Under the pieces are notes generated by a model, which worked only from the letters and a program-made list of their open reading frames with translations, was not told where the DNA came from and ran no database searches. A DNA stretch of 48,984 nucleotides from an uncultured Acidobacteriia bacterium (GTDB lineage Bacteria; Acidobacteriota; Terriglobia; Bryobacterales; Bryobacteraceae), in the NCBI GenBank assembly GCA_903892565.1, contig CAITIX010000280.1, positions 1 to 48,984 on the forward strand, given 5' to 3'. Of this stretch, positions 1 to 48,984 are shown in pieces. The position numbers were made by a program, and so were the translations under genes. Each line of letters opens with the position of its first letter. Positions within the stretch are counted from its first letter, which is position 1.

Positions 1-15
1 GGGGGGGGGGGGGGG
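1..15. other. Poly-G run at the contig edge
   Basis: Fifteen consecutive G residues open the window and run to within 2 nt of an ATG. No comparable run occurs elsewhere in the window. It is best read as an assembly or sequencing artefact at a contig end, so the true promoter and ribosome binding site of the first gene are missing. Confidence 0.75.
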
Positions 16-17
16 CC

Positions 18-3000
18 ATGTTGAAATCGAGCATTTCTAGAGTAAAGCAGTTGGATAGGTATATAGCCAGTGCAATCACGCTGGCCTTTTTGGTTTGCCT
101 ATTGAATTTTGGCGCTGTGCGGTTGGTAGGGCAGGGTGCCACGGCGACCGTTCAGGGCGCTGTAACCGACGCGTCCGGTGCCGCGGTTCCAGACGCAAAA
201 GTGGAGATCAAGAACACCGGAACAGGCGCGACGTTTAATGCAACGAGCAACGCGCAAGGCCGGTATGTGATGCCCAATCTGAATCCGGGAAGCTACGAGT
301 TCAGCGCGAGCAAAGCCGGCTTTCAGACGGCGGCGCGAAAGGGCGTAACGCTGAACGTCGGCGCCGAAGTGGTCCTCGACTTTGCGATGCAGGTGGGACA
401 ACAGACGCAAAGCGTCACGGTGGAAGGGCAAGCCTCAACCGTAGAGACGGCCGATGCTACGGTCGGCAATCTGACGGATCAGCGACAGATGCGAGAACTG
501 CCGCTCAATGGGCGCAACTTCGAACAGCTGATCCAGATCACACCAGGAGTGGCCACGATGTCGGGCAATGCGTTCCTGACGTCCGGCTTCCAGGGTCGCG
601 CGCCGCAGTATTCCATCGCCGGTTCCAGACCGACTGGCCAGGCGATTCTGCTCGATGACGAGAACCTACAGAACTTCTGGAACAAAGGCATGGGCTCGGT
701 GGCAGGCACATCGCTCGGCGTCGAAGCCATCGGTGAATTCCAGACGTTGACCAATACCTACGGGGCGCAATTCGGCGGCAACGGCGCCGTGATCAACGCC
801 GTGAGCAAGTCCGGCACAAACAGCTTCCACGGTTCGGCGTACGATTTTCTACGCAACAATGCACTGGATTCCTGGGACACGTTTGCGAAAGTCCCGGCGA
901 CGCCCGCGCAGCCGGCCTATCGTCAAAATCAGTTCGGAGGCAGTCTCGGCGGTCCGGTCAAGAAGGACAAAATGTTCTTTTTCGTAAACTACGAAGGCAT
1001 TAAGAGGACAAAAGGCGATGTGCGTACCGCGAACGTTCCAGGCTGCAATCTTCCTGCGTTTGCCGCGACGTGCCAGCCGGGCCCCAGTGCCATCAATCCG
1101 GCGGCTATCAAAGCGGCCCTGGCAACCTATCCGAATGCCACGGGCGTAACGAATGGCCAACCGCAAGCGGTCAGCGTGGCCAACGAGCGGGCGACGGAAA
1201 ATTACATCCTGGGCCGTTTTGACTACAACATCTCCAGCAAAGATTCGCTCTTTGTGCGATACATCTCCGACAAATCTAGTTTCCTGGATCCTTTTGGCGG
1301 CGGTGGATTCGCGGGGGGTCCGATTCCGTTTTGGCCCGAACAGGATGAATCGCACCTGCAGTTTATTACGACGGAATGGCGCCGCATCATTTCTCCGACG
1401 CTCGTGAACGTCGTGCGGTTGAGTTTCTCTCGACCAGGGACGAACGAATACACCACCAGCCCGATTGGGCAAGGCGTGCAGAACGGCGGCCTAGTACCCG
1501 GCGATCCGTTGCAATTCTTCCCCGGCTCTGGCCGTCAGACGGGTCTCATCACAATCACGGGCCTTGCGGGCATTGGCGGCGCGGAACAGTTGCCGTTCAA
1601 CACGACGCAGAATCGCTACACGGAAGCCGATGACATTACGTGGACGCACGGCGCCCATACGGTTCGAATGGGCGCGTCCTTCTCGCGCTTGCAGAGCAAC
1701 ACCTTCATGCCGTTCTTCCAAGGCGCGAACTGGTCTTACACCAGCCTGGCGCAATTCGTGGCGGGAGTGCCGTTTTACAATCCTCCCGGCGCCCCGCCGA
1801 GCGTACAGATCCCTGCCGTCGCCATCTTCGCGCCGTTGGGATCCTATCCGAATCGCGATTTCCGCAGTTTTGATTTCTTCCCGTATATACAGGACGACTG
1901 GAAGGTATCCGCGAAACTCACCATCAACGCCGGAGTGCGCTGGGAGTATACGAGCAACCCGACCGACACGCACAACCAGTTGTATTACGTGCCGGACATC
2001 GCCAACGCGAAGGCTCCCTATTGGACGAACATCTCTCACGTGATGGCCAACAACCCAGCAGGGAAGAATTTTAATCCGCGCATCGGCATCGCTTATGATC
2101 CGTTCTCCGATCATAAGACCTCGATTCGCGCCGGCTTTGGGATGTTCCACGAAATCATCGGACCGCAAAACTATTCGCCGGCGTTCTGGGCGTCATATCC
2201 GTGGCCGCTGAATGTCGGTATCGGCGCGATCTACCCGGCAAATCCCGGCGGCGTTCTGAACGCAGGACAGCCGAGCGCGTTCCCAGGTTGGGACTACTTC
2301 GTCAACAATACGCCTTTTGTGATGCAGTACAACCTGAACGTCGAACGCCAAATTTCTTCGTCGACGATTCTGACGGTGGGTTACATCGGCTCTCACGGCG
2401 TGCACCTGTTTACGGGCATTGAACAGAATCCTCCGCTGGTTTGTTCGGCTGCCGCAGGGCCGGGCTGCGCGAATCCAACGTTGGCAGCCGGATATGCGGC
2501 CTTCACCAATGGCGGTGCCGGCGGCTACGTAGGCAGCGGGCAACCTGGGGCCGTGACCGGCAATCCTCGGCTGAACCCGAACCTTGGAACGTTCCCGAAT
2601 CTGACGGCGAATTCAACGTCGCGATACAACTCGCTTCTGGTCAACTTGAATCGCCGCTTCTCGCACAACGTGCAGATGCAGGTGAGCTACAACCTGTCCC
2701 ACTGCCTTGATAACGGCGGCTATCTCGGCAGCTTCAATACGGCGTCGACCGGCAGCGTAACGAATCCCTACAATCAGGGGCTGGACAAAGCGACCTGCAG
2801 TCACGACATCCAGAACGCATTCAAAGTCAACGGCCTGTATGCACTGCCGTTTAAAGGCAACCGACTCGTGGAAGGATGGCAGTTCAGCGGCATCCTGAGT
2901 GCCACCAGCGGACTTGTATACAACATCGCCGATGGATACGACGAAGCCTACGGCGGGAACAATCCGAACAACCTGACTCCGCGACCCAACTATGTTGCCG

Positions 3001-3392
3001 GTTGCGATATTCAGCAAGGAGCCAGCGTGAATCAGTGGTTCAATCCAGCCTGCTTCACACTCCAGGCGCCAGGAACATTCGGCAACCTAGGCCGCAACAC
3101 GGGGCGCGGACCAAACATGGTCAACGCAGATATTGCGTTCCTGAAGGACACCAAACTTAGCGAGCGCTACAACCTCCAAGTCCGCGCGGAATTGTTCAAC
3201 ATCGCAAACCATCCGAACTACGCACTGCCTTCCGCGGGCTTGGGCGGCGGTGCGCAATTGTTCGTTAGCGGAGGCTCCGTCTCGGGCAACAACCTTGCGA
3301 CCTATACGGGCCGCGTCGGCAATGCATCACAGATCACGAGCTTAGCCGGATCTCCGCGTCAGATTCAGTTCGCACTGAAGCTGACATTCTAA
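18..3392 (+). CDS. TonB-dependent receptor, carboxypeptidase-regulatory-like (Oar-type)
   Basis: Predicted outer-membrane receptor of 1124 aa that would import a large substrate using TonB energy; the substrate is not evident. The N-terminus has a basic stretch and a hydrophobic segment (about residues 15-38) that looks like a signal peptide. A carboxypeptidase-regulatory-like beta domain follows (about 42-130; motif GAVTDASGAAVPDAKV). Next is a plug-like region (about 135-270) with the motif LPLNGRNFEQL, typical of acidobacterial SusC/Oar-like receptors. The rest is a long barrel ending in aromatic Phe (LKLTF). The ATG at 18 lies directly after the artefactual G run, so the upstream signals cannot be judged and the start could differ slightly. 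A strong terminator follows, so it appears monocistronic at its 3' end. A second member of the family lies at 27371-30556. Confidence 0.9.
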   Translation: MLKSSISRVKQLDRYIASAITLAFLVCLLNFGAVRLVGQGATATVQGAVTDASGAAVPDAKVEIKNTGTGATFNATSNAQGRYVMPNLNPGSYEFSASKAGFQTAARKGVTLNVGAEVVLDFAMQVGQQTQSVTVEGQASTVETADATVGNLTDQRQMRELPLNGRNFEQLIQITPGVATMSGNAFLTSGFQGRAPQYSIAGSRPTGQAILLDDENLQNFWNKGMGSVAGTSLGVEAIGEFQTLTNTYGAQFGGNGAVINAVSKSGTNSFHGSAYDFLRNNALDSWDTFAKVPATPAQPAYRQNQFGGSLGGPVKKDKMFFFVNYEGIKRTKGDVRTANVPGCNLPAFAATCQPGPSAINPAAIKAALATYPNATGVTNGQPQAVSVANERATENYILGRFDYNISSKDSLFVRYISDKSSFLDPFGGGGFAGGPIPFWPEQDESHLQFITTEWRRIISPTLVNVVRLSFSRPGTNEYTTSPIGQGVQNGGLVPGDPLQFFPGSGRQTGLITITGLAGIGGAEQLPFNTTQNRYTEADDITWTHGAHTVRMGASFSRLQSNTFMPFFQGANWSYTSLAQFVAGVPFYNPPGAPPSVQIPAVAIFAPLGSYPNRDFRSFDFFPYIQDDWKVSAKLTINAGVRWEYTSNPTDTHNQLYYVPDIANAKAPYWTNISHVMANNPAGKNFNPRIGIAYDPFSDHKTSIRAGFGMFHEIIGPQNYSPAFWASYPWPLNVGIGAIYPANPGGVLNAGQPSAFPGWDYFVNNTPFVMQYNLNVERQISSSTILTVGYIGSHGVHLFTGIEQNPPLVCSAAAGPGCANPTLAAGYAAFTNGGAGGYVGSGQPGAVTGNPRLNPNLGTFPNLTANSTSRYNSLLVNLNRRFSHNVQMQVSYNLSHCLDNGGYLGSFNTASTGSVTNPYNQGLDKATCSHDIQNAFKVNGLYALPFKGNRLVEGWQFSGILSATSGLVYNIADGYDEAYGGNNPNNLTPRPNYVAGCDIQQGASVNQWFNPACFTLQAPGTFGNLGRNTGRGPNMVNADIAFLKDTKLSERYNLQVRAELFNIANHPNYALPSAGLGGGAQLFVSGGSVSGNNLATYTGRVGNASQITSLAGSPRQIQFALKLTF

Positions 3393-3417
3393 ATAACAAC
3401 CTGCAACGAAAGAAAAC

Positions 3418-3458
3418 GGGCCGTGTTCTCCTGACCGGGAGCGCGGCCCTTTTATTTT
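3418..3458 (+). terminator. Rho-independent terminator after the first TonB-dependent receptor
   Basis: GGGCCG at 3418-3423 pairs with the CGGCCC arm ending at 3449. The stem extends inward with several G-U wobbles to a loop around CTGACC, and TTTTATTTT follows at 3450-3458. It is a classic GC stem plus T tract placed 26 nt after the stop codon. Confidence 0.85.
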
Positions 3459-3506
3459 ATCGTCAGAGATCGACGGCCAGCGCGCGAGTGCCCGCACCGA
3501 ACGCCC

Positions 3507-3547
3507 GTATAATAGCGTCCGTATAATAGCGTCCGTATAATAAAGAC
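3507..3547 (+). promoter_or_regulatory. Three tandem -10 boxes in a 14-bp repeat, upstream of ttcA
   Basis: The 14-bp unit GTATAATAGCGTCC occurs at 3507-3520 and 3521-3534, and a partial third copy starts at 3535. This yields perfect TATAAT hexamers at 3508-3513, 3522-3527 and 3536-3541. The last one lies 6 nt before the TTG start at 3548, which predicts a leaderless or near-leaderless transcript. No good -35 element was identified for any copy. Promoter function is inferred from the motif. Confidence 0.65.
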
Positions 3548-4414
3548 TTGGATCTCCAAAAGACACTGTTGCGCAAGGTGGGCGAGGCCGTCACCCGTTT
3601 CAAAATGATCCGGGAGGGCGATCGCGTGGCCGTGGCGCTTTCGGGCGGCAAGGATTCGCTGACGATGCTCGAAGCGCTGCTGCTCTTGGCACAGCGCGCG
3701 CCCATCAACTTCACAGTGTGTGCGTTTACCGTGGAGCAGGGTAAATTCTTACGGCCCATCCAGCCGCTGGGCGAGTATCTCAAACAGCGCGGTGTCGATT
3801 GGACCTATTTCACCGATACTCCTTCGCTGCGATTGCTCGAGGAACAGCCCGATCACGGTTGTGACCTCTGTAGCCGGTTCCGTCGACGGGCGGTTTACGA
3901 AATCGGTCGCAAATTGGGCGCGAATGTGATTGCGTTTGGCCATACGGCCGACGACCTCTGTGAGTCCTTCCTGCGCAATACGCTTTTTACCGGCCGAGTG
4001 GGTGCGCTGCCTCCGGTGACGTATTCGCGGGAACGCGATTTTCGGCTGATTCGCCCGCTGGTTTTTGTCACGGAGGATTTGACCACGCAGTACGCTGCAT
4101 CGTTGGGAGCGCCTGTGATTCCCTGCGGGTGCTCGCAAAAAACGGGCACGGTGCGCCGATCGTTGCGCGATATCATCGGGACGCTTGAGCAAGATTATCC
4201 GCATCTCAAGGAAACGATGCTCGCCGCAATGGGCAACATCCAGACCGGGCGGCTGCTCGATCCCCGGTATCTCGACTTGGAAGCGAATGGTGCGTCCGAC
4301 GCCGCGGACGAATCCGACGCGCAGCCGTTTTCGATGGCCTCAACCAGGAGCATTGGCTCAACGACCAACGACTCGCAGAAAGATCCGTCAAATCCGTTCG
4401 TTGTAGTGGGATAA
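3548..4414 (+). CDS. ttcA: tRNA 2-thiocytidine synthetase TtcA-like (PP-loop ATPase)
   Basis: Predicted cytosolic enzyme that adenylates and thiolates cytidine 32 of certain tRNAs to 2-thiocytidine. The PP-loop motif SGGKDS is at residues 32-37. A CDLC pair is at 105-108, and PCGCSQ at 192-197 supplies the third Fe-S cysteine region expected in TtcA. The motif FGHTADD (130-136) is also typical of the family. The last ~40 residues, after RYLDLE, are low-complexity Ser/Asp/Asn-rich and look disordered. The start is TTG at 3548, with no Shine-Dalgarno sequence but a TATAAT box ending 7 nt upstream, so initiation may be leaderless. A TtcA/TilS-family relative acting on another tRNA position is the main alternative. 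Confidence 0.85.
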   Translation: MDLQKTLLRKVGEAVTRFKMIREGDRVAVALSGGKDSLTMLEALLLLAQRAPINFTVCAFTVEQGKFLRPIQPLGEYLKQRGVDWTYFTDTPSLRLLEEQPDHGCDLCSRFRRRAVYEIGRKLGANVIAFGHTADDLCESFLRNTLFTGRVGALPPVTYSRERDFRLIRPLVFVTEDLTTQYAASLGAPVIPCGCSQKTGTVRRSLRDIIGTLEQDYPHLKETMLAAMGNIQTGRLLDPRYLDLEANGASDAADESDAQPFSMASTRSIGSTTNDSQKDPSNPFVVVG

Positions 4415-4423
4415 AATCGTCTC
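4412..4423 (+). promoter_or_regulatory. Candidate -10 box for the glycosyltransferase operon
   Basis: TAAAAT at 4412-4417 overlaps the stop codon of ttcA (TAA at 4412-4414). It stands 6 nt before the TTG start at 4424. No Shine-Dalgarno sequence is present, so a leaderless start is plausible. Support is limited to the motif and its spacing. Confidence 0.4.
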
Positions 4424-5452
4424 TTGCCGCCTCCTACTCCTCCGCTGATCAGTGTAGCCGTGCCCACGCTGACGGCAGGCGAGGCGCTGTCGGAATGCCT
4501 GCTCTCGCTGGAGCGCCAGACGTTCCAGCGCTTTGAAGTCGTCGTCGTCGATAACAGTGGCACGGACAAGGTGACGATTCCACCGGAACTAGCTGCGAGA
4601 GGGCGCTTCACAGTCATCCGCAATAAACGCAACGTCGGTTTTGGGGCGGCCGTGAATCAGGTGATCCAGCAAAGCAAGGCCCGTTACCTAGCGACGCTCA
4701 ATGACGATGCTGTTGCGGATCCAGGCTGGCTGAAAGCGCTGGCGGATGCGGCGGAGTCTAATCTTAAAGTCGGCATGTTCGCACCGTGCGTCATGCTGTC
4801 GGGAACCGGAACCCTGGACTCTGCGGGAATGCTCCTGGCAATCGACGGATCCAGCAAACAGCGCGGACACACGAAATCGCCCGACGAGTTTGCGAAGCTA
4901 CCGAAGATTTTCTTTCCGAGCGGGTCGGCCGCGCTTTACCGGCGATCCATGTTGGAGCAGATCGGACTGTTCGACGAAACCTATTTCTTGTACTGCGAAG
5001 ACACCGACCTGGGTCTGCGCGCGCGCTGGGCCGGATGGGATTGCCTTTACGTCCCCAAGGCGATCGTGGAGCATCTCTATTCGCACACTGCGGGCGGGGC
5101 CTCACCGATGAAAGCGTATTACGTGGAGCGCAATCGCCTGTACACGGCGGTGAAGAATTTCCCACCAAGAATGTTACTGCGCGTGCCGTTTGCGTCCGTA
5201 GCTCGCTATTTCTGGCATTTGATATCCCTCGTGGGAGGCGTCGGCAAGACCGGAGAATATCGCGAGTCAGGACATGACACCTGGTTGTTGCCGTTTCTCG
5301 TGTTCCGCGCACACGCCGCCGCGTTATTCCGACTGCCGCGACTCTGGCAGGAGCGCAAGAAAATCGCTGCCAGCCGCAAGATCTCTGGACCGGAATTCGA
5401 AGCTCTTGCTCGCGCATACGCGATCTCGGTTCGGGAGGTTGCGTCGCAATGA
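4424..5452 (+). CDS. Glycosyltransferase family 2, rhamnosyltransferase-like
   Basis: Predicted membrane-associated GT-A glycosyltransferase of 342 aa that would add a sugar to a growing surface glycan; donor and acceptor are unknown. The N-terminus carries the family pattern ISVAVPTLTAGEALSECLLS, followed by VVVDNSG and the metal-binding LNDDA (about residues 88-92). A central block reads LFDETYFLYCEDTDLGLRA, where the ED pair is the usual catalytic region of WbbL-type rhamnosyltransferases. The C-terminal ~100 residues contain hydrophobic stretches that may bind the membrane. The start is TTG. The stop overlaps the next start as ATGA, so translation is probably coupled to the second GT2. 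It heads a five-gene glycan block. Confidence 0.85.
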   Translation: MPPPTPPLISVAVPTLTAGEALSECLLSLERQTFQRFEVVVVDNSGTDKVTIPPELAARGRFTVIRNKRNVGFGAAVNQVIQQSKARYLATLNDDAVADPGWLKALADAAESNLKVGMFAPCVMLSGTGTLDSAGMLLAIDGSSKQRGHTKSPDEFAKLPKIFFPSGSAALYRRSMLEQIGLFDETYFLYCEDTDLGLRARWAGWDCLYVPKAIVEHLYSHTAGGASPMKAYYVERNRLYTAVKNFPPRMLLRVPFASVARYFWHLISLVGGVGKTGEYRESGHDTWLLPFLVFRAHAAALFRLPRLWQERKKIAASRKISGPEFEALARAYAISVREVASQ

Positions 5453-6153
5453 AGATCCTCGTACTCATCCCGGCATTTAATGAAGAAGGCGCGATTGCGG
5501 GCGTAATCCGAGAAGTTCATAGCGCCATGCCTGGGACTCCGGTGCTTGTGTTGGACGACTGCTCGGGCGATGCGACCATCCAGCAGGCGAAAGAGGCGGG
5601 CGCGAGTGTGCTGGCGTTCCCGCATCATCTGGGCCTGGGAGGCTGCGTGCAGGCGGGTTATCGCTTGGCCTATGAGCAAGGCTACGACTACGTGATCCGC
5701 GTGGATGGCGACGGGCAGCACGATCCCCGCGACATTCCCCGGATTCTGGAAACGCTGCAACGCGAAGGCTGTGAAATGGTCATCGGTTCGCGCTTTGTCG
5801 ATGGCGGCGGAGAGCAGACGAGCGCGACACGCGGCTTGGCGATTGTCTTTTTTCGCGCCATTCTGCGCCCGATTTTAGGGAAATCGGTACACGACCCCAC
5901 CTCTGGATTTGTGGGCGTGAATCGCACGGCACTTAGTGTCTTCAGCCGCATCTTCCCGCTGGAGTACCCGGAAATTGAGGCATTGGTCGTACTACAACGT
6001 CGTCGCTTCCGCTTCGTAGAAATCCCTTGCCGCATGCGCCCACGTCAGACAGGGCGAAGTACGATCACCGCCATGAAATCGATTTACTATATGGTGCATG
6101 TGCTGCTGGGGGTTTTCGTAAACGTATTGAAGTTCGATGGCAGGAGAAAATAA
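5449..6153 (+). CDS. Glycosyltransferase family 2, polyprenyl-phosphate mannose synthase-like
   Basis: Predicted GT-A enzyme of 234 aa resembling dolichyl/polyprenyl-phosphate hexose synthases, which charge a lipid carrier on the cytoplasmic face. It begins MKILVLIPAFNEEGAI, has VLDDCSGD, and carries the metal-binding motif VDGDGQHDP near residue 85. The late motif DPTSGFVGVNR is also typical of the family. There is no clear C-terminal membrane domain; the last 30 residues are only moderately hydrophobic. It overlaps the previous gene by 4 nt and ends 3 nt before the DUF2304 gene. DUF2304 membrane proteins commonly accompany this enzyme type, which supports a lipid-linked sugar role here. Whether the sugar is mannose or glucose cannot be told. 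Confidence 0.85.
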   Translation: MKILVLIPAFNEEGAIAGVIREVHSAMPGTPVLVLDDCSGDATIQQAKEAGASVLAFPHHLGLGGCVQAGYRLAYEQGYDYVIRVDGDGQHDPRDIPRILETLQREGCEMVIGSRFVDGGGEQTSATRGLAIVFFRAILRPILGKSVHDPTSGFVGVNRTALSVFSRIFPLEYPEIEALVVLQRRRFRFVEIPCRMRPRQTGRSTITAMKSIYYMVHVLLGVFVNVLKFDGRRK

Positions 6154-6156
6154 ACC

Positions 6157-6525
6157 ATGGACCGCATGCTAGACGTCATGGCTATCTTCAGTTTGTTGCT
6201 CGCCGGACTGGTGCTTGTTTCTGTGCGGCGCGAACATATCCGCGTGGAATACTCTGTGAGTTGGCTGGTGGCCGCGATCGCGCTACTGATTCTCTCGCGC
6301 TGGCAGGATCTTGTCCGCCGCATTCCCGCCTGGATTGGCGTCTCCGATGCGGCACTCGCCATGTTTATCGTGTCCGGCGGCGTGTTTGTGTTGGTGCTGT
6401 ACCGTTTGTCGATGATCATTTCTCGTCTCAAGGATTCGAACATTGCCTTGATCCAAAAAATGGCGATTCTCGAATTCAACATGGAATCACTGCATGAAAA
6501 AGTCAAAACGTCTGGCGAAAAGTAG
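6157..6525 (+). CDS. DUF2304 small membrane protein
   Basis: A 122-aa membrane protein with three hydrophobic segments (about residues 5-22, 34-50 and 65-88). A C-terminal amphipathic helix follows, with a coiled-coil look (SRLKDSNIALIQKMAILEF). This is the DUF2304 layout, a family usually found directly after DPM-like GT2 enzymes, which it may anchor or assist. ATG at 6157 lies 3 nt after the upstream stop, with AGGAGA inside the end of the preceding gene as ribosome binding site. Its 3' end overlaps the next gene by 32 nt, implying tight translational coupling. The exact function of DUF2304 is not established. Confidence 0.75.
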   Translation: MDRMLDVMAIFSLLLAGLVLVSVRREHIRVEYSVSWLVAAIALLILSRWQDLVRRIPAWIGVSDAALAMFIVSGGVFVLVLYRLSMIISRLKDSNIALIQKMAILEFNMESLHEKVKTSGEK

Positions 6526-8197
6526 TTCCGATCTCCCCACGCAGGAGGCCGCAGAGACCTGGCCCTGGTGGCCCTGGGTGGCTGCTTTGGCGGCGCTTCT
6601 TGTCGTAGTGGAAATTTATAGTCCGGCCCTGCACGGTCCCTTCGTCCTGGATGATCGAACACTGCCGTTCATGGCGCCAGACATGGAAGGCAAACCCCTG
6701 TCGGCATGGATCGGATTTGTGCGACCGCTGTTAATGTTTACATTCTGGCTGAACTATCAAAGCGGCGGCATCGAGCCGTTTGGCTATCACATCGTGAATG
6801 TGTTCCTGCATTTTTTGACTTCGGTCGTCGTAGCGCTCATCGCAGCACGATTGCTGACGTGGGTTGGCGCGGAGGGGCGCAAACGCGACGTACTTGCCGT
6901 ACTGGCAGGGGCTCTGTTCCTGGTGCATCCCGCGCAAACGGAATCGGTCGCCTATGTCGCGAGTCGCTCTGAAACCCTCAGCGTCCTTTTCTTCTATTCC
7001 GGCTTGGCTGTTTTTTTGTACCGCGGCGAAGAATCGATGTCGTCGTTGCGTGCGGTATCTGCGATCGCTCTCTTTGGTGCGGCGGTCGTCACAAAGGAAC
7101 ACACGGCCGTATTTCCCATCATCGTTGTGCTGGCCGACTATTTTTGGAATCGCGGCGGCGTGCGCAAGAATGCATTCTTCTACGCATTAGTAGCGCTGGG
7201 GGGAGTTGCCGGAGCCTTCCTCGTGGTTCGTGTCTTGCAAGGAGCCGTTACCGCTGGACTCAAGACGCCAGGACTCACTCCGTTAACCTACTTCTTCACC
7301 GAATGTCGAGTGGTGTGGACGTATCTGCGGATCTTCTTTTTGCCGTTTGGACAAAACGCGGACCCCGAAGTGGATATCTCCCACACAGTTTTGGAGCATG
7401 GCGCGATCTTTGGTCTAGTCGCCATGGCGGCGCTTCTGGCGGCGGCGTGGATCTATCGCCAGCGATGGCCGCTCGCTTCGTTCGGCCTGATGATCTACGT
7501 GATCCTGGTGGCACCCACGTCTTCGTTTATTCCGATTCTCGATCCGCAGGCAGAACGCCGCATGTATCTTCCATTTCTTGGACTGATTTTGATCGCGTTG
7601 GAATTGCTCCGGCACTTGAAGTTGCAGCAGTTGATCGGCGTCAGCGTGGCGATCTGCGTTTTGCTGGGCGCGCTCACATATCAGCGCAGCGAAGTCTGGG
7701 GGGATCCCGTGGCGCTGTGGTCCGACACTGCAGCCAAATCCCCGGGCAAACTGCGACCGCGCTTTCAATTAGCCTACGCCTATTACGACATGGGGAGATG
7801 CCAGGAAGCGGCATCGAACTATGAGGCTGCTTCAAAGCTCGGTCCTCCGCGTTTCGACCTTTTCATGGATTGGGGGCTATCCCTGGATTGCGCAAGCCGC
7901 GAGAAAGAAGCGATTGAAGTATTGAAGCAGGCCGCAAATTACGAAAACACAGCTCACGTGCACGCGACGATGGGCATGGTGTACGCGAAGGCCGGGAACA
8001 AGGACGACGCGTTCAAGGAGCTCGCCCTCGCAGAGCAATACGATCCCAATTTTGAAATGACGTACGTGTATCGAGGCGGCGTCTATGAATTGGGCGGCGA
8101 CACGACAAGCGCGGTACGCGAATACCAGCACGCATTGGCGATTAATCCGTCGAATTCGGCGGCGCGGGAAGCGCTCGCTCGCGTGACGACCCACTAA
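6494..8197 (+). CDS. GT-C membrane glycosyltransferase with TPR tail, TMTC O-mannosyltransferase-like
   Basis: A 567-aa protein with about 10 hydrophobic segments (residues ~25-390), then a soluble tetratricopeptide-repeat region (~395-565). The first periplasmic loop carries GPFVLDDRTLPF; an acidic pair at this place is the catalytic signature of GT-C enzymes that use polyprenyl-phosphate sugars. TMTC-type protein O-mannosyltransferases share the plan of GT-C core plus TPR tail, and LVHPAQTESVAYVASRSE is typical of that family. The TPR part includes RFQLAYAYYDMGRCQEAASN and YQHALAINPSNSAAREALA. The adjacent lipid-sugar synthase could provide its donor. The likely role is transfer of a sugar to exported proteins, but glycan-chain transfer is possible. 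It overlaps DUF2304 by 32 nt and the next gene by 1 nt (TAATG). Confidence 0.75.
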   Translation: MKKSKRLAKSSSDLPTQEAAETWPWWPWVAALAALLVVVEIYSPALHGPFVLDDRTLPFMAPDMEGKPLSAWIGFVRPLLMFTFWLNYQSGGIEPFGYHIVNVFLHFLTSVVVALIAARLLTWVGAEGRKRDVLAVLAGALFLVHPAQTESVAYVASRSETLSVLFFYSGLAVFLYRGEESMSSLRAVSAIALFGAAVVTKEHTAVFPIIVVLADYFWNRGGVRKNAFFYALVALGGVAGAFLVVRVLQGAVTAGLKTPGLTPLTYFFTECRVVWTYLRIFFLPFGQNADPEVDISHTVLEHGAIFGLVAMAALLAAAWIYRQRWPLASFGLMIYVILVAPTSSFIPILDPQAERRMYLPFLGLILIALELLRHLKLQQLIGVSVAICVLLGALTYQRSEVWGDPVALWSDTAAKSPGKLRPRFQLAYAYYDMGRCQEAASNYEAASKLGPPRFDLFMDWGLSLDCASREKEAIEVLKQAANYENTAHVHATMGMVYAKAGNKDDAFKELALAEQYDPNFEMTYVYRGGVYELGGDTTSAVREYQHALAINPSNSAAREALARVTTH

Positions 8198-9282
8198 TGG
8201 CCCGCATCGGCGTCAATGCGCTCTATCTGATTCCCGGCGGCGTCGGTGGCACCGAAATCTACTTACGAGAGCTGCTTGCGGCACTTGCCCGCATCGATGC
8301 AACAAACGAATACTTCCTCTTTACGAACCTCGAGGCAGGCGAAGATCTGGTTCCGAAGCAGCGGAACTTCCATTGGAAGCCGCAATCCGTACAGGCGACT
8401 TCTCGGCCGAAGCGCATCCTGTGGGAGCAGATCAGGCTTCCCCTGGCGGCGTGGCGATGCGATGTAGACGTATTGCTGAACCCCGGATTCACGGCACCCA
8501 TCGTCACTTCGTGCCCCAACGTGACGGTCTTTCACGACTTGCAGCACAAGCGCCATCCGGAATACTTTCGGTGGTTCGATCTACCTTTTTGGAAATTGCT
8601 GCTATGGACTTCCGCGCATCGTGCGAGCCGCATCATCGCGGTCACGGAGGCCACTCGCGCAGACCTTCTGCGCTTCTATCGCGTCGCTCGCGAGCGCATT
8701 CACGTGGTGCATCACGGCGTAGATCCTGCATTCCTGAATTTACGTCGCGCCCGTATCGAGAAGTTTGTACTTTGTGTCTCCACCCTGCATCCGCACAAGA
8801 ATGTCGATCGCCTCGTTCGCGCCTATGCGCGAGAGAAGCGCGATTACAAACTCATTCTCGCGGGAATGCGCGGCTTTCATGGGGATGTGATCGATCGTCT
8901 GATCGATGAATTAGGAATCCGCGATCGGGTTACATTGACAGGCTGGATCTCGCGCGCCCAGTTGTACGATTTGTATGATCGCGCTCTTGCGTGCGTATAT
9001 CCCTCTACGTTCGAGGGCTTCGGGATGCCCGCACTGGAGGCGATGGCCGCAGGTGTTCCTCTGCTGTGTTCGGAGATCCCGCCGCTGCGCGAAGTGGCCG
9101 GCGACGCAGCACTGTACTTTGATCCCTTGAATGAAGATGCACTGGCGCAAGGCCTAACGCGCATCGTATCCGATGAAGCGCTTCGCACCAAGCTGACTAC
9201 AGCCGGCCGCGAACGGGCGCGTTCGTTCACTTGGGAACGCACCGCGCAAGAAACGCTTGCTGTTCTCCTGGCAAAGTCTTAA
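8197..9282 (+). CDS. Glycosyltransferase family 4 (GT-B fold)
   Basis: A 361-aa retaining GT-B transferase. The N-terminus MARIGVNALYLIPGGVGGTE has the glycine-rich acceptor loop. The C-terminal half carries VSTLHPHKNVDRLVRAY and the nucleotide-sugar site EGFGMPALEAMAAGVP, an EX7E-type motif, followed by LREVAGDAALYFDP. It likely adds mannose or a related hexose from a GDP or UDP donor on the cytoplasmic side, as the last gene of the glycan block. Its ATG shares a base with the stop of the preceding gene (TAATG). It converges on dapD with only 11 bp between the stop codons, and no terminator is visible there. Confidence 0.88.
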   Translation: MARIGVNALYLIPGGVGGTEIYLRELLAALARIDATNEYFLFTNLEAGEDLVPKQRNFHWKPQSVQATSRPKRILWEQIRLPLAAWRCDVDVLLNPGFTAPIVTSCPNVTVFHDLQHKRHPEYFRWFDLPFWKLLLWTSAHRASRIIAVTEATRADLLRFYRVARERIHVVHHGVDPAFLNLRRARIEKFVLCVSTLHPHKNVDRLVRAYAREKRDYKLILAGMRGFHGDVIDRLIDELGIRDRVTLTGWISRAQLYDLYDRALACVYPSTFEGFGMPALEAMAAGVPLLCSEIPPLREVAGDAALYFDPLNEDALAQGLTRIVSDEALRTKLTTAGRERARSFTWERTAQETLAVLLAKS

Positions 9283-9293
9283 CGGGCCAAGTC

Positions 9294-10130
9294 CTAGCGC
9301 AGTAAATGTTCGAGCTGCACGCGCGCGTCGGTCTTGCTATCGCGATACTTCACGATCACTGGCGTATAGAGCGATATGTTCCACTCTTTGCCCTTACCTT
9401 GCGTAATCGCACGAGAGCCCGCGACGACAACCGCATCCTCGGGGATCACTAGCGGCTCGTCACCCTTCGCGGTCAGGATTTCGCCGCGCACCAGATCGTA
9501 CACGGGCGTCGAGCGCGTGAGGATCGTCCCGCTGCCAAGCACTGCGCGCTTTTTCACGACCGTACCTTCGTACACGCCGCAGTTACCGCCCACCATAACA
9601 TCGTCTTCGATGATCACAGGCATCGCACCCACCGGCTCCAGCACGCCGCCGATTTGTGCAGCGGCCGAGATGTGGCAATTCTTGCCAATCTGCGCGCAGC
9701 TTCCCACGAGCGCATGTGAATCCACCATCGTTCCATCGCCGACCCACGCTCCGACGTTGATATACATCGGCGGCATGCAGGTAACGCCTTTGCCGAGGTA
9801 ACAACCATCGCGGACGCTGGAGCCTCCCGGCACGATGCGCACTCCGCTATCGAGAGCGATGCGCTTCACCGGCCACGTCGCTTTGTCATAGAACGGCTGA
9901 CGCGCCGGATCAATCGACATATCCACCACCGTGCCCAGACGCATTCCGAGCAAGATACCTTTCTTCACCCAGGCATTCACGCGCCAGCCGGTGGCGGTGG
10001 AAGGATCGGGCTCCGCCGAACGGATATGCCCTTCATTCAGCGCCTGCTTGAATTGCGCGAACAACGCAAAATGTTCTTCCGTGTAGGCGGACGGTTTGTT
10101 GTCGAATACTGCTTCAATTTGTTTCTGCAT
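9294..10130 (-). CDS. dapD: Tetrahydrodipicolinate N-succinyltransferase
   Basis: Uses succinyl-CoA to succinylate tetrahydrodipicolinate in the diaminopimelate (peptidoglycan/lysine) pathway. The protein is 278 aa, the usual DapD length. After a helical N-terminus, the left-handed beta helix is visible as hexapeptide-like stretches in residues ~100-220. Diagnostic segments include [20 protein letters not shown] and VEP-type loops such as [16 protein letters not shown]. It begins 13 nt after dapA. The spacer shows no convincing Shine-Dalgarno sequence, but ATG is the natural start ([12 protein letters not shown]). It is last in the dapE-asd-dapB-dapA-dapD cluster. Confidence 0.93.
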
Positions 10131-10143
10131 TTGGAATATGGGT

Positions 10144-11058
10144 TCAGTCTGCGTGCGTGCTGCGGCTGGCCGCGACGGACACGGGAAGAAGCCCAGCGGA
10201 CTTCAGCACAGCTTCGATCTTCGCTTGATTCTGCGGTTGCGGAGGACACATCGGCAAACGATACGCCGGTTCGATCAGGCCCATCATGGCCAGCGCCGTT
10301 TTCACCGGAATCGGATTGGACTCCACAAAATTGATGTCCATCAAGGGCAGCCACTGTTTTTGCATGGCGCGGGCCCCGGCGAAATCGCCCTTCATTGCCA
10401 GATTCGTGAGCTTGGTCATCTCTGCGGGGATTTCGTTCGACGCCACCGAGATCAATCCACAGCCGCCGAGCGAAATGAGCGGAATCGTGAGCGCATCATC
10501 GCCCGACAGAATCGCGAAATTCGCGGGCATGTTATGACACACCGCCGCCATCTGCCCGATGTTGCCCGACGCTTCCTTAACGCCCACAATGTTGTCGATC
10601 TCCGACAAGCGCTTCAGTGTCGTTGTTTCCACGTTCACGCCGGTGCGTCCCTGCACGTTGTAAACAATCACAGGGACCTGCACGGCACCGGCGATTGCTT
10701 TGTAGTGCTGATACAGGCCTTCCTGCGTGGGCTTGTTGTAATACGGGGTCACCGAAAGGATCCCGTCGACGCCCATGCGCTGCAGTTCGTGCGCGAGCTC
10801 GATCACTTCCGACGTATTGTAGCCGCCGGCTCCGGCCACCACGGGGACTTTTCCTTTGGCAACTTCGAGCGTGATTTCGACCACGCGGAGATGTTCGGCG
10901 CGCGTCAGAGTCGGGCTTTCGCCCGTGGTACCGCAAGGGACCAGGAAATCGATACCGGCTTGCACCTGACGTTCGACTAAGCGCCGCATCGCGGCTTCGT
11001 CGAGCGAGAGATCCTTGCGAAACGGAGTAATGAGTGCGGTTCCACAACCCTTAAACAT
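10144..11058 (-). CDS. dapA: 4-hydroxy-tetrahydrodipicolinate synthase
   Basis: Condenses pyruvate with aspartate semialdehyde, the first committed step toward diaminopimelate and lysine. The 304-aa protein is a TIM-barrel class I aldolase. It shows the carboxylate-binding [11 protein letters not shown], the tyrosine motif [12 protein letters not shown], and the Schiff-base lysine in [16 protein letters not shown] is also typical. ATG at 11058 is preceded by AGAGGT in the end of dapB, 5 nt away, so the ribosome binding site overlaps the dapB stop codon. The last ~20 residues are a low-complexity tail. It may be feedback-regulated by lysine, but the sequence alone does not decide this. Confidence 0.94.
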
Positions 11059-11063
11059 GACAT

Positions 11064-11738
11064 CTACCTCTTGGGAAACAGTACGTCGCTAAATTCAAAC
11101 ACGCCTTGCTTGCCGACAATCCATTGTGCGGCCTTCAATGCCCCGCGCGCGAAACCCTCGCGGCTGCGCGCTGCATGCCGCAGCGTGATGGTATCGGCCG
11201 CGGAATCGAAACCAATTTCGTGCGTTCCAGGATGCCGGCCCGCGCGATTGCTGCTGACATCGATATTGCGCGGATACCCTGCGGCCTTCATATCTTCCAC
11301 CAACTTCAACATGGTGCCCGAAGGAGCATCCTTCTTCGTATCGTGATGGATCTCCCAAGCCCACGCGCCGTAGCTGGGCTCATCGGCCATCAAGCGGGCC
11401 GCTTCCTGCACAAGGCGGAAGAACACGTTGACGCCGATGGAAAAATTCGGACTCCAGACCATGCCCGTTTTATTCCGCGCGATCGCCGCCTCCACGCGCT
11501 CCCGTTCCGCGAGCCACCCGGTTGTGCCCACGACTGTGGGCACTTTCAGCGCCGCCAGCTTTTCGATATTCGCGACGGCAGCCTCTGGAGTCGTGAACTC
11601 GATGGCGACGTCCGCCCCGGCGGCTTTGGTGATGTCGTCATCGACATCGACGCACGCATGGACCGTGAAGCCGTACTCCGGAGCAAGCTGTTCGATCAGC
11701 TTGCCCATCTTTCCGTAACCGACGAGCGCGAGTTTCAT
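11064..11738 (-). CDS. dapB: 4-hydroxy-tetrahydrodipicolinate reductase
   Basis: NAD(P)H-dependent reductase following DapA. The N-terminal Rossmann motif is MKLALVGYGKMGKLIE. EIHHDTKKDAPSGT carries the catalytic histidine pair and substrate-binding region. SNRAGRHPGTHEIGF is also conserved. At 224 aa it is shorter than the ~270 aa enterobacterial enzyme and matches the short DapB form seen in several phyla. It lies 4 nt after asd and 5 nt before dapA, which indicates one transcript. Confidence 0.92.
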   Translation of the reverse strand: MKLALVGYGKMGKLIEQLAPEYGFTVHACVDVDDDITKAAGADVAIEFTTPEAAVANIEKLAALKVPTVVGTTGWLAERERVEAAIARNKTGMVWSPNFSIGVNVFFRLVQEAARLMADEPSYGAWAWEIHHDTKKDAPSGTMLKLVEDMKAAGYPRNIDVSSNRAGRHPGTHEIGFDSAADTITLRHAARSREGFARGALKAAQWIVGKQGVFEFSDVLFPKR

Positions 11739-11742
11739 GCGA

Positions 11743-12786
11743 TTACTTTGTTACTGCTTTGCCGAGCCAGCCGCGTTCGACCATTACTTCGGCGATCTGC
11801 ACGGCGTTCAACGCCGCACCCTTCAACAACTGGTCGCCGGCCACAAACATACTGATCGATTTTCCGCTCGGATCGCTGAGATCCTGGCGAATGCGGCCAA
11901 CAAGAACATCGCCCTGACCAGAGGCGTCCTTGGGCATGGGGAAGTAATTCTTTTCCATATCGTCGACCAGTTTGACGCCCGGCGCGTCCTTGAGAATCGC
12001 ACGGACTTCGGCCGGAGTGATGGGGCGCTCGCATTCAAACGTCAGTGATTCGGAGTGCGCACGCAACACGGGAACGCGCACGCACGTCGCGCTGATGCGG
12101 ATATCCGGATCGTTGAAAATCTTGCGCGTCTCCTTGATCATCTTCGTTTCTTCTTCGTTGTAGCCGGTCTCCGGATCAATCTTCGAGTTGTGGCTAAACA
12201 GGTTGAACGCGTAAGGATGAGGCAACACGGTATTTTTGTATTCGCGATTTTCCAGATGCGCACGCGTAGATTCGCGCAACTCTTCCATCGCCGCCGCGCC
12301 CGCGCCCGAGGCCGCCTGATAGGTCGATGCGATCAAGCGGTGCACGCGGTTTTTCTGATGAATGGGCCATATCGGCACGATGCCGATAATGGTGGAGCAA
12401 TTCGGATTCGCGATGATACCCTTGTGCTGCAGGATCGCTTCAGGATTAATCTCGGGAATCACGAGCGGAACCGTCGGGTCCATGCGGAAGGCCGAGGAAT
12501 TATCCACAACGACCGCTCCGGCCTTCGCCGCGATGGGACCGAACTTCTTGGAGATCGATCCGCCCGCGCTGAAGAAGGCGACGTCGACATTGTCGAAACT
12601 CTTCTCGGTAAGTTCTTCGACGACGATGTCGCGCCCTCGGAACTTCATCGTCTTGCCGGCGGAACGCGCCGAAGCTAGCAGCTTCAACTCAGAGATCGGG
12701 AAGTTGCGTTCCTCTAAACATTGCAAAAACTCAACGCCGACGGCGCCGGTGGCTCCGGCAATCGCTACTCGATAATGGTTGCTCAT
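11743..12786 (-). CDS. asd: Aspartate-semialdehyde dehydrogenase
   Basis: Reduces aspartyl phosphate to aspartate semialdehyde, the substrate of DapA. Starting at MSNHYRVAIAGATGAVG, the NADP-binding GATGAVG lies at residues 11-17. The catalytic cysteine is in ANPNCSTI (C130). ASTYQAASGAG and the late block ISATCVRVPVLRAHSE are typical of the family. A longer frame extends upstream to 13008, but its first 74 residues have no family similarity and lie inside dapE. The ATG at 12786 overlaps the dapE stop as ATGA, so 12786 was chosen. Length from there is 347 aa, as usual. Confidence 0.94.
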   Translation of the reverse strand: MSNHYRVAIAGATGAVGVEFLQCLEERNFPISELKLLASARSAGKTMKFRGRDIVVEELTEKSFDNVDVAFFSAGGSISKKFGPIAAKAGAVVVDNSSAFRMDPTVPLVIPEINPEAILQHKGIIANPNCSTIIGIVPIWPIHQKNRVHRLIASTYQAASGAGAAAMEELRESTRAHLENREYKNTVLPHPYAFNLFSHNSKIDPETGYNEEETKMIKETRKIFNDPDIRISATCVRVPVLRAHSESLTFECERPITPAEVRAILKDAPGVKLVDDMEKNYFPMPKDASGQGDVLVGRIRQDLSDPSGKSISMFVAGDQLLKGAALNAVQIAEVMVERGWLGKAVTK

Positions 12787-13790
12787 AGTGATAGTAATTT
12801 CCTTGCCAGGTCTTGATAGGTTTGGACCGCGGCCGCCAGTTCGCGTTTCGGAATGCGTTCCTCCGAAGTGTGCGCGACGTGGATCGATCCCGGTCCGAAT
12901 AAATACGGTTGTCCCCAGGCGCCTTGAAACGCCGGGATATCGGTGGTGTAGGAAACGATGGACGTTTCGAATCCAGCTACTGCACCCAAATGCACGGCCG
13001 GGATACACAATACTTCGCGGGCCGTGGCTGACGACCCCGCCGCTTCTTCAATCGCTTTGCGTGTGGCGTTGCCGTCGTCCACCAAACGAATGAAGACTTC
13101 CGCTTTGGCGTGATCCGGGATCACGTTGGGGGCGCGGCCGCCCTGAATAGTTCCGATGTTGAGCGTACTCGCGCCAAGCACCGGATCCACAGGCAACGCG
13201 ACCTTGCGAATGCGTTCTAGAGCATCGAGCAATCTTTCAATCGCCGATTCCCCGAGATGCGGATACGCCGAGTGCGCCATTTTTCCCGTGGCGACGATTT
13301 CGAAGCGCAGCGCGCCCTTCGAACCGAGCGCGAGCTTGCTTTCCGTGGGCTCGCCGTTAATCACAAAGCGGCTGCCGCGCGGATCTTTCCCTGCCGCGTA
13401 AGCACCCGCGCTGTTGCGTTCTTCTCCCACCACGAACAGCACGCCCACGCGACGCTCTCCGCTTTCGATCAACGCCTCGAGCGCCAGCAGCATGGCCGCG
13501 ATGATGCCCTTCGTGTCACAGGCGCCGCGTCCCCAGATGAATTCGTCGTCTTCGCGGGATGCGAAAAAGGGAGGCACAGTGTCCATGTGAGTGGAGAAGG
13601 TGACGACCGGAGCGTCCCAATAGGCCAGCACATTGTAACGATGCGGCTCCACTTCTATGCGTTCGACGTGTCCGCCTGTGCGCGACGCGAGCTTCGCCAA
13701 ATAGTCGGACAAAAACACGCCGACCTGCTCCTCGTTAGGAGTGACGGAGTCGATATCGACAAGTGCGCGCGTCAGCTCAAAGACGTTCAT
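12783..13790 (-). CDS. dapE: M20 peptidase, probable succinyl-diaminopimelate desuccinylase
   Basis: A 335-aa binuclear zinc amidohydrolase. The first metal and catalytic region is STHMDTVPPFF, followed by WGRGACDTKG and the catalytic glutamate in VVGEERNSAG. The dimerisation (lid) domain sits at about residues 160-260. Family members include DapE and ArgE. The neighbours asd, dapB, dapA and dapD make DapE, releasing succinate and LL-diaminopimelate, the best reading. It is first in the operon. A TACAGT hexamer lies just upstream, but only 3 nt from the ATG, so the promoter is uncertain. No lysine riboswitch was recognised upstream. Confidence 0.83.
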   Translation of the reverse strand: MNVFELTRALVDIDSVTPNEEQVGVFLSDYLAKLASRTGGHVERIEVEPHRYNVLAYWDAPVVTFSTHMDTVPPFFASREDDEFIWGRGACDTKGIIAAMLLALEALIESGERRVGVLFVVGEERNSAGAYAAGKDPRGSRFVINGEPTESKLALGSKGALRFEIVATGKMAHSAYPHLGESAIERLLDALERIRKVALPVDPVLGASTLNIGTIQGGRAPNVIPDHAKAEVFIRLVDDGNATRKAIEEAAGSSATAREVLCIPAVHLGAVAGFETSIVSYTTDIPAFQGAWGQPYLFGPGSIHVAHTSEERIPKRELAAAVQTYQDLARKLLSL

Positions 13791-14136
13791 AAAACTGTAT
13801 GGATAGAGGAGGCGCCGTGGCAGTTGTACATGCCCCCGGCCAGGAGGGTCAAACGCTGGTTTGTACCACTACCCGATAGCGCTCCACTCCTTCGACCAAA
13901 CAGCTGCCGAAAGAATGACAGTGGACAGGTGTTAACCTTGCCCCCCAATCGCAACGCTCGAACCCATCGCAGCGATTTCGGCGAGGAAGCCCCTTTTACC
14001 CTGCGCTCCGGGATGTCGCCGGAACTACGCGCCGGGCTACTGATGGCCCCCGCTCCTCTACCAGAAATTCCAGGATAACACGACGCTGCTGTTTGGTCCT
14101 CACGGAGAGCGCGATTGCTAGGCATAATTGATAAAG
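13791..14136. other. 346-bp divergent intergenic region between dapE and the YihY-family gene
   Basis: No convincing gene is visible here. Open frames cross it on both strands, but they are composition-driven: one minus-strand frame of 112 codons (14125-13787) is Arg/Ser/Gly-rich and resembles nothing. The right end holds CATAAT at 14123-14128, a candidate -10 box for the YihY-family gene. The left end holds TACAGT on the minus strand at 13799-13794. No lysine riboswitch or strong terminator hairpin was recognised by eye. Confidence 0.5.
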
Positions 14137-15027
14137 ATGAATACCGTTCCCCGGCTTTACGTCGGCGACACAGGATTTCTCGCGCGCTTTTGGAGCTTGC
14201 TGCAAGAAGCGTTCGTCGGGCTCTATAGCGACGGCTGCCTTGCCATCGCCAAAGGTGCCGCGTATTCTGCAGTACTGGCCTTCTTTCCGGTGCTGACGAC
14301 GCTCGCGTCGCTGCTCGTGCAGGCGAATGCCGAAGCCGTATCCCGTATCGTGGTTCGCTTGCTGTACGATGTTGTCCCGCCGGGCACGGAAGACGTGGTG
14401 CGTGGATTATTCAACGTTCACGGAAAGCGCCCCACACTTCTGCCGATTGTCGCCGTCATCCTTGCAACGTGGGCCGGATCCGGCGTCATGATCAGCCTCA
14501 TGGAAGGCTTCCGCGCCGTGTACCGAATCCCCAGCGGACGCTCCATCGTCCAGGAGCGCGTCGTCGCGATGCTGCTCGTCGTCGGCGCGTCCATCCCCTT
14601 ACTAGGAGCCTCCACGTTGTTGGTTTTCGGAGGACGCGCGCAGACATGGCTGATGACAACGCTGGGATTCATGGAAGATTATCGCGACCTGCGCGGATGG
14701 GTACGGCTCCTGTGGCAGCTCCTGAGCTTCATCATTGCGGCCGGGGCCATGATCCTCACAACGTCTCTGATTTACCACGTGGGCCCGAATCGCAAGCATA
14801 CGTTCGGCAGCGTTGTGCCCGGAGCGGTTCTGGCCACGGCACTTTGGTCCGCCGCAACCTTGGGCGTCGCCTGGTATTTCCGGCACATCACGGATTACAA
14901 CGTGCTTTATGGCAGCGTCGGCGCAGGGCTCGCCTTGTTGGTCTGGAGCTATGTTCTTGCCGTGATTGCACTGTTCGGGTGCGAGTTCAATGCCGCAGTG
15001 GAACGAAACTCTCGCGACGACTCGTAA
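14137..15027 (+). CDS. YihY/BrkB family membrane protein
   Basis: Inner-membrane protein of 296 aa with about six hydrophobic segments. The family signature [20 protein letters not shown] lies in the first segment, and the family-typical [19 protein letters not shown] is near the C-terminus, followed by [10 protein letters not shown]. YihY/BrkB proteins are of uncertain function; older claims of RNase BN activity were reassigned to another protein. A TTG start three codons upstream (14128) is possible. ATG at 14137 was preferred because CATAAT ends 8 nt before it, consistent with a leaderless start. The next gene follows after 38 nt. Confidence 0.85.
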
Positions 15028-15065
15028 GGTCCTCCGTGGCCCTCGACTTGCTGGATAGTTCACTT

Positions 15066-17444
15066 ATGACCGATCTTGTTCCGCATGTGACGTCCCTCGA
15101 GCTGAATCAAATCGACGCCTGGTGGCGCGCGGCCAACTATTTGTCCATCGGGCAGATTTATCTCTACGCGAATCCCTTGTTAACCGAGCCGTTACGCCGC
15201 GAACATATTAAGCCCCGATTGCTCGGCCACTGGGGTACCACTCCGGGCCTCAATTTCATTTACGCCCACGCGAATCGCCTGATTACGAAATACGATCTCA
15301 ACATGATTTACGTCTGTGGCCCGGGCCACGGAGGTCCGGGCATGGTCGCAAATACATGGCTGGAGGGGACCTACAGCGAATTCTTCCCCAACATCACGCG
15401 CGATGCCGAGGGCATGGTGCGGCTGTTTACGCAGTTCTCCTTCCCCGGCGGTATCCCGAGCCACGCCGCGCCGGAAACTCCAGGATCCATCCACGAAGGC
15501 GGGGAGCTCGGCTATTCCCTGCTGCACGCCTACGGGGCCGTGTTTGATAATCCCGAACTCATTGCGTGCTGCGTGGTCGGCGATGGCGAGGCGGAAACCG
15601 GAGCGCTCGCCACCAGTTGGCATTCCAACAAGTTTCTCGATCCCGTCTGCGACGGCGCGGTGCTGCCCATTTTGCACTTGAATGGATACAAGATTGCCGG
15701 GCCCACCGTGCTGGCGCGCATTCCCCAGGAGGAATTGGCTTCCCTTCTCACGGGCTGCGGCTACCGACCATATTTCGTCGAAGGTCACGATCCAGAGCTG
15801 ATGCACCATGTCATGGCGATGACGTTTGAAACCGCGATCCTCGAGATCCGTGAAATCCAGCGCAAAGCGCGCGCCGAAGGATTTGTGGAGCGCCCTGCGT
15901 GGCCGATGATCGTCTTGGTATCGCCCAAAGGATGGACCGGTCCGAAGACCGTCGATGGATTGCCGTCTGAGGGCAGCTTCCGTTCGCATCAGATTCCGCT
16001 CGACATGTCGAAGCCTGAGCATGTCCCCATGCTCGAAGCCTGGATGCGGAGCTATCGGCCCGACGAACTCTTCGACGACCTCGGCCGCCCCATACCCGAA
16101 GTGGTGGAGTTGGCTCCGCACGGCACGCGGCGCATGGGCGCGAATCCTCACGCCAACGGCGGCCAACTGCTGCGGGACTTGGACATGCCGGATTTCCGCA
16201 AATACGCAGTGTCGATTTCAGCGCCCGGTGCAGATAAGGCCGAAGCGACGCGCGTGCTGGGGTGTTTCTTGCGCGACGTGATGAGCGCAAATGCGAACGC
16301 GAACAACTTCCGCGTGTTCGGTCCGGATGAAACGGCATCGAACCGATTGACGGCGCTTTTCGAAGATACAAATCGCACATCCACGGCGGTGATCCTACCC
16401 ACAGACGACCACATCGCGCCGGATGGCCGCGTAATGGAAGTTCTCAGCGAACACATGTGCGAAGGCTGGCTGGAGGGGTACCTGCTGACCGGCCGTCATG
16501 GATTCTTTTCCTGTTATGAAGCGTTCATCCACATCATCGATTCCATGTTCAACCAGCACGCCAAGTGGCTGAAGGTGTCGCGCGAAATCCCTTGGCGGAA
16601 GCCCATCGCGTCGTTGAACTATTTGCTGACGTCTCACGTGTGGCGCCAAGATCACAACGGCTTCAGTCATCAGGACCCCGGATTCATCGATCACGTCGTA
16701 AACAAGAAAGCCGACGTCGTGCGCGTGTATTTACCGCCGGATGCAAACACGCTCCTGGCCGTTGCGGATCATTGCTTGCGCAGCCGGCATTTTGTCAATG
16801 TGATCGTGGCCGGCAAGCAGCCCTCCCTGCAGTGGCTCGATATGGAGGCGGCAATTCGGCACTGCCAGGAAGGCCTGGGTGTGTGGGAATGGGCCAGCAA
16901 CGACGCGGGCGATCCGGACGTGGTCATGGCCTGCTGCGGCGATGTGCCGACGCTTGAAACTTTGGCCGCAGTGGATCTACTCCGGACGCATTTGCCCGCT
17001 TTGAAAATTCGCGTCGTGAACGTCGTCGACTTGATGGCACTGCAGCCCACCAGCGAGCATCCTCATGGATTATCGAGCGACGCGTTCGACGCCGTTTTCA
17101 CGAAAGATAAGCCCATCGTTTTCGCGTTTCACGGCTACCCTTGGTTGATCCATCGCCTGACCTACCGCCGCACGAATCATGACAACATGCACGTGCGCGG
17201 CTACAAGGAAGAGGGAACTACAACCACGCCATTTGACATGACCGTAATGAACGATCTGGATCGCTTCCACTTGGCGGGCGACGTTGTGGATCGCGTACCG
17301 GGCCTTGCGGCAACCGCAGCTCCCTTCAAAGCATTCCTGCGGAATCGTTTGATCGAACACAAACTCTATATCGCCAAACATGGCGACGACATGCCGGAGA
17401 TCCGCGACTGGACGTGGCCCGGCGGAGGGCCCTCCCGCCCGTGA
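15066..17444 (+). CDS. xfp: Xylulose-5-phosphate/fructose-6-phosphate phosphoketolase
   Basis: Thiamine-diphosphate enzyme cleaving xylulose-5-P (or fructose-6-P) with phosphate to acetyl-phosphate plus glyceraldehyde-3-P (or erythrose-4-P). From ATG 15066 it is 792 aa, the standard length. Signatures include [66 protein letters not shown], and GDGEAETG of the thiamine-diphosphate domain. The frame is open back to 14469, but that region is the shadow of the YihY gene. The GATAGT at 15054-15059 lies 6 nt before the ATG and may be a -10 box. The stop overlaps the acetate kinase start, so the two enzymes form a coupled acetyl-phosphate module. Confidence 0.95.
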
Positions 17445-18514
17445 GAATCTTGACGCTCAACGCGGGATCCAGCAGCCTGAAGGCCCGCTGCGACCAGATC
17501 ACCGGCCCGCCTCCGTCCGATGCTCCGCAGCCGGAGTGGGCGGCTTCGCTGGAGAGAACTGGTACGGAAGCGGAATACGGAGATACGCTCACAAAGCTTT
17601 TGGCGTCCATTCCGGGCGCGGTCGACGCCGTTGGACATCGCATCGTGCACGGTGGGCCAATCCACGAAACGTCGCTCTTGACCAGCGACGTTGTGGAAAC
17701 GATTGCCTTGGCCTCGGCCTTCGCCCCCGAACACAATCGCCGGGCTTTAGAGGTCTTCGACGAAGCTCGCCGTTTTTTCGGCGAGAGCGTCCCGCAGGTC
17801 GCCGTGTTCGATACGGCGTTTCACGCGACGCTCACGCCCGCAGCCTACGTCTATCCGGGGCCCTATGCATGGCTCGAAGAAGGCATTCGTCGCTACGGAT
17901 TTCACGGCATCAGTCATCGCTACGCGTCGCGAACGGCAGCGAAGCTCTTGGGCGGCGAATCCTCTTCCCTCAAGCTTGTGACCTGTCACCTCGGCAATGG
18001 TGCTTCGCTCTCGGCAGTGCGCGGAGGAATTTCGATCGACACCACCATGGGATTCACGCCGCTCGAAGGGCTCATGATGGGCTCGCGCAGCGGCAGCCTC
18101 GATCCCGGCATTCTCGTCCATTTGATGCGGCGGCACGGCTACACGGCGGATGAGCTCGATCATCTGCTCAACGAAGAATCGGGCCTGCTCGGCGTTTCGG
18201 GCGTTTCGTCGGACATGCGCGACGTTCTGGCGGCGATGGACCAGGGAAACCCGCGCGCACGCCTGGCCTTCGACATCTATGCGCATCGTCTGACGCGCGA
18301 AATCGGCGGGATGATTGCGGTGCTTGGTGGAGTAGATGCGCTGGTCTTCACCGGCGGCATCGGAGAACATTGCGCACTCTTGCGCGACCGGATCGCCGAA
18401 CAATTCAAATTCCTGCACCCGCGGATTCTCGTGGTCCACGCGGAGGAGGAATGGGAAATCGCTCGCGAATGCTGGCTGCTCGTAAATGGGGAAACGCTTA
18501 CTTCGGGACGTTGA
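17441..18514 (+). CDS. ackA: Acetate kinase
   Basis: Converts the acetyl-phosphate made by the phosphoketolase to acetate with ATP formation. The ASKHA-fold signature [14 protein letters not shown] is at the N-terminus. [37 protein letters not shown] and FTGGIGEH are all present. GTG at 17441 was chosen: it overlaps the phosphoketolase stop as GTGA, has GGAGGG upstream at 17424-17429, and gives the family N-terminus. A GTG at 17414 would add a non-conserved MARRRALPP leader. At 357 aa it is shorter than the ~400-aa classical enzyme. Its end overlaps the convergent kinase gene by 17 bp. Confidence 0.93.
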
Positions 18515-20600
18515 CGGTCTGCGTGCCGTCCACATAGCCGATGTATTCGGCGCCCTGCATCGCGGCCAGCGTTTTATTGCCGGTCTTGCCTAAATCTACC
18601 GCGCGTTCCGTGGCACCGTCGGCCCGGCGCGCCGAGAGCGCCCGAACATTCAACTCCACGCCGTTGCCGGTCGCCTTGCTCAACGTGAAGCTCAGCTTCG
18701 CGCCACCCACGACCAGGAATTTCTTCTTCTTCGCGGTTTCCGAAATTTCCCCGTTGACCGTTGCTCCCTTGGCGAGCACGACCACGCCACCGACCTTAAA
18801 ATCCTCTTCCATCGTAAACTTCACGGGAACCCCAAGATCGACGGTCGCGGGGATATCCTGGCCCAGGATCATGCGAAAAGGTGTCGCGTCCTGAACGGTA
18901 ACTGGTGTTGCTTGCACCTTCGGCATTGGAGCCTGAATCGGGGCCGGAGGCGGGGCTGCGGCAACGGTCGGCGGTAACGGTTCTGGAACAACCGCAGGTG
19001 CCGGCGCCGGCGTCGAAGTTGCTGCAGTAGCGCTTGTCCCGCCTGGCGCTGGGGTCGCTTGCTTGGTCCCAGGTTTAGCCGGAGCCGCCGCCGCCACAGG
19101 CGGCGCTGCTTTCTTAGGATTGCGCATTTGATCAATGACCAGCGGCGGCACGCCGCCCTTGCTCAACCGGATCAGTTCATTCGTCGACAGGTCGAACTTC
19201 GTGATTTGTGCCTCGCGGATATGATCCAGAATGACAGTGGTCGGGACTTTCCCCTGCACCAAATCGATGATGGAATCATTCGTGACAGTTTGGCTCGCCA
19301 ATTCCGCGGCATGCGCCTCTTCGGCAGCCTTGTCCGCAGCCGCTTGTTGTGCGGCCTGTTGTTCGGCAGCGGCCTGTTGCGCCGCTTGTTCGGCAGCAGC
19401 TTTCTGCGCCGCCTGCTGTTTCATGTAAAGACCGCCGCCACCCGCGGCCAGCAACAGCACCACGCCTACCGCGATGGCGACCATCGAATTCGATTTCTTC
19501 GCACCGGCTGTCGTCGCACCGGAAACGACCGCATCCGGGCCGTTCGTCACGGCCGAAGCAGGAAGATTTATTGCCGAACCAGGAGGAGTTACAGCCGAAC
19601 CAGGAGCATTTACAGCCGAGCCCGGAGACCTTACGCCAGACGCGACGCTCCCCTGACCCACGCCGATTGCCGAACGCGGCGACGAACTGATGCTCGAGGG
19701 CGGAACGGCGAGTCGGGTACCGTACAACGTTCCGGAATCCGATTCGCGCTTCAGCATCGCGAGAGCCGCCTGCACGTCGCGCATCGTTTGTAAGCGATCG
19801 TCCGGAAGTTTCCTCAGGCACTGATGAATAATTTCTTCAAGCTGCGGCGGCACATCCGGCGCGACCTCGATCATGGGCTTCACGTCGTCGCGCAAAATCG
19901 CGGAGAGTGTCGACAGGCTTGACTCGCCCTCGAACGCTCGCAGCCCCGTGAGCATTTCGTAGAACACCGCACCAAACGAAAAAATATCGGAGCGCGTGTC
20001 GATCTTCTTGCCCTGCGCTTGTTCCGGCGACATGTAGCTCACGGTCCCCAGAATGGATCCTTCGACGGTCAACGGAGTAGTGGCCGCGATGGTCTCCGCA
20101 TCCTCTCCGATACTGGTCATCCCGCCTTGGTCGGTAAGCTTGGCGAGCCCGAAATCCAATACTTTTACGAGGCCAGACTCCGTCACCATGACGTTGGCCG
20201 GCTTCAGATCGCGATGCACGATTCCCGCCGCATGCGCGGCATGCAGCGCGTCGGACATTTGCAAGCCGTACTTCAGCGCCTGCGGCACGCGCAGGCCGCC
20301 TTTCGGAATAAGGTCGTTGAGCGTTCGCCCTGCGACGTATTCCATCACCATGAATTCGGTGTCGCCTTCCGAAACAATGTCGTGAATCGTGATGATGTTG
20401 GGGTGGTTTAGGCCTGAGGCCGCTTGCGCTTCCTGCAGAAAACGCCGACGCCGCTCCGGATCGCCGGATTTCGCGCTCGGGAGAACCTTGATCGCGACGA
20501 TTCGGCCCAAGCGAGTGTCCTGGGCTTTGTAGATTTCGCCCATGCCTCCGGCACCCAGCTTTTCAAGGAATTGATATTGACCAACCTTGCGGCCTACCAT
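18498..20600 (-). CDS. Membrane Ser/Thr protein kinase (PknB-like) with extracytoplasmic C-terminal domains
   Basis: A 700-aa transmembrane Hanks-type kinase. The kinase domain (about residues 8-270) has the glycine loop GAGGMGEIYKA, K38 for ATP, HRDLKPAN with catalytic D131, DFG at 149-151, and GTVSYMSPEQA. A low-complexity linker with repeated PGSAV-type units (about 310-360) precedes one membrane helix (~371-392). Next comes an Ala/Gln/Glu-rich helical stretch (~393-436), then a ~55-residue helical domain (NDSIIDLVQGKVPTTVILDH...KFDLSTNELIRLSKGG) resembling the SHOCT-like repeats common in acidobacterial proteins. After a Pro/Ala linker, the C-terminal ~135 residues form a beta-rich domain (VDLGVPVKFTMEEDFKVGG). 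ATG at 20600 has GGAG 4 nt upstream. Confidence 0.88.
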   Translation of the reverse strand: MVGRKVGQYQFLEKLGAGGMGEIYKAQDTRLGRIVAIKVLPSAKSGDPERRRRFLQEAQAASGLNHPNIITIHDIVSEGDTEFMVMEYVAGRTLNDLIPKGGLRVPQALKYGLQMSDALHAAHAAGIVHRDLKPANVMVTESGLVKVLDFGLAKLTDQGGMTSIGEDAETIAATTPLTVEGSILGTVSYMSPEQAQGKKIDTRSDIFSFGAVFYEMLTGLRAFEGESSLSTLSAILRDDVKPMIEVAPDVPPQLEEIIHQCLRKLPDDRLQTMRDVQAALAMLKRESDSGTLYGTRLAVPPSSISSSPRSAIGVGQGSVASGVRSPGSAVNAPGSAVTPPGSAINLPASAVTNGPDAVVSGATTAGAKKSNSMVAIAVGVVLLLAAGGGGLYMKQQAAQKAAAEQAAQQAAAEQQAAQQAAADKAAEEAHAAELASQTVTNDSIIDLVQGKVPTTVILDHIREAQITKFDLSTNELIRLSKGGVPPLVIDQMRNPKKAAPPVAAAAPAKPGTKQATPAPGGTSATAATSTPAPAPAVVPEPLPPTVAAAPPPAPIQAPMPKVQATPVTVQDATPFRMILGQDIPATVDLGVPVKFTMEEDFKVGGVVVLAKGATVNGEISETAKKKKFLVVGGAKLSFTLSKATGNGVELNVRALSARRADGATERAVDLGKTGNKTLAAMQGAEYIGYVDGTQTVNVPK
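19555..19650. repeat. Degenerate in-frame tandem repeat in the kinase linker
   Basis: About four copies of a unit near 24 bp, built on GCCGAACCAGGAG followed by a few variable bases and TTACA, occur on the plus strand. On the coding (minus) strand they encode repeated (A/S)PGSA(V/I) units between the kinase domain and the membrane helix. Repeat number probably varies between strains and alters linker length. Confidence 0.6.
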
Positions 20601-20718
20601 AACGCTCCGCCTCCGGAATCTCCCTAGTTTGCCACATTTGGAGGGCCCAGGGAATCCCCCGTCGCCCTCTCCGTTCTACGGCAAAGGATAGTAAACTTGG
20701 GAACCAGAGGAACCGGGC

Positions 20719-22383
20719 ATGAAAAAGATTTTGGGGATTCTGGCCGTCATCGTAGTAGTCCTGCTCGGCGTCGTTGTGGCGCTGCCATTTCTGATCGATC
20801 CCAACCAATTCCGTCCCCGCTTGGAGGCCGAACTCGGCAAAGCACTCGGGCGCGAAGTGAAAATGGGAGACCTCAAACTCGCCTTGCTATCCGGGTCCGT
20901 AACGGCCGCCGATTTGTCGATCTCCGACGATCCCGCGTTCAGCAAGACCACGTTTCTAACGGCCAAATCGTTGGGCGTGGGCGTAGACCTGAAAGAGCTG
21001 ATTGTTTCGAAGAAGCTCATCGTCAATAGCATTGAGATACAGGAACCCGACATCGCGCTCATCCAGAGCGCGTCCGGTACTTGGAATTTCTCGAGCCTGG
21101 GCGCCGCGTCCACTGCCGCAAAGCCTGCCGAGCCGCCATCGTCTACCGCTCCGCCGGATCTATCGGTGAAGCTGCTCAAAATTGTCAACGGACGCGTCAG
21201 TCTGCAGCGCGGGAAATCCAAGCCCCAGGCACTCGAGAAAGTGAACATTGGGGTGACGGATTTTGCGGCCCATTCCGCGTTCCCCTTCACGTTTTCTGCC
21301 GGCGTGCAAGGCGGAGGACAAGTCACCATGGATGGCACGGCCGGTCCTATCGACACCACGGACGCCGCCCTCACGCCGTTCACTGCAAATTTGACGGTCG
21401 ACAAACTGGACGTCGTGCACACTGGATTCGTCGCGGCCAGCACCGGATTCGCAGGGCTCATCTCCGTCAAAGGGACGGTCACTGCCGCAGCCAACAAGTT
21501 CGACACCAAGGGCGACATCAAGGCCGAACAGCTGAAGCTGGCAAAGAACGGAAAGCCCGCGAAAATTCCGGTGGATTTCAATTTCGCAATGGCGTACAAC
21601 GCTTCCACTCACGCCGGAACGCTCAGCCATGGCGATGTTCACGTCGGCAAGGCGCAGGCATCCTTGACGGGTTCCTACGCGCTGAAAGAGACCGAAACGT
21701 TGCTGGACATGAAGCTGGCGGCTCCTGGCATGGAAATCGATCAGCTCACGGAAATGTTGCCCGCGCTCGCCGTGGAATTGCCCATGGGATCCTCGCTCCA
21801 CGGAGGAAAGTTGATCGCGAATTTCACGGTTGTTGGTCCTGCCGACAAGCTCGATATCAAGGGTGCGCTTGCCATAAAGGGCACGCGCCTGGAGAATTTC
21901 GACTTGGGCTCCAAGATGACCACCGTGGCGAAGATCGCTGGTATCAAGCTAAGCCCCAATACGGACTTCGAAAACATCAGTTCCGACGTGCGCTCCAATC
22001 CGCAGGGCACGGAGTTGCCGAATATTTCCGTCATCGCCACAGATCTTGGCGAGATTTCCGGCGCAGGCACCATCAGCCCCACGAACATCCTGGATTTCAA
22101 ACTGCACGCGAAACTGAAAGCCGGCGGGATGTTTTCGGCAATGGCCTCGAATGTCCCCTTCAGCATTCAAGGACCTGCCACCAATCCGAAATTCATACCG
22201 GACATAAAGGGCGCCGTTGGCAATGGGATAAAGACTCTGGTCCAAGATCCCGCGGCAATGGGCAAAGCGATCGACCAGGTGAAAGCCTTGAAAGACTCGC
22301 CCGCGGATATGGGCAAAGCAGCGACCGGCATCATGAATATGTTCAAGAAGAAGCCGGCTACCGACGGCGCCCCTGCGAACTGA
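20719..22383 (+). CDS. AsmA family protein
   Basis: A 554-aa envelope protein. One N-terminal signal anchor (about residues 3-24, ILAVIVVVLLGVVVALPFL) leads into the AsmA signature IDPNQFRPRLEAELGKALGREVKMGDLKL. A long periplasmic beta-rich region follows, with the C-terminal repeat typical of AsmA (ISGAGTISPTNILDFKLHAK). AsmA-like proteins are thought to help move phospholipid across the periplasm or to affect outer-membrane assembly. The role of this one is not known. ATG at 20719 has AGAGGA about 9 nt upstream, and TAAACT at 20691-20696 could be the -10 box. The kinase gene is divergent, with 118 bp between the two. Confidence 0.82.
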   Translation: MKKILGILAVIVVVLLGVVVALPFLIDPNQFRPRLEAELGKALGREVKMGDLKLALLSGSVTAADLSISDDPAFSKTTFLTAKSLGVGVDLKELIVSKKLIVNSIEIQEPDIALIQSASGTWNFSSLGAASTAAKPAEPPSSTAPPDLSVKLLKIVNGRVSLQRGKSKPQALEKVNIGVTDFAAHSAFPFTFSAGVQGGGQVTMDGTAGPIDTTDAALTPFTANLTVDKLDVVHTGFVAASTGFAGLISVKGTVTAAANKFDTKGDIKAEQLKLAKNGKPAKIPVDFNFAMAYNASTHAGTLSHGDVHVGKAQASLTGSYALKETETLLDMKLAAPGMEIDQLTEMLPALAVELPMGSSLHGGKLIANFTVVGPADKLDIKGALAIKGTRLENFDLGSKMTTVAKIAGIKLSPNTDFENISSDVRSNPQGTELPNISVIATDLGEISGAGTISPTNILDFKLHAKLKAGGMFSAMASNVPFSIQGPATNPKFIPDIKGAVGNGIKTLVQDPAAMGKAIDQVKALKDSPADMGKAATGIMNMFKKKPATDGAPAN

Positions 22384-22396
22384 AGCGAGACGCTTG

Positions 22397-23785
22397 GTGA
22401 ATCCTACAGACGCTGCATCCTTTCAGACGGTTCGCACACAGAAGACGATCCTAGGCCATCCAGCCGGGCTGTTCGTGCTGTTCTTTACCGAAATGTGGGA
22501 GCGCTTCTCCTACTACGGCATGCGCGCGCTGCTCGTGCTGTACATGGTGAATCGCCTGATCGATGGCGTCCACAGCGGCGCGATTCACGTCGTCGGATTC
22601 CTCGGGCTGCAGCACGCCATTGAAAGCGTCTTCGGACCACTCAACGTCCAGCCGCTGGCCTCACAGATTTACGGTCTATACACAGCGTTCGTCTATTTCA
22701 CTCCGTTCTTCGGCGGCATGCTGGCGGATCGCGTGCTGGGGCAACGCAAGACTGTCGTGGTCGGCGGCATCCTCATGGCGATCGGCCAATTCCTGCTCGC
22801 AACGGAGACCTTGTTCCTGTTCGGCCTGCTCTTCCTGATCGTCGGGAACGGCTGCTTTAAGCCGAATATTTCGACGCAAGTCGGCAGCCTGTATCCGCCC
22901 GGCGATCCGCGCCGCGACCGCGCGTTTACGATCTTCTACATGGGCGTGAATCTCGGCGCCTTCTTCTCGCCGCTGGTGTGCGGAACGCTTGGACAGGTCT
23001 ACGGCTGGGGCTACGGCTTTGCTGCCGCCGGCGTCGGCATGATCGCGGGATTGATCTTCTACGTGTCCATGGGCCGCTATCTTGCGGAAGATCGCCTCGC
23101 GCGCTCGAAGCAGACAACACGGGAGAAGACGCCGATCACAGCGCAACAATGGCAGGGCATCTTCGGCCTGATTGCGCTGATTGTGCTCAATATTATTTTC
23201 TGGGGCGTTTACGAGCAGCAGGGCAACACCGTCCAGATCTTCGCCGATCGCAACACGGACTGGCACCTGTTCGGATGGGAGCTGCCTTCCACCTGGTTCC
23301 AGGCCGTCAATCCGATGTTCATCTTCCTGCTGACGCCGTTCCTCAATATGTTCTGGGGATGGCAATCGGCGCGCGGCAAGGAACCGGCCAGCGTTTCGAA
23401 AATGGCCCTGGGATGCATCCTCCTGGGCCTTGGATTTCTCCCGCTGATGTACATCACGAAGGGCCTCGGAGACACGCAGAAGATCAGTTTCTTGTGGCTA
23501 GTCGGCAGTACGTTGCTCTATACCGTAGGCGAGCTCTACTTATCGCCCGTGGGGCTTTCGCTGGTCACCAAAGTCGCTCCGCCGCAGCTCGTCAGCATGA
23601 TGATGGGCATGTGGTACATGTCGAACTTTTTTGGCAATTATCTGACGGGCTATCTGGGAACGTTTTACGAAAAGATGTCGCGCGATTCGTTCTTCCTGCT
23701 ACTCGGCGCACTGGCCGTGGGCGCCGGACTCGCAATGTTCGCGCTCAACAAGCCCTTGCAAAAGGCCGTCGGCAAGGACGCCTGA
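22397..23785 (+). CDS. POT/PTR2 family proton-coupled peptide transporter
   Basis: A 462-aa inner-membrane MFS-fold transporter for di- and tripeptides, driven by protons. The proton-coupling motif in TM1 is EMWERFSYYGMRALLVLYM (ExxERFxYY). PTR signature 1 is FFGGMLADRVLGQRKTVV and signature 2 is FYMGVNLGAFFSPL. About 12-14 hydrophobic segments are visible, and NPMFIFLLTPFL is typical of TM7. The start is uncertain: GTG at 22397 is preferred, but TTG at 22394 is one codon upstream. The gene follows the AsmA gene after about 13 nt. Confidence 0.92.
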   Translation: MNPTDAASFQTVRTQKTILGHPAGLFVLFFTEMWERFSYYGMRALLVLYMVNRLIDGVHSGAIHVVGFLGLQHAIESVFGPLNVQPLASQIYGLYTAFVYFTPFFGGMLADRVLGQRKTVVVGGILMAIGQFLLATETLFLFGLLFLIVGNGCFKPNISTQVGSLYPPGDPRRDRAFTIFYMGVNLGAFFSPLVCGTLGQVYGWGYGFAAAGVGMIAGLIFYVSMGRYLAEDRLARSKQTTREKTPITAQQWQGIFGLIALIVLNIIFWGVYEQQGNTVQIFADRNTDWHLFGWELPSTWFQAVNPMFIFLLTPFLNMFWGWQSARGKEPASVSKMALGCILLGLGFLPLMYITKGLGDTQKISFLWLVGSTLLYTVGELYLSPVGLSLVTKVAPPQLVSMMMGMWYMSNFFGNYLTGYLGTFYEKMSRDSFFLLLGALAVGAGLAMFALNKPLQKAVGKDA

Positions 23786-23851
23786 CCGCGTGACGACCAT
23801 CCTCAATTTGAAAACCGGCATCGGCGTGAAGACCGGCACATCGGACCCGAG

Positions 23852-23870
23852 CCGCGACCACAGGGAGCGG
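23852..23870. repeat. REP-like intergenic hairpin, copy 1
   Basis: CCGCGACC, then ACA, then GGGAGCGG. The outer CCGC/GCGG and inner CC/GG pairs flank a tandem G-A/A-G mismatch. A near-identical element lies at 48401-48420 with loop GTCA. Both are intergenic, in the same orientation, and downstream of a plus-strand gene, so they look like members of a small repeat family. Confidence 0.6.
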
Positions 23871-23943
23871 TCCAGCGCCAATGTTTTCACGCACACTCGC
23901 GAACCCGGGGATCCAAAACTGGAAATCGCGTCCCGTAGACTCG

Positions 23944-23974
23944 TATAATTATTCATATTGGTGAATAAATAACC
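23944..23974 (+). promoter_or_regulatory. argC promoter with overlapping palindrome resembling an ARG box
   Basis: TATAAT at 23944-23949 is a consensus -10 box. Overlapping its last base, TTATTCA (23949-23955) is inverted as TGAATAA (23962-23968) around a 6-bp spacer. The TGAAT core resembles ArgR/AhrC binding sites. It covers the expected transcription start, a good place for arginine repression. Regulator identity is inferred. Confidence 0.6.
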
Positions 23975-24979
23975 ATGCGTACCCCCATCGGCATTGTCGG
24001 ATTCCGCGGCTACAGCGGAGCGGAACTCATCACGATCCTCGAGCGGCATCCCCATGCCGAGCCCGTGCTCCTGGAGCACCGCGAATCGGATGACAAACCG
24101 AGGCCCTTGGGGCATCCGAGCCCGCGCCGTGTCGCGCTGACGCCTGAGGCAGTTCGCGCCGAAGGCCTGGCCGCCGTGTTCCTGGCCACGCCTCCCGAGG
24201 TTTCCATCGATCTCACGCCAGAACTGCTGAAGGTCGGCACCAAGGTCATCGATCTTAGCGGTGCCTTCCGGCTCGGAACCGTGGAAAACTACAAGCGCTG
24301 GTATAAGGAAGCCCATGCGCAGCCCGAACTACTGGCCGAGGCCGTGTATAGCGTCCCCGAACTCCACCGGTCCCGCGTCCCTGGCTCCCGCCTGATTTCC
24401 AACCCCGGTTGCTATCCCACCGCGGCGAATTTGGCGATCAAGCCGTTGATCGACGCGGGAGTGGTGGTGCGCGAAGCCGGCATCATTTGCGACGCCAAGA
24501 GCGGCGTTAGCGGAGCGGGCCGCAAGCCGTCGCTCAAAACAAGCTTTTGCGAGGTCACCGAGAACTTCTCGGCCTACTCCATCCTGGAACATCGCCATGT
24601 ACCCGAAGTCCTCCGCACGTCAGGAATCGAAGAAAGCGAATTCAGCTTTACCGCCCACTTGATTCCCGTAGACCGCGGCATCCTGGAAACCATCTATTTC
24701 CGGGCCAAGGGGCTGGGATCCGTCGAAGATCTGCTGGCCATCTACCAGAAGGCCTACGCCAACGAGCCGTTCGTTCGCTTGTATCCCGCGAAACAAGTGC
24801 CGGATTTACTGGCTGTCGCGCGTACGAATTTTTGCGATATTGGCGTCAATTACGATCCCAAAACCGGACGCGGCGTCGTCGTCTCCGCCATTGACAATCT
24901 CGTGAAGGGTGCCGCCGGTCAGGCCATGCAGAACATGAACCTCGTGCTCGGATACGCTGAAACGGCCGGGCTGCTCTAA
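23975..24979 (+). CDS. argC: N-acetyl-gamma-glutamyl-phosphate reductase
   Basis: Reduces N-acetylglutamyl phosphate to the semialdehyde, the third step of arginine synthesis. The 334-aa protein starts with the Rossmann motif IGIVGFRGYSGAELI and carries the active-site SNPGCYPTAANL with catalytic C146. GRKPSL and HRHVPEV are also typical. It runs the step after ArgB, which is encoded 26 nt downstream. ATG at 23975 follows a consensus TATAAT and the palindrome described above, with no strong Shine-Dalgarno sequence. argC-argB is a common arginine operon core; other arg genes are not in the window. Confidence 0.94.
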   Translation: MRTPIGIVGFRGYSGAELITILERHPHAEPVLLEHRESDDKPRPLGHPSPRRVALTPEAVRAEGLAAVFLATPPEVSIDLTPELLKVGTKVIDLSGAFRLGTVENYKRWYKEAHAQPELLAEAVYSVPELHRSRVPGSRLISNPGCYPTAANLAIKPLIDAGVVVREAGIICDAKSGVSGAGRKPSLKTSFCEVTENFSAYSILEHRHVPEVLRTSGIEESEFSFTAHLIPVDRGILETIYFRAKGLGSVEDLLAIYQKAYANEPFVRLYPAKQVPDLLAVARTNFCDIGVNYDPKTGRGVVVSAIDNLVKGAAGQAMQNMNLVLGYAETAGLL

Positions 24980-25005
24980 AACACCACCAATTAAAGGAAC
25001 GATTC

Positions 25006-25776
25006 GTGAAAATCCTCATCAAACTGGGCGGTACACTCCTGGACGCAGCCGATACTCGGGAAAGTCTGACGCGTGACATAACGGCCTTGGCACGCAATGA
25101 GGAAGTCGTCGTCGTGCACGGCGGCGGCAAGCAAATGACTCGATTTCTGGCCGAGCGCGGCGTCGAAAGCCAGTTCATCAACGGACTCCGTGTCACCACG
25201 CCCGACGTGATTGACGCCGTTGTAAAAGTATTCGCCGGTAGCGTTAACGCGCAATTAGTCACGGCTTTTCGTGTCGCCGGAGCACAGCCCGTAGGCTTGA
25301 GTGGCTTGAGCGCAGGCCTTGTGGATGCTGTCCAACTCGACCCCAAACTTGGGCAAGTGGGTAAGCCTGTACATTCCGACGGTCGGCTTCTGAACGTCCT
25401 TGTGGAATCCCAGTACCTACCCGTGGTGGCCTGCGTTGCGGGCGACGCAATGGGTGCGATTTACAACGTAAATGGCGATCAAATGGCCGTCGCCTGTGCT
25501 GTAGGATTTAACGCACAGGCGCTTGTATTTTTGACCGACGTCGAAGGAGTCATGGACCAGTCCAAGACGATCTTCCCAAAGTTAACCGCTGCCCAAGCCA
25601 GGCAATTAATTCAGGACGGCATAGCCACCGGAGGCATGCAGGCCAAGCTGGAAGCTGCATTATCCGCACTAGACCAAGGTATCGGTCAAGTACTGATCGC
25701 TCCCGGCGCTCGCCCCGGAATTATCCGATCCCTCGCCGCCGGCGAGCTCATCGGAACCAAAATGGTCCTCCAATAA
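25006..25776 (+). CDS. argB: Acetylglutamate kinase
   Basis: Phosphorylates N-acetylglutamate with ATP, the second step of arginine synthesis and often the feedback-controlled one. The 256-aa amino-acid-kinase fold begins MKILIKLGGTLLD, with VVVHGGGKQMTRFL for the phosphate loop. NVNGDQMAVACAVGF and LTDVEGVMD follow in the nucleotide-binding half. The C-terminal ATGGMQAKLEAA is typical. GTG at 25006 has AAAGGA about 8 nt upstream. At 256 aa it lacks the N-terminal helix that arginine-inhibited forms often have, so it may be the arginine-insensitive short type (inference). Confidence 0.93.
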   Translation: MKILIKLGGTLLDAADTRESLTRDITALARNEEVVVVHGGGKQMTRFLAERGVESQFINGLRVTTPDVIDAVVKVFAGSVNAQLVTAFRVAGAQPVGLSGLSAGLVDAVQLDPKLGQVGKPVHSDGRLLNVLVESQYLPVVACVAGDAMGAIYNVNGDQMAVACAVGFNAQALVFLTDVEGVMDQSKTIFPKLTAAQARQLIQDGIATGGMQAKLEAALSALDQGIGQVLIAPGARPGIIRSLAAGELIGTKMVLQ

Positions 25777-25823
25777 ATACCCTTCATTTAAAAAATGTTC
25801 TGGTGTTTCTGAGATCATTTAGG

Positions 25824-25970
25824 CATAATATCCGCTACTAATCCGAGGATGACCAGGAACTGCTGGTCCTTATTCTCGTTCGTACTTGTATCCACACGGG
25901 TCGCGAGTACTGCCCGAAATTGAAATGCGTTGAGCGCTAGCACGTTAGGTGCGCCAAGGATGGTACATCA
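25824..25970 (+). promoter_or_regulatory. Promoter and structured ~135-nt leader of the molybdopterin-binding gene
   Basis: CATAAT at 25824-25829 is a candidate -10 box. The leader then contains GACCAG (25851-25856) paired with CTGGTC (25863-25868). GTACTTG (25882-25888) pairs with CGAGTAC (25904-25910), with one wobble. GCGC pairs are possible around 25935-25955. AAGGA near 25955 is the ribosome binding site. A leader this long and structured could be regulatory, but it was not matched to a known riboswitch class. Confidence 0.4.
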
Positions 25971-26942
25971 ATGAGAGCTCAGACCGTAGACGTCCGGGAA
26001 TCGACCGGACGGATTCTCTGTTGCACGATTTTCCGCGCCGGTGGGCGCAAATTATTGGCTAAAGGACATGTCCTCAATGAGGAAGATGTCCGCCTTTTAG
26101 AAATCGAAGGATTAGGCCAGGTTTGGGTCACCGAGCTGGAGGATGGCGAAGTCGGAGAAGATGACGCCGTCCGGATGGCCGCCGCCGAAATTGGCTGCGG
26201 TTCCTTGGAAATTCGGCCCGCCGCCGGTGGCCGCGCCAACTTGCACACTACGGAGGACTCCAGCGTTCTGGTGGACGACGAGTTGCTAAAGCAGATCAAT
26301 TGCGCCGCCAACGTCGTCATTGCGACCTCTCCTAATTTCAGTTTTGCTCGCGCGGGACAAAGAATTGCCACGGTAAAGAGTGCTCCATTTGCCGTACCGC
26401 AACCGCAATTGGAGGCGTTAATCGGCATCCTAAAGGAACGCGGCCCCATTCTGCAGGCGCGACCTGTGCGCAGCCCCTCTGTGGCAATCCTTTATACGGA
26501 CGCGCAGCACGGAGATCGCGCTCGGACGATGTTCGAAGCGATCATGACGCAGCGACTGGAACGCCTGGGCACTTCCGCAACGTTCGCCCTATCCTGCACC
26601 GAAGAGGAAGAACCCGTCGCTCGCAGCCTGCAACACCTGTTACGCGCGAATCCTACAGTGGTTTTGGTGGCATCCACAACGGCTCCGGCAGGCCCGGAAG
26701 ACGTGATCGGCCGCGCGATGACCAGGATCGGCTGCCACCTGGAGCGCTTTCTCGCTCCCGTGGAGCCGGGAAATCTCTTCATGCTCGGTTATAAAGAGGA
26801 AGTGCCGATCATATCCGCGCCCGGTTGTTTCCGGTCGGCCAAGTCGAATGTAGTGGACTTGGTGCTGCCGCCCTTGCTGGCCCGCTATCGCATCTCCGGC
26901 TGGGAAATCGCGGGACTCGGGCATGGAGGCCTGCTGCACTAA
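25971..26942 (+). CDS. Molybdopterin-binding domain protein (MoeA/MoaB-like)
   Basis: A 323-aa cytosolic protein. The N-terminal ~100 residues (GRILCCTIFRAGGRKLLAKG...LNEEDVRLLEIEGL) resemble the domain preceding the MoCF fold in stand-alone molybdopterin-binding proteins. The C-terminal half (~168-310) has the MoCF-like layout: VAILYTD, then VLVASTTAPAGPEDVIGRAM, and APGCFRSAKSNVVDLVLP. It probably handles molybdopterin during cofactor maturation, perhaps with a nucleotidyltransferase encoded elsewhere. No other Mo-cofactor gene is in the window. ATG at 25971 has AAGGA about 11 nt upstream. It converges with the DUF423 gene, 6 bp apart. Confidence 0.75.
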   Translation: MRAQTVDVRESTGRILCCTIFRAGGRKLLAKGHVLNEEDVRLLEIEGLGQVWVTELEDGEVGEDDAVRMAAAEIGCGSLEIRPAAGGRANLHTTEDSSVLVDDELLKQINCAANVVIATSPNFSFARAGQRIATVKSAPFAVPQPQLEALIGILKERGPILQARPVRSPSVAILYTDAQHGDRARTMFEAIMTQRLERLGTSATFALSCTEEEEPVARSLQHLLRANPTVVLVASTTAPAGPEDVIGRAMTRIGCHLERFLAPVEPGNLFMLGYKEEVPIISAPGCFRSAKSNVVDLVLPPLLARYRISGWEIAGLGHGGLLH

Positions 26943-26948
26943 GCGTGT

Positions 26949-27320
26949 TTACTTCCTGGCCACGAGCCAATACGCCAGCAGCACCCACGCGGCAATAAAC
27001 GAGAGCCCGCCGAACGGCGTCACGGCGCCCAGGATCCTCTGCCCGCTCACTGCCAATATGTAGAGGCTGCCCGAAAACAGCAGGATTCCGGCGGCCAGCA
27101 GCCAGCACACCGTCGATGCTCGATTCTCCGAAATCGCGCCGGTGCGCGGCAGGATTGAGACGATCAACATTCCCAGCGCGTGAAGGAAATGGTACATCAC
27201 GCCCGTCTCGTAGACGCCCCGAGCATACGCATCCAAACGCCCTTGCAGCGCGTGTGCGCCGAACGCCCCGATGATGACGGCTAATGCCAGTGCGACCGCC
27301 GCGATTGCGCTCCAGTTCAT
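26949..27320 (-). CDS. DUF423 small membrane protein (YgdD/YwdK-like)
   Basis: A 123-aa inner-membrane protein with four hydrophobic segments. Family signatures are GAFGAHALQGRLDAYARGVY near the N-terminus, YHFLHALGML in the second segment, and AVTPFGGLSFIAAWVLLA at the C-terminus. Function is unknown across the family. ATG at 27320 begins MNWSAIAAVAL. It lies downstream of the TonB-dependent receptor on the same strand, after 50 nt, and could be read through from it. Confidence 0.85.
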   Translation of the reverse strand: MNWSAIAAVALALAVIIGAFGAHALQGRLDAYARGVYETGVMYHFLHALGMLIVSILPRTGAISENRASTVCWLLAAGILLFSGSLYILAVSGQRILGAVTPFGGLSFIAAWVLLAYWLVARK

Positions 27321-27370
27321 GCGTCCAACGTAACACGACCTAGCCTCGGCTTCGGCGGAGAATCGCGCCT

Positions 27371-30300
27371 TCAGAAGTGAAGCTTCAGCGCAAACTCAAA
27401 ATCGCGCGGATTCCCGGCCGACGTAATTGTGCCGAACGCCGCGGATCCGAACGATCCACTGGGATCATTAAACGGCGGCGTGTTGGTCACGTTAAACACT
27501 TCAGCGCGAAATTCAGCCGCGAATTTTTCCGTCATCTGAAATGTTTTTCCGATCATCACATCGGCGTTCTGGAGACCCGGCCCACGTACAGGATTGCGCG
27601 AACAGGTCCCCAACGTGTACTGCGACGCACCGGCAAACATTGCGGTATTGAAAAACTGCGCGGCGTTGCTGTTCACAAAAGCGTTTGGATTTCCGTTGCA
27701 ATTCGGTCGCTGTGCGCCATATCCTAAACTCGAATTCGCATTGGTCGCTTGCGATACTGCAACCCGATCACCCGCTTGCACGCGAACCGCGCCGGCGATC
27801 TGCCAGCCCGAAATCCTCCACACGCGGGGAATCTTGTAAACCCACGACGCCGAGAAAACGCGCGGAATATCGCCGCTTGAAAGATCGCGTTCTAAGTGCA
27901 GATTATTCGCATCCGCGATGCCCGTGTTCACAACAGGACCCGTAAAGATCGTATTGGAGAAGACGCTCGACGCATCATCGATCAACTTCGAGAATGTATA
28001 GGCGGTCGAAAATGTCAGCCCTCGGGAAAATCGTTTTTCGAGCTTCGCCTGCATAGCTTCATAGCTTGAATTCCCGATATTGTCGCGGAACAAAGCCACG
28101 TTCGTGAATTCGGGAAAGGGCCGCAGCAACTGCTGTGCGCTCACCGTGGACTTGCCGATCGACGAAGACGCCGGTACGACTCCGAAATATGGATTCGACA
28201 CGCTTTGCGACAGCGCCGAACCCATCGACAAGAAAACATCCGGCAACTGATTGATGTTCGGATCCGGAATGCCCAGATTCGTATTCTTCGACCCCAGATA
28301 CCCGACCTCGAAATTCAGATTTTGGCCGAACGTCTTCTGCACCGTGAAGTTCCATTGCTGGGAGTATCCGGAATTGTGCCCTCGATCCGTTCCGAACACG
28401 CCCTGCCCCAAGCCGGAATTCGGATTTGGAGCCGTCACTTGCACTGAGGGCCCAGCCGACAGCACAAACGCGGCGTGTACATTGTCGAGCGATTGCTGCC
28501 CCACGCTCTGCACGAACGGGAACTGCGGCAGTGTAAAGGGCGTCGTGATGCCGGATTGCTCGAACCACACCATGCCGTAGCCGGAGCGAATCACCCAGCT
28601 TTCAGCAACGCGGTAGGCCACTCCCACGCGCGGACCGAAATCGCAGCACGCCAAATCGCGGCCCGTATTCGGAAACTCCAGCAATTGCGTATGCAGGTTG
28701 AACACAGCGCCTTGGCCGTTCACTTCGGTGGAGGGAAAGTTCAGCGTGTAGCGCGTGCCCATGTTGACTTGCAGGCGGTTCGTAACGCGCCATTCGTCGC
28801 CCACAAAAAACTCGGCGATGTGCGCGCGCTCCTGCAGCACGTTCTTCTGGATGTCGATCGTAAATGCGTTGACCTGACCAAGTAGGATCGACGCAATACT
28901 GTTTCCCGTCCCCGAAGTATTGAACGTGAACGAACCCGCGGGATTCGGCGGATTCAGAATATCCATCGCCTCGCGCCGGATGTCCGCGCCGAATTTAATC
29001 GTGTGCCGTCCGCGAATGATCGAGAACGTATCAAGGTGCTCCGTCACCGAAGTTGTGAAGTTGGAATTGGCACTCGGCGTCGGCCCGATCTGTTGAAAGC
29101 CCGCCACCGCGAACGTCGATAGCGCCGTCGAGAACGCATTGGCCGGGAGTCCGGGCACGCCGAGCGTCGCATTTTGCAACGACGTTTGCACCAGATCCCG
29201 CCGCGTGTAGCCAAAGCGCGCCTGATTCAGCATGGTGGGCGAGGCCGTCCAATCGTATTCGGACGCGATCGAATCTCCGCGCGTCACCGCATGCCCCGTA
29301 AATCCGCTCGTGATGCTCCCGCTACCGTCCGGCAAAGGCGTCACGGGATTGTCGTTGTCGTGATAGTACGAATAACGCGCAAACACGCGATTCTTGTCGT
29401 TGACATAGTGATCCACGCGGCCGTCGAACTGATCTTGATTGTCCGGCTCGGTACCCGTGCGCACGTAATTGTTCGCCGTTCCCGGCAAATTCGCATGAGG
29501 GTAGAGCGCCAGCACTTTCGCTCCCAGCGCGTCCCACTGCGCGGGAACAATCGTATTGTTCGCGAACGCCAGCCCCGTGTTCGGATCTTTCACCGTCGAT
29601 GGGAACACGCCTGCGCGCTGCGCATCGGTCGGCACGGTACTGAAGCGCGTGATGCCCGTACGCAGTCTCGTGCCCTGCCAATCGCCGAAGAAGAAGGTCT
29701 TGTTTTTCTGAATCGGCCCGCCGAGCGCCACCCCGTACTGATTCCTGCGGAACTCCGGATTCGGGCCGGACTGCGCGAACACGTTGCGCGCGTTCAGCGC
29801 CTCGTTGCGGAAGAACTCGAACAGCGCGCCGTGAAATTGATTGCCGCCGGATTTCCCGATCACCATCACCGTGCCGCCGTTGGAGCGTCCGTATTCCGGC
29901 GAATACGCATTGATATTCAGACGGAATTCTTCAATCCCGTCGATCACCGGGTAAAACACAACCTGCCCCGGTTCCGGCTGCAGGACGCTAATGCCGTCAT
30001 ACATGTATTCGTTCGTGCGAGGACGGCTCCCATTGATCCTCGGCAGCAGCGAACCATTCGGCAGCGCGACCCCCGGAGAAAGCGCGACCAGAGGAATGAA
30101 GTTCCGCCCATCGAGCGGCAGCGTTTCCACCTTGATCCGATCGATGTCCGTGCTCACCGAGCCGCTGGCCGTTTGCAGCAGCGGGGCTTGTCCTGTAACG
30201 GTTACCGAATCCGACGCCGACCCGATCTCCAGCCGGACGTCCAGCGCCGTCTGATCGCCCAGCCGAAATGCCAGACCTGCTCTTCTATAGGTCCGGAACC

Positions 30301-30556
30301 CGGACTTCTCGATCACAAGACTGTATTCGTCAATCGGCAATCCCAGGAAATGGTATTCCCCGTTGGCGCCGGACTTTGCTGCAAAACGCGCGCCCGTAGA
30401 CTGCTCCTGCAATACTACGCTTGCGTCTTTCACTGCCAAACCGGCTGGATCCAGGATCGTCCCGAACAGCTCCGCGCGCCCTGCCTGCCCGAAACAAGGC
30501 AGCGCTCCGCCCCCTATCAGCACAGTAAAAAGGGCGACTGCCCGCATGCATCGCAT
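27371..30556 (-). CDS. TonB-dependent receptor, carboxypeptidase-regulatory-like (Oar-type), second copy
   Basis: About 1061 aa. A signal peptide (MRAVALFTVLIGGGALPCFG, cleavage near GQA) is followed by a carboxypeptidase-regulatory-like domain (~28-115; GTILDPAGLAVKDASVVLQ). The plug-like region contains VTVTGQAPLLQTASGSV and LPLDGRNFIPLVALSPGV. The barrel ends with NPRDFEFALKLHF, a typical C-terminal Phe. The frame opens with a GTG at 30565. ATG at 30556 was preferred because a minus-strand TACAGT (30569-30564) lies 7 nt before it, consistent with a leaderless start. It differs widely in sequence from the receptor at 18-3392, so the substrates probably differ. It is divergent from the MFS exporter gene. 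Confidence 0.88.
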   Translation of the reverse strand: MRCMRAVALFTVLIGGGALPCFGQAGRAELFGTILDPAGLAVKDASVVLQEQSTGARFAAKSGANGEYHFLGLPIDEYSLVIEKSGFRTYRRAGLAFRLGDQTALDVRLEIGSASDSVTVTGQAPLLQTASGSVSTDIDRIKVETLPLDGRNFIPLVALSPGVALPNGSLLPRINGSRPRTNEYMYDGISVLQPEPGQVVFYPVIDGIEEFRLNINAYSPEYGRSNGGTVMVIGKSGGNQFHGALFEFFRNEALNARNVFAQSGPNPEFRRNQYGVALGGPIQKNKTFFFGDWQGTRLRTGITRFSTVPTDAQRAGVFPSTVKDPNTGLAFANNTIVPAQWDALGAKVLALYPHANLPGTANNYVRTGTEPDNQDQFDGRVDHYVNDKNRVFARYSYYHDNDNPVTPLPDGSGSITSGFTGHAVTRGDSIASEYDWTASPTMLNQARFGYTRRDLVQTSLQNATLGVPGLPANAFSTALSTFAVAGFQQIGPTPSANSNFTTSVTEHLDTFSIIRGRHTIKFGADIRREAMDILNPPNPAGSFTFNTSGTGNSIASILLGQVNAFTIDIQKNVLQERAHIAEFFVGDEWRVTNRLQVNMGTRYTLNFPSTEVNGQGAVFNLHTQLLEFPNTGRDLACCDFGPRVGVAYRVAESWVIRSGYGMVWFEQSGITTPFTLPQFPFVQSVGQQSLDNVHAAFVLSAGPSVQVTAPNPNSGLGQGVFGTDRGHNSGYSQQWNFTVQKTFGQNLNFEVGYLGSKNTNLGIPDPNINQLPDVFLSMGSALSQSVSNPYFGVVPASSSIGKSTVSAQQLLRPFPEFTNVALFRDNIGNSSYEAMQAKLEKRFSRGLTFSTAYTFSKLIDDASSVFSNTIFTGPVVNTGIADANNLHLERDLSSGDIPRVFSASWVYKIPRVWRISGWQIAGAVRVQAGDRVAVSQATNANSSLGYGAQRPNCNGNPNAFVNSNAAQFFNTAMFAGASQYTLGTCSRNPVRGPGLQNADVMIGKTFQMTEKFAAEFRAEVFNVTNTPPFNDPSGSFGSAAFGTITSAGNPRDFEFALKLHF

Positions 30557-30664
30557 ACAAGACACTGTACTCTATACAGGACAACTTCCGCAACGGACCA
30601 ACAATGCCGCCAGCTGCCAGACCGTCTCTGCGAAAATCCGTGAAGTCGGCGTATCCTATAAGGA
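30557..30664. promoter_or_regulatory. Divergent promoter region for the receptor and the Fsr-type exporter
   Basis: On the minus strand TACAGT (30569-30564) lies 7 nt before the receptor ATG. On the plus strand TATCCT (30652-30657) lies 7 nt before the GTG at 30665. The receptor and exporter may share control, but no operator palindrome was recognised between them. Confidence 0.4.
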
Positions 30665-31924
30665 GTGAGCTCCACGACCATCCCGACGGCCCTTCCCGTG
30701 GCCAAGGACCGCACTGCATATCCCGTCCTTGCCACCATCAGCGTCTGTCATTTCTTAAATGACTTGATCCAATCGCTGCTCCCCGCAATTTATCCGCTGC
30801 TCAAGGACAACTATCACCTGGACTTCGGTCAAATCGGTCTCATCACGTTCACCACGCAATTCGTGGCGTCTGTATTGCAGCCGGTCGTAGGATTTTTCAC
30901 CGACAAGCGCCCTCAGCCGTATTCTCTGCCCGTCGGCATGGGATTCTCGCTCAGCGGATTGTTGCTCCTCTCCACGGCCTCGAGCTTCCCCGCGATCCTC
31001 CTCGCCGTGGCGTTCGTCGGCGTCGGTTCTTCCGTGTTTCATCCCGAATCGTCGCGCGTGGCGCGCATGGCCGCAGGACCGAAACCGGGATTCGCGCAGG
31101 CGATCTTCCAAGTCGGCGGCAATGCGGGCACCGCCACCGGACCTCTGCTCGCGGCGTTCATCGTCATTAAACGCGGCCAGGGCAGCGTCGCCTGGTTTTC
31201 GATCGCCGCACTCGTTGCCATCATTCTGATGATTCGCATCAGCAACTGGGCCATCCAATATCGCCGCGCGAAAGCCAAGTCGCCGGTCGCGCACCACGAA
31301 CGCCACAGCCACGGACTGCCTCCGAAAAAGGTCGCGCTCGCCGTCGGCGTCCTCGTCATGCTGATGTTCTCGAAGTTCATCTACATGGCTAGTTTGACCA
31401 GCTATTTCACGTTCTTCCTGATCAGCAAATTCCATGTCACGACGGAGAAGGCGGAGCTCTTCCTATTCCTCTTCCTGGGATCGGTCGCCGCCGGAACACT
31501 GCTCGGCGGGCCCTTTGGCGATCGCGTCGGCCGCAAGTACGTGATTTGGTTTTCGATTCTCGGCGCGCTGCCGTTTACTCTCGCGCTGCCTTATGTGGGC
31601 CTGTTCTGGACTGGCATCTTCTGCTCTCTTGTCGGCCTGATTCTGGGCTCGGCATTCCCCGCGATCGTGGTCTTCGCGCAGGAACTGATGCCCGGCAAAG
31701 TCGGCATGATCTCGGGCCTGTTCTTTGGACTCGCCTTTGGCACCGGAGGCATCGCCGCCGCCCTGCTCGGCGTGCTGGCCGATCACACCAGCATCAACTT
31801 CGTCTACAAAGTGTGTTCGTTCTTGCCGCTGCTCGGCCTTCTCACGGCGTTCCTGCCGAACGTGGAAGAACATCGGCGGCGCGAACAAGCACTGACCGCG
31901 AACGTTTTACGCCAGACCAGCTAG
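30665..31924 (+). CDS. MFS exporter, fosmidomycin-resistance (Fsr) type
   Basis: A 419-aa inner-membrane MFS protein with 12 predicted helices. The N-terminus shows the Fsr subfamily signature SVCHFLNDLIQSLLPAIYPL. GLITFTTQFVASVLQPVVG follows in TM2. Between helices, FFTDKRP and GDRVGRK occupy the positions of the A-type loops, and HPESSRVARMAAG is also typical of Fsr proteins. Fsr exporters pump out fosmidomycin and related compounds; the real substrate here is unknown. GTG at 30665 lies 7 nt after TATCCT, suggesting a leaderless start. Its 3' end overlaps the convergent HU-TIR gene by 18 bp. Confidence 0.85.
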   Translation: MSSTTIPTALPVAKDRTAYPVLATISVCHFLNDLIQSLLPAIYPLLKDNYHLDFGQIGLITFTTQFVASVLQPVVGFFTDKRPQPYSLPVGMGFSLSGLLLLSTASSFPAILLAVAFVGVGSSVFHPESSRVARMAAGPKPGFAQAIFQVGGNAGTATGPLLAAFIVIKRGQGSVAWFSIAALVAIILMIRISNWAIQYRRAKAKSPVAHHERHSHGLPPKKVALAVGVLVMLMFSKFIYMASLTSYFTFFLISKFHVTTEKAELFLFLFLGSVAAGTLLGGPFGDRVGRKYVIWFSILGALPFTLALPYVGLFWTGIFCSLVGLILGSAFPAIVVFAQELMPGKVGMISGLFFGLAFGTGGIAAALLGVLADHTSINFVYKVCSFLPLLGLLTAFLPNVEEHRRREQALTANVLRQTS

Positions 31925-32506
31925 CGGTCTCCGCTTGGCGGCTTTCTTGATGTCCCGCGCGAGCCGCCGCACGCCCTTCTCCCAATCCGGAAACAAATCG
32001 ACATATTGCAGTTGTTCGGCGATGCGCCGCGGCACGACGCATTCTTCCAAGCGCACCGGCATCACGAATGGATCGTCCAGCGGCCTTCGGCGCGCGCATT
32101 CCAGTGCGTGACGAATCTCCTGCTGGAACATTCCGCGTTTCCCCACCGACCGAGGAGAAAAGCACGCCAGGAACACGTCCGCGACGTCGATGGCGTGCTC
32201 CAAGGCCCGTGGCCAGTCCTGCCCTGCCAGGAGCTTATCTTTATCGAGCCACGGGGAGCATCCATGCTTGCGCAGCGATTCGCACAAGCGCCGCGCATAC
32301 GGGAGATCCTCGACCGCGTAAGCCACAAACACCTGCGCGACTTCCTGTGGGGAAAACTGGTACGTCGTTTTCCCTTCGCTCACGTTTTTGCCGCCGGCAT
32401 TCGATGCGCGAAACGTGCCGAGCCCTTCGATCTCCACCGCCTGCCCGTTGCCCAATGCCTCACGCACGATTTCGGCGATACGCTCCCGCGTCTCCAGCCT
32501 CGTCAC
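31907..32506 (-). CDS. HU-like/TIR domain fusion protein
   Basis: A 199-aa protein with two recognisable parts. Residues ~8-60 look like the second half of an HU/IHF domain: a helix (RERIAEIVREALGNG), the HU signature VEIEGLGTFRASN, a short arm, and FSPQEVAQVF. Residues ~58-190 form a TIR domain: VFVAYAVEDLPYARRL (box 1), WLDKDKLLAGQDWPRAL, DVFLACFSPRSV, and QQEIRHAL with E130 at the position of the catalytic glutamate of NAD-cleaving TIR domains. A DNA-linked TIR effector or signalling enzyme is a reasonable inference. The first HU helix is absent. ATG at 32506 overlaps the stop of the upstream HU-like gene as ATGA, so the two are co-translated. Function is unproven. Confidence 0.75.
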   Translation of the reverse strand: MTRLETRERIAEIVREALGNGQAVEIEGLGTFRASNAGGKNVSEGKTTYQFSPQEVAQVFVAYAVEDLPYARRLCESLRKHGCSPWLDKDKLLAGQDWPRALEHAIDVADVFLACFSPRSVGKRGMFQQEIRHALECARRRPLDDPFVMPVRLEECVVPRRIAEQLQYVDLFPDWEKGVRRLARDIKKAAKRRPLAGLA

Positions 32507-32754
32507 GATCTCGGCTTCCCCGCCACCGCTTTTCCCTTCGCCGCGGACGACCTCGTAGCAGGAGCCTTGCTCCTGAGCGCGTTGTTCTTGAGTTCGCCCA
32601 CGCCCGGCATCTCCGTTGCCCGCCCCTGGCGAAGGCTTGTCACGATCCCGTGAAAGAGGCGATCCAGCTCGTCCTGAGCCTGACTTTCACTCAAAGGACT
32701 GCGCTCCGCGAGCGTCCGCGCCAGATCCTCTCGTTTTAATTCTTGCGGCTTCAT
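32503..32754 (-). CDS. Small HU-like DNA-binding protein with basic tail
   Basis: An 83-aa protein. Residues ~5-55 match the first half of an HU/IHF fold: helix 1 (KREDLARTLAER), turn, helix 2 (SESQAQDELDRLFHGIVTSL), then RATEMPGVGEL at the place of the HU GFGTF turn. The DNA-gripping arm is missing. A Lys/Ala/Ser-rich tail (RSKAPATRSSAAKGKAVAGK) replaces it and resembles a histone H1-like tail. It is translationally coupled to the HU-TIR gene. A TATGCT box on the minus strand (32769-32764) lies 9 nt before the ATG. Pairing with the HU-like half of the fusion is suggested by complementary domain content, but it is inference. Confidence 0.7.
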   Translation of the reverse strand: MKPQELKREDLARTLAERSPLSESQAQDELDRLFHGIVTSLRQGRATEMPGVGELKNNALRSKAPATRSSAAKGKAVAGKPRS

Positions 32755-32996
32755 GTCTGGCTCAGCATAGCCCTGGCCGTGGTTCCCATCCCTCGCCAGT
32801 AATCGATAACCAATTGATTATGAGCTAGTTATATAATCCAGAGCTCTTGCATTCGCACCTCACTTTGCCCCGGAAACAGGCCCCTTCCAATTAAGCCATT
32901 TTAATCCCCGCTTAACCGTTCATTCATGTGCGGTTGCGATGATACTTTTGTACGACGGCCGCAGGTCGTCAGAACATTCCAAGGAGAAATACAACA
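32755..32996. promoter_or_regulatory. Divergent regulatory region and long leader of the Lys-rich peptide gene
   Basis: TATAAT at 32832-32837 is a consensus -10 box on the plus strand, giving a leader of about 150 nt. Just upstream, ATAAC and GTTAT form a loose inverted repeat (about 32806-32832). The leader holds a small hairpin ACGAC/GTCGT (32952-32956 and 32965-32969). AAGGAG at 32981-32986 is the ribosome binding site, 10 nt before the ATG. Confidence 0.5.
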
Positions 32997-33131
32997 ATGA
33001 AGAAGCTCATGAGTGTTATGCTCGGCCTGACCCTTCTGATGGGTGTCGCCACCGTTTCGTTCGCCCAGGACAGCACGGACAAGAAGGAAGGCAAGAAAAA
33101 GAAGAAGGAAGACAAGAAGGACGTCCGCTAG
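32997..33131 (+). CDS. 44-residue exported Lys-rich peptide
   Basis: A small gene with full expression signals: TATAAT at 32832, AAGGAG at 32981-32986, ATG at 32997 and a strong terminator at 33162. The first ~23 residues are a textbook signal peptide (MKKLMSVMLGLTLLMGVATV, then SFA before the likely cleavage site). The mature part is about 21 residues, half of them Lys, with acidic residues between (DKKEGKKKKKEDKKD). It would be a small secreted or periplasmic polycationic peptide. Possible roles include binding of envelope polyanions or DNA, but there is no direct evidence for any. No family was recognised. Confidence 0.7.
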   Translation: MKKLMSVMLGLTLLMGVATVSFAQDSTDKKEGKKKKKEDKKDVR

Positions 33132-33161
33132 TTTCCTTCCTGCTTTTGCTGGAAAGATTTT

Positions 33162-33207
33162 AAACCGCGCCTTGGCCCCATGGGTCTGGGCGCGGTTTGT
33201 ATTTTCA
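33162..33207 (+). terminator. Rho-independent terminator after the Lys-rich peptide gene
   Basis: AAACCGCGCC (33162-33171) pairs perfectly with GGCGCGGTTT (33189-33198) around a 17-nt loop. GTATTTTCAT follows. It lies 30 nt after the stop codon. Confidence 0.9.
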
Positions 33208-33293
33208 TCCCTCCTTTTCGCCGCCCCGCGTCTTTTTTCGTCTGCCTCTGAGATTTCCTAGCCCTTCAGGCAACTACCCCCTTAGCGACATCC

Positions 33294-35921
33294 GTGCGCC
33301 GCAACTCGCCAGCCCATGAACCACGCGACGATGAACCACCCGACGATGGATCACGCGACGATTCTCCGTTCTCCCGAGGCCTGCTAGTGCGCGAACCGCT
33401 CGTGTTGCCGTTGGTCGCCATCACAGCTGGCTTGTTCCTGTGCCGCTGGATGCCGTTCAGCGTCACTTCTGCCGCTTGGCCCATGGCGGCATTTTTCCTG
33501 CTGTGGATCGTGGCGGCATCCCGTGGGAGCCGGTGGCTTTCCCGGATCTGCGCGGCGCTGGCTCTTGTATGCCTTGGCGCGTTGAGCGAAGCATGGCACC
33601 GTCCCGGCCCCACTCCGGAAATCGACGCAGGATCGCGTGAAGTCGTGCTGCTCGATGGCTGCGTCGTCGAGCCCTCCGTTTTCTCTCCCGAACGGGAACA
33701 GTTCACACTGGAGCTGGCACCCGGCGCACGCGCGCGCGTCACGCAAATCATCCTGACGGACGACGAACTCCCCGAGCCGTTGCATTACGGCCAGATGGTA
33801 GAGATCGAAGCGCGCATTCGCCCGCCTCACAACTATCGCAATCCCGGAGCCTTCGACTACGCGACATATCTGGCACGGCAAAAGATCTATTGGACGGCTT
33901 CGATGGCACGGCATTCGTCAGCAAAGGTCTTGCCAGGACGCTGCGGATCGCGTTTCTGGGCGGCAATTTTTGCTCTGCGCGAGTCCGCGCTAATGCGGCT
34001 GGATCGCTTGTACCAAGGCAACGAATACGCCACCGGCATGATGGAAGCGGTTCTGCTGGGGGAGACTTCAAAGCTTGAAAAAATCTGGACGCAGGATTTC
34101 CGCCGCACCGGGACATTTCACGCCCTGGTGATCTCCGGCGCGCACGTGGCCGTGCTGGCAGGCGTGCTGCTGTTCTTGCTGCGCATCTGCGCCGTGCCCG
34201 AAATTCCCGCCCTCGCACTCACCGCCTGCGCTGCGTGGATCTATGCCCTGGTCACTGGATTTTCACCGCCCGTGGGTCGCGCGGCCGTGGGATTCACGCT
34301 CTACTTGATGGCCCGCTACTTCTTTCGCCGTGGACGCGTGATCAACCTGCTGGCGGCAGTCGCGATCGCCTACATCTTGACCGATCCGGAAGAGCTGTTT
34401 GACGCCAGCTTTCAGCTCTCCTTTCTTTCGGTTGCCGCAATTGGCGCTCTCGCCGCTCCGCTCCTCGAAGCCACGTCCGGCCCTTATTTTTCGGGCCTTC
34501 GCGGCATCTTTCACCTGGATGCGGACCCTCACATACCGCCACGGGTCGCCCAATGGCGCGTGGAAATTCGGCTCATCGCGGAAACGCTCGAGTTGTGGAC
34601 GCGGCTTCCCGCACGTTGGACAGCCGAAGCCATCGCGGCAATCTTGCGGCTGTTCCTATTTGCTTGGGAGCTCGTTCTCATCTCGGCTGTGATGCAAGTC
34701 GGACTGGCCCTGCCCATGGCCGAGTATTTCCATCGCATCTCTTTTACGGGCCTCACCGCGAACCTGATCATCGTGCCATTGCTGAGCGCTGTCGTGCCGC
34801 TGGGATTTATTGCGATCTTCACGGGCTGGCACTGGATCGCGATGCTCGCTGGATGGCTGCTATCGGGCGCAGCAAAAACCGCAGCCTGGCACGCCAATCT
34901 CGAACCTTCGTGGCGCATCGCGAATCCGCCATTGTGGCTGGCCGCCGCGTTCGTTCTTTCCTTAATTACTCTCGCTGTGGTGATGAAGCGTCCCACGTGG
35001 CGCTGGATCGCAGCCACTGCGGCGCTCACGTGCTTCGCGATCTTGCTGTGGCAACCGTGGCCGAATCAAATCAGGCGCGGTGAACTGGAGCTCACCGCGC
35101 TCGACGTCGGCCAGGGCGATAGTCTCCTCGTCGTTTTCCCCGAAGGCAAGACGATGGTCGTCGATACCGGCGGTATTCTCACCTACGGCCCCAAGCGGCG
35201 GCGTCCGAATCTCGATACCGGCGAGGACGTCGTCTCCCCTTATCTATGGAGCCGCGGCATCCGGCGCATTGACGTTCTCGTCATCACGCACGCGCATGAG
35301 GATCACGCGGGCGGCGCCGAGGCGCTGATCCAGAATTTTCGGCCTGCGCGCATTTGGGTGGGCGCTCATCCATCCGAATCCCTTCTGGCTAATGCGGCGC
35401 GCTTGCACATTCCGGTCGATGCGCTGCACGCCGCCGATCCATTTTCCTTCGCGGGAGCCACGGTGCAGCCCCTTTCTCCTCCCGCCGATTACGACAACCC
35501 GCGTCCCGGAAACAACGATTCGCTGGCCTTCCGCCTCTCTTATGGCAGCCGCTCCTTTCTATTGACGGGCGACATGGAGCGCCCCATGGAATACCGTCTG
35601 CTGGGAGACGCGCGCCTCTCGCACGTCGACGTCCTTAAAGTGGGCCATCATGGCTCGAAGACTTCTACGACGCAGGCCTTCTTAGACGCCACCTCGCCTG
35701 CCATCGCCGTTATCTCCGCCGGGTTCGAAAACTCCTTCGGGCACCCGCATCCGGACACCGTCGCACGCCTCAATGAAAGGCACTCCACCATCCTCCGCAC
35801 CGATCTTGACGGACTGGTTACAGTGCGGACCGACGGCGCGCACCTGTGGTTCGACGAAACCGCCTGGGAGAGCCCGGCGCAGTCCGACGTCTTCGATTGG
35901 GCGGTCTCCCTTGGACGTTGA
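33294..35921 (+). CDS. comEC: ComEC/Rec2 family DNA-uptake channel protein
   Basis: An 875-aa polytopic membrane protein that would carry single-stranded DNA across the inner membrane during transformation. The N-terminal ~25 residues are Asp/Pro-rich and encoded by three 15-bp repeats. A DUF4131-like soluble part (about 90-230) follows the first membrane helices. The Competence domain (~240-580) contains FHALVISGAHVAVLAG and GFSPPVGRAAVGF. The C-terminal metallo-beta-lactamase-like domain starts near LELTALDVGQGDSLLVVFPE. It has H666, H668, D670 and H671 in HAHEDHAGG, then VGHHGSKTST. Conserved metal ligands suggest an active nuclease-type domain. The start is GTG at 33294, with no clear ribosome binding site; a later start after the repeats is possible. 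Confidence 0.9.
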   Translation: MRRNSPAHEPRDDEPPDDGSRDDSPFSRGLLVREPLVLPLVAITAGLFLCRWMPFSVTSAAWPMAAFFLLWIVAASRGSRWLSRICAALALVCLGALSEAWHRPGPTPEIDAGSREVVLLDGCVVEPSVFSPEREQFTLELAPGARARVTQIILTDDELPEPLHYGQMVEIEARIRPPHNYRNPGAFDYATYLARQKIYWTASMARHSSAKVLPGRCGSRFWAAIFALRESALMRLDRLYQGNEYATGMMEAVLLGETSKLEKIWTQDFRRTGTFHALVISGAHVAVLAGVLLFLLRICAVPEIPALALTACAAWIYALVTGFSPPVGRAAVGFTLYLMARYFFRRGRVINLLAAVAIAYILTDPEELFDASFQLSFLSVAAIGALAAPLLEATSGPYFSGLRGIFHLDADPHIPPRVAQWRVEIRLIAETLELWTRLPARWTAEAIAAILRLFLFAWELVLISAVMQVGLALPMAEYFHRISFTGLTANLIIVPLLSAVVPLGFIAIFTGWHWIAMLAGWLLSGAAKTAAWHANLEPSWRIANPPLWLAAAFVLSLITLAVVMKRPTWRWIAATAALTCFAILLWQPWPNQIRRGELELTALDVGQGDSLLVVFPEGKTMVVDTGGILTYGPKRRRPNLDTGEDVVSPYLWSRGIRRIDVLVITHAHEDHAGGAEALIQNFRPARIWVGAHPSESLLANAARLHIPVDALHAADPFSFAGATVQPLSPPADYDNPRPGNNDSLAFRLSYGSRSFLLTGDMERPMEYRLLGDARLSHVDVLKVGHHGSKTSTTQAFLDATSPAIAVISAGFENSFGHPHPDTVARLNERHSTILRTDLDGLVTVRTDGAHLWFDETAWESPAQSDVFDWAVSLGR
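33316..33360. repeat. Three 15-bp tandem repeats at the 5' end of comEC
   Basis: Units ATGAACCACGCGACG, ATGAACCACCCGACG and ATGGATCACGCGACG lie head to tail at 33316-33360. They are in frame and encode an Asp-rich, Pro-containing N-terminal tail (residues ~8-23). Confidence 0.75.
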
Positions 35922-35948
35922 CAGTTCTACGGGAGAATCCTGCTAAAC

Positions 35949-35954
35949 TATAGT
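35949..35954 (+). promoter_or_regulatory. -10 box of the LolA-like/hopanoid operon
   Basis: TATAGT at 35949-35954 lies 23 nt before the ATG of the LolA-like gene and 28 nt after the comEC stop. Transcription starting near 35961 would give a leader of about 17 nt. The five genes down to hpnI have no later internal promoter of similar quality. Confidence 0.45.
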
Positions 35955-35977
35955 CATGCAGAGCCCCGTCGCGCTGC

Positions 35978-36718
35978 ATGGTACAAACCTTGAGAATCCC
36001 TTCCTCCAGTACCGCGGCCCTTCTTGCATTTCTCATGTTGCCCGGTGCGGCGGTGTCTTCGGACGCCCCGGATGCCCCCGAAGATCGCCTGCCTATCGTT
36101 ATGAAATACGTGGACGCCACGCATACGCAGCAGGAAGCCATGAAGGGCGTCGAGATGCAAGTGGATATCGAGGCAAAGATCCCCAGCCTGGAAAAGCATG
36201 GCCGCCTGACGGCGCTGCGTAAAATTTCCCGCTTAGGCGTGATCACCTATAAGGCTCTGGGATTCTCCGGTGACAACACCGTGAAGCAGGAAGTCATTAC
36301 CCGCTACCTGGCCGCCGAAAGCGAAGGCCGCGAAAACGGCAGCATTGCCATTTCGCCGGCGAATTACAAGTTCAAAGTAAAGTCCGAGCAGGAGCAGAAG
36401 GGCCGCCGCATCGTGGTGCTGCAAATCACGCCGCGCAAAAAAGCGATTGGCCTGTTCAAGGGCGAATTGTGGGTGGATGCCGAATCGGGAATGCCGGTGC
36501 GCGAATCCGGCCAGTTTGTGAAATCCCCCTCGGTCTTTCTCAAGAAGATCGCGTTTGTTCGCGATTACGACATTCAAAACGGCGTTTCGATTCCCGCTCA
36601 CATCGAGAGCATGGTGGACACGCGCATTGCCGGACGCGCCGAACTTGAAATCAGTTTTAGCAACTTTATGAGGCAGGTAGGCGACGATGACGCCGCCGGG
36701 GCCCAGGCCAACCCCTAA
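35978..36718 (+). CDS. LolA/RseB-fold-like periplasmic protein
   Basis: A 246-aa exported protein. The N-terminus (MVQTLRIPSSSTAALLAFLM, then LPGAAVSSDA) is a probable signal peptide. The mature part is beta-rich, with features of the LolA/RseB half-barrel fold, which binds lipid in its cavity: repeated short strands and the motif GELWVDAESGMPVRESGQF (about 165-183). Similarity was judged by pattern only. It ends directly before hpnJ, whose ribosome binding site AAGGAG overlaps its stop codon, so the two are co-transcribed. Context suggests a hydrophobic carrier for hopanoid or another lipid (inference). Another outer-membrane-associated beta protein is possible. Confidence 0.6.
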   Translation: MVQTLRIPSSSTAALLAFLMLPGAAVSSDAPDAPEDRLPIVMKYVDATHTQQEAMKGVEMQVDIEAKIPSLEKHGRLTALRKISRLGVITYKALGFSGDNTVKQEVITRYLAAESEGRENGSIAISPANYKFKVKSEQEQKGRRIVVLQITPRKKAIGLFKGELWVDAESGMPVRESGQFVKSPSVFLKKIAFVRDYDIQNGVSIPAHIESMVDTRIAGRAELEISFSNFMRQVGDDDAAGAQANP

Positions 36719-36727
36719 GGAGACCGT

Positions 36728-38194
36728 TTGCCCAAGAAAACTTTATTCCTAAATCCCCCATCGTTTGAGGGATTCGACGGCGGTGCGAGCTCGCGCTGGC
36801 CTTCCACGCGCGAAATTGAGTCCTATTGGTATCCGGTGTGGCTGTGCTATCCGGCGGGCATGCTCGAAGGCAGCCGCGTTCTGGACGCGCCGCCGCACGG
36901 CATTTCCATTGAACAGACCGTCGAAATCGCCAAGGATTACGAACTCCTGGTGCTCTACACCTCGTCTCCGGGCTATAACGTCGACGTCAAGATCGCGGGC
37001 ATGCTCAAGGACGCGAATCCGAAACTGGAAGTCGCATTCGTCGGACCGCCCGTCACCATCGAGCCCGACAAGGCGCTCAACGCCACCAAGGCCATCGATT
37101 TTGTCGTGCGCCGCGAGTTTGATTACCAGATCGCCAACTACGCCAAGGGCGTGCCGCTCGACCAGATCCCGTCGGTGAGCTTCCGCAAAAACGGCGAAAA
37201 TATTCACAATCCGGAAGGCGGCCAGATCGAAAATCTGGACGAGCTCCCCTGGGTCAGCAAAGTCTACAAGCGCGACTTGGATTTCACGCGCTACAACGTC
37301 CCGTTCCTACTGAATCCCTACATTTCGATGTATACGTCGCGCGGATGCCCGGCGATGTGCACGTTCTGCCTGTGGCCGCAAACGCACTCGGGCCATCGCT
37401 GGAGACTGCGTTCCACCGACGACGTCGCCAACGAATGCAAGTATGTGCTCGAAAACTTCCCCGGCCTGCGGGAAATCTTCTTCGACGACGACACGTTTAA
37501 CTACAAGAAGGAACGCACGCTCGAGCTGTGCGCCAAGCTGAAAAAACTGAACTTCACGTGGTCCTGCACGTCGCGCGTCACCACCGATTACGAAACGCTC
37601 AAGGCGATGAAAGACGCCGGAGCGCGCCTGCTCATCGTTGGCTACGAATCGGGCGATCCGCAAATCTTGAAGAACATCAAGAAGGGCGCTACGGTCGAAA
37701 TGGCCAAGCGCTTTACGGAAAATTGCCACAAACTCGGCCTCATCATTCACGGCGACTTCATCGTCGGCCTGCCGGGTGAAACGCGCCAGACCATTCGCAA
37801 TACGATCGACTACGCCAAGCGCCTCGATGTCGAAACCATCCAGGTTTCCATTGCACACGCTTATCCCGGAACCGAATTCTACGATTACGCCAAGAAGAAC
37901 GCCTTGGTCAACATCGAGATGTCCGACGATCAAGGCCACCAGCTCCCCAACGTCATTTATCCCGGCATCCTGGATGAGGGCGAAATGGTGGAGTGGGTGG
38001 AACGTTTCTACGGCGAGTATTATTTCCGTCCCAAAGCCGCGTGGCGCATTGTTCGCAAAGCGATCTTCGACGGCAAGGAACGCAAACGCCTGACGAAGGA
38101 AGCCAAAGAGTATCTGGCCTTGCGCGCGAAACGTAAGATTTACGTCGCGGACAAGAAGGCGGAAGCGCTCACACAGGCCCGGGAGCGAGCCTAA
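36728..38194 (+). CDS. hpnJ: Hopanoid-associated B12-binding radical SAM protein HpnJ
   Basis: A 488-aa enzyme with a cobalamin-binding-like N-terminal domain (~1-150) and a radical SAM barrel with C207, C211 and C214 (RGCPAMCTFC). The N-terminal signature LFLNPPSFEGFDGGASSRW and REIESYWYPVWLCYPAGML match HpnJ. This family is tied to conversion of the glucosamine head group of bacteriohopanetetrol to the cyclitol ether. TTG at 36728 has AAGGAG at 36717-36722. It is followed after 12 nt by two SMR-like genes and hpnI, so it acts with HpnI on the same lipid. hpnK, the deacetylase expected between HpnI and HpnJ in the pathway, is not in this window. Confidence 0.9.
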   Translation: MPKKTLFLNPPSFEGFDGGASSRWPSTREIESYWYPVWLCYPAGMLEGSRVLDAPPHGISIEQTVEIAKDYELLVLYTSSPGYNVDVKIAGMLKDANPKLEVAFVGPPVTIEPDKALNATKAIDFVVRREFDYQIANYAKGVPLDQIPSVSFRKNGENIHNPEGGQIENLDELPWVSKVYKRDLDFTRYNVPFLLNPYISMYTSRGCPAMCTFCLWPQTHSGHRWRLRSTDDVANECKYVLENFPGLREIFFDDDTFNYKKERTLELCAKLKKLNFTWSCTSRVTTDYETLKAMKDAGARLLIVGYESGDPQILKNIKKGATVEMAKRFTENCHKLGLIIHGDFIVGLPGETRQTIRNTIDYAKRLDVETIQVSIAHAYPGTEFYDYAKKNALVNIEMSDDQGHQLPNVIYPGILDEGEMVEWVERFYGEYYFRPKAAWRIVRKAIFDGKERKRLTKEAKEYLALRAKRKIYVADKKAEALTQARERA

Positions 38195-38206
38195 TCTCGT
38201 AAACCG

Positions 38207-38662
38207 ATGGCGCCGGGTTCCAGCTCCACGACGCGCTGGAAGTGGAAGACTCCGCTTTTCGCGTTCGTCGTTATCTTTACGAACGCCTTTGGGAATTTTT
38301 TTATCGCCCGTGGGATGCGGGAAATTCCCGCCGTGGGCAACGCGACCGATCTCATCGTCGCCATCTTCACCCCGTGGGTGGGGCTGGGCATTCTCCTGCT
38401 GATCACGTGGCTCCTGAGCCGCATGATGTTTCTCAGCTTCGCCGATCTTAGCTACATGCTGCCTCTGACCTCGCTTGGCTATGTGCTCAGCGTCGTATTG
38501 GGCCGCTTCTTCCTCAACGAACAAATCACGCCGCAGCGTTGGGGCGGAACGGTGATGATTATGATCGGGACACTTCTTGTGGGCGGCGGAAGTCCCGACA
38601 CCACGCATGCGCTGGAGAGCACGAGCAAGCCCTCTGCCGCTGGAGGCGGAAGTCATCAATGA
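38207..38662 (+). CDS. SMR/EamA-like half transporter, first of a pair
   Basis: A 151-aa membrane protein with four predicted helices (about residues 14-34, 48-66, 77-97 and 110-128). The block ADLSYMLPLTSLGYVLSVVL followed by FFLNEQITPQRWGGTVMIM is the EamA/SMR C-terminal half. Its length and its coupled partner recall ArnE/ArnF, a two-subunit flippase of a lipid-linked aminosugar. The C-terminal 25 residues are Ser/Gly-rich. It starts 12 nt after hpnJ, and its stop overlaps the next start (ATGA). Substrate is inferred from context only. Confidence 0.75.
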   Translation: MAPGSSSTTRWKWKTPLFAFVVIFTNAFGNFFIARGMREIPAVGNATDLIVAIFTPWVGLGILLLITWLLSRMMFLSFADLSYMLPLTSLGYVLSVVLGRFFLNEQITPQRWGGTVMIMIGTLLVGGGSPDTTHALESTSKPSAAGGGSHQ

Positions 38663-39027
38663 CTCGGGCCTGGCTCCTGCTTGCCGTCGTCGTCGGCTCC
38701 ACCGTCTTGAGCGATCTGCTCACCAGCCTGGAGATGAAGCGCCACGGCGAGATCCGCGATTTCGGCCCCTCTGGCATCGGCCGCGCCCTGAGCGCCATGG
38801 CGCGCAAGAAATTCTTGATCCTGGCAATCGTGTTTATGGCGTTTTCGTTTTTCGCCTTCATCACGCTGGTTCAATCGGCGGACCTGAGCTTCGCCGTTCC
38901 GGCCTCGGCCTTGAGCATCGTGTTTGAAACGATCCTCGCGCGCCTGGTCCTGAAAGAACGCGTCGATGCGCGGCGCTGGTGGGGCGTCTGCTTCGTCGCC
39001 TTCGGCGTGGGCCTCCTTTCCCAGTGA
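38659..39027 (+). CDS. SMR/EamA-like half transporter, second of a pair
   Basis: A 122-aa four-helix membrane protein with the same plan as its upstream neighbour. SADLSFAVPASALSIVFETI and LARLVLKERVDARRWWGVCF parallel the ADLSYMLPLTSLGYVLSVVL and NEQITPQRWGG blocks there. ATG at 38659 overlaps the preceding stop as ATGA. An upstream extension (from 38539) lies in the other gene and lacks membrane character, so it was rejected. Its stop overlaps the hpnI start as GTGA. Together the pair could form a heterodimeric lipid or drug transporter. Confidence 0.75.
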   Translation: MTRAWLLLAVVVGSTVLSDLLTSLEMKRHGEIRDFGPSGIGRALSAMARKKFLILAIVFMAFSFFAFITLVQSADLSFAVPASALSIVFETILARLVLKERVDARRWWGVCFVAFGVGLLSQ

Positions 39028-40148
39028 ACCTCAGCGCACTAGCAGTGATCATCTTCGGGATCGCTGCGGCCTATCAGCTCCTCGCGATCTTTGCGTGCCT
39101 ATTCCGCAAGCGCAAGACTGCTCCCGCAGGCGTTCGCGGACCGGTTTCCATCCTGAAGCCCGTCCATGGATCCGATCCTGCACTGCGCGCGGCCATCCTG
39201 TCTCACTCGAAATTCCCTCACTCGAAATTCCGCGGAGAGTACGAACTGCTGTGCGGCGTGCATGATCCAAACGACGCCGCGATTCCTCTGCTCGAGGAAC
39301 TATCCCGCGAGTTTCCAAGCCTGCGCATCGTCGAATCTCGCACGAAGACGGCCAACGCAAAGGTCGGCGTGCTGCAAGATCTCGCCGCTGCCGCACGCTT
39401 CCCCATCCTCGTCGTCAACGACGCCGATATTCGCGTCGATCCCGATTATCTAGATCGTGTGGTCGCGCCGCTTGCCGATCCCAAAGTCGGTCTCGTCACG
39501 TGTCTGTATCGCCCCAACGGAACAAGCTTCGCTTCGCGCTTCGAGGGACTCGGCGTCTCCACCGATTTCGCCCCTTCTGCGCTCGTCGCACGGCTCGTTG
39601 GCGTCGACGAATTCGCCATGGGCTCCACGCTGGCGTTTCGAAAAACGGACCTCGAAAAAATCGGCGGCTTTGCGGCCATCGCCGATTATCTGGCCGACGA
39701 CTATCAACTCGGCCACCGCATCCATCAACTCGGCTTGAAGTGCGTTCTGTCGGACGTCATCGTCGAAACCAGCCTTGGCGGAGGATGGCTCGATGTGTGG
39801 CGTCATCAAGTGCGCTGGGCGCGCACGATTCGCGTTTCGAAACCCGCCGGCTATGTCGGCTTGCCCGTCACGAACGCAATGTTGTGGATCGTCATCCTAT
39901 GGCTCTTGGGCCGCTTCCAAATGGCGGGCATTGTCTTGGCGCTGCGCCTGTGGATGGCCATCCTCGCGGGATGGTTCGCACTCCGCAGCCGCGACGTCCT
40001 CAAATTCTGGTGGCTGGTTCCCGCGCGCGATCTCTTCGCCTTCGCCGTATGGATCGCCGGACTATTCGGCAACACCGTGATTTGGCGCGACCGCGAACTA
40101 CGGCTCGACGCCGAAGGGCGGATTCAAAGCAAGCCACACTCGTCCTAA
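39024..40148 (+). CDS. hpnI: Hopanoid glycosyltransferase HpnI (GT21, ceramide glucosyltransferase-like)
   Basis: A 374-aa membrane GT. One N-terminal helix (about 3-25) is followed by a GT21 catalytic domain with PVSILKPVHGSDPAL, VNDADIRVDPDYL, GVDEFAMGSTLAFRK, IADYLADDYQLG and VRWARTIRVSKPAGY. Several C-terminal helices follow. HpnI adds an N-acetylglucosamine group to bacteriohopanetetrol, the step before deacetylation by HpnK. GTG at 39024 overlaps the stop of the preceding gene (GTGA). An upstream frame to 38979 has no signal. An exact 15-bp duplication within the gene (39202-39231) adds five residues (HSKFP repeated). Confidence 0.87.
   Translation: MNLSALAVIIFGIAAAYQLLAIFACLFRKRKTAPAGVRGPVSILKPVHGSDPALRAAILSHSKFPHSKFRGEYELLCGVHDPNDAAIPLLEELSREFPSLRIVESRTKTANAKVGVLQDLAAAARFPILVVNDADIRVDPDYLDRVVAPLADPKVGLVTCLYRPNGTSFASRFEGLGVSTDFAPSALVARLVGVDEFAMGSTLAFRKTDLEKIGGFAAIADYLADDYQLGHRIHQLGLKCVLSDVIVETSLGGGWLDVWRHQVRWARTIRVSKPAGYVGLPVTNAMLWIVILWLLGRFQMAGIVLALRLWMAILAGWFALRSRDVLKFWWLVPARDLFAFAVWIAGLFGNTVIWRDRELRLDAEGRIQSKPHSS
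39202..39231. repeat. Exact 15-bp tandem duplication inside hpnI
   Basis: CTCACTCGAAATTCC occurs twice head to tail at 39202-39216 and 39217-39231. It duplicates the residues HSKFP in frame. Confidence 0.8.
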
Positions 40149-40355
40149 AATGACGGTTCCGTTACCCTGCACCCTGCGCAAAATAGCGGCTACAACGCCT
40201 ATTTTTCGTGATATCCTTAGCCTAGATGTTCACCCTGCCTCCGCGCCTGCGGAAGTCCGGTCTAGCTGTAGCGATTCATCCCGCATCCCTGCTTTGCTCT
40301 GAAATCAAACTGTTCCCTGAAAATAAGCTGTTCCCTTCTGAGCGAAAACTACCCG

Positions 40356-41438
40356 ATGAAATCTAGCGTCCAAATCACTCGCGGCATTGAGTCCCTGTTC
40401 GGGACACGTGATGAGAATATGCGCTTGCTCGAAACCGGACTCGGAATCCGCACCAGCGTCAAAAGCGATTCCATCGAAGTCGAGGGCACGCAGCCTGCGG
40501 TGGACCGCGCGATTTCCATTCTGTCCGACTACGCCACGCTGATGAACGAAGGATTCGTTTTCAACAACGGCGACTTGAACAGCTATTTACGCGTTGTAAC
40601 AGCGGACCCCAGTGCGAGCCTCCGCCGCTTGGTGGACAGCGGCAAGCAGCGCAGTTTCGGCAAGAAAGTCATCGCGCCGAAAACCATGACGCAGCGGATG
40701 TACATGGAAGCGATCGACCGCAACGATCTCGTCTTTGGCATCGGCCCTGCCGGCACCGGAAAAACATATCTCGCCGTCGCGCAAGCCGTTGCGGCGCTGC
40801 TCTCGAAGCGTGTCAGCCGCATCATCCTGACGCGCCCTGCCGTTGAAGCCGGCGAACGTCTCGGATTCCTGCCCGGCACGCTGCAGGAAAAAGTCGATCC
40901 GTATTTGCGTCCGCTCTATGACGCCTTGTACGAAATGATCGACGTCGAAAAAATCGAAAAACTTTTGGAGCGCAACACCATCGAAGTCGCGCCGCTCGCC
41001 TTCATGCGCGGCCGCACGCTCAACGACAGCTTCATCATCATGGACGAGGCGCAGAACACGTCGCCCGAGCAGATGAAAATGATCCTGACGCGCCAGGGCT
41101 TCAATTCGAAAATGGTTGTGACAGGCGACGTGACACAAATCGACTTGCACCACGGACAGCGCAGCGGCCTGGTGGAAGTGATCGACGTTCTGCGCGGCGT
41201 CGAAGGCGTCAGCTTCGTGCAATTCGACGATCGCGACGTCGTGCGCCACACGCTGGTGCAGCGCATCGTGCGCGCCTACGAAAAATATAACGAGTCCATC
41301 GGAGCAAACCGCCAGCTATCGTTGAAGCTCACGGATCCCAACGCTCCCGACGCGCATGCCGAACCAGCGGCATCCCCAGTAGCGTCCCCCACTGCAATCG
41401 CCAGCACAACACAACCAGTTCCCGAAACGGCCGCCTGA
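40356..41438 (+). CDS. PhoH family P-loop ATPase
   Basis: A 360-aa cytosolic PhoH-like protein. An N-terminal ~95-residue region (KH-like, SDSIEVEGTQPAVDRAISIL) precedes the ATPase: Walker A GIGPAGTGKTYLAVAQAVAA, RPAVEAGERLGFLPGTLQEK, and Walker B FIIMDEAQN. TGDVTQIDLHHGQRSGL is also family-typical. The last 35 residues are an Ala/Pro/Thr-rich tail. Family function is poorly known; it is linked to RNA metabolism because it travels with ybeY. ATG at 40356 lies after a 207-bp spacer that has no gene. The ybeY gene starts 10 nt after the stop. Confidence 0.92.
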   Translation: MKSSVQITRGIESLFGTRDENMRLLETGLGIRTSVKSDSIEVEGTQPAVDRAISILSDYATLMNEGFVFNNGDLNSYLRVVTADPSASLRRLVDSGKQRSFGKKVIAPKTMTQRMYMEAIDRNDLVFGIGPAGTGKTYLAVAQAVAALLSKRVSRIILTRPAVEAGERLGFLPGTLQEKVDPYLRPLYDALYEMIDVEKIEKLLERNTIEVAPLAFMRGRTLNDSFIIMDEAQNTSPEQMKMILTRQGFNSKMVVTGDVTQIDLHHGQRSGLVEVIDVLRGVEGVSFVQFDDRDVVRHTLVQRIVRAYEKYNESIGANRQLSLKLTDPNAPDAHAEPAASPVASPTAIASTTQPVPETAA

Positions 41439-41448
41439 GGCCGATCTC

Positions 41449-41928
41449 ATGTCACCTTCCGCGCCTTCTACCGACGACATCCCGCTGCTATTCGATCCGC
41501 CCGTGCGGATGCGCAAGGCCGAGCTACGCGAGTTCCTCGCCGTGCTCTCGCGCCAAATCACAAGGGGCCGCGTGATTTCCTGCCTGGTGACGAGCGATAC
41601 CGAACTGCGCCGCATGAACAAGCGATACCGCCGCAAAGATTACGCGACGGACGTTCTTTCTTTCCCCACCGGCGAAGAGCACGGCCTGGCAACAAGCAAT
41701 GCGGGCGACCTCGCCATATCCATCGACCGCGCCCGCGCCCAAGCCGCCGAACACCGGCATTCGCTCAGCGTGGAGCTCCGCATCCTCATGCTGCATGGCG
41801 CGCTGCACCTTGCGGGCATGGATCACGAAGAAGACTCTGGCGAAATGGCCATAGCCGAAGCGCGCTGGCGCAAGAAATTCGGCCTTCCCACCGGATTGAT
41901 CGAAAGAAGTTCTTCGACGAAACAATGA
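41449..41928 (+). CDS. ybeY: Endoribonuclease YbeY (rRNA maturation factor)
   Basis: A 159-aa metal-dependent endoribonuclease involved in 16S rRNA 3'-end processing and ribosome quality control. The zinc site HGALHLAGMDHE holds H116, H120 and H126. KRYRRKDYATDVLSFP and GDLAISIDRA are typical of YbeY. It is cotranscribed with phoH upstream and with the CBS-domain gene downstream. Its stop codon sits in the first unit of a 17-bp tandem repeat (see 41923-41973). Confidence 0.93.
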   Translation: MSPSAPSTDDIPLLFDPPVRMRKAELREFLAVLSRQITRGRVISCLVTSDTELRRMNKRYRRKDYATDVLSFPTGEEHGLATSNAGDLAISIDRARAQAAEHRHSLSVELRILMLHGALHLAGMDHEEDSGEMAIAEARWRKKFGLPTGLIERSSSTKQ

Positions 41929-41973
41929 TTTTGACACAGCAATGACTTTGACACAGCAATGACATTGATACTC
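41923..41973 (+). repeat. 17-bp tandem repeat at the ybeY/CBS gene junction with two mini-ORFs
   Basis: Units CAATGATTTTGACACAG (41923-41939) and CAATGACTTTGACACAG (41940-41956) are followed by a diverged third unit that starts CAATGACATTGA. Each unit carries ATGA. Two 6-codon ORFs result (MILTQQ and MTLTQQ), each stopping on the ATGA where the next one starts. The last ATGA starts the CBS-domain gene. Confidence 0.75.
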
Positions 41974-43206
41974 ATCATCGTCGATCTGCTCATGGCCGTT
42001 TTGGTCACGCTGGTCACCTGCATCCAGGTGTTGTATCTGGAATCGCAGCGCCTGCGCGCGCGCGATCTTCCTTCGCTCGAATTCTTCAAGGAAACGCTGG
42101 AATCGAAGATCGGCCTGGAGACGGAAAAAGGCGCTCAGGTGTTTTCGCTCATCAAGCACATCGGCTTGGCGATCATCGGCGTCGTCACGCTGGCCTGGAC
42201 CTCAGCGAGCACCGACCCGTGGGAAGCGCTCGGCGTGGCGTGTTTGATCGTCGTCCTCTACGCGATTCTGGGAACGTTCCTCATCCCGCAGGTTGTGTAT
42301 ACGAAAACCAGCGGCGAAGGCTTGCTTCCGTTGGTCCCCTTGTATCGCGCGCTCGCGTTTGTGATGCGGCCGCTAACAGGCGCGCTCGGATTTCTGCAAT
42401 CGCTGTTCGGCCTGAACGACACGCATCCTCCCGATCAGGAACCCACGCCCGAAGAGCACATCGACGCCCTCATCACGGCGGGCGAAGAAGAGGGGCTCAT
42501 CGAAAAAGGCGACCGTGAGTTAATCCAATCCGTAGTGGCTTTCGGCGATAAAACAGTGCGCGAGGTGATGACACCGCGCCCGCGCATCGTCGCGATTTCG
42601 CGCGACGCCACGCTCGAAGATCTCCGCGATCTGGTGATCAACGAGCAGTATTCGCGCATTCCCGTCTACGAGGAATCCATCGATCAAATTACCGGCTTCA
42701 TCCACGTCCGCGACATGTTCGAGATGGATGAGGATGAACGCGCCAAGCGCACGGTCCGTGAAATTATCCGCCCCATCCGCGCCGTTCCCGAGACGAAAGG
42801 CGTCAACGACTTGCTGCGTGAAATGCAGGAAGAGGGCGCCCACATGGCCGTCGTCGTCGACGAGTATGGAGCCACCGCGGGCATCGTGACCATGGAAGAC
42901 ATGGTTGAGGAGATCCTCGGCGAGATCCACGACGAACACGAGCCCGAGCGCGACTTCCGCCGCGAGCCCGACGGAAGCTACATCGTCTCCGGTAGCTTCG
43001 ATCTCGGGCGTTTAGAAGATCTGCTGGATTTTCGTCCCGAAGAAGACACCGAATCCACGACAGTAGGCGGACTCGTAACAGAATGGCTGGGCCACGTGCC
43101 GTCGGCCGGGGAACAAACCGAACGCGATGGCATTGCCATTCAAGTGCTCGCGTCGAATCAGGTCCGCGTGGATCAAGTCCGCGTTTCGAAAACAGCGGCA
43201 AAGTGA
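41959..43206 (+). CDS. CNNM/CBS-domain membrane protein (HlyC/CorC family)
   Basis: A 415-aa protein. N-terminal hydrophobic segments (about residues 3-22, 55-75 and 82-105) form a DUF21-like membrane region. Paired CBS domains follow (~195-315; VREVMTPRPRIVAIS, NEQYSRIPVYEE, and HMAVVVDEYGATAGIVTMED). A CorC/HlyC-type transporter-associated domain is at the C-terminus (~335-405; SYIVSGSFDLGRLEDLL). Members are linked to magnesium or cobalt efflux. Membership in the phoH-ybeY-CBS-era order is common. ATG at 41959 is the third ATG in the 17-bp repeat. No Shine-Dalgarno sequence is seen, so it probably relies on coupling from upstream. An imperfect 15-bp duplication near the end (43156-43185) yields QVRV twice. 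Confidence 0.88.
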   Translation: MTLILIIVDLLMAVLVTLVTCIQVLYLESQRLRARDLPSLEFFKETLESKIGLETEKGAQVFSLIKHIGLAIIGVVTLAWTSASTDPWEALGVACLIVVLYAILGTFLIPQVVYTKTSGEGLLPLVPLYRALAFVMRPLTGALGFLQSLFGLNDTHPPDQEPTPEEHIDALITAGEEEGLIEKGDRELIQSVVAFGDKTVREVMTPRPRIVAISRDATLEDLRDLVINEQYSRIPVYEESIDQITGFIHVRDMFEMDEDERAKRTVREIIRPIRAVPETKGVNDLLREMQEEGAHMAVVVDEYGATAGIVTMEDMVEEILGEIHDEHEPERDFRREPDGSYIVSGSFDLGRLEDLLDFRPEEDTESTTVGGLVTEWLGHVPSAGEQTERDGIAIQVLASNQVRVDQVRVSKTAAK

Positions 43207-43216
43207 AAAGGAACTC

Positions 43217-44110
43217 GTGAGAAAAAAATATCGCGCTGGCTTTGTTGCCATCCTCGGACGTCCCAACGCCGGAAAATCGACGTTGTTAAATGCGCTACTC
43301 GGGACGAAGCTCGCCATTATCGCATCAAAACCGCAGACCACGCGCACAGCGATTCAAGGCGTGCTCGCGGTTCCCGGAGCGCAGATGGTCTTCATCGACA
43401 CGCCCGGGATCCACAAAGGCGACACGCTATTAAACCGCCGCATGATGGAAACCGTGCGCGCCGCGGCCGAAGCACCCGACGTGGTCCTCTTCGTCATTGA
43501 TGCGTTGACGCCTCCGACAGATGAGGACACGCAAGCTCTCGATCTCGCCAAGAAGGCCGGCGTGCCGGTCATCGCGGTGTTGAATAAAATCGATTGGCTG
43601 GAGAAGAAGCCGGACCTGCTCGCGCGGATCGAACAATATCGGCAGTGGCACGATTTCGCCGCCTACATCCCGGTCTCGGCGCGGCGCGGCAGCGGTCTCG
43701 ATGAATTGCGCGCGGAAATCATAAAACATTTGCCCGTGGGCTCGGCGATCTTCCCCGAAGACTATTTGACCGATCAACCCGAGCGCTTCCTGGCCGCCGA
43801 AATCATTCGCGAGAAAGTTCTGCATCACACGCAGAAGGAAGTTCCTCACGCCGTCGCCGTCGCCATCGATTCCTGGGAAGAAACGCCCAAGCTCCTGCGC
43901 ACTGCCGCCACCATCTACGTGGAAAAACCCGGCCAGAAGGCCATCCTGATCGGCGCCGGCGGCAGCATGATGAAGAAGATCGGAACGCAGGCTCGCCACG
44001 ATATGGAGCACACCTTCAATCGCAAGGTCTTCCTCGAAACCTTCGTCAAAATTCGCACCAATTGGCGCGAAGATCCGGGCTTTCTCTCCGTCACCGACTG
44101 GCGTACGTAG
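43217..44110 (+). CDS. era: GTPase Era
   Basis: Essential GTPase that binds 16S rRNA and helps assemble the 30S subunit. G1 GRPNAGKS is at 14-21, then DTPGIHKG (G3) and NKID (G4). The C-terminal KH domain includes ILIGAGGSMMKKIGTQARHD. 297 aa is the usual size. The frame is open back to 43127, but that stretch lies in the CBS-domain gene. GTG at 43217 was chosen because AAGGA sits at 43208-43212 and the protein then starts MRKKYRAGFVAILGRPN. It is the last gene of the phoH-ybeY-CBS-era group. Confidence 0.93.
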   Translation: MRKKYRAGFVAILGRPNAGKSTLLNALLGTKLAIIASKPQTTRTAIQGVLAVPGAQMVFIDTPGIHKGDTLLNRRMMETVRAAAEAPDVVLFVIDALTPPTDEDTQALDLAKKAGVPVIAVLNKIDWLEKKPDLLARIEQYRQWHDFAAYIPVSARRGSGLDELRAEIIKHLPVGSAIFPEDYLTDQPERFLAAEIIREKVLHHTQKEVPHAVAVAIDSWEETPKLLRTAATIYVEKPGQKAILIGAGGSMMKKIGTQARHDMEHTFNRKVFLETFVKIRTNWREDPGFLSVTDWRT

Positions 44111-44116
44111 TTCCGC

Positions 44117-44144
44117 GTAGGCCGCCCGAGGTAGGCCGCACGTG
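44117..44144. repeat. Imperfect 14-bp tandem repeat after era
   Basis: GTAGGCCGCCCGAG at 44117-44130 is followed by GTAGGCCGCACGTG at 44131-44144, matching at 12 of 14 positions. It lies 7 nt beyond the era stop, in the 118-bp gap before the matrixin gene. Confidence 0.6.
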
Positions 44145-44228
44145 GATAGAACCTCAGGCTCTTCCGAAGTACCGTTTTACTAGCCCTCACCTCAGGATGT
44201 CTCCGAACGAAGGCGATGAGAGAGGTAG

Positions 44229-45770
44229 ATGTTCTGCCTATCTCATCGCTGCCTCGTCCCCTGGTTATTTTCCGTAGCGTGCTTGCAAGCGCAAGCTCCT
44301 TTGCAACTCAAGACGCGTTCGGTCTTCGCCGGGACCTCGTCCGTTCAGCAGATTTCTCCGAACGCCAGTGGACGAAGGCATTTCTTAGTGCAATTTTCCG
44401 CGCCTCCCTCGGCCGCAACCGTTGCCAAGTTGGGCCGTCGGGGCGTCCGCGTTCTGGGCGATGTTCCTACCAATGGGCTGCTTGCCGCAGTCAGCTCCCC
44501 AGTGGATGTCTCGGATCTGGGCGTCACCTATGCCGCTCCGCTTGCCCCGGCCAACAAGATTAGTCCGTTGATCACAACCGGAGATCCCGCAGCAGCTACC
44601 GGGTTTCTCCTGATCGAAATCTATTCCGACGTCCGCCTATTGGAGGCGCAGGCATTGCTCTTAAATTTGGGCATCCGGTTGCATCAAAATCCGGATCTCG
44701 GCCCCACGCACCTGATGGTGGTTGCCTCTCCGCAGCAGGCTTTAGCGACAGCCACGGCGATTGCCGCGCTCGACGACGTCTCGTACATCTTCCCCGCCTC
44801 AGCGGAACTTTCGAGCGGCACTCCCTCCGGAGCCTGCCTCGGCGCGCTCACCACAAATGGATCTGTCTCGCAGCTGATCCCCACGTATGGCTATGGATGG
44901 GATGGCCCCGGCCTTGGAGCCGCGAACGTGGGCTACGTCTATAGCCACCTTACGGCGCAGCTTGCCCCATCCGCCGCCGAGCAAGCCATCGAGCGAGCCA
45001 TGGCGGAGTGGTCGAAAGCCGCCGCCATCACGTGGACGCAAACGACAGCCACCGCAGCGCGACAAACCATCAACGTCGTCTTCGCTTCCTACGACCATGG
45101 CGACGGCTATCCGTTTGACGGACCCGGAGGCGTGCTCGCCCACACGTTTTATCCAGCGCCGATCAACGCCGAGCCCATTGCGGGCGACATGCACTTCGAC
45201 GATTCCGAACACTGGTCGCTCGGCGGAAGCACCGATCTGTTCAGCGTAGCGCTGCATGAGCTCGGCCATGCTCTCGGCCTCGGACATTCCGATAATCCGG
45301 CCGCTGCCATGTATCCGTACTACAAGGCCGCAACCGGCCTGTCGTCGCTGGATATCGCAACGGTACAAACGCTCTACGCGGCACCGAGCGCAGCCGACGT
45401 GATCCCGGCTCCGGTACCGACACCAACACCAACTCCAACACCTGTTCCCACGCCCGCACCAGTTCCGACTCCGACACCGACGCCAACACCGACTTCCTCA
45501 AGCGCTCCTCCCACCTTGACGATCACGTCATCCGTGACGTCCACGCTTGCGACATACGCAGCATTCGTCATCGTCTCGGGCACGGCATCAGACGCAGCAG
45601 GGATCACGTCCGTGAAATGGTCAACGAATTTTGGCACCTCAGGCACAGCGACGGGCACCACCACTTGGTCGGCGACCATTCCGTTGATCACCGGCTCCAA
45701 CGCCATCACCATCACCGCAACGGATCGCGGAGGCCGAACATCCTGGCGCAGTCTGGTCGTCAGTCATTGA
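44229..45770 (+). CDS. Secreted matrixin-like zinc metalloprotease with Pro/Thr linker and Ig-like tail
   Basis: A 513-aa exported protein. An N-terminal signal (MFCLSHRCLVPWLFSVACLQ) precedes a ~160-residue prodomain-like region. The protease domain (about 215-390) carries HELGHALGLGH at residues 343-353 (HExxHxxGxxH zinc site) and the Met-turn in DNPAAAMYPYY. A proline/threonine-rich linker (~395-425; repeated PTPTP) leads to a C-terminal Ig-like beta domain (~430-513). It resembles metzincin/matrixin proteins of environmental bacteria. ATG at 44229 has AGAGG about 5 nt upstream. Its 3' end sits in a 14-bp tandem repeat. Substrate is unknown. Confidence 0.83.
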   Translation: MFCLSHRCLVPWLFSVACLQAQAPLQLKTRSVFAGTSSVQQISPNASGRRHFLVQFSAPPSAATVAKLGRRGVRVLGDVPTNGLLAAVSSPVDVSDLGVTYAAPLAPANKISPLITTGDPAAATGFLLIEIYSDVRLLEAQALLLNLGIRLHQNPDLGPTHLMVVASPQQALATATAIAALDDVSYIFPASAELSSGTPSGACLGALTTNGSVSQLIPTYGYGWDGPGLGAANVGYVYSHLTAQLAPSAAEQAIERAMAEWSKAAAITWTQTTATAARQTINVVFASYDHGDGYPFDGPGGVLAHTFYPAPINAEPIAGDMHFDDSEHWSLGGSTDLFSVALHELGHALGLGHSDNPAAAMYPYYKAATGLSSLDIATVQTLYAAPSAADVIPAPVPTPTPTPTPVPTPAPVPTPTPTPTPTSSSAPPTLTITSSVTSTLATYAAFVIVSGTASDAAGITSVKWSTNFGTSGTATGTTTWSATIPLITGSNAITITATDRGGRTSWRSLVVSH

Positions 45771-45789
45771 AAAGAAGTCATTGAAAAGT
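45762..45789. repeat. 14-bp tandem repeat across the matrixin stop codon
   Basis: AGTCATTGAAAAGA at 45762-45775 is followed by AGTCATTGAAAAGT at 45776-45789. The first unit contains the matrixin stop codon (45768-45770) and the second lies downstream. Confidence 0.7.
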
Positions 45790-45882
45790 GTCGGTCATGA
45801 AACTGCTGGCCACGCGAAGTCCGCGGAACGCCTGAACTGGCAAGGAAATCGGCTTGTGAGACGTTCGCCATCCCCCCTCGTC

Positions 45883-45888
45883 TATAAT
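45883..45888 (+). promoter_or_regulatory. -10 box upstream of lepB
   Basis: TATAAT at 45883-45888 is a consensus -10 box, 64 nt before the lepB ATG. GGAGGAG follows at 45891-45897, but no start codon lies at normal distance behind it. Confidence 0.5.
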
Positions 45889-45952
45889 CAGGAGGAGAAC
45901 GCACTCACGCCTGCAACCACGGCGCGTAGCCCCGGAACAACAGGCCTTTACT

Positions 45953-46525
45953 ATGGACGAGTTCGTACCAGCACCCGCCGCACGTGAGCCGGAACATCGC
46001 GCTTCGTACGCGCTGGCCGCGATTTCCTGGGCGCGTGATCTCTTCGTCAGTGTGCTGATCGCCGTCGTGATCATTCTTTTTCTGTATCAGCCCGTGAAGG
46101 TGGAAGGCACCAGCATGATGCCCGCGCTGGTGGATCAGGAACGCATTTTCATCAACAAGTTTGTGTACCGCTTCGGTATTTCTGAAATCCGTCGCGGCGA
46201 CACAGTCGTGTTTTGGTATCCGGGCGATCCTTCGAAATCGTATATCAAGCGCATCGTCGGCATGCCCGGCGATCAGGTGCAAGTGGTCGAAGGTACGGTC
46301 TTCGTCAACGGCAAGACCCTGGATGAGCCCTACGTTCCCACCGATTATCGCGACGAAGTATCTACGCCTTTAGCCACGGTTCCTCCCAATGAATTTTTTG
46401 TGTTGGGGGATCATCGCAGCTCCTCGAACGATAGCCGCAGCTGGGGCACCGTCCCGCGGAAATTTATTTACGGCAAAGCGGTTTTCGTGTACTGGCCACT
46501 GGACCGCGTGGGCATCGTAAAATAG
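45953..46525 (+). CDS. lepB: Signal peptidase I
   Basis: Membrane-bound serine peptidase that removes signal peptides from exported proteins such as the receptors and protease in this window. It is 190 aa with a single N-terminal anchor (about residues 28-45). Catalytic S54 is in EGTSMMPAL and catalytic K99 is in YIKRIVGMPGD. FVLGDHRSSSNDSRSWG forms box E. The final part turns with VFVYWPLDRVGIV. ATG at 45953 gives MDEFVPAPAAREP; no strong Shine-Dalgarno sequence is nearby. A TATAAT at 45883 may be its own promoter. Confidence 0.93.
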   Translation: MDEFVPAPAAREPEHRASYALAAISWARDLFVSVLIAVVIILFLYQPVKVEGTSMMPALVDQERIFINKFVYRFGISEIRRGDTVVFWYPGDPSKSYIKRIVGMPGDQVQVVEGTVFVNGKTLDEPYVPTDYRDEVSTPLATVPPNEFFVLGDHRSSSNDSRSWGTVPRKFIYGKAVFVYWPLDRVGIVK

Positions 46526-46608
46526 TCGCAAGCTAAGAATGCTTGTCCTTTGGGCTCCCCGATCTCGAGACCCGCAGCAGTGACACATAAGAGAGCCGAT
46601 ACATCGAC

Positions 46609-47223
46609 ATGAATAGCCTCGTCAATGGTTACCAACGTTTCCGCACCACCGGCTGGCCTGCGCAAAAGGATGCGTTTGAGAAGCTGGCGCAATCGGGTCA
46701 GTCGCCGAAAACACTCGTACTCGCGTGCGTCGATAGCCGAGTGGATCCCGCAATGATTTTCGACACCGCCCCCGGCGAAGTTCTCACCGTGCGCAACGTC
46801 GCGAATTTGGTTCCGCCCTACGCGCCGGACTCCGCTCATCACAGCACCAGCGCGGCACTCGAATTCGGCGTCCGCGTGCTGGAGGTGAAGCATGTGATGG
46901 TGCTCGGCCATGGCTCCTGCGGAGGCGTGAAAGCGCTGCTCGAAGGCGCGCCGCAGCAGGCGAATGAATTTGTGGCTCCCTGGATGTCCATTGCTGAAAC
47001 CGCTCGGCTGCGCGCCATGAAGCAGGCCGCACCGGAAGACCGGCAACAATTCTGCGAGCACGAGGTCATCCGCGTTTCGCTTGAAAATCTAATGACATTT
47101 CCGTGGATTGCCGAGCGCGTGGCGACCGGGAAGTTACAGCTCCACGGCGCCTGGTTCGCCATTCATTCGGGGCTGTTGCTGCTGCGCCAACCCGATGGAT
47201 CGTTCGCCCCTCCGAAACAGTAG
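46609..47223 (+). CDS. Beta-class carbonic anhydrase
   Basis: Zinc enzyme interconverting CO2 and bicarbonate. It is 204 aa. Zinc ligands are C40 in ACVDSRVDP, H101 and C104 in LGHGSCGGVKALL. D42 and R44 form the catalytic dyad, and the block TVRNVANLVPPY is typical of the family. It lies 83 nt after lepB and is followed by a metallo-beta-lactamase-fold gene. ATG at 46609 begins MNSLVNGYQRF. No strong ribosome binding site was noted. Confidence 0.92.
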   Translation: MNSLVNGYQRFRTTGWPAQKDAFEKLAQSGQSPKTLVLACVDSRVDPAMIFDTAPGEVLTVRNVANLVPPYAPDSAHHSTSAALEFGVRVLEVKHVMVLGHGSCGGVKALLEGAPQQANEFVAPWMSIAETARLRAMKQAAPEDRQQFCEHEVIRVSLENLMTFPWIAERVATGKLQLHGAWFAIHSGLLLLRQPDGSFAPPKQ

Positions 47224-47309
47224 CGTCGGCTAAGCGTGCCGCATTCCGCCGTGTTACCTTCTATCGAAGGAACACAAGCCTACGAAGATCAAGCGAAGGA
47301 GCACTAAGA

Positions 47310-48290
47310 ATGTCCTCAAAAACCGCCGTCCTCTTGCCATTTGGAATCGTCGCCCTCTTGCTACCGTTGTCGCTCGCAGCGCAAGCACCGGACGCAGCGG
47401 CGCCCAAACCCGATTCACCAGCCGCCGCCGCGCACGTCGCGAAAGCCAAGCAAATCGCTGGCAAGGAATGGGCTACGGAGGCGCACTTCTTTTGCGAAGC
47501 TCCTGTCGTCACGGACGCCAACGCGCCCATGATTGAACCAGTCAAGCTGTTCGACAACGTTTATGCCATGGGCCGCGCCGCCACCGTCACCTACGCGATC
47601 ACCACACCCGACGGCATTATCATGATCGACTCCGGCTACACGCGCGACGTCGAAACCATTCTTTTGCCCGCGTTCCAAAAGCTGGGGCTCGATCCAAAGA
47701 CCATCAAATATTCCATCATCACGCACGGCCACGCCGATCATTTCGGAGGCGCGTTTTATCTGCAGGAACATTTCGGAACGCACATCGCCATGTCAGCCGA
47801 AGATTGGGACGTCGTGCTCGCGCCGCCCGCCGCCGGCAAGAAGGCCGACCCGCAGTTGCCCCGCAAAGAACAAATCATCAAAGAGGGCGAAGCCTTCACC
47901 TTCGGTGGCGAGACCCTCACGCCGGTCTTCATCCCTGGGCACACTCCCGGCTCCATGGGCCTGATTTTCCCCGTGAAGGATGGCGGCAAAACACACATCG
48001 CCGGAATGTTTGGAGGAACGATCCTCGCCGCCGCGCGCATCTCCGACGAAGGCTTGCAGCAGTACGTACGCTCCATCGCGCACTTCAAAGAGGAAACGAA
48101 GAAGATGAAAGTGGACGTGGAACTGCAGAATCATCCGACGTATGACAACATGCCGGAAAAGATCATGCAGTTGGCCACGCGCAAATCCGGCGCCCCGAAT
48201 CCTTTTGTGGTGGGAGCGGCAAGCTACGGCAAATTCCTCGACGTGATGACCGAGTGCATCGAAGCGGACATCGCACGACGAGCGAAATAG
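47310..48290 (+). CDS. Exported metallo-beta-lactamase-fold hydrolase, B3-like
   Basis: A 326-aa protein with a signal peptide (MSSKTAVLLPFGIVALLLPL, then SLAAQA). The MBL fold carries H139, H141, D143 and H144 in HGHADHFGG, PGHTPGS for the third zinc histidine, and NHPTYDN for the fourth. This spacing and the late histidine resemble subclass B3 enzymes. Whether it hydrolyses beta-lactams or another substrate cannot be told. ATG at 47310 was chosen (AAGGAG at 47297-47302, 7 nt upstream). The longer frame to 47103 is a shadow inside the carbonic anhydrase gene. Confidence 0.83.
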   Translation: MSSKTAVLLPFGIVALLLPLSLAAQAPDAAAPKPDSPAAAAHVAKAKQIAGKEWATEAHFFCEAPVVTDANAPMIEPVKLFDNVYAMGRAATVTYAITTPDGIIMIDSGYTRDVETILLPAFQKLGLDPKTIKYSIITHGHADHFGGAFYLQEHFGTHIAMSAEDWDVVLAPPAAGKKADPQLPRKEQIIKEGEAFTFGGETLTPVFIPGHTPGSMGLIFPVKDGGKTHIAGMFGGTILAAARISDEGLQQYVRSIAHFKEETKKMKVDVELQNHPTYDNMPEKIMQLATRKSGAPNPFVVGAASYGKFLDVMTECIEADIARRAK

Positions 48291-48400
48291 CGCGCTCGCC
48301 GCAACTACTAGCGAAATCCTTACGACGTCCCTCTTTTAGATTCGAAGTTCGGCGCCAGTATTGCAAAAGGGCCGATTCGTTTACCGTCTTTAGCACCGAA

Positions 48401-48420
48401 CCGCGACCGTCAGGGAGCGG
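48401..48420. repeat. REP-like intergenic hairpin, copy 2
   Basis: CCGCGACC, then GTCA, then GGGAGCGG: the same stem as at 23852-23870, with a different loop. It lies between the MBL-fold gene and the converging amidohydrolase gene. Confidence 0.6.
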
Positions 48421-48452
48421 ACAGGATGATCACGTTTTTTTGCGACAGGCAA

Positions 48453-48984
48453 CTACGCGCGCAATCGCGGAATCAACTTCTCCGCATATCCGCGCGCGAT
48501 GTTCGTCGCACTCGCCGAACTCAGCTTCAGGCCCTTGAGCCCCAATTGCAGGCCATCCGCCACGTACGGATAATCGGAGCCGAACATAATGTGCGATGGC
48601 TCGGCGAATGCATTCAACGCGGCCCAGGCGCCCGGATTCACGGTGGTCTGCGCCGTATCCATATACAGCCGCTTCAATGCCGCAAGCTTTTCGGGTGATT
48701 TACCGGCCAGTCGTACAGCCACCGTCGGCAGCAACCCTGCGCCGTGCGAAAAGATAAATTTCACGTCGGGTAATTTCAATAGGATTCCCGAGCTCAGCAT
48801 GCTCGAAATCGTGCGCGTCGTATTCTCCCAATTGCTGCCGAGAGCCTTGAGCGGATCATCGGCGTCGTTCATCGCGCTGATCACCATCGGATGCACGTAC
48901 ACCACCAGCTTGCGGCGGTTCAGCTCTTCGAGCACCGGCGCGAAGCCCGGATCGCCCAGAAAACGCGTGCCGTAGTTGGACCAC
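48453..48984 (-). CDS. Amidohydrolase (ACMSD-type), 5' end cut by the window edge
   Basis: C-terminal ~176 residues of an amidohydrolase family 2 protein; the beginning lies beyond the window. Seen parts are YGTRFLGDPGFAPVLEELNR, VVYVHP, KFIFSHGAGLLPTVAVRLAG, and the metal-site aspartate in IMFGSDYPYV. The frame is open to the last base, and the GTG at 48935 is internal, not the start. Members decarboxylate or hydrolyse small acids. Substrate is unknown. The metal-binding N-terminal HxH is not visible because of truncation. Confidence 0.85.
   Translation of the reverse strand, partial: WSNYGTRFLGDPGFAPVLEELNRRKLVVYVHPMVISAMNDADDPLKALGSNWENTTRTISSMLSSGILLKLPDVKFIFSHGAGLLPTVAVRLAGKSPEKLAALKRLYMDTAQTTVNPGAWAALNAFAEPSHIMFGSDYPYVADGLQLGLKGLKLSSASATNIARGYAEKLIPRLRA

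What the first reader, a model, noticed from the sequence alone, without database searches (positions are those of the whole stretch)
38207..39027. Two SMR-like half transporters inside a hopanoid head-group operon
Two four-helix proteins of 151 and 122 aa, each overlapping its neighbours by 4 nt where they meet, sit between hpnJ and hpnI. Both show the same EamA/SMR C-terminal block. The arrangement recalls ArnE/ArnF, which flips a lipid-linked aminosugar. This raises the possibility of a dedicated flippase for aminosugar-modified hopanoids, a step with little described machinery.
Basis: partly seen in the sequence, partly recalled or inferred. Interest (0 to 1): 0.7.

Follow-up and report, generated by a model that had tools for sequence, protein, structure and literature searches.

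The report
Paired flippase-like genes for decorated hopanoids
Two tiny membrane-protein genes inside an operon for decorating hopanoids (bacterial sterol-like lipids) turn out to travel with that pathway in two phyla, sometimes fused into one gene, which makes them a good candidate for the unknown machine that flips the finished lipid across the inner membrane.

Summary
Window 38207-38662 (E1, 151 aa) and 38659-39027 (E2, 122 aa) are four-helix EamA/SMR halves between genuine hpnJ and hpnI; E1/E2 and E2/hpnI overlap by 4 nt, hpnJ/E1 are 12 nt apart.

A survey supports a dedicated role. In 199 Acidobacteriota genomes the pair occurs in 27 of 29 with HpnJ and 2 of 170 without. It lies downstream of hpnJ in 25 of 27 and 69 of 74 informative loci. 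In 244 Cyanobacteria, strong matches occur in 13 of 26 HpnJ genomes and 4 of 218 others; 15 of these 17 carry the two halves as one fused gene, once as hpnK-fusion-hpnI. In six Pseudomonadota loci the hpnI/J/K cluster instead holds HpnL, a flippase-like protein of another family, as do the two acidobacterial HpnJ genomes without the pair.

Sequence and fold put E1/E2 near the lipid SMR ArnE rather than drug/guanidinium exporters; both lack the central glutamate. Best reading: a heterodimeric flippase for HpnI/HpnJ-modified hopanoids, a new variant of the paired lipid-SMR kind. Transport is inferred, not shown; half of the cyanobacterial HpnJ genomes lack it, and the window organism has no HpnK over cut-off, so its head group is uncertain.

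The parts
38207..38662 (+). E1: EamA/SMR half transporter, 151 aa, four TM helices; Asn26 at the place of the EmrE central Glu, Asn30 in TM1
   Evidence: PF00892 29.1 bits over cut-off; AF2 model pLDDT 83.1; Gdx-Clo Z 11.5, EmrE Z 11.3; alignment with E. coli SMRs
38659..39027 (+). E2: EamA/SMR half transporter, 122 aa, four TM helices; Thr15 at the central Glu place, acidic Asp19 in TM1; charge pattern N-out/C-out
   Evidence: PF00892 35.3 bits; ArnE model 1.4e-6 but below cut-off; AF2 pLDDT 89.8; Gdx-Clo Z 12.7; K/R bias negative in 109 of 109 E2
38659..38662 (+). 4-nt ATGA overlap of E1 stop and E2 start
   Evidence: sequence
39024..39027 (+). 4-nt GTGA overlap of E2 stop and hpnI start
   Evidence: sequence
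36728..38194 (+). hpnJ, B12-binding radical SAM protein of the BHT cyclitol ether step (start codon TTG as listed, not verified)
   Evidence: TIGR03471 759.8 bits, cut-off 577.6
39024..40148 (+). hpnI, BHT glucosamine biosynthesis glycosyltransferase
   Evidence: TIGR03472 318.1 bits, cut-off 310
35978..36718 (+). LolA-like putative periplasmic protein, about 10 nt upstream of hpnJ; possible operon member in part of the group
   Evidence: PF17131 24.1 bits, below cut-off 30; relative L221:3919-4686 passes it with 33.4; homologue directly upstream of hpnJ in 23 of 102 loci

Best explanation
E1 and E2 form an antiparallel heterodimer of the lipid-SMR type that moves head-group-modified bacteriohopanetetrol, made by HpnI and HpnJ (and HpnK where present) on the cytoplasmic face, to the periplasmic leaflet of the inner membrane, whence other carriers (HpnN in known systems) take it to the outer membrane. 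Shown here: the genes, their arrangement, fold class, strong co-occurrence with HpnJ, natural fusion of the halves, conserved TM1 polar/acidic residues, absence of the central glutamate. Inferred: dimer, direction, substrate, and that flipping runs downhill without proton coupling; E1 Asn/Asp30 and E2 Asp/Glu19 would line the head-group pocket.
For: (1) Genome co-occurrence: E1 match of at least 118 bits in 27 of 29 Acidobacteriota genomes with HpnJ (28 over cut-off plus G103, whose gene is split) and 2 of 170 without (the line was drawn after seeing the scores, the next genome's best being 94.4; Fisher p 9e-29, not corrected for kinship). (2) Local linkage in 25 of 27 (window included) and 69 of 74 informative loci (L062 dropped because it is not HpnJ). 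(3) It follows head-group modification, not hopanoids as such: 51 of 199 genomes have SHC; the pair is in 27 of the 29 with HpnJ and 0 of the other 22, three of which have a single weaker half of 86-94 bits. (4) Cyanobacteria: 13 of 26 HpnJ genomes against 4 of 218 others; 15 fused genes, L277 being hpnK-fusion-hpnI with a 4-nt hpnK/fusion overlap, L283/L284/L285 hpnK-fusion, L287 (a genome without HpnJ) fusion-hpnI. C halves fall in the E2 clade, N halves outside it near cyanobacterial E1. (5) Pair or fusion occurs with both HpnJ clades. (6) HpnL is in the cluster instead in 6 of 6 Pseudomonadota loci. (7) Lipid-SMR traits: best of six E. coli SMRs is ArnE (hhalign 92.5 and 94.3), central Glu replaced, oppositely signed charge bias in 81 of 109 pairs; PMC9574504 passages describe such traits for lipid or paired SMRs.
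Against: No transport data. E1's charge bias is weak (81 positive, 18 zero, 10 negative of 109; only 22 of 44 positive in the group without HpnI nearby). 13 of 26 cyanobacterial HpnJ genomes have neither a strong pair nor HpnL; eight of them have only a single match of 51-65 bits, five none, so the pair is not indispensable or something else serves. G169 and G074 have the pair without HpnJ, HpnI or SHC matches at the limits used. Three of 25 genomes of the second set hold the pair and an HpnL-like gene below cut-off. The single ArnF sequence does not match (hhalign 6.7 and 0.4). Kinship inflates all counts; the HpnJ tree needs few transporter changes.
Confidence: 0.62

Rival explanations
1. 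The pair flips a different lipid: unmodified BHT/ribosylhopane, or an undecaprenyl-phosphate-linked sugar as ArnE/ArnF do, for an enzyme acting on the periplasmic side.
For: Closest curated relatives are ArnE/ArnF; a second, distant pair in G179 lies in what looks by eye like a polysaccharide cluster (L206).
Against: Linkage is to hpnJ/hpnI/hpnK, not to hopanoids in general: 0 of 22 SHC genomes without HpnJ have the pair. HpnI is a GT21/GT2-like enzyme expected to use cytoplasmic UDP-GlcNAc (family knowledge). Whether a periplasmic glycosyltransferase recurs nearby was not tested.
Confidence: 0.16
2. The pair is an accessory membrane subunit that holds or regulates HpnI/HpnJ, without transport.
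For: Overlap with hpnI in the window, possible in 28 of 51 loci where hpnI follows E2.
Against: In many genomes of family f2 hpnI is elsewhere in the genome yet the pair stays by hpnJ; in some genomes it is away from hpnJ. Conserved polar TM1 residues and natural fusion of the two halves fit a transporter. The Pseudomonadota clusters opened hold an unrelated flippase-like protein instead.
Confidence: 0.12
3. An ordinary SMR exporter of drugs, guanidinium or polyamines that happens to be in the operon.
For: Same fold class; the SMR proteins among the best structural rows are Gdx-Clo and EmrE.
Against: PF00893 not reached (E2 19.2 of 23.7 bits, E1 not listed); Glu not among the residues listed at the central position; profile matches to EmrE, Gdx, MdtI, MdtJ weaker than to ArnE; halves lie apart from these four at support 98; co-occurrence with HpnJ.
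Confidence: 0.04

Closest known systems
ArnE/ArnF (undecaprenyl-phosphate-aminoarabinose flippase, lipid SMR)
   Same: two adjacent, slightly overlapping genes (1 nt in E. coli; 4 nt here) for four-helix halves inside a lipid head-group operon; no central Glu; ArnE is the best of six E. coli SMRs by profile; on cyanobacterial fusions L277 and L287 the N half hits the ArnE model and the C half the ArnF model, all below cut-off
   Different: far below the equivalog cut-offs; E. coli ArnF itself does not align; hopanoid instead of polyprenyl-phosphate context; the TM1 column of EmrE Thr18 is Gln in ArnE and ArnF but Asn/Asp in E1 and Asp/Glu in E2; fused forms exist
EmrE, Gdx/SugE, MdtI/MdtJ (SMR exporters)
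   Same: predicted fold (EmrE and Gdx-Clo, best Z 11.5 and 12.7)
   Different: central Glu and the conserved Trp of the exporters absent, PF00893 not reached; separate in the half tree
HpnL / PF03706 LPG_synthase_TM flippase-like proteins
   Same: found in hpnI/hpnJ/hpnK clusters of six Pseudomonadota loci and of G029, where the pair is missing
   Different: unrelated, larger family; no such match for E1/E2; its own function is not established (PMC12583986)
Full-length EamA/DMT transporters
   Same: EamA domain; the cyanobacterial fusions hold two EamA stretches
   Different: window proteins are separate halves; the fusions show about four helices per half plus a short hydrophobic stretch between (sequences, read by eye, no model made)

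Membership tests
Paired SMR / DMT half transporters | about 100-150 aa, four TM helices | tested here: met
   151 and 122 aa; long helices H14-39, H56-78, H81-102, H109-126 in E1; in E2 H2-29, H51-73, H76-96 (broken at 84), H104-121
Paired SMR / DMT half transporters | SMR/EamA fold | tested here: met
   Pfam EamA over cut-off; top structural rows are SMR or other DMT chains, best Z 11.5 and 12.7, falling to about 7-8 for unrelated rows. Caveat: the tool warns that Z under about 13 can be a common arrangement in helical bundles, and Foldseek E was only 0.23 and 0.019
Paired SMR / DMT half transporters | adjacent genes with opposite Arg/Lys bias | tested here: inconclusive
   opposite in 81 of 109; E2 negative in all 109, E1 weakly biased
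Paired SMR / DMT half transporters | functional heterodimer | not testable with these tools
   only single chains can be predicted; natural fusions are indirect support
SMR drug/guanidinium exporters (PF00893) | PF00893 over its cut-off | tested here: not met
   E2 19.2 bits against 23.7; E1 not listed
SMR drug/guanidinium exporters (PF00893) | central TM1 glutamate | tested here: not met
   E1 Asn26, E2 Thr15 at that column
ArnE/ArnF | NCBIfam equivalog cut-off (92 / 99 bits) | tested here: not met
   ArnE model 19.0 (E1) and 28.4 (E2) bits; ArnF model 15.5 (E1), not listed for E2
ArnE/ArnF | sits in an arn operon | tested here: not met
   neighbours are hpnJ and hpnI; E. coli arn operon fetched for comparison
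ArnE/ArnF | moves a glycolipid across the inner membrane | not testable with these tools
   needs experiment
HpnI/HpnJ head-group cassette | genes linked to and co-occurring with hpnJ/hpnI | tested here: met
HpnL | TIGR03476 / PF03706 match | tested here: not met
   no such hit for E1 or E2

The most novel reading that the evidence does not exclude
Flipping of sugar- or cyclitol-modified hopanoids is a dedicated step served by non-orthologous machines: an SMR-type heterodimer (Acidobacteriota, some Cyanobacteria, perhaps Leptospirillum), its single-chain fusion (other Cyanobacteria), and HpnL (Pseudomonadota). The fusions would be a living record of how paired SMR halves became a one-chain two-repeat transporter by gaining a short hydrophobic stretch between them.
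Probability: 0.42. Interest if true: 0.8.

Novelty: new variant of a known kind. Interest (0 to 1): 0.7.

Why it matters
Hopanoid head groups are expected to be made on the cytoplasmic side, yet hopanoids reach the outer membrane; HpnN is the described exporter, and in the passages I saw no protein is assigned to the flip across the inner membrane. A conserved two-gene (or one fused gene) candidate, present in cultured Acidobacteriaceae such as Silvibacterium bohemicum S15 (L132), makes the step testable by a clean deletion. It also suggests a role for HpnL, listed as of unestablished function (PMC12583986), and would extend lipid SMRs from polyprenyl carriers to a triterpenoid lipid.

Tried and rejected
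Considered and dropped: that the pair replaces HpnK. Five pair genomes (G051, G063, G096, G123, G165) have HpnK over cut-off, placed between hpnJ and E1 (coordinates), and L277 has hpnK beside the fusion.

Considered and weakened: strict mutual exclusion with HpnL. In the 199-genome sample no pair genome among the 27 with HpnJ has an HpnL-like match at E 1e-10 and both HpnJ genomes without the pair do, but 3 of 25 genomes in the second set have both. In KBS 83 the HpnL-like match is part of a 793-aa frame with no hpn biosynthesis gene recognised around it (L233). On the HpnJ tree the label needs few changes, so the counts are not independent.

Not used as evidence: a full-length EamA gene near hpnJ in Scytonema (L138:6845-7930) and one near hpnI in L269 (556-1614); both look like ordinary one-chain EamA proteins. 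G030 (L062) is not HpnJ (346.9 bits). Lawsonia plasmid matches (33.6% identity, L213) were left out as not HpnJ. G201 and G202 gave only weak E1 matches (64.5 and 43.3 bits) and were not counted as strong; G201's is cut near a contig end. The 94-bit line for cyanobacteria was drawn after seeing the gap between 94.2 and 87.1 bits.

Not achieved: complex prediction (single chains only; both jobs spent on E1 and E2); survey of Nitrospirota and of Pseudomonadota chromosomes (genome-contig scan spent; Pseudomonadota seen only on plasmids, five of six loci from Burkholderiaceae). The statement that I found no earlier description rests on searches for hopanoid with EamA, flippase, small multidrug resistance, hpnI+hpnJ, HpnL, hpnN+translocation and cyclitol ether+transport in an open-licence library; most listed papers were seen as listings only, e.g. 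of the 27 holding hopanoid and flippase 20 were listed and one opened (PMC8886135). Schmerk 2015, the main paper on hpnI/J/K, did not appear in these lists and I did not try to open it.

Full report
What is there. The finding's coordinates are right. E1 (38207-38662) and E2 (38659-39027) are on the + strand; E1 and E2 share ATGA, and E2 shares GTGA with hpnI, which has a GTG start at 39024. hpnJ (36728-38194) ends 12 nt before E1, so the overlap is true for two of the three junctions. HpnJ and HpnI pass their curated cut-offs. E1 and E2 pass Pfam EamA over their C-terminal parts and are homologous to one another (hhalign 99.9). AlphaFold2 gives four long helices in each. VIA-align puts SMR proteins on top: Gdx-Clo Z 11.5, 3.0 A over 103 residues for E1; Gdx-Clo Z 12.7, 2.4 A over 101 for E2; Foldseek E-values alone are weak (0.23, 0.019). 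The nearest HpnJ relatives are Acidobacteriota records.

Survey, Acidobacteriota. Among 199 genomes, 28 have HpnJ over cut-off and one more (G103) a split HpnJ. A profile of 20 E1 sequences finds E1 at 118 bits or more in 27 of these 29 and in 2 of the other 170 (G169, G074); the next genome's best is 94.4 bits. All 29 have a squalene-hopene cyclase match; 22 further genomes do too, and none of these has the pair, though G037, G066 and G196 have a single half of 86-94 bits beside hpnK. Local order: in this sample, 25 of 27 informative HpnJ loci (window included) have the pair downstream on the same strand within 6 kb, measured stop to stop; L051 has it about 8 kb away; L034 has none; L037 and L043 end too soon; L062 was dropped as not HpnJ. 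In a second set of 80 loci (the best 80 of 557 relatives, so biased to acidobacterial HpnJ) 69 of 74 informative loci have it; L083, L116, L122, L138, L141 do not, and all five genomes carry it elsewhere; six loci end too soon. The two sets may share genomes. hpnI follows E2 in 7 of the 25 and 44 of the 69; otherwise hpnI matches lie elsewhere in the genome (first set). In G195 the pair is on another contig, beside frames that look by eye like hpnD/hpnE. In G051, G063, G096, G123 and G165 the order is hpnJ-hpnK-E1-E2, with hpnI further downstream in four of them, in G063 after an intervening dipeptidase gene. Three of them have two-contig 3.7 Mb genomes, which resembles Chloracidobacterium (my recall). 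PMC5462960 (abstract, passages and section 12 seen) says that C. thermophilum B is the only acidobacterium with hpnI, hpnK and hpnJ and makes BHT cyclitol ether, and that SD1 and SD3 Acidobacteria have hpnI and hpnJ but lack hpnK. The words transporter and flippase do not occur in its main text. It notes two extra genes between hpnJ and the other clusters in strain KBS 83; in my KBS 83 locus E1 and E2 follow hpnJ, but two other frames also lie before the hpnE-like gene (L133), so which two are meant cannot be told.

Survey, Cyanobacteria (phylum of the genome of L138, a Scytonema record). HpnJ over cut-off in 26 of 244 genomes. E1 matches of 94 bits or more in 13 of the 26 and 4 of the other 218 (Fisher p 1.6e-11). 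In G206 and G382 the halves are separate genes; in the other eleven HpnJ genomes and the four others they are one frame, 269-309 aa in the fourteen printed and 280 aa in L264. Gene neighbours: hpnK-fusion-hpnI in L277; hpnK-fusion in L283, L284, L285; fusion-hpnI in L287, from a genome without HpnJ; in L264 the fusion lies 0.7 kb from hpnJ, divergent; the remaining nine have no hpn neighbour recognised in the stretch. hpnK and hpnI of L277 and hpnI of L287 pass their cut-offs (266.4, 344.1 and 320 bits). In the half tree the C halves join E2 (27-row group, support 90) and the N halves stay outside it near cyanobacterial E1; EmrE, Gdx, MdtI, MdtJ are apart (98); deeper placement is uncertain because of long branches. 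The other 13 HpnJ genomes have a single match of 51-65 bits (8) or none (5).

The alternative. tblastn found HpnJ-like matches on 20 plasmid records. I opened seven regions; Lawsonia is not HpnJ. In the other six (five Burkholderiaceae, one Methylobacterium) an HpnL-like or lysylphosphatidylglycerol-synthase-domain gene is in the hpnI/J/K cluster in 6 of 6 and E1/E2 is found in none of the stretches. The two acidobacterial HpnJ genomes without the pair, G029 and G192, have HpnL-like matches; in G029 it follows hpnK; in G192 it is a fragment at a contig end. None of the 27 pair genomes with HpnJ has one at E 1e-10, but 3 of 25 in the second set do, below cut-off. In Cyanobacteria HpnL-like genes are in 4 of 244, none with HpnJ. 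PMC8886135 (passages) lists hpnL with hpnI, hpnJ and hpnK in the Acidithiobacillaceae cluster, in line with this. PMC12583986 (passages) says hpnL's function is not established. In three cyanobacterial HpnJ loci without a strong pair (L268, L269, L275) an ABC-transporter-like gene lies beside hpnI (L268 and L275 confirmed by Pfam, as is a homologue in L225, which does have the pair), a possible third solution.

Trees. HpnJ splits in two: one clade with Acidobacteriota plus Scytonema/Rhizonema (pair; support 92), another (99) with Pseudomonadota and G029/G192 (HpnL) and the other Cyanobacteria sampled (fusion, one pair, or neither). So the pair or fusion occurs with both HpnJ clades, which argues that it serves the pathway rather than merely riding on one HpnJ lineage; yet the number of independent events is small.

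Mechanism. PMC9574504 (abstract and passages) states that lipid SMRs often have Asn in place of the central Glu, that this suggests no proton coupling, and that more than 95% of adjacent SMR pairs have opposite charge bias. Here E1 has Asn at that column in 44 of 51 pairs with hpnI nearby and Ala in 32 of 44 without; E2 has mostly Thr, Ser or Ala; Glu is not among the residues listed. One helix turn on, E1 has Asn or Asp (126 of 129 alignment rows) and E2 Asp or Glu (127 of 129; seed rows partly counted twice), where ArnE and ArnF have Gln. I infer a polar pocket tuned to the hopanoid head group. E2's charges put its loops 1 and 3 inside in 109 of 109; E1 leans the other way in 81 of 109. By profile ArnE is the best of six E. 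coli SMRs (92.5 and 94.3), ArnF does not match (6.7 and 0.4). Flow would be downhill from synthesis on the cytoplasmic side, pulled by export to the outer membrane; all of this is inference.

What is open. The window organism has two SHC genes but no HpnK over cut-off, like the SD1/SD3 Acidobacteria of PMC5462960, so its head group may be N-acetylated, deacetylated by another enzyme, or different. Leptospirillum may be a third phylum: PMC12654047 (passages) lists an EamA-like protein, a glycosyltransferase and a B12-binding/radical SAM enzyme in one hopanoid-like cluster, and PMC7231039 (passages) assigns hpnIJ to that genus; I did not see the sequences.

Verdict. Ordinary parts, new place: the pair is a conserved component of the HpnI/HpnJ pathway in Acidobacteriota and part of Cyanobacteria (about 0.9 by my judgement) and most likely its flippase (0.62).

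Noticed in passing
window 35978-36718 (+): LolA-like secreted protein about 10 nt upstream of hpnJ; homologues directly upstream of hpnJ in 23 of 102 loci, all loci whose HpnJ scores 809 bits or more against the window's. Could be a periplasmic hopanoid carrier.
   Followed up: partly
window 31907-32506 (-): 199-aa protein with a C-terminal TIR domain (PF13676, 92.3 bits; best PADLOC match the TIR part of a TIR-Argonaute-type model, 62 bits); its first 50 residues look to me like an HU/IHF-type DNA-binding segment (recall, no Pfam match).
   Followed up: partly
G000:C280 39030-40127 and G000:C152 16303-17409: Two HpnI-class glycosyltransferases over cut-off in the window genome; 18 of the 21 HpnJ-bearing genomes of its class have two matches at E 1e-40.
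   Followed up: no
L183:5692-6204, L186:8003-8386, L188:5824-6207: A single EamA half (not a pair) beside hpnI-hpnK in genomes without HpnJ; followed in L183 by a DegT-type aminotransferase and in L188 by a similar frame. Possibly a homodimeric version for BHT glucosamine.
   Followed up: partly
L268:11886-13514, L275:3506-5224, L225:5601-7220: ABC exporter (L268: cyclic-peptide export class, 491 bits over cut-off) next to hpnI in cyanobacteria; L268 and L275 come from HpnJ genomes lacking a strong pair match.
   Followed up: partly
L206:9803-10539: A distant second EamA pair in G179 inside what looks by eye like a polysaccharide gene cluster.
   Followed up: no
L204:435-1252 and L203 around 9656-10443: Pair in two acidobacterial genomes (G074, G169) without HpnJ, HpnI or SHC matches at the limits used; the context did not explain it.
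   Followed up: partly
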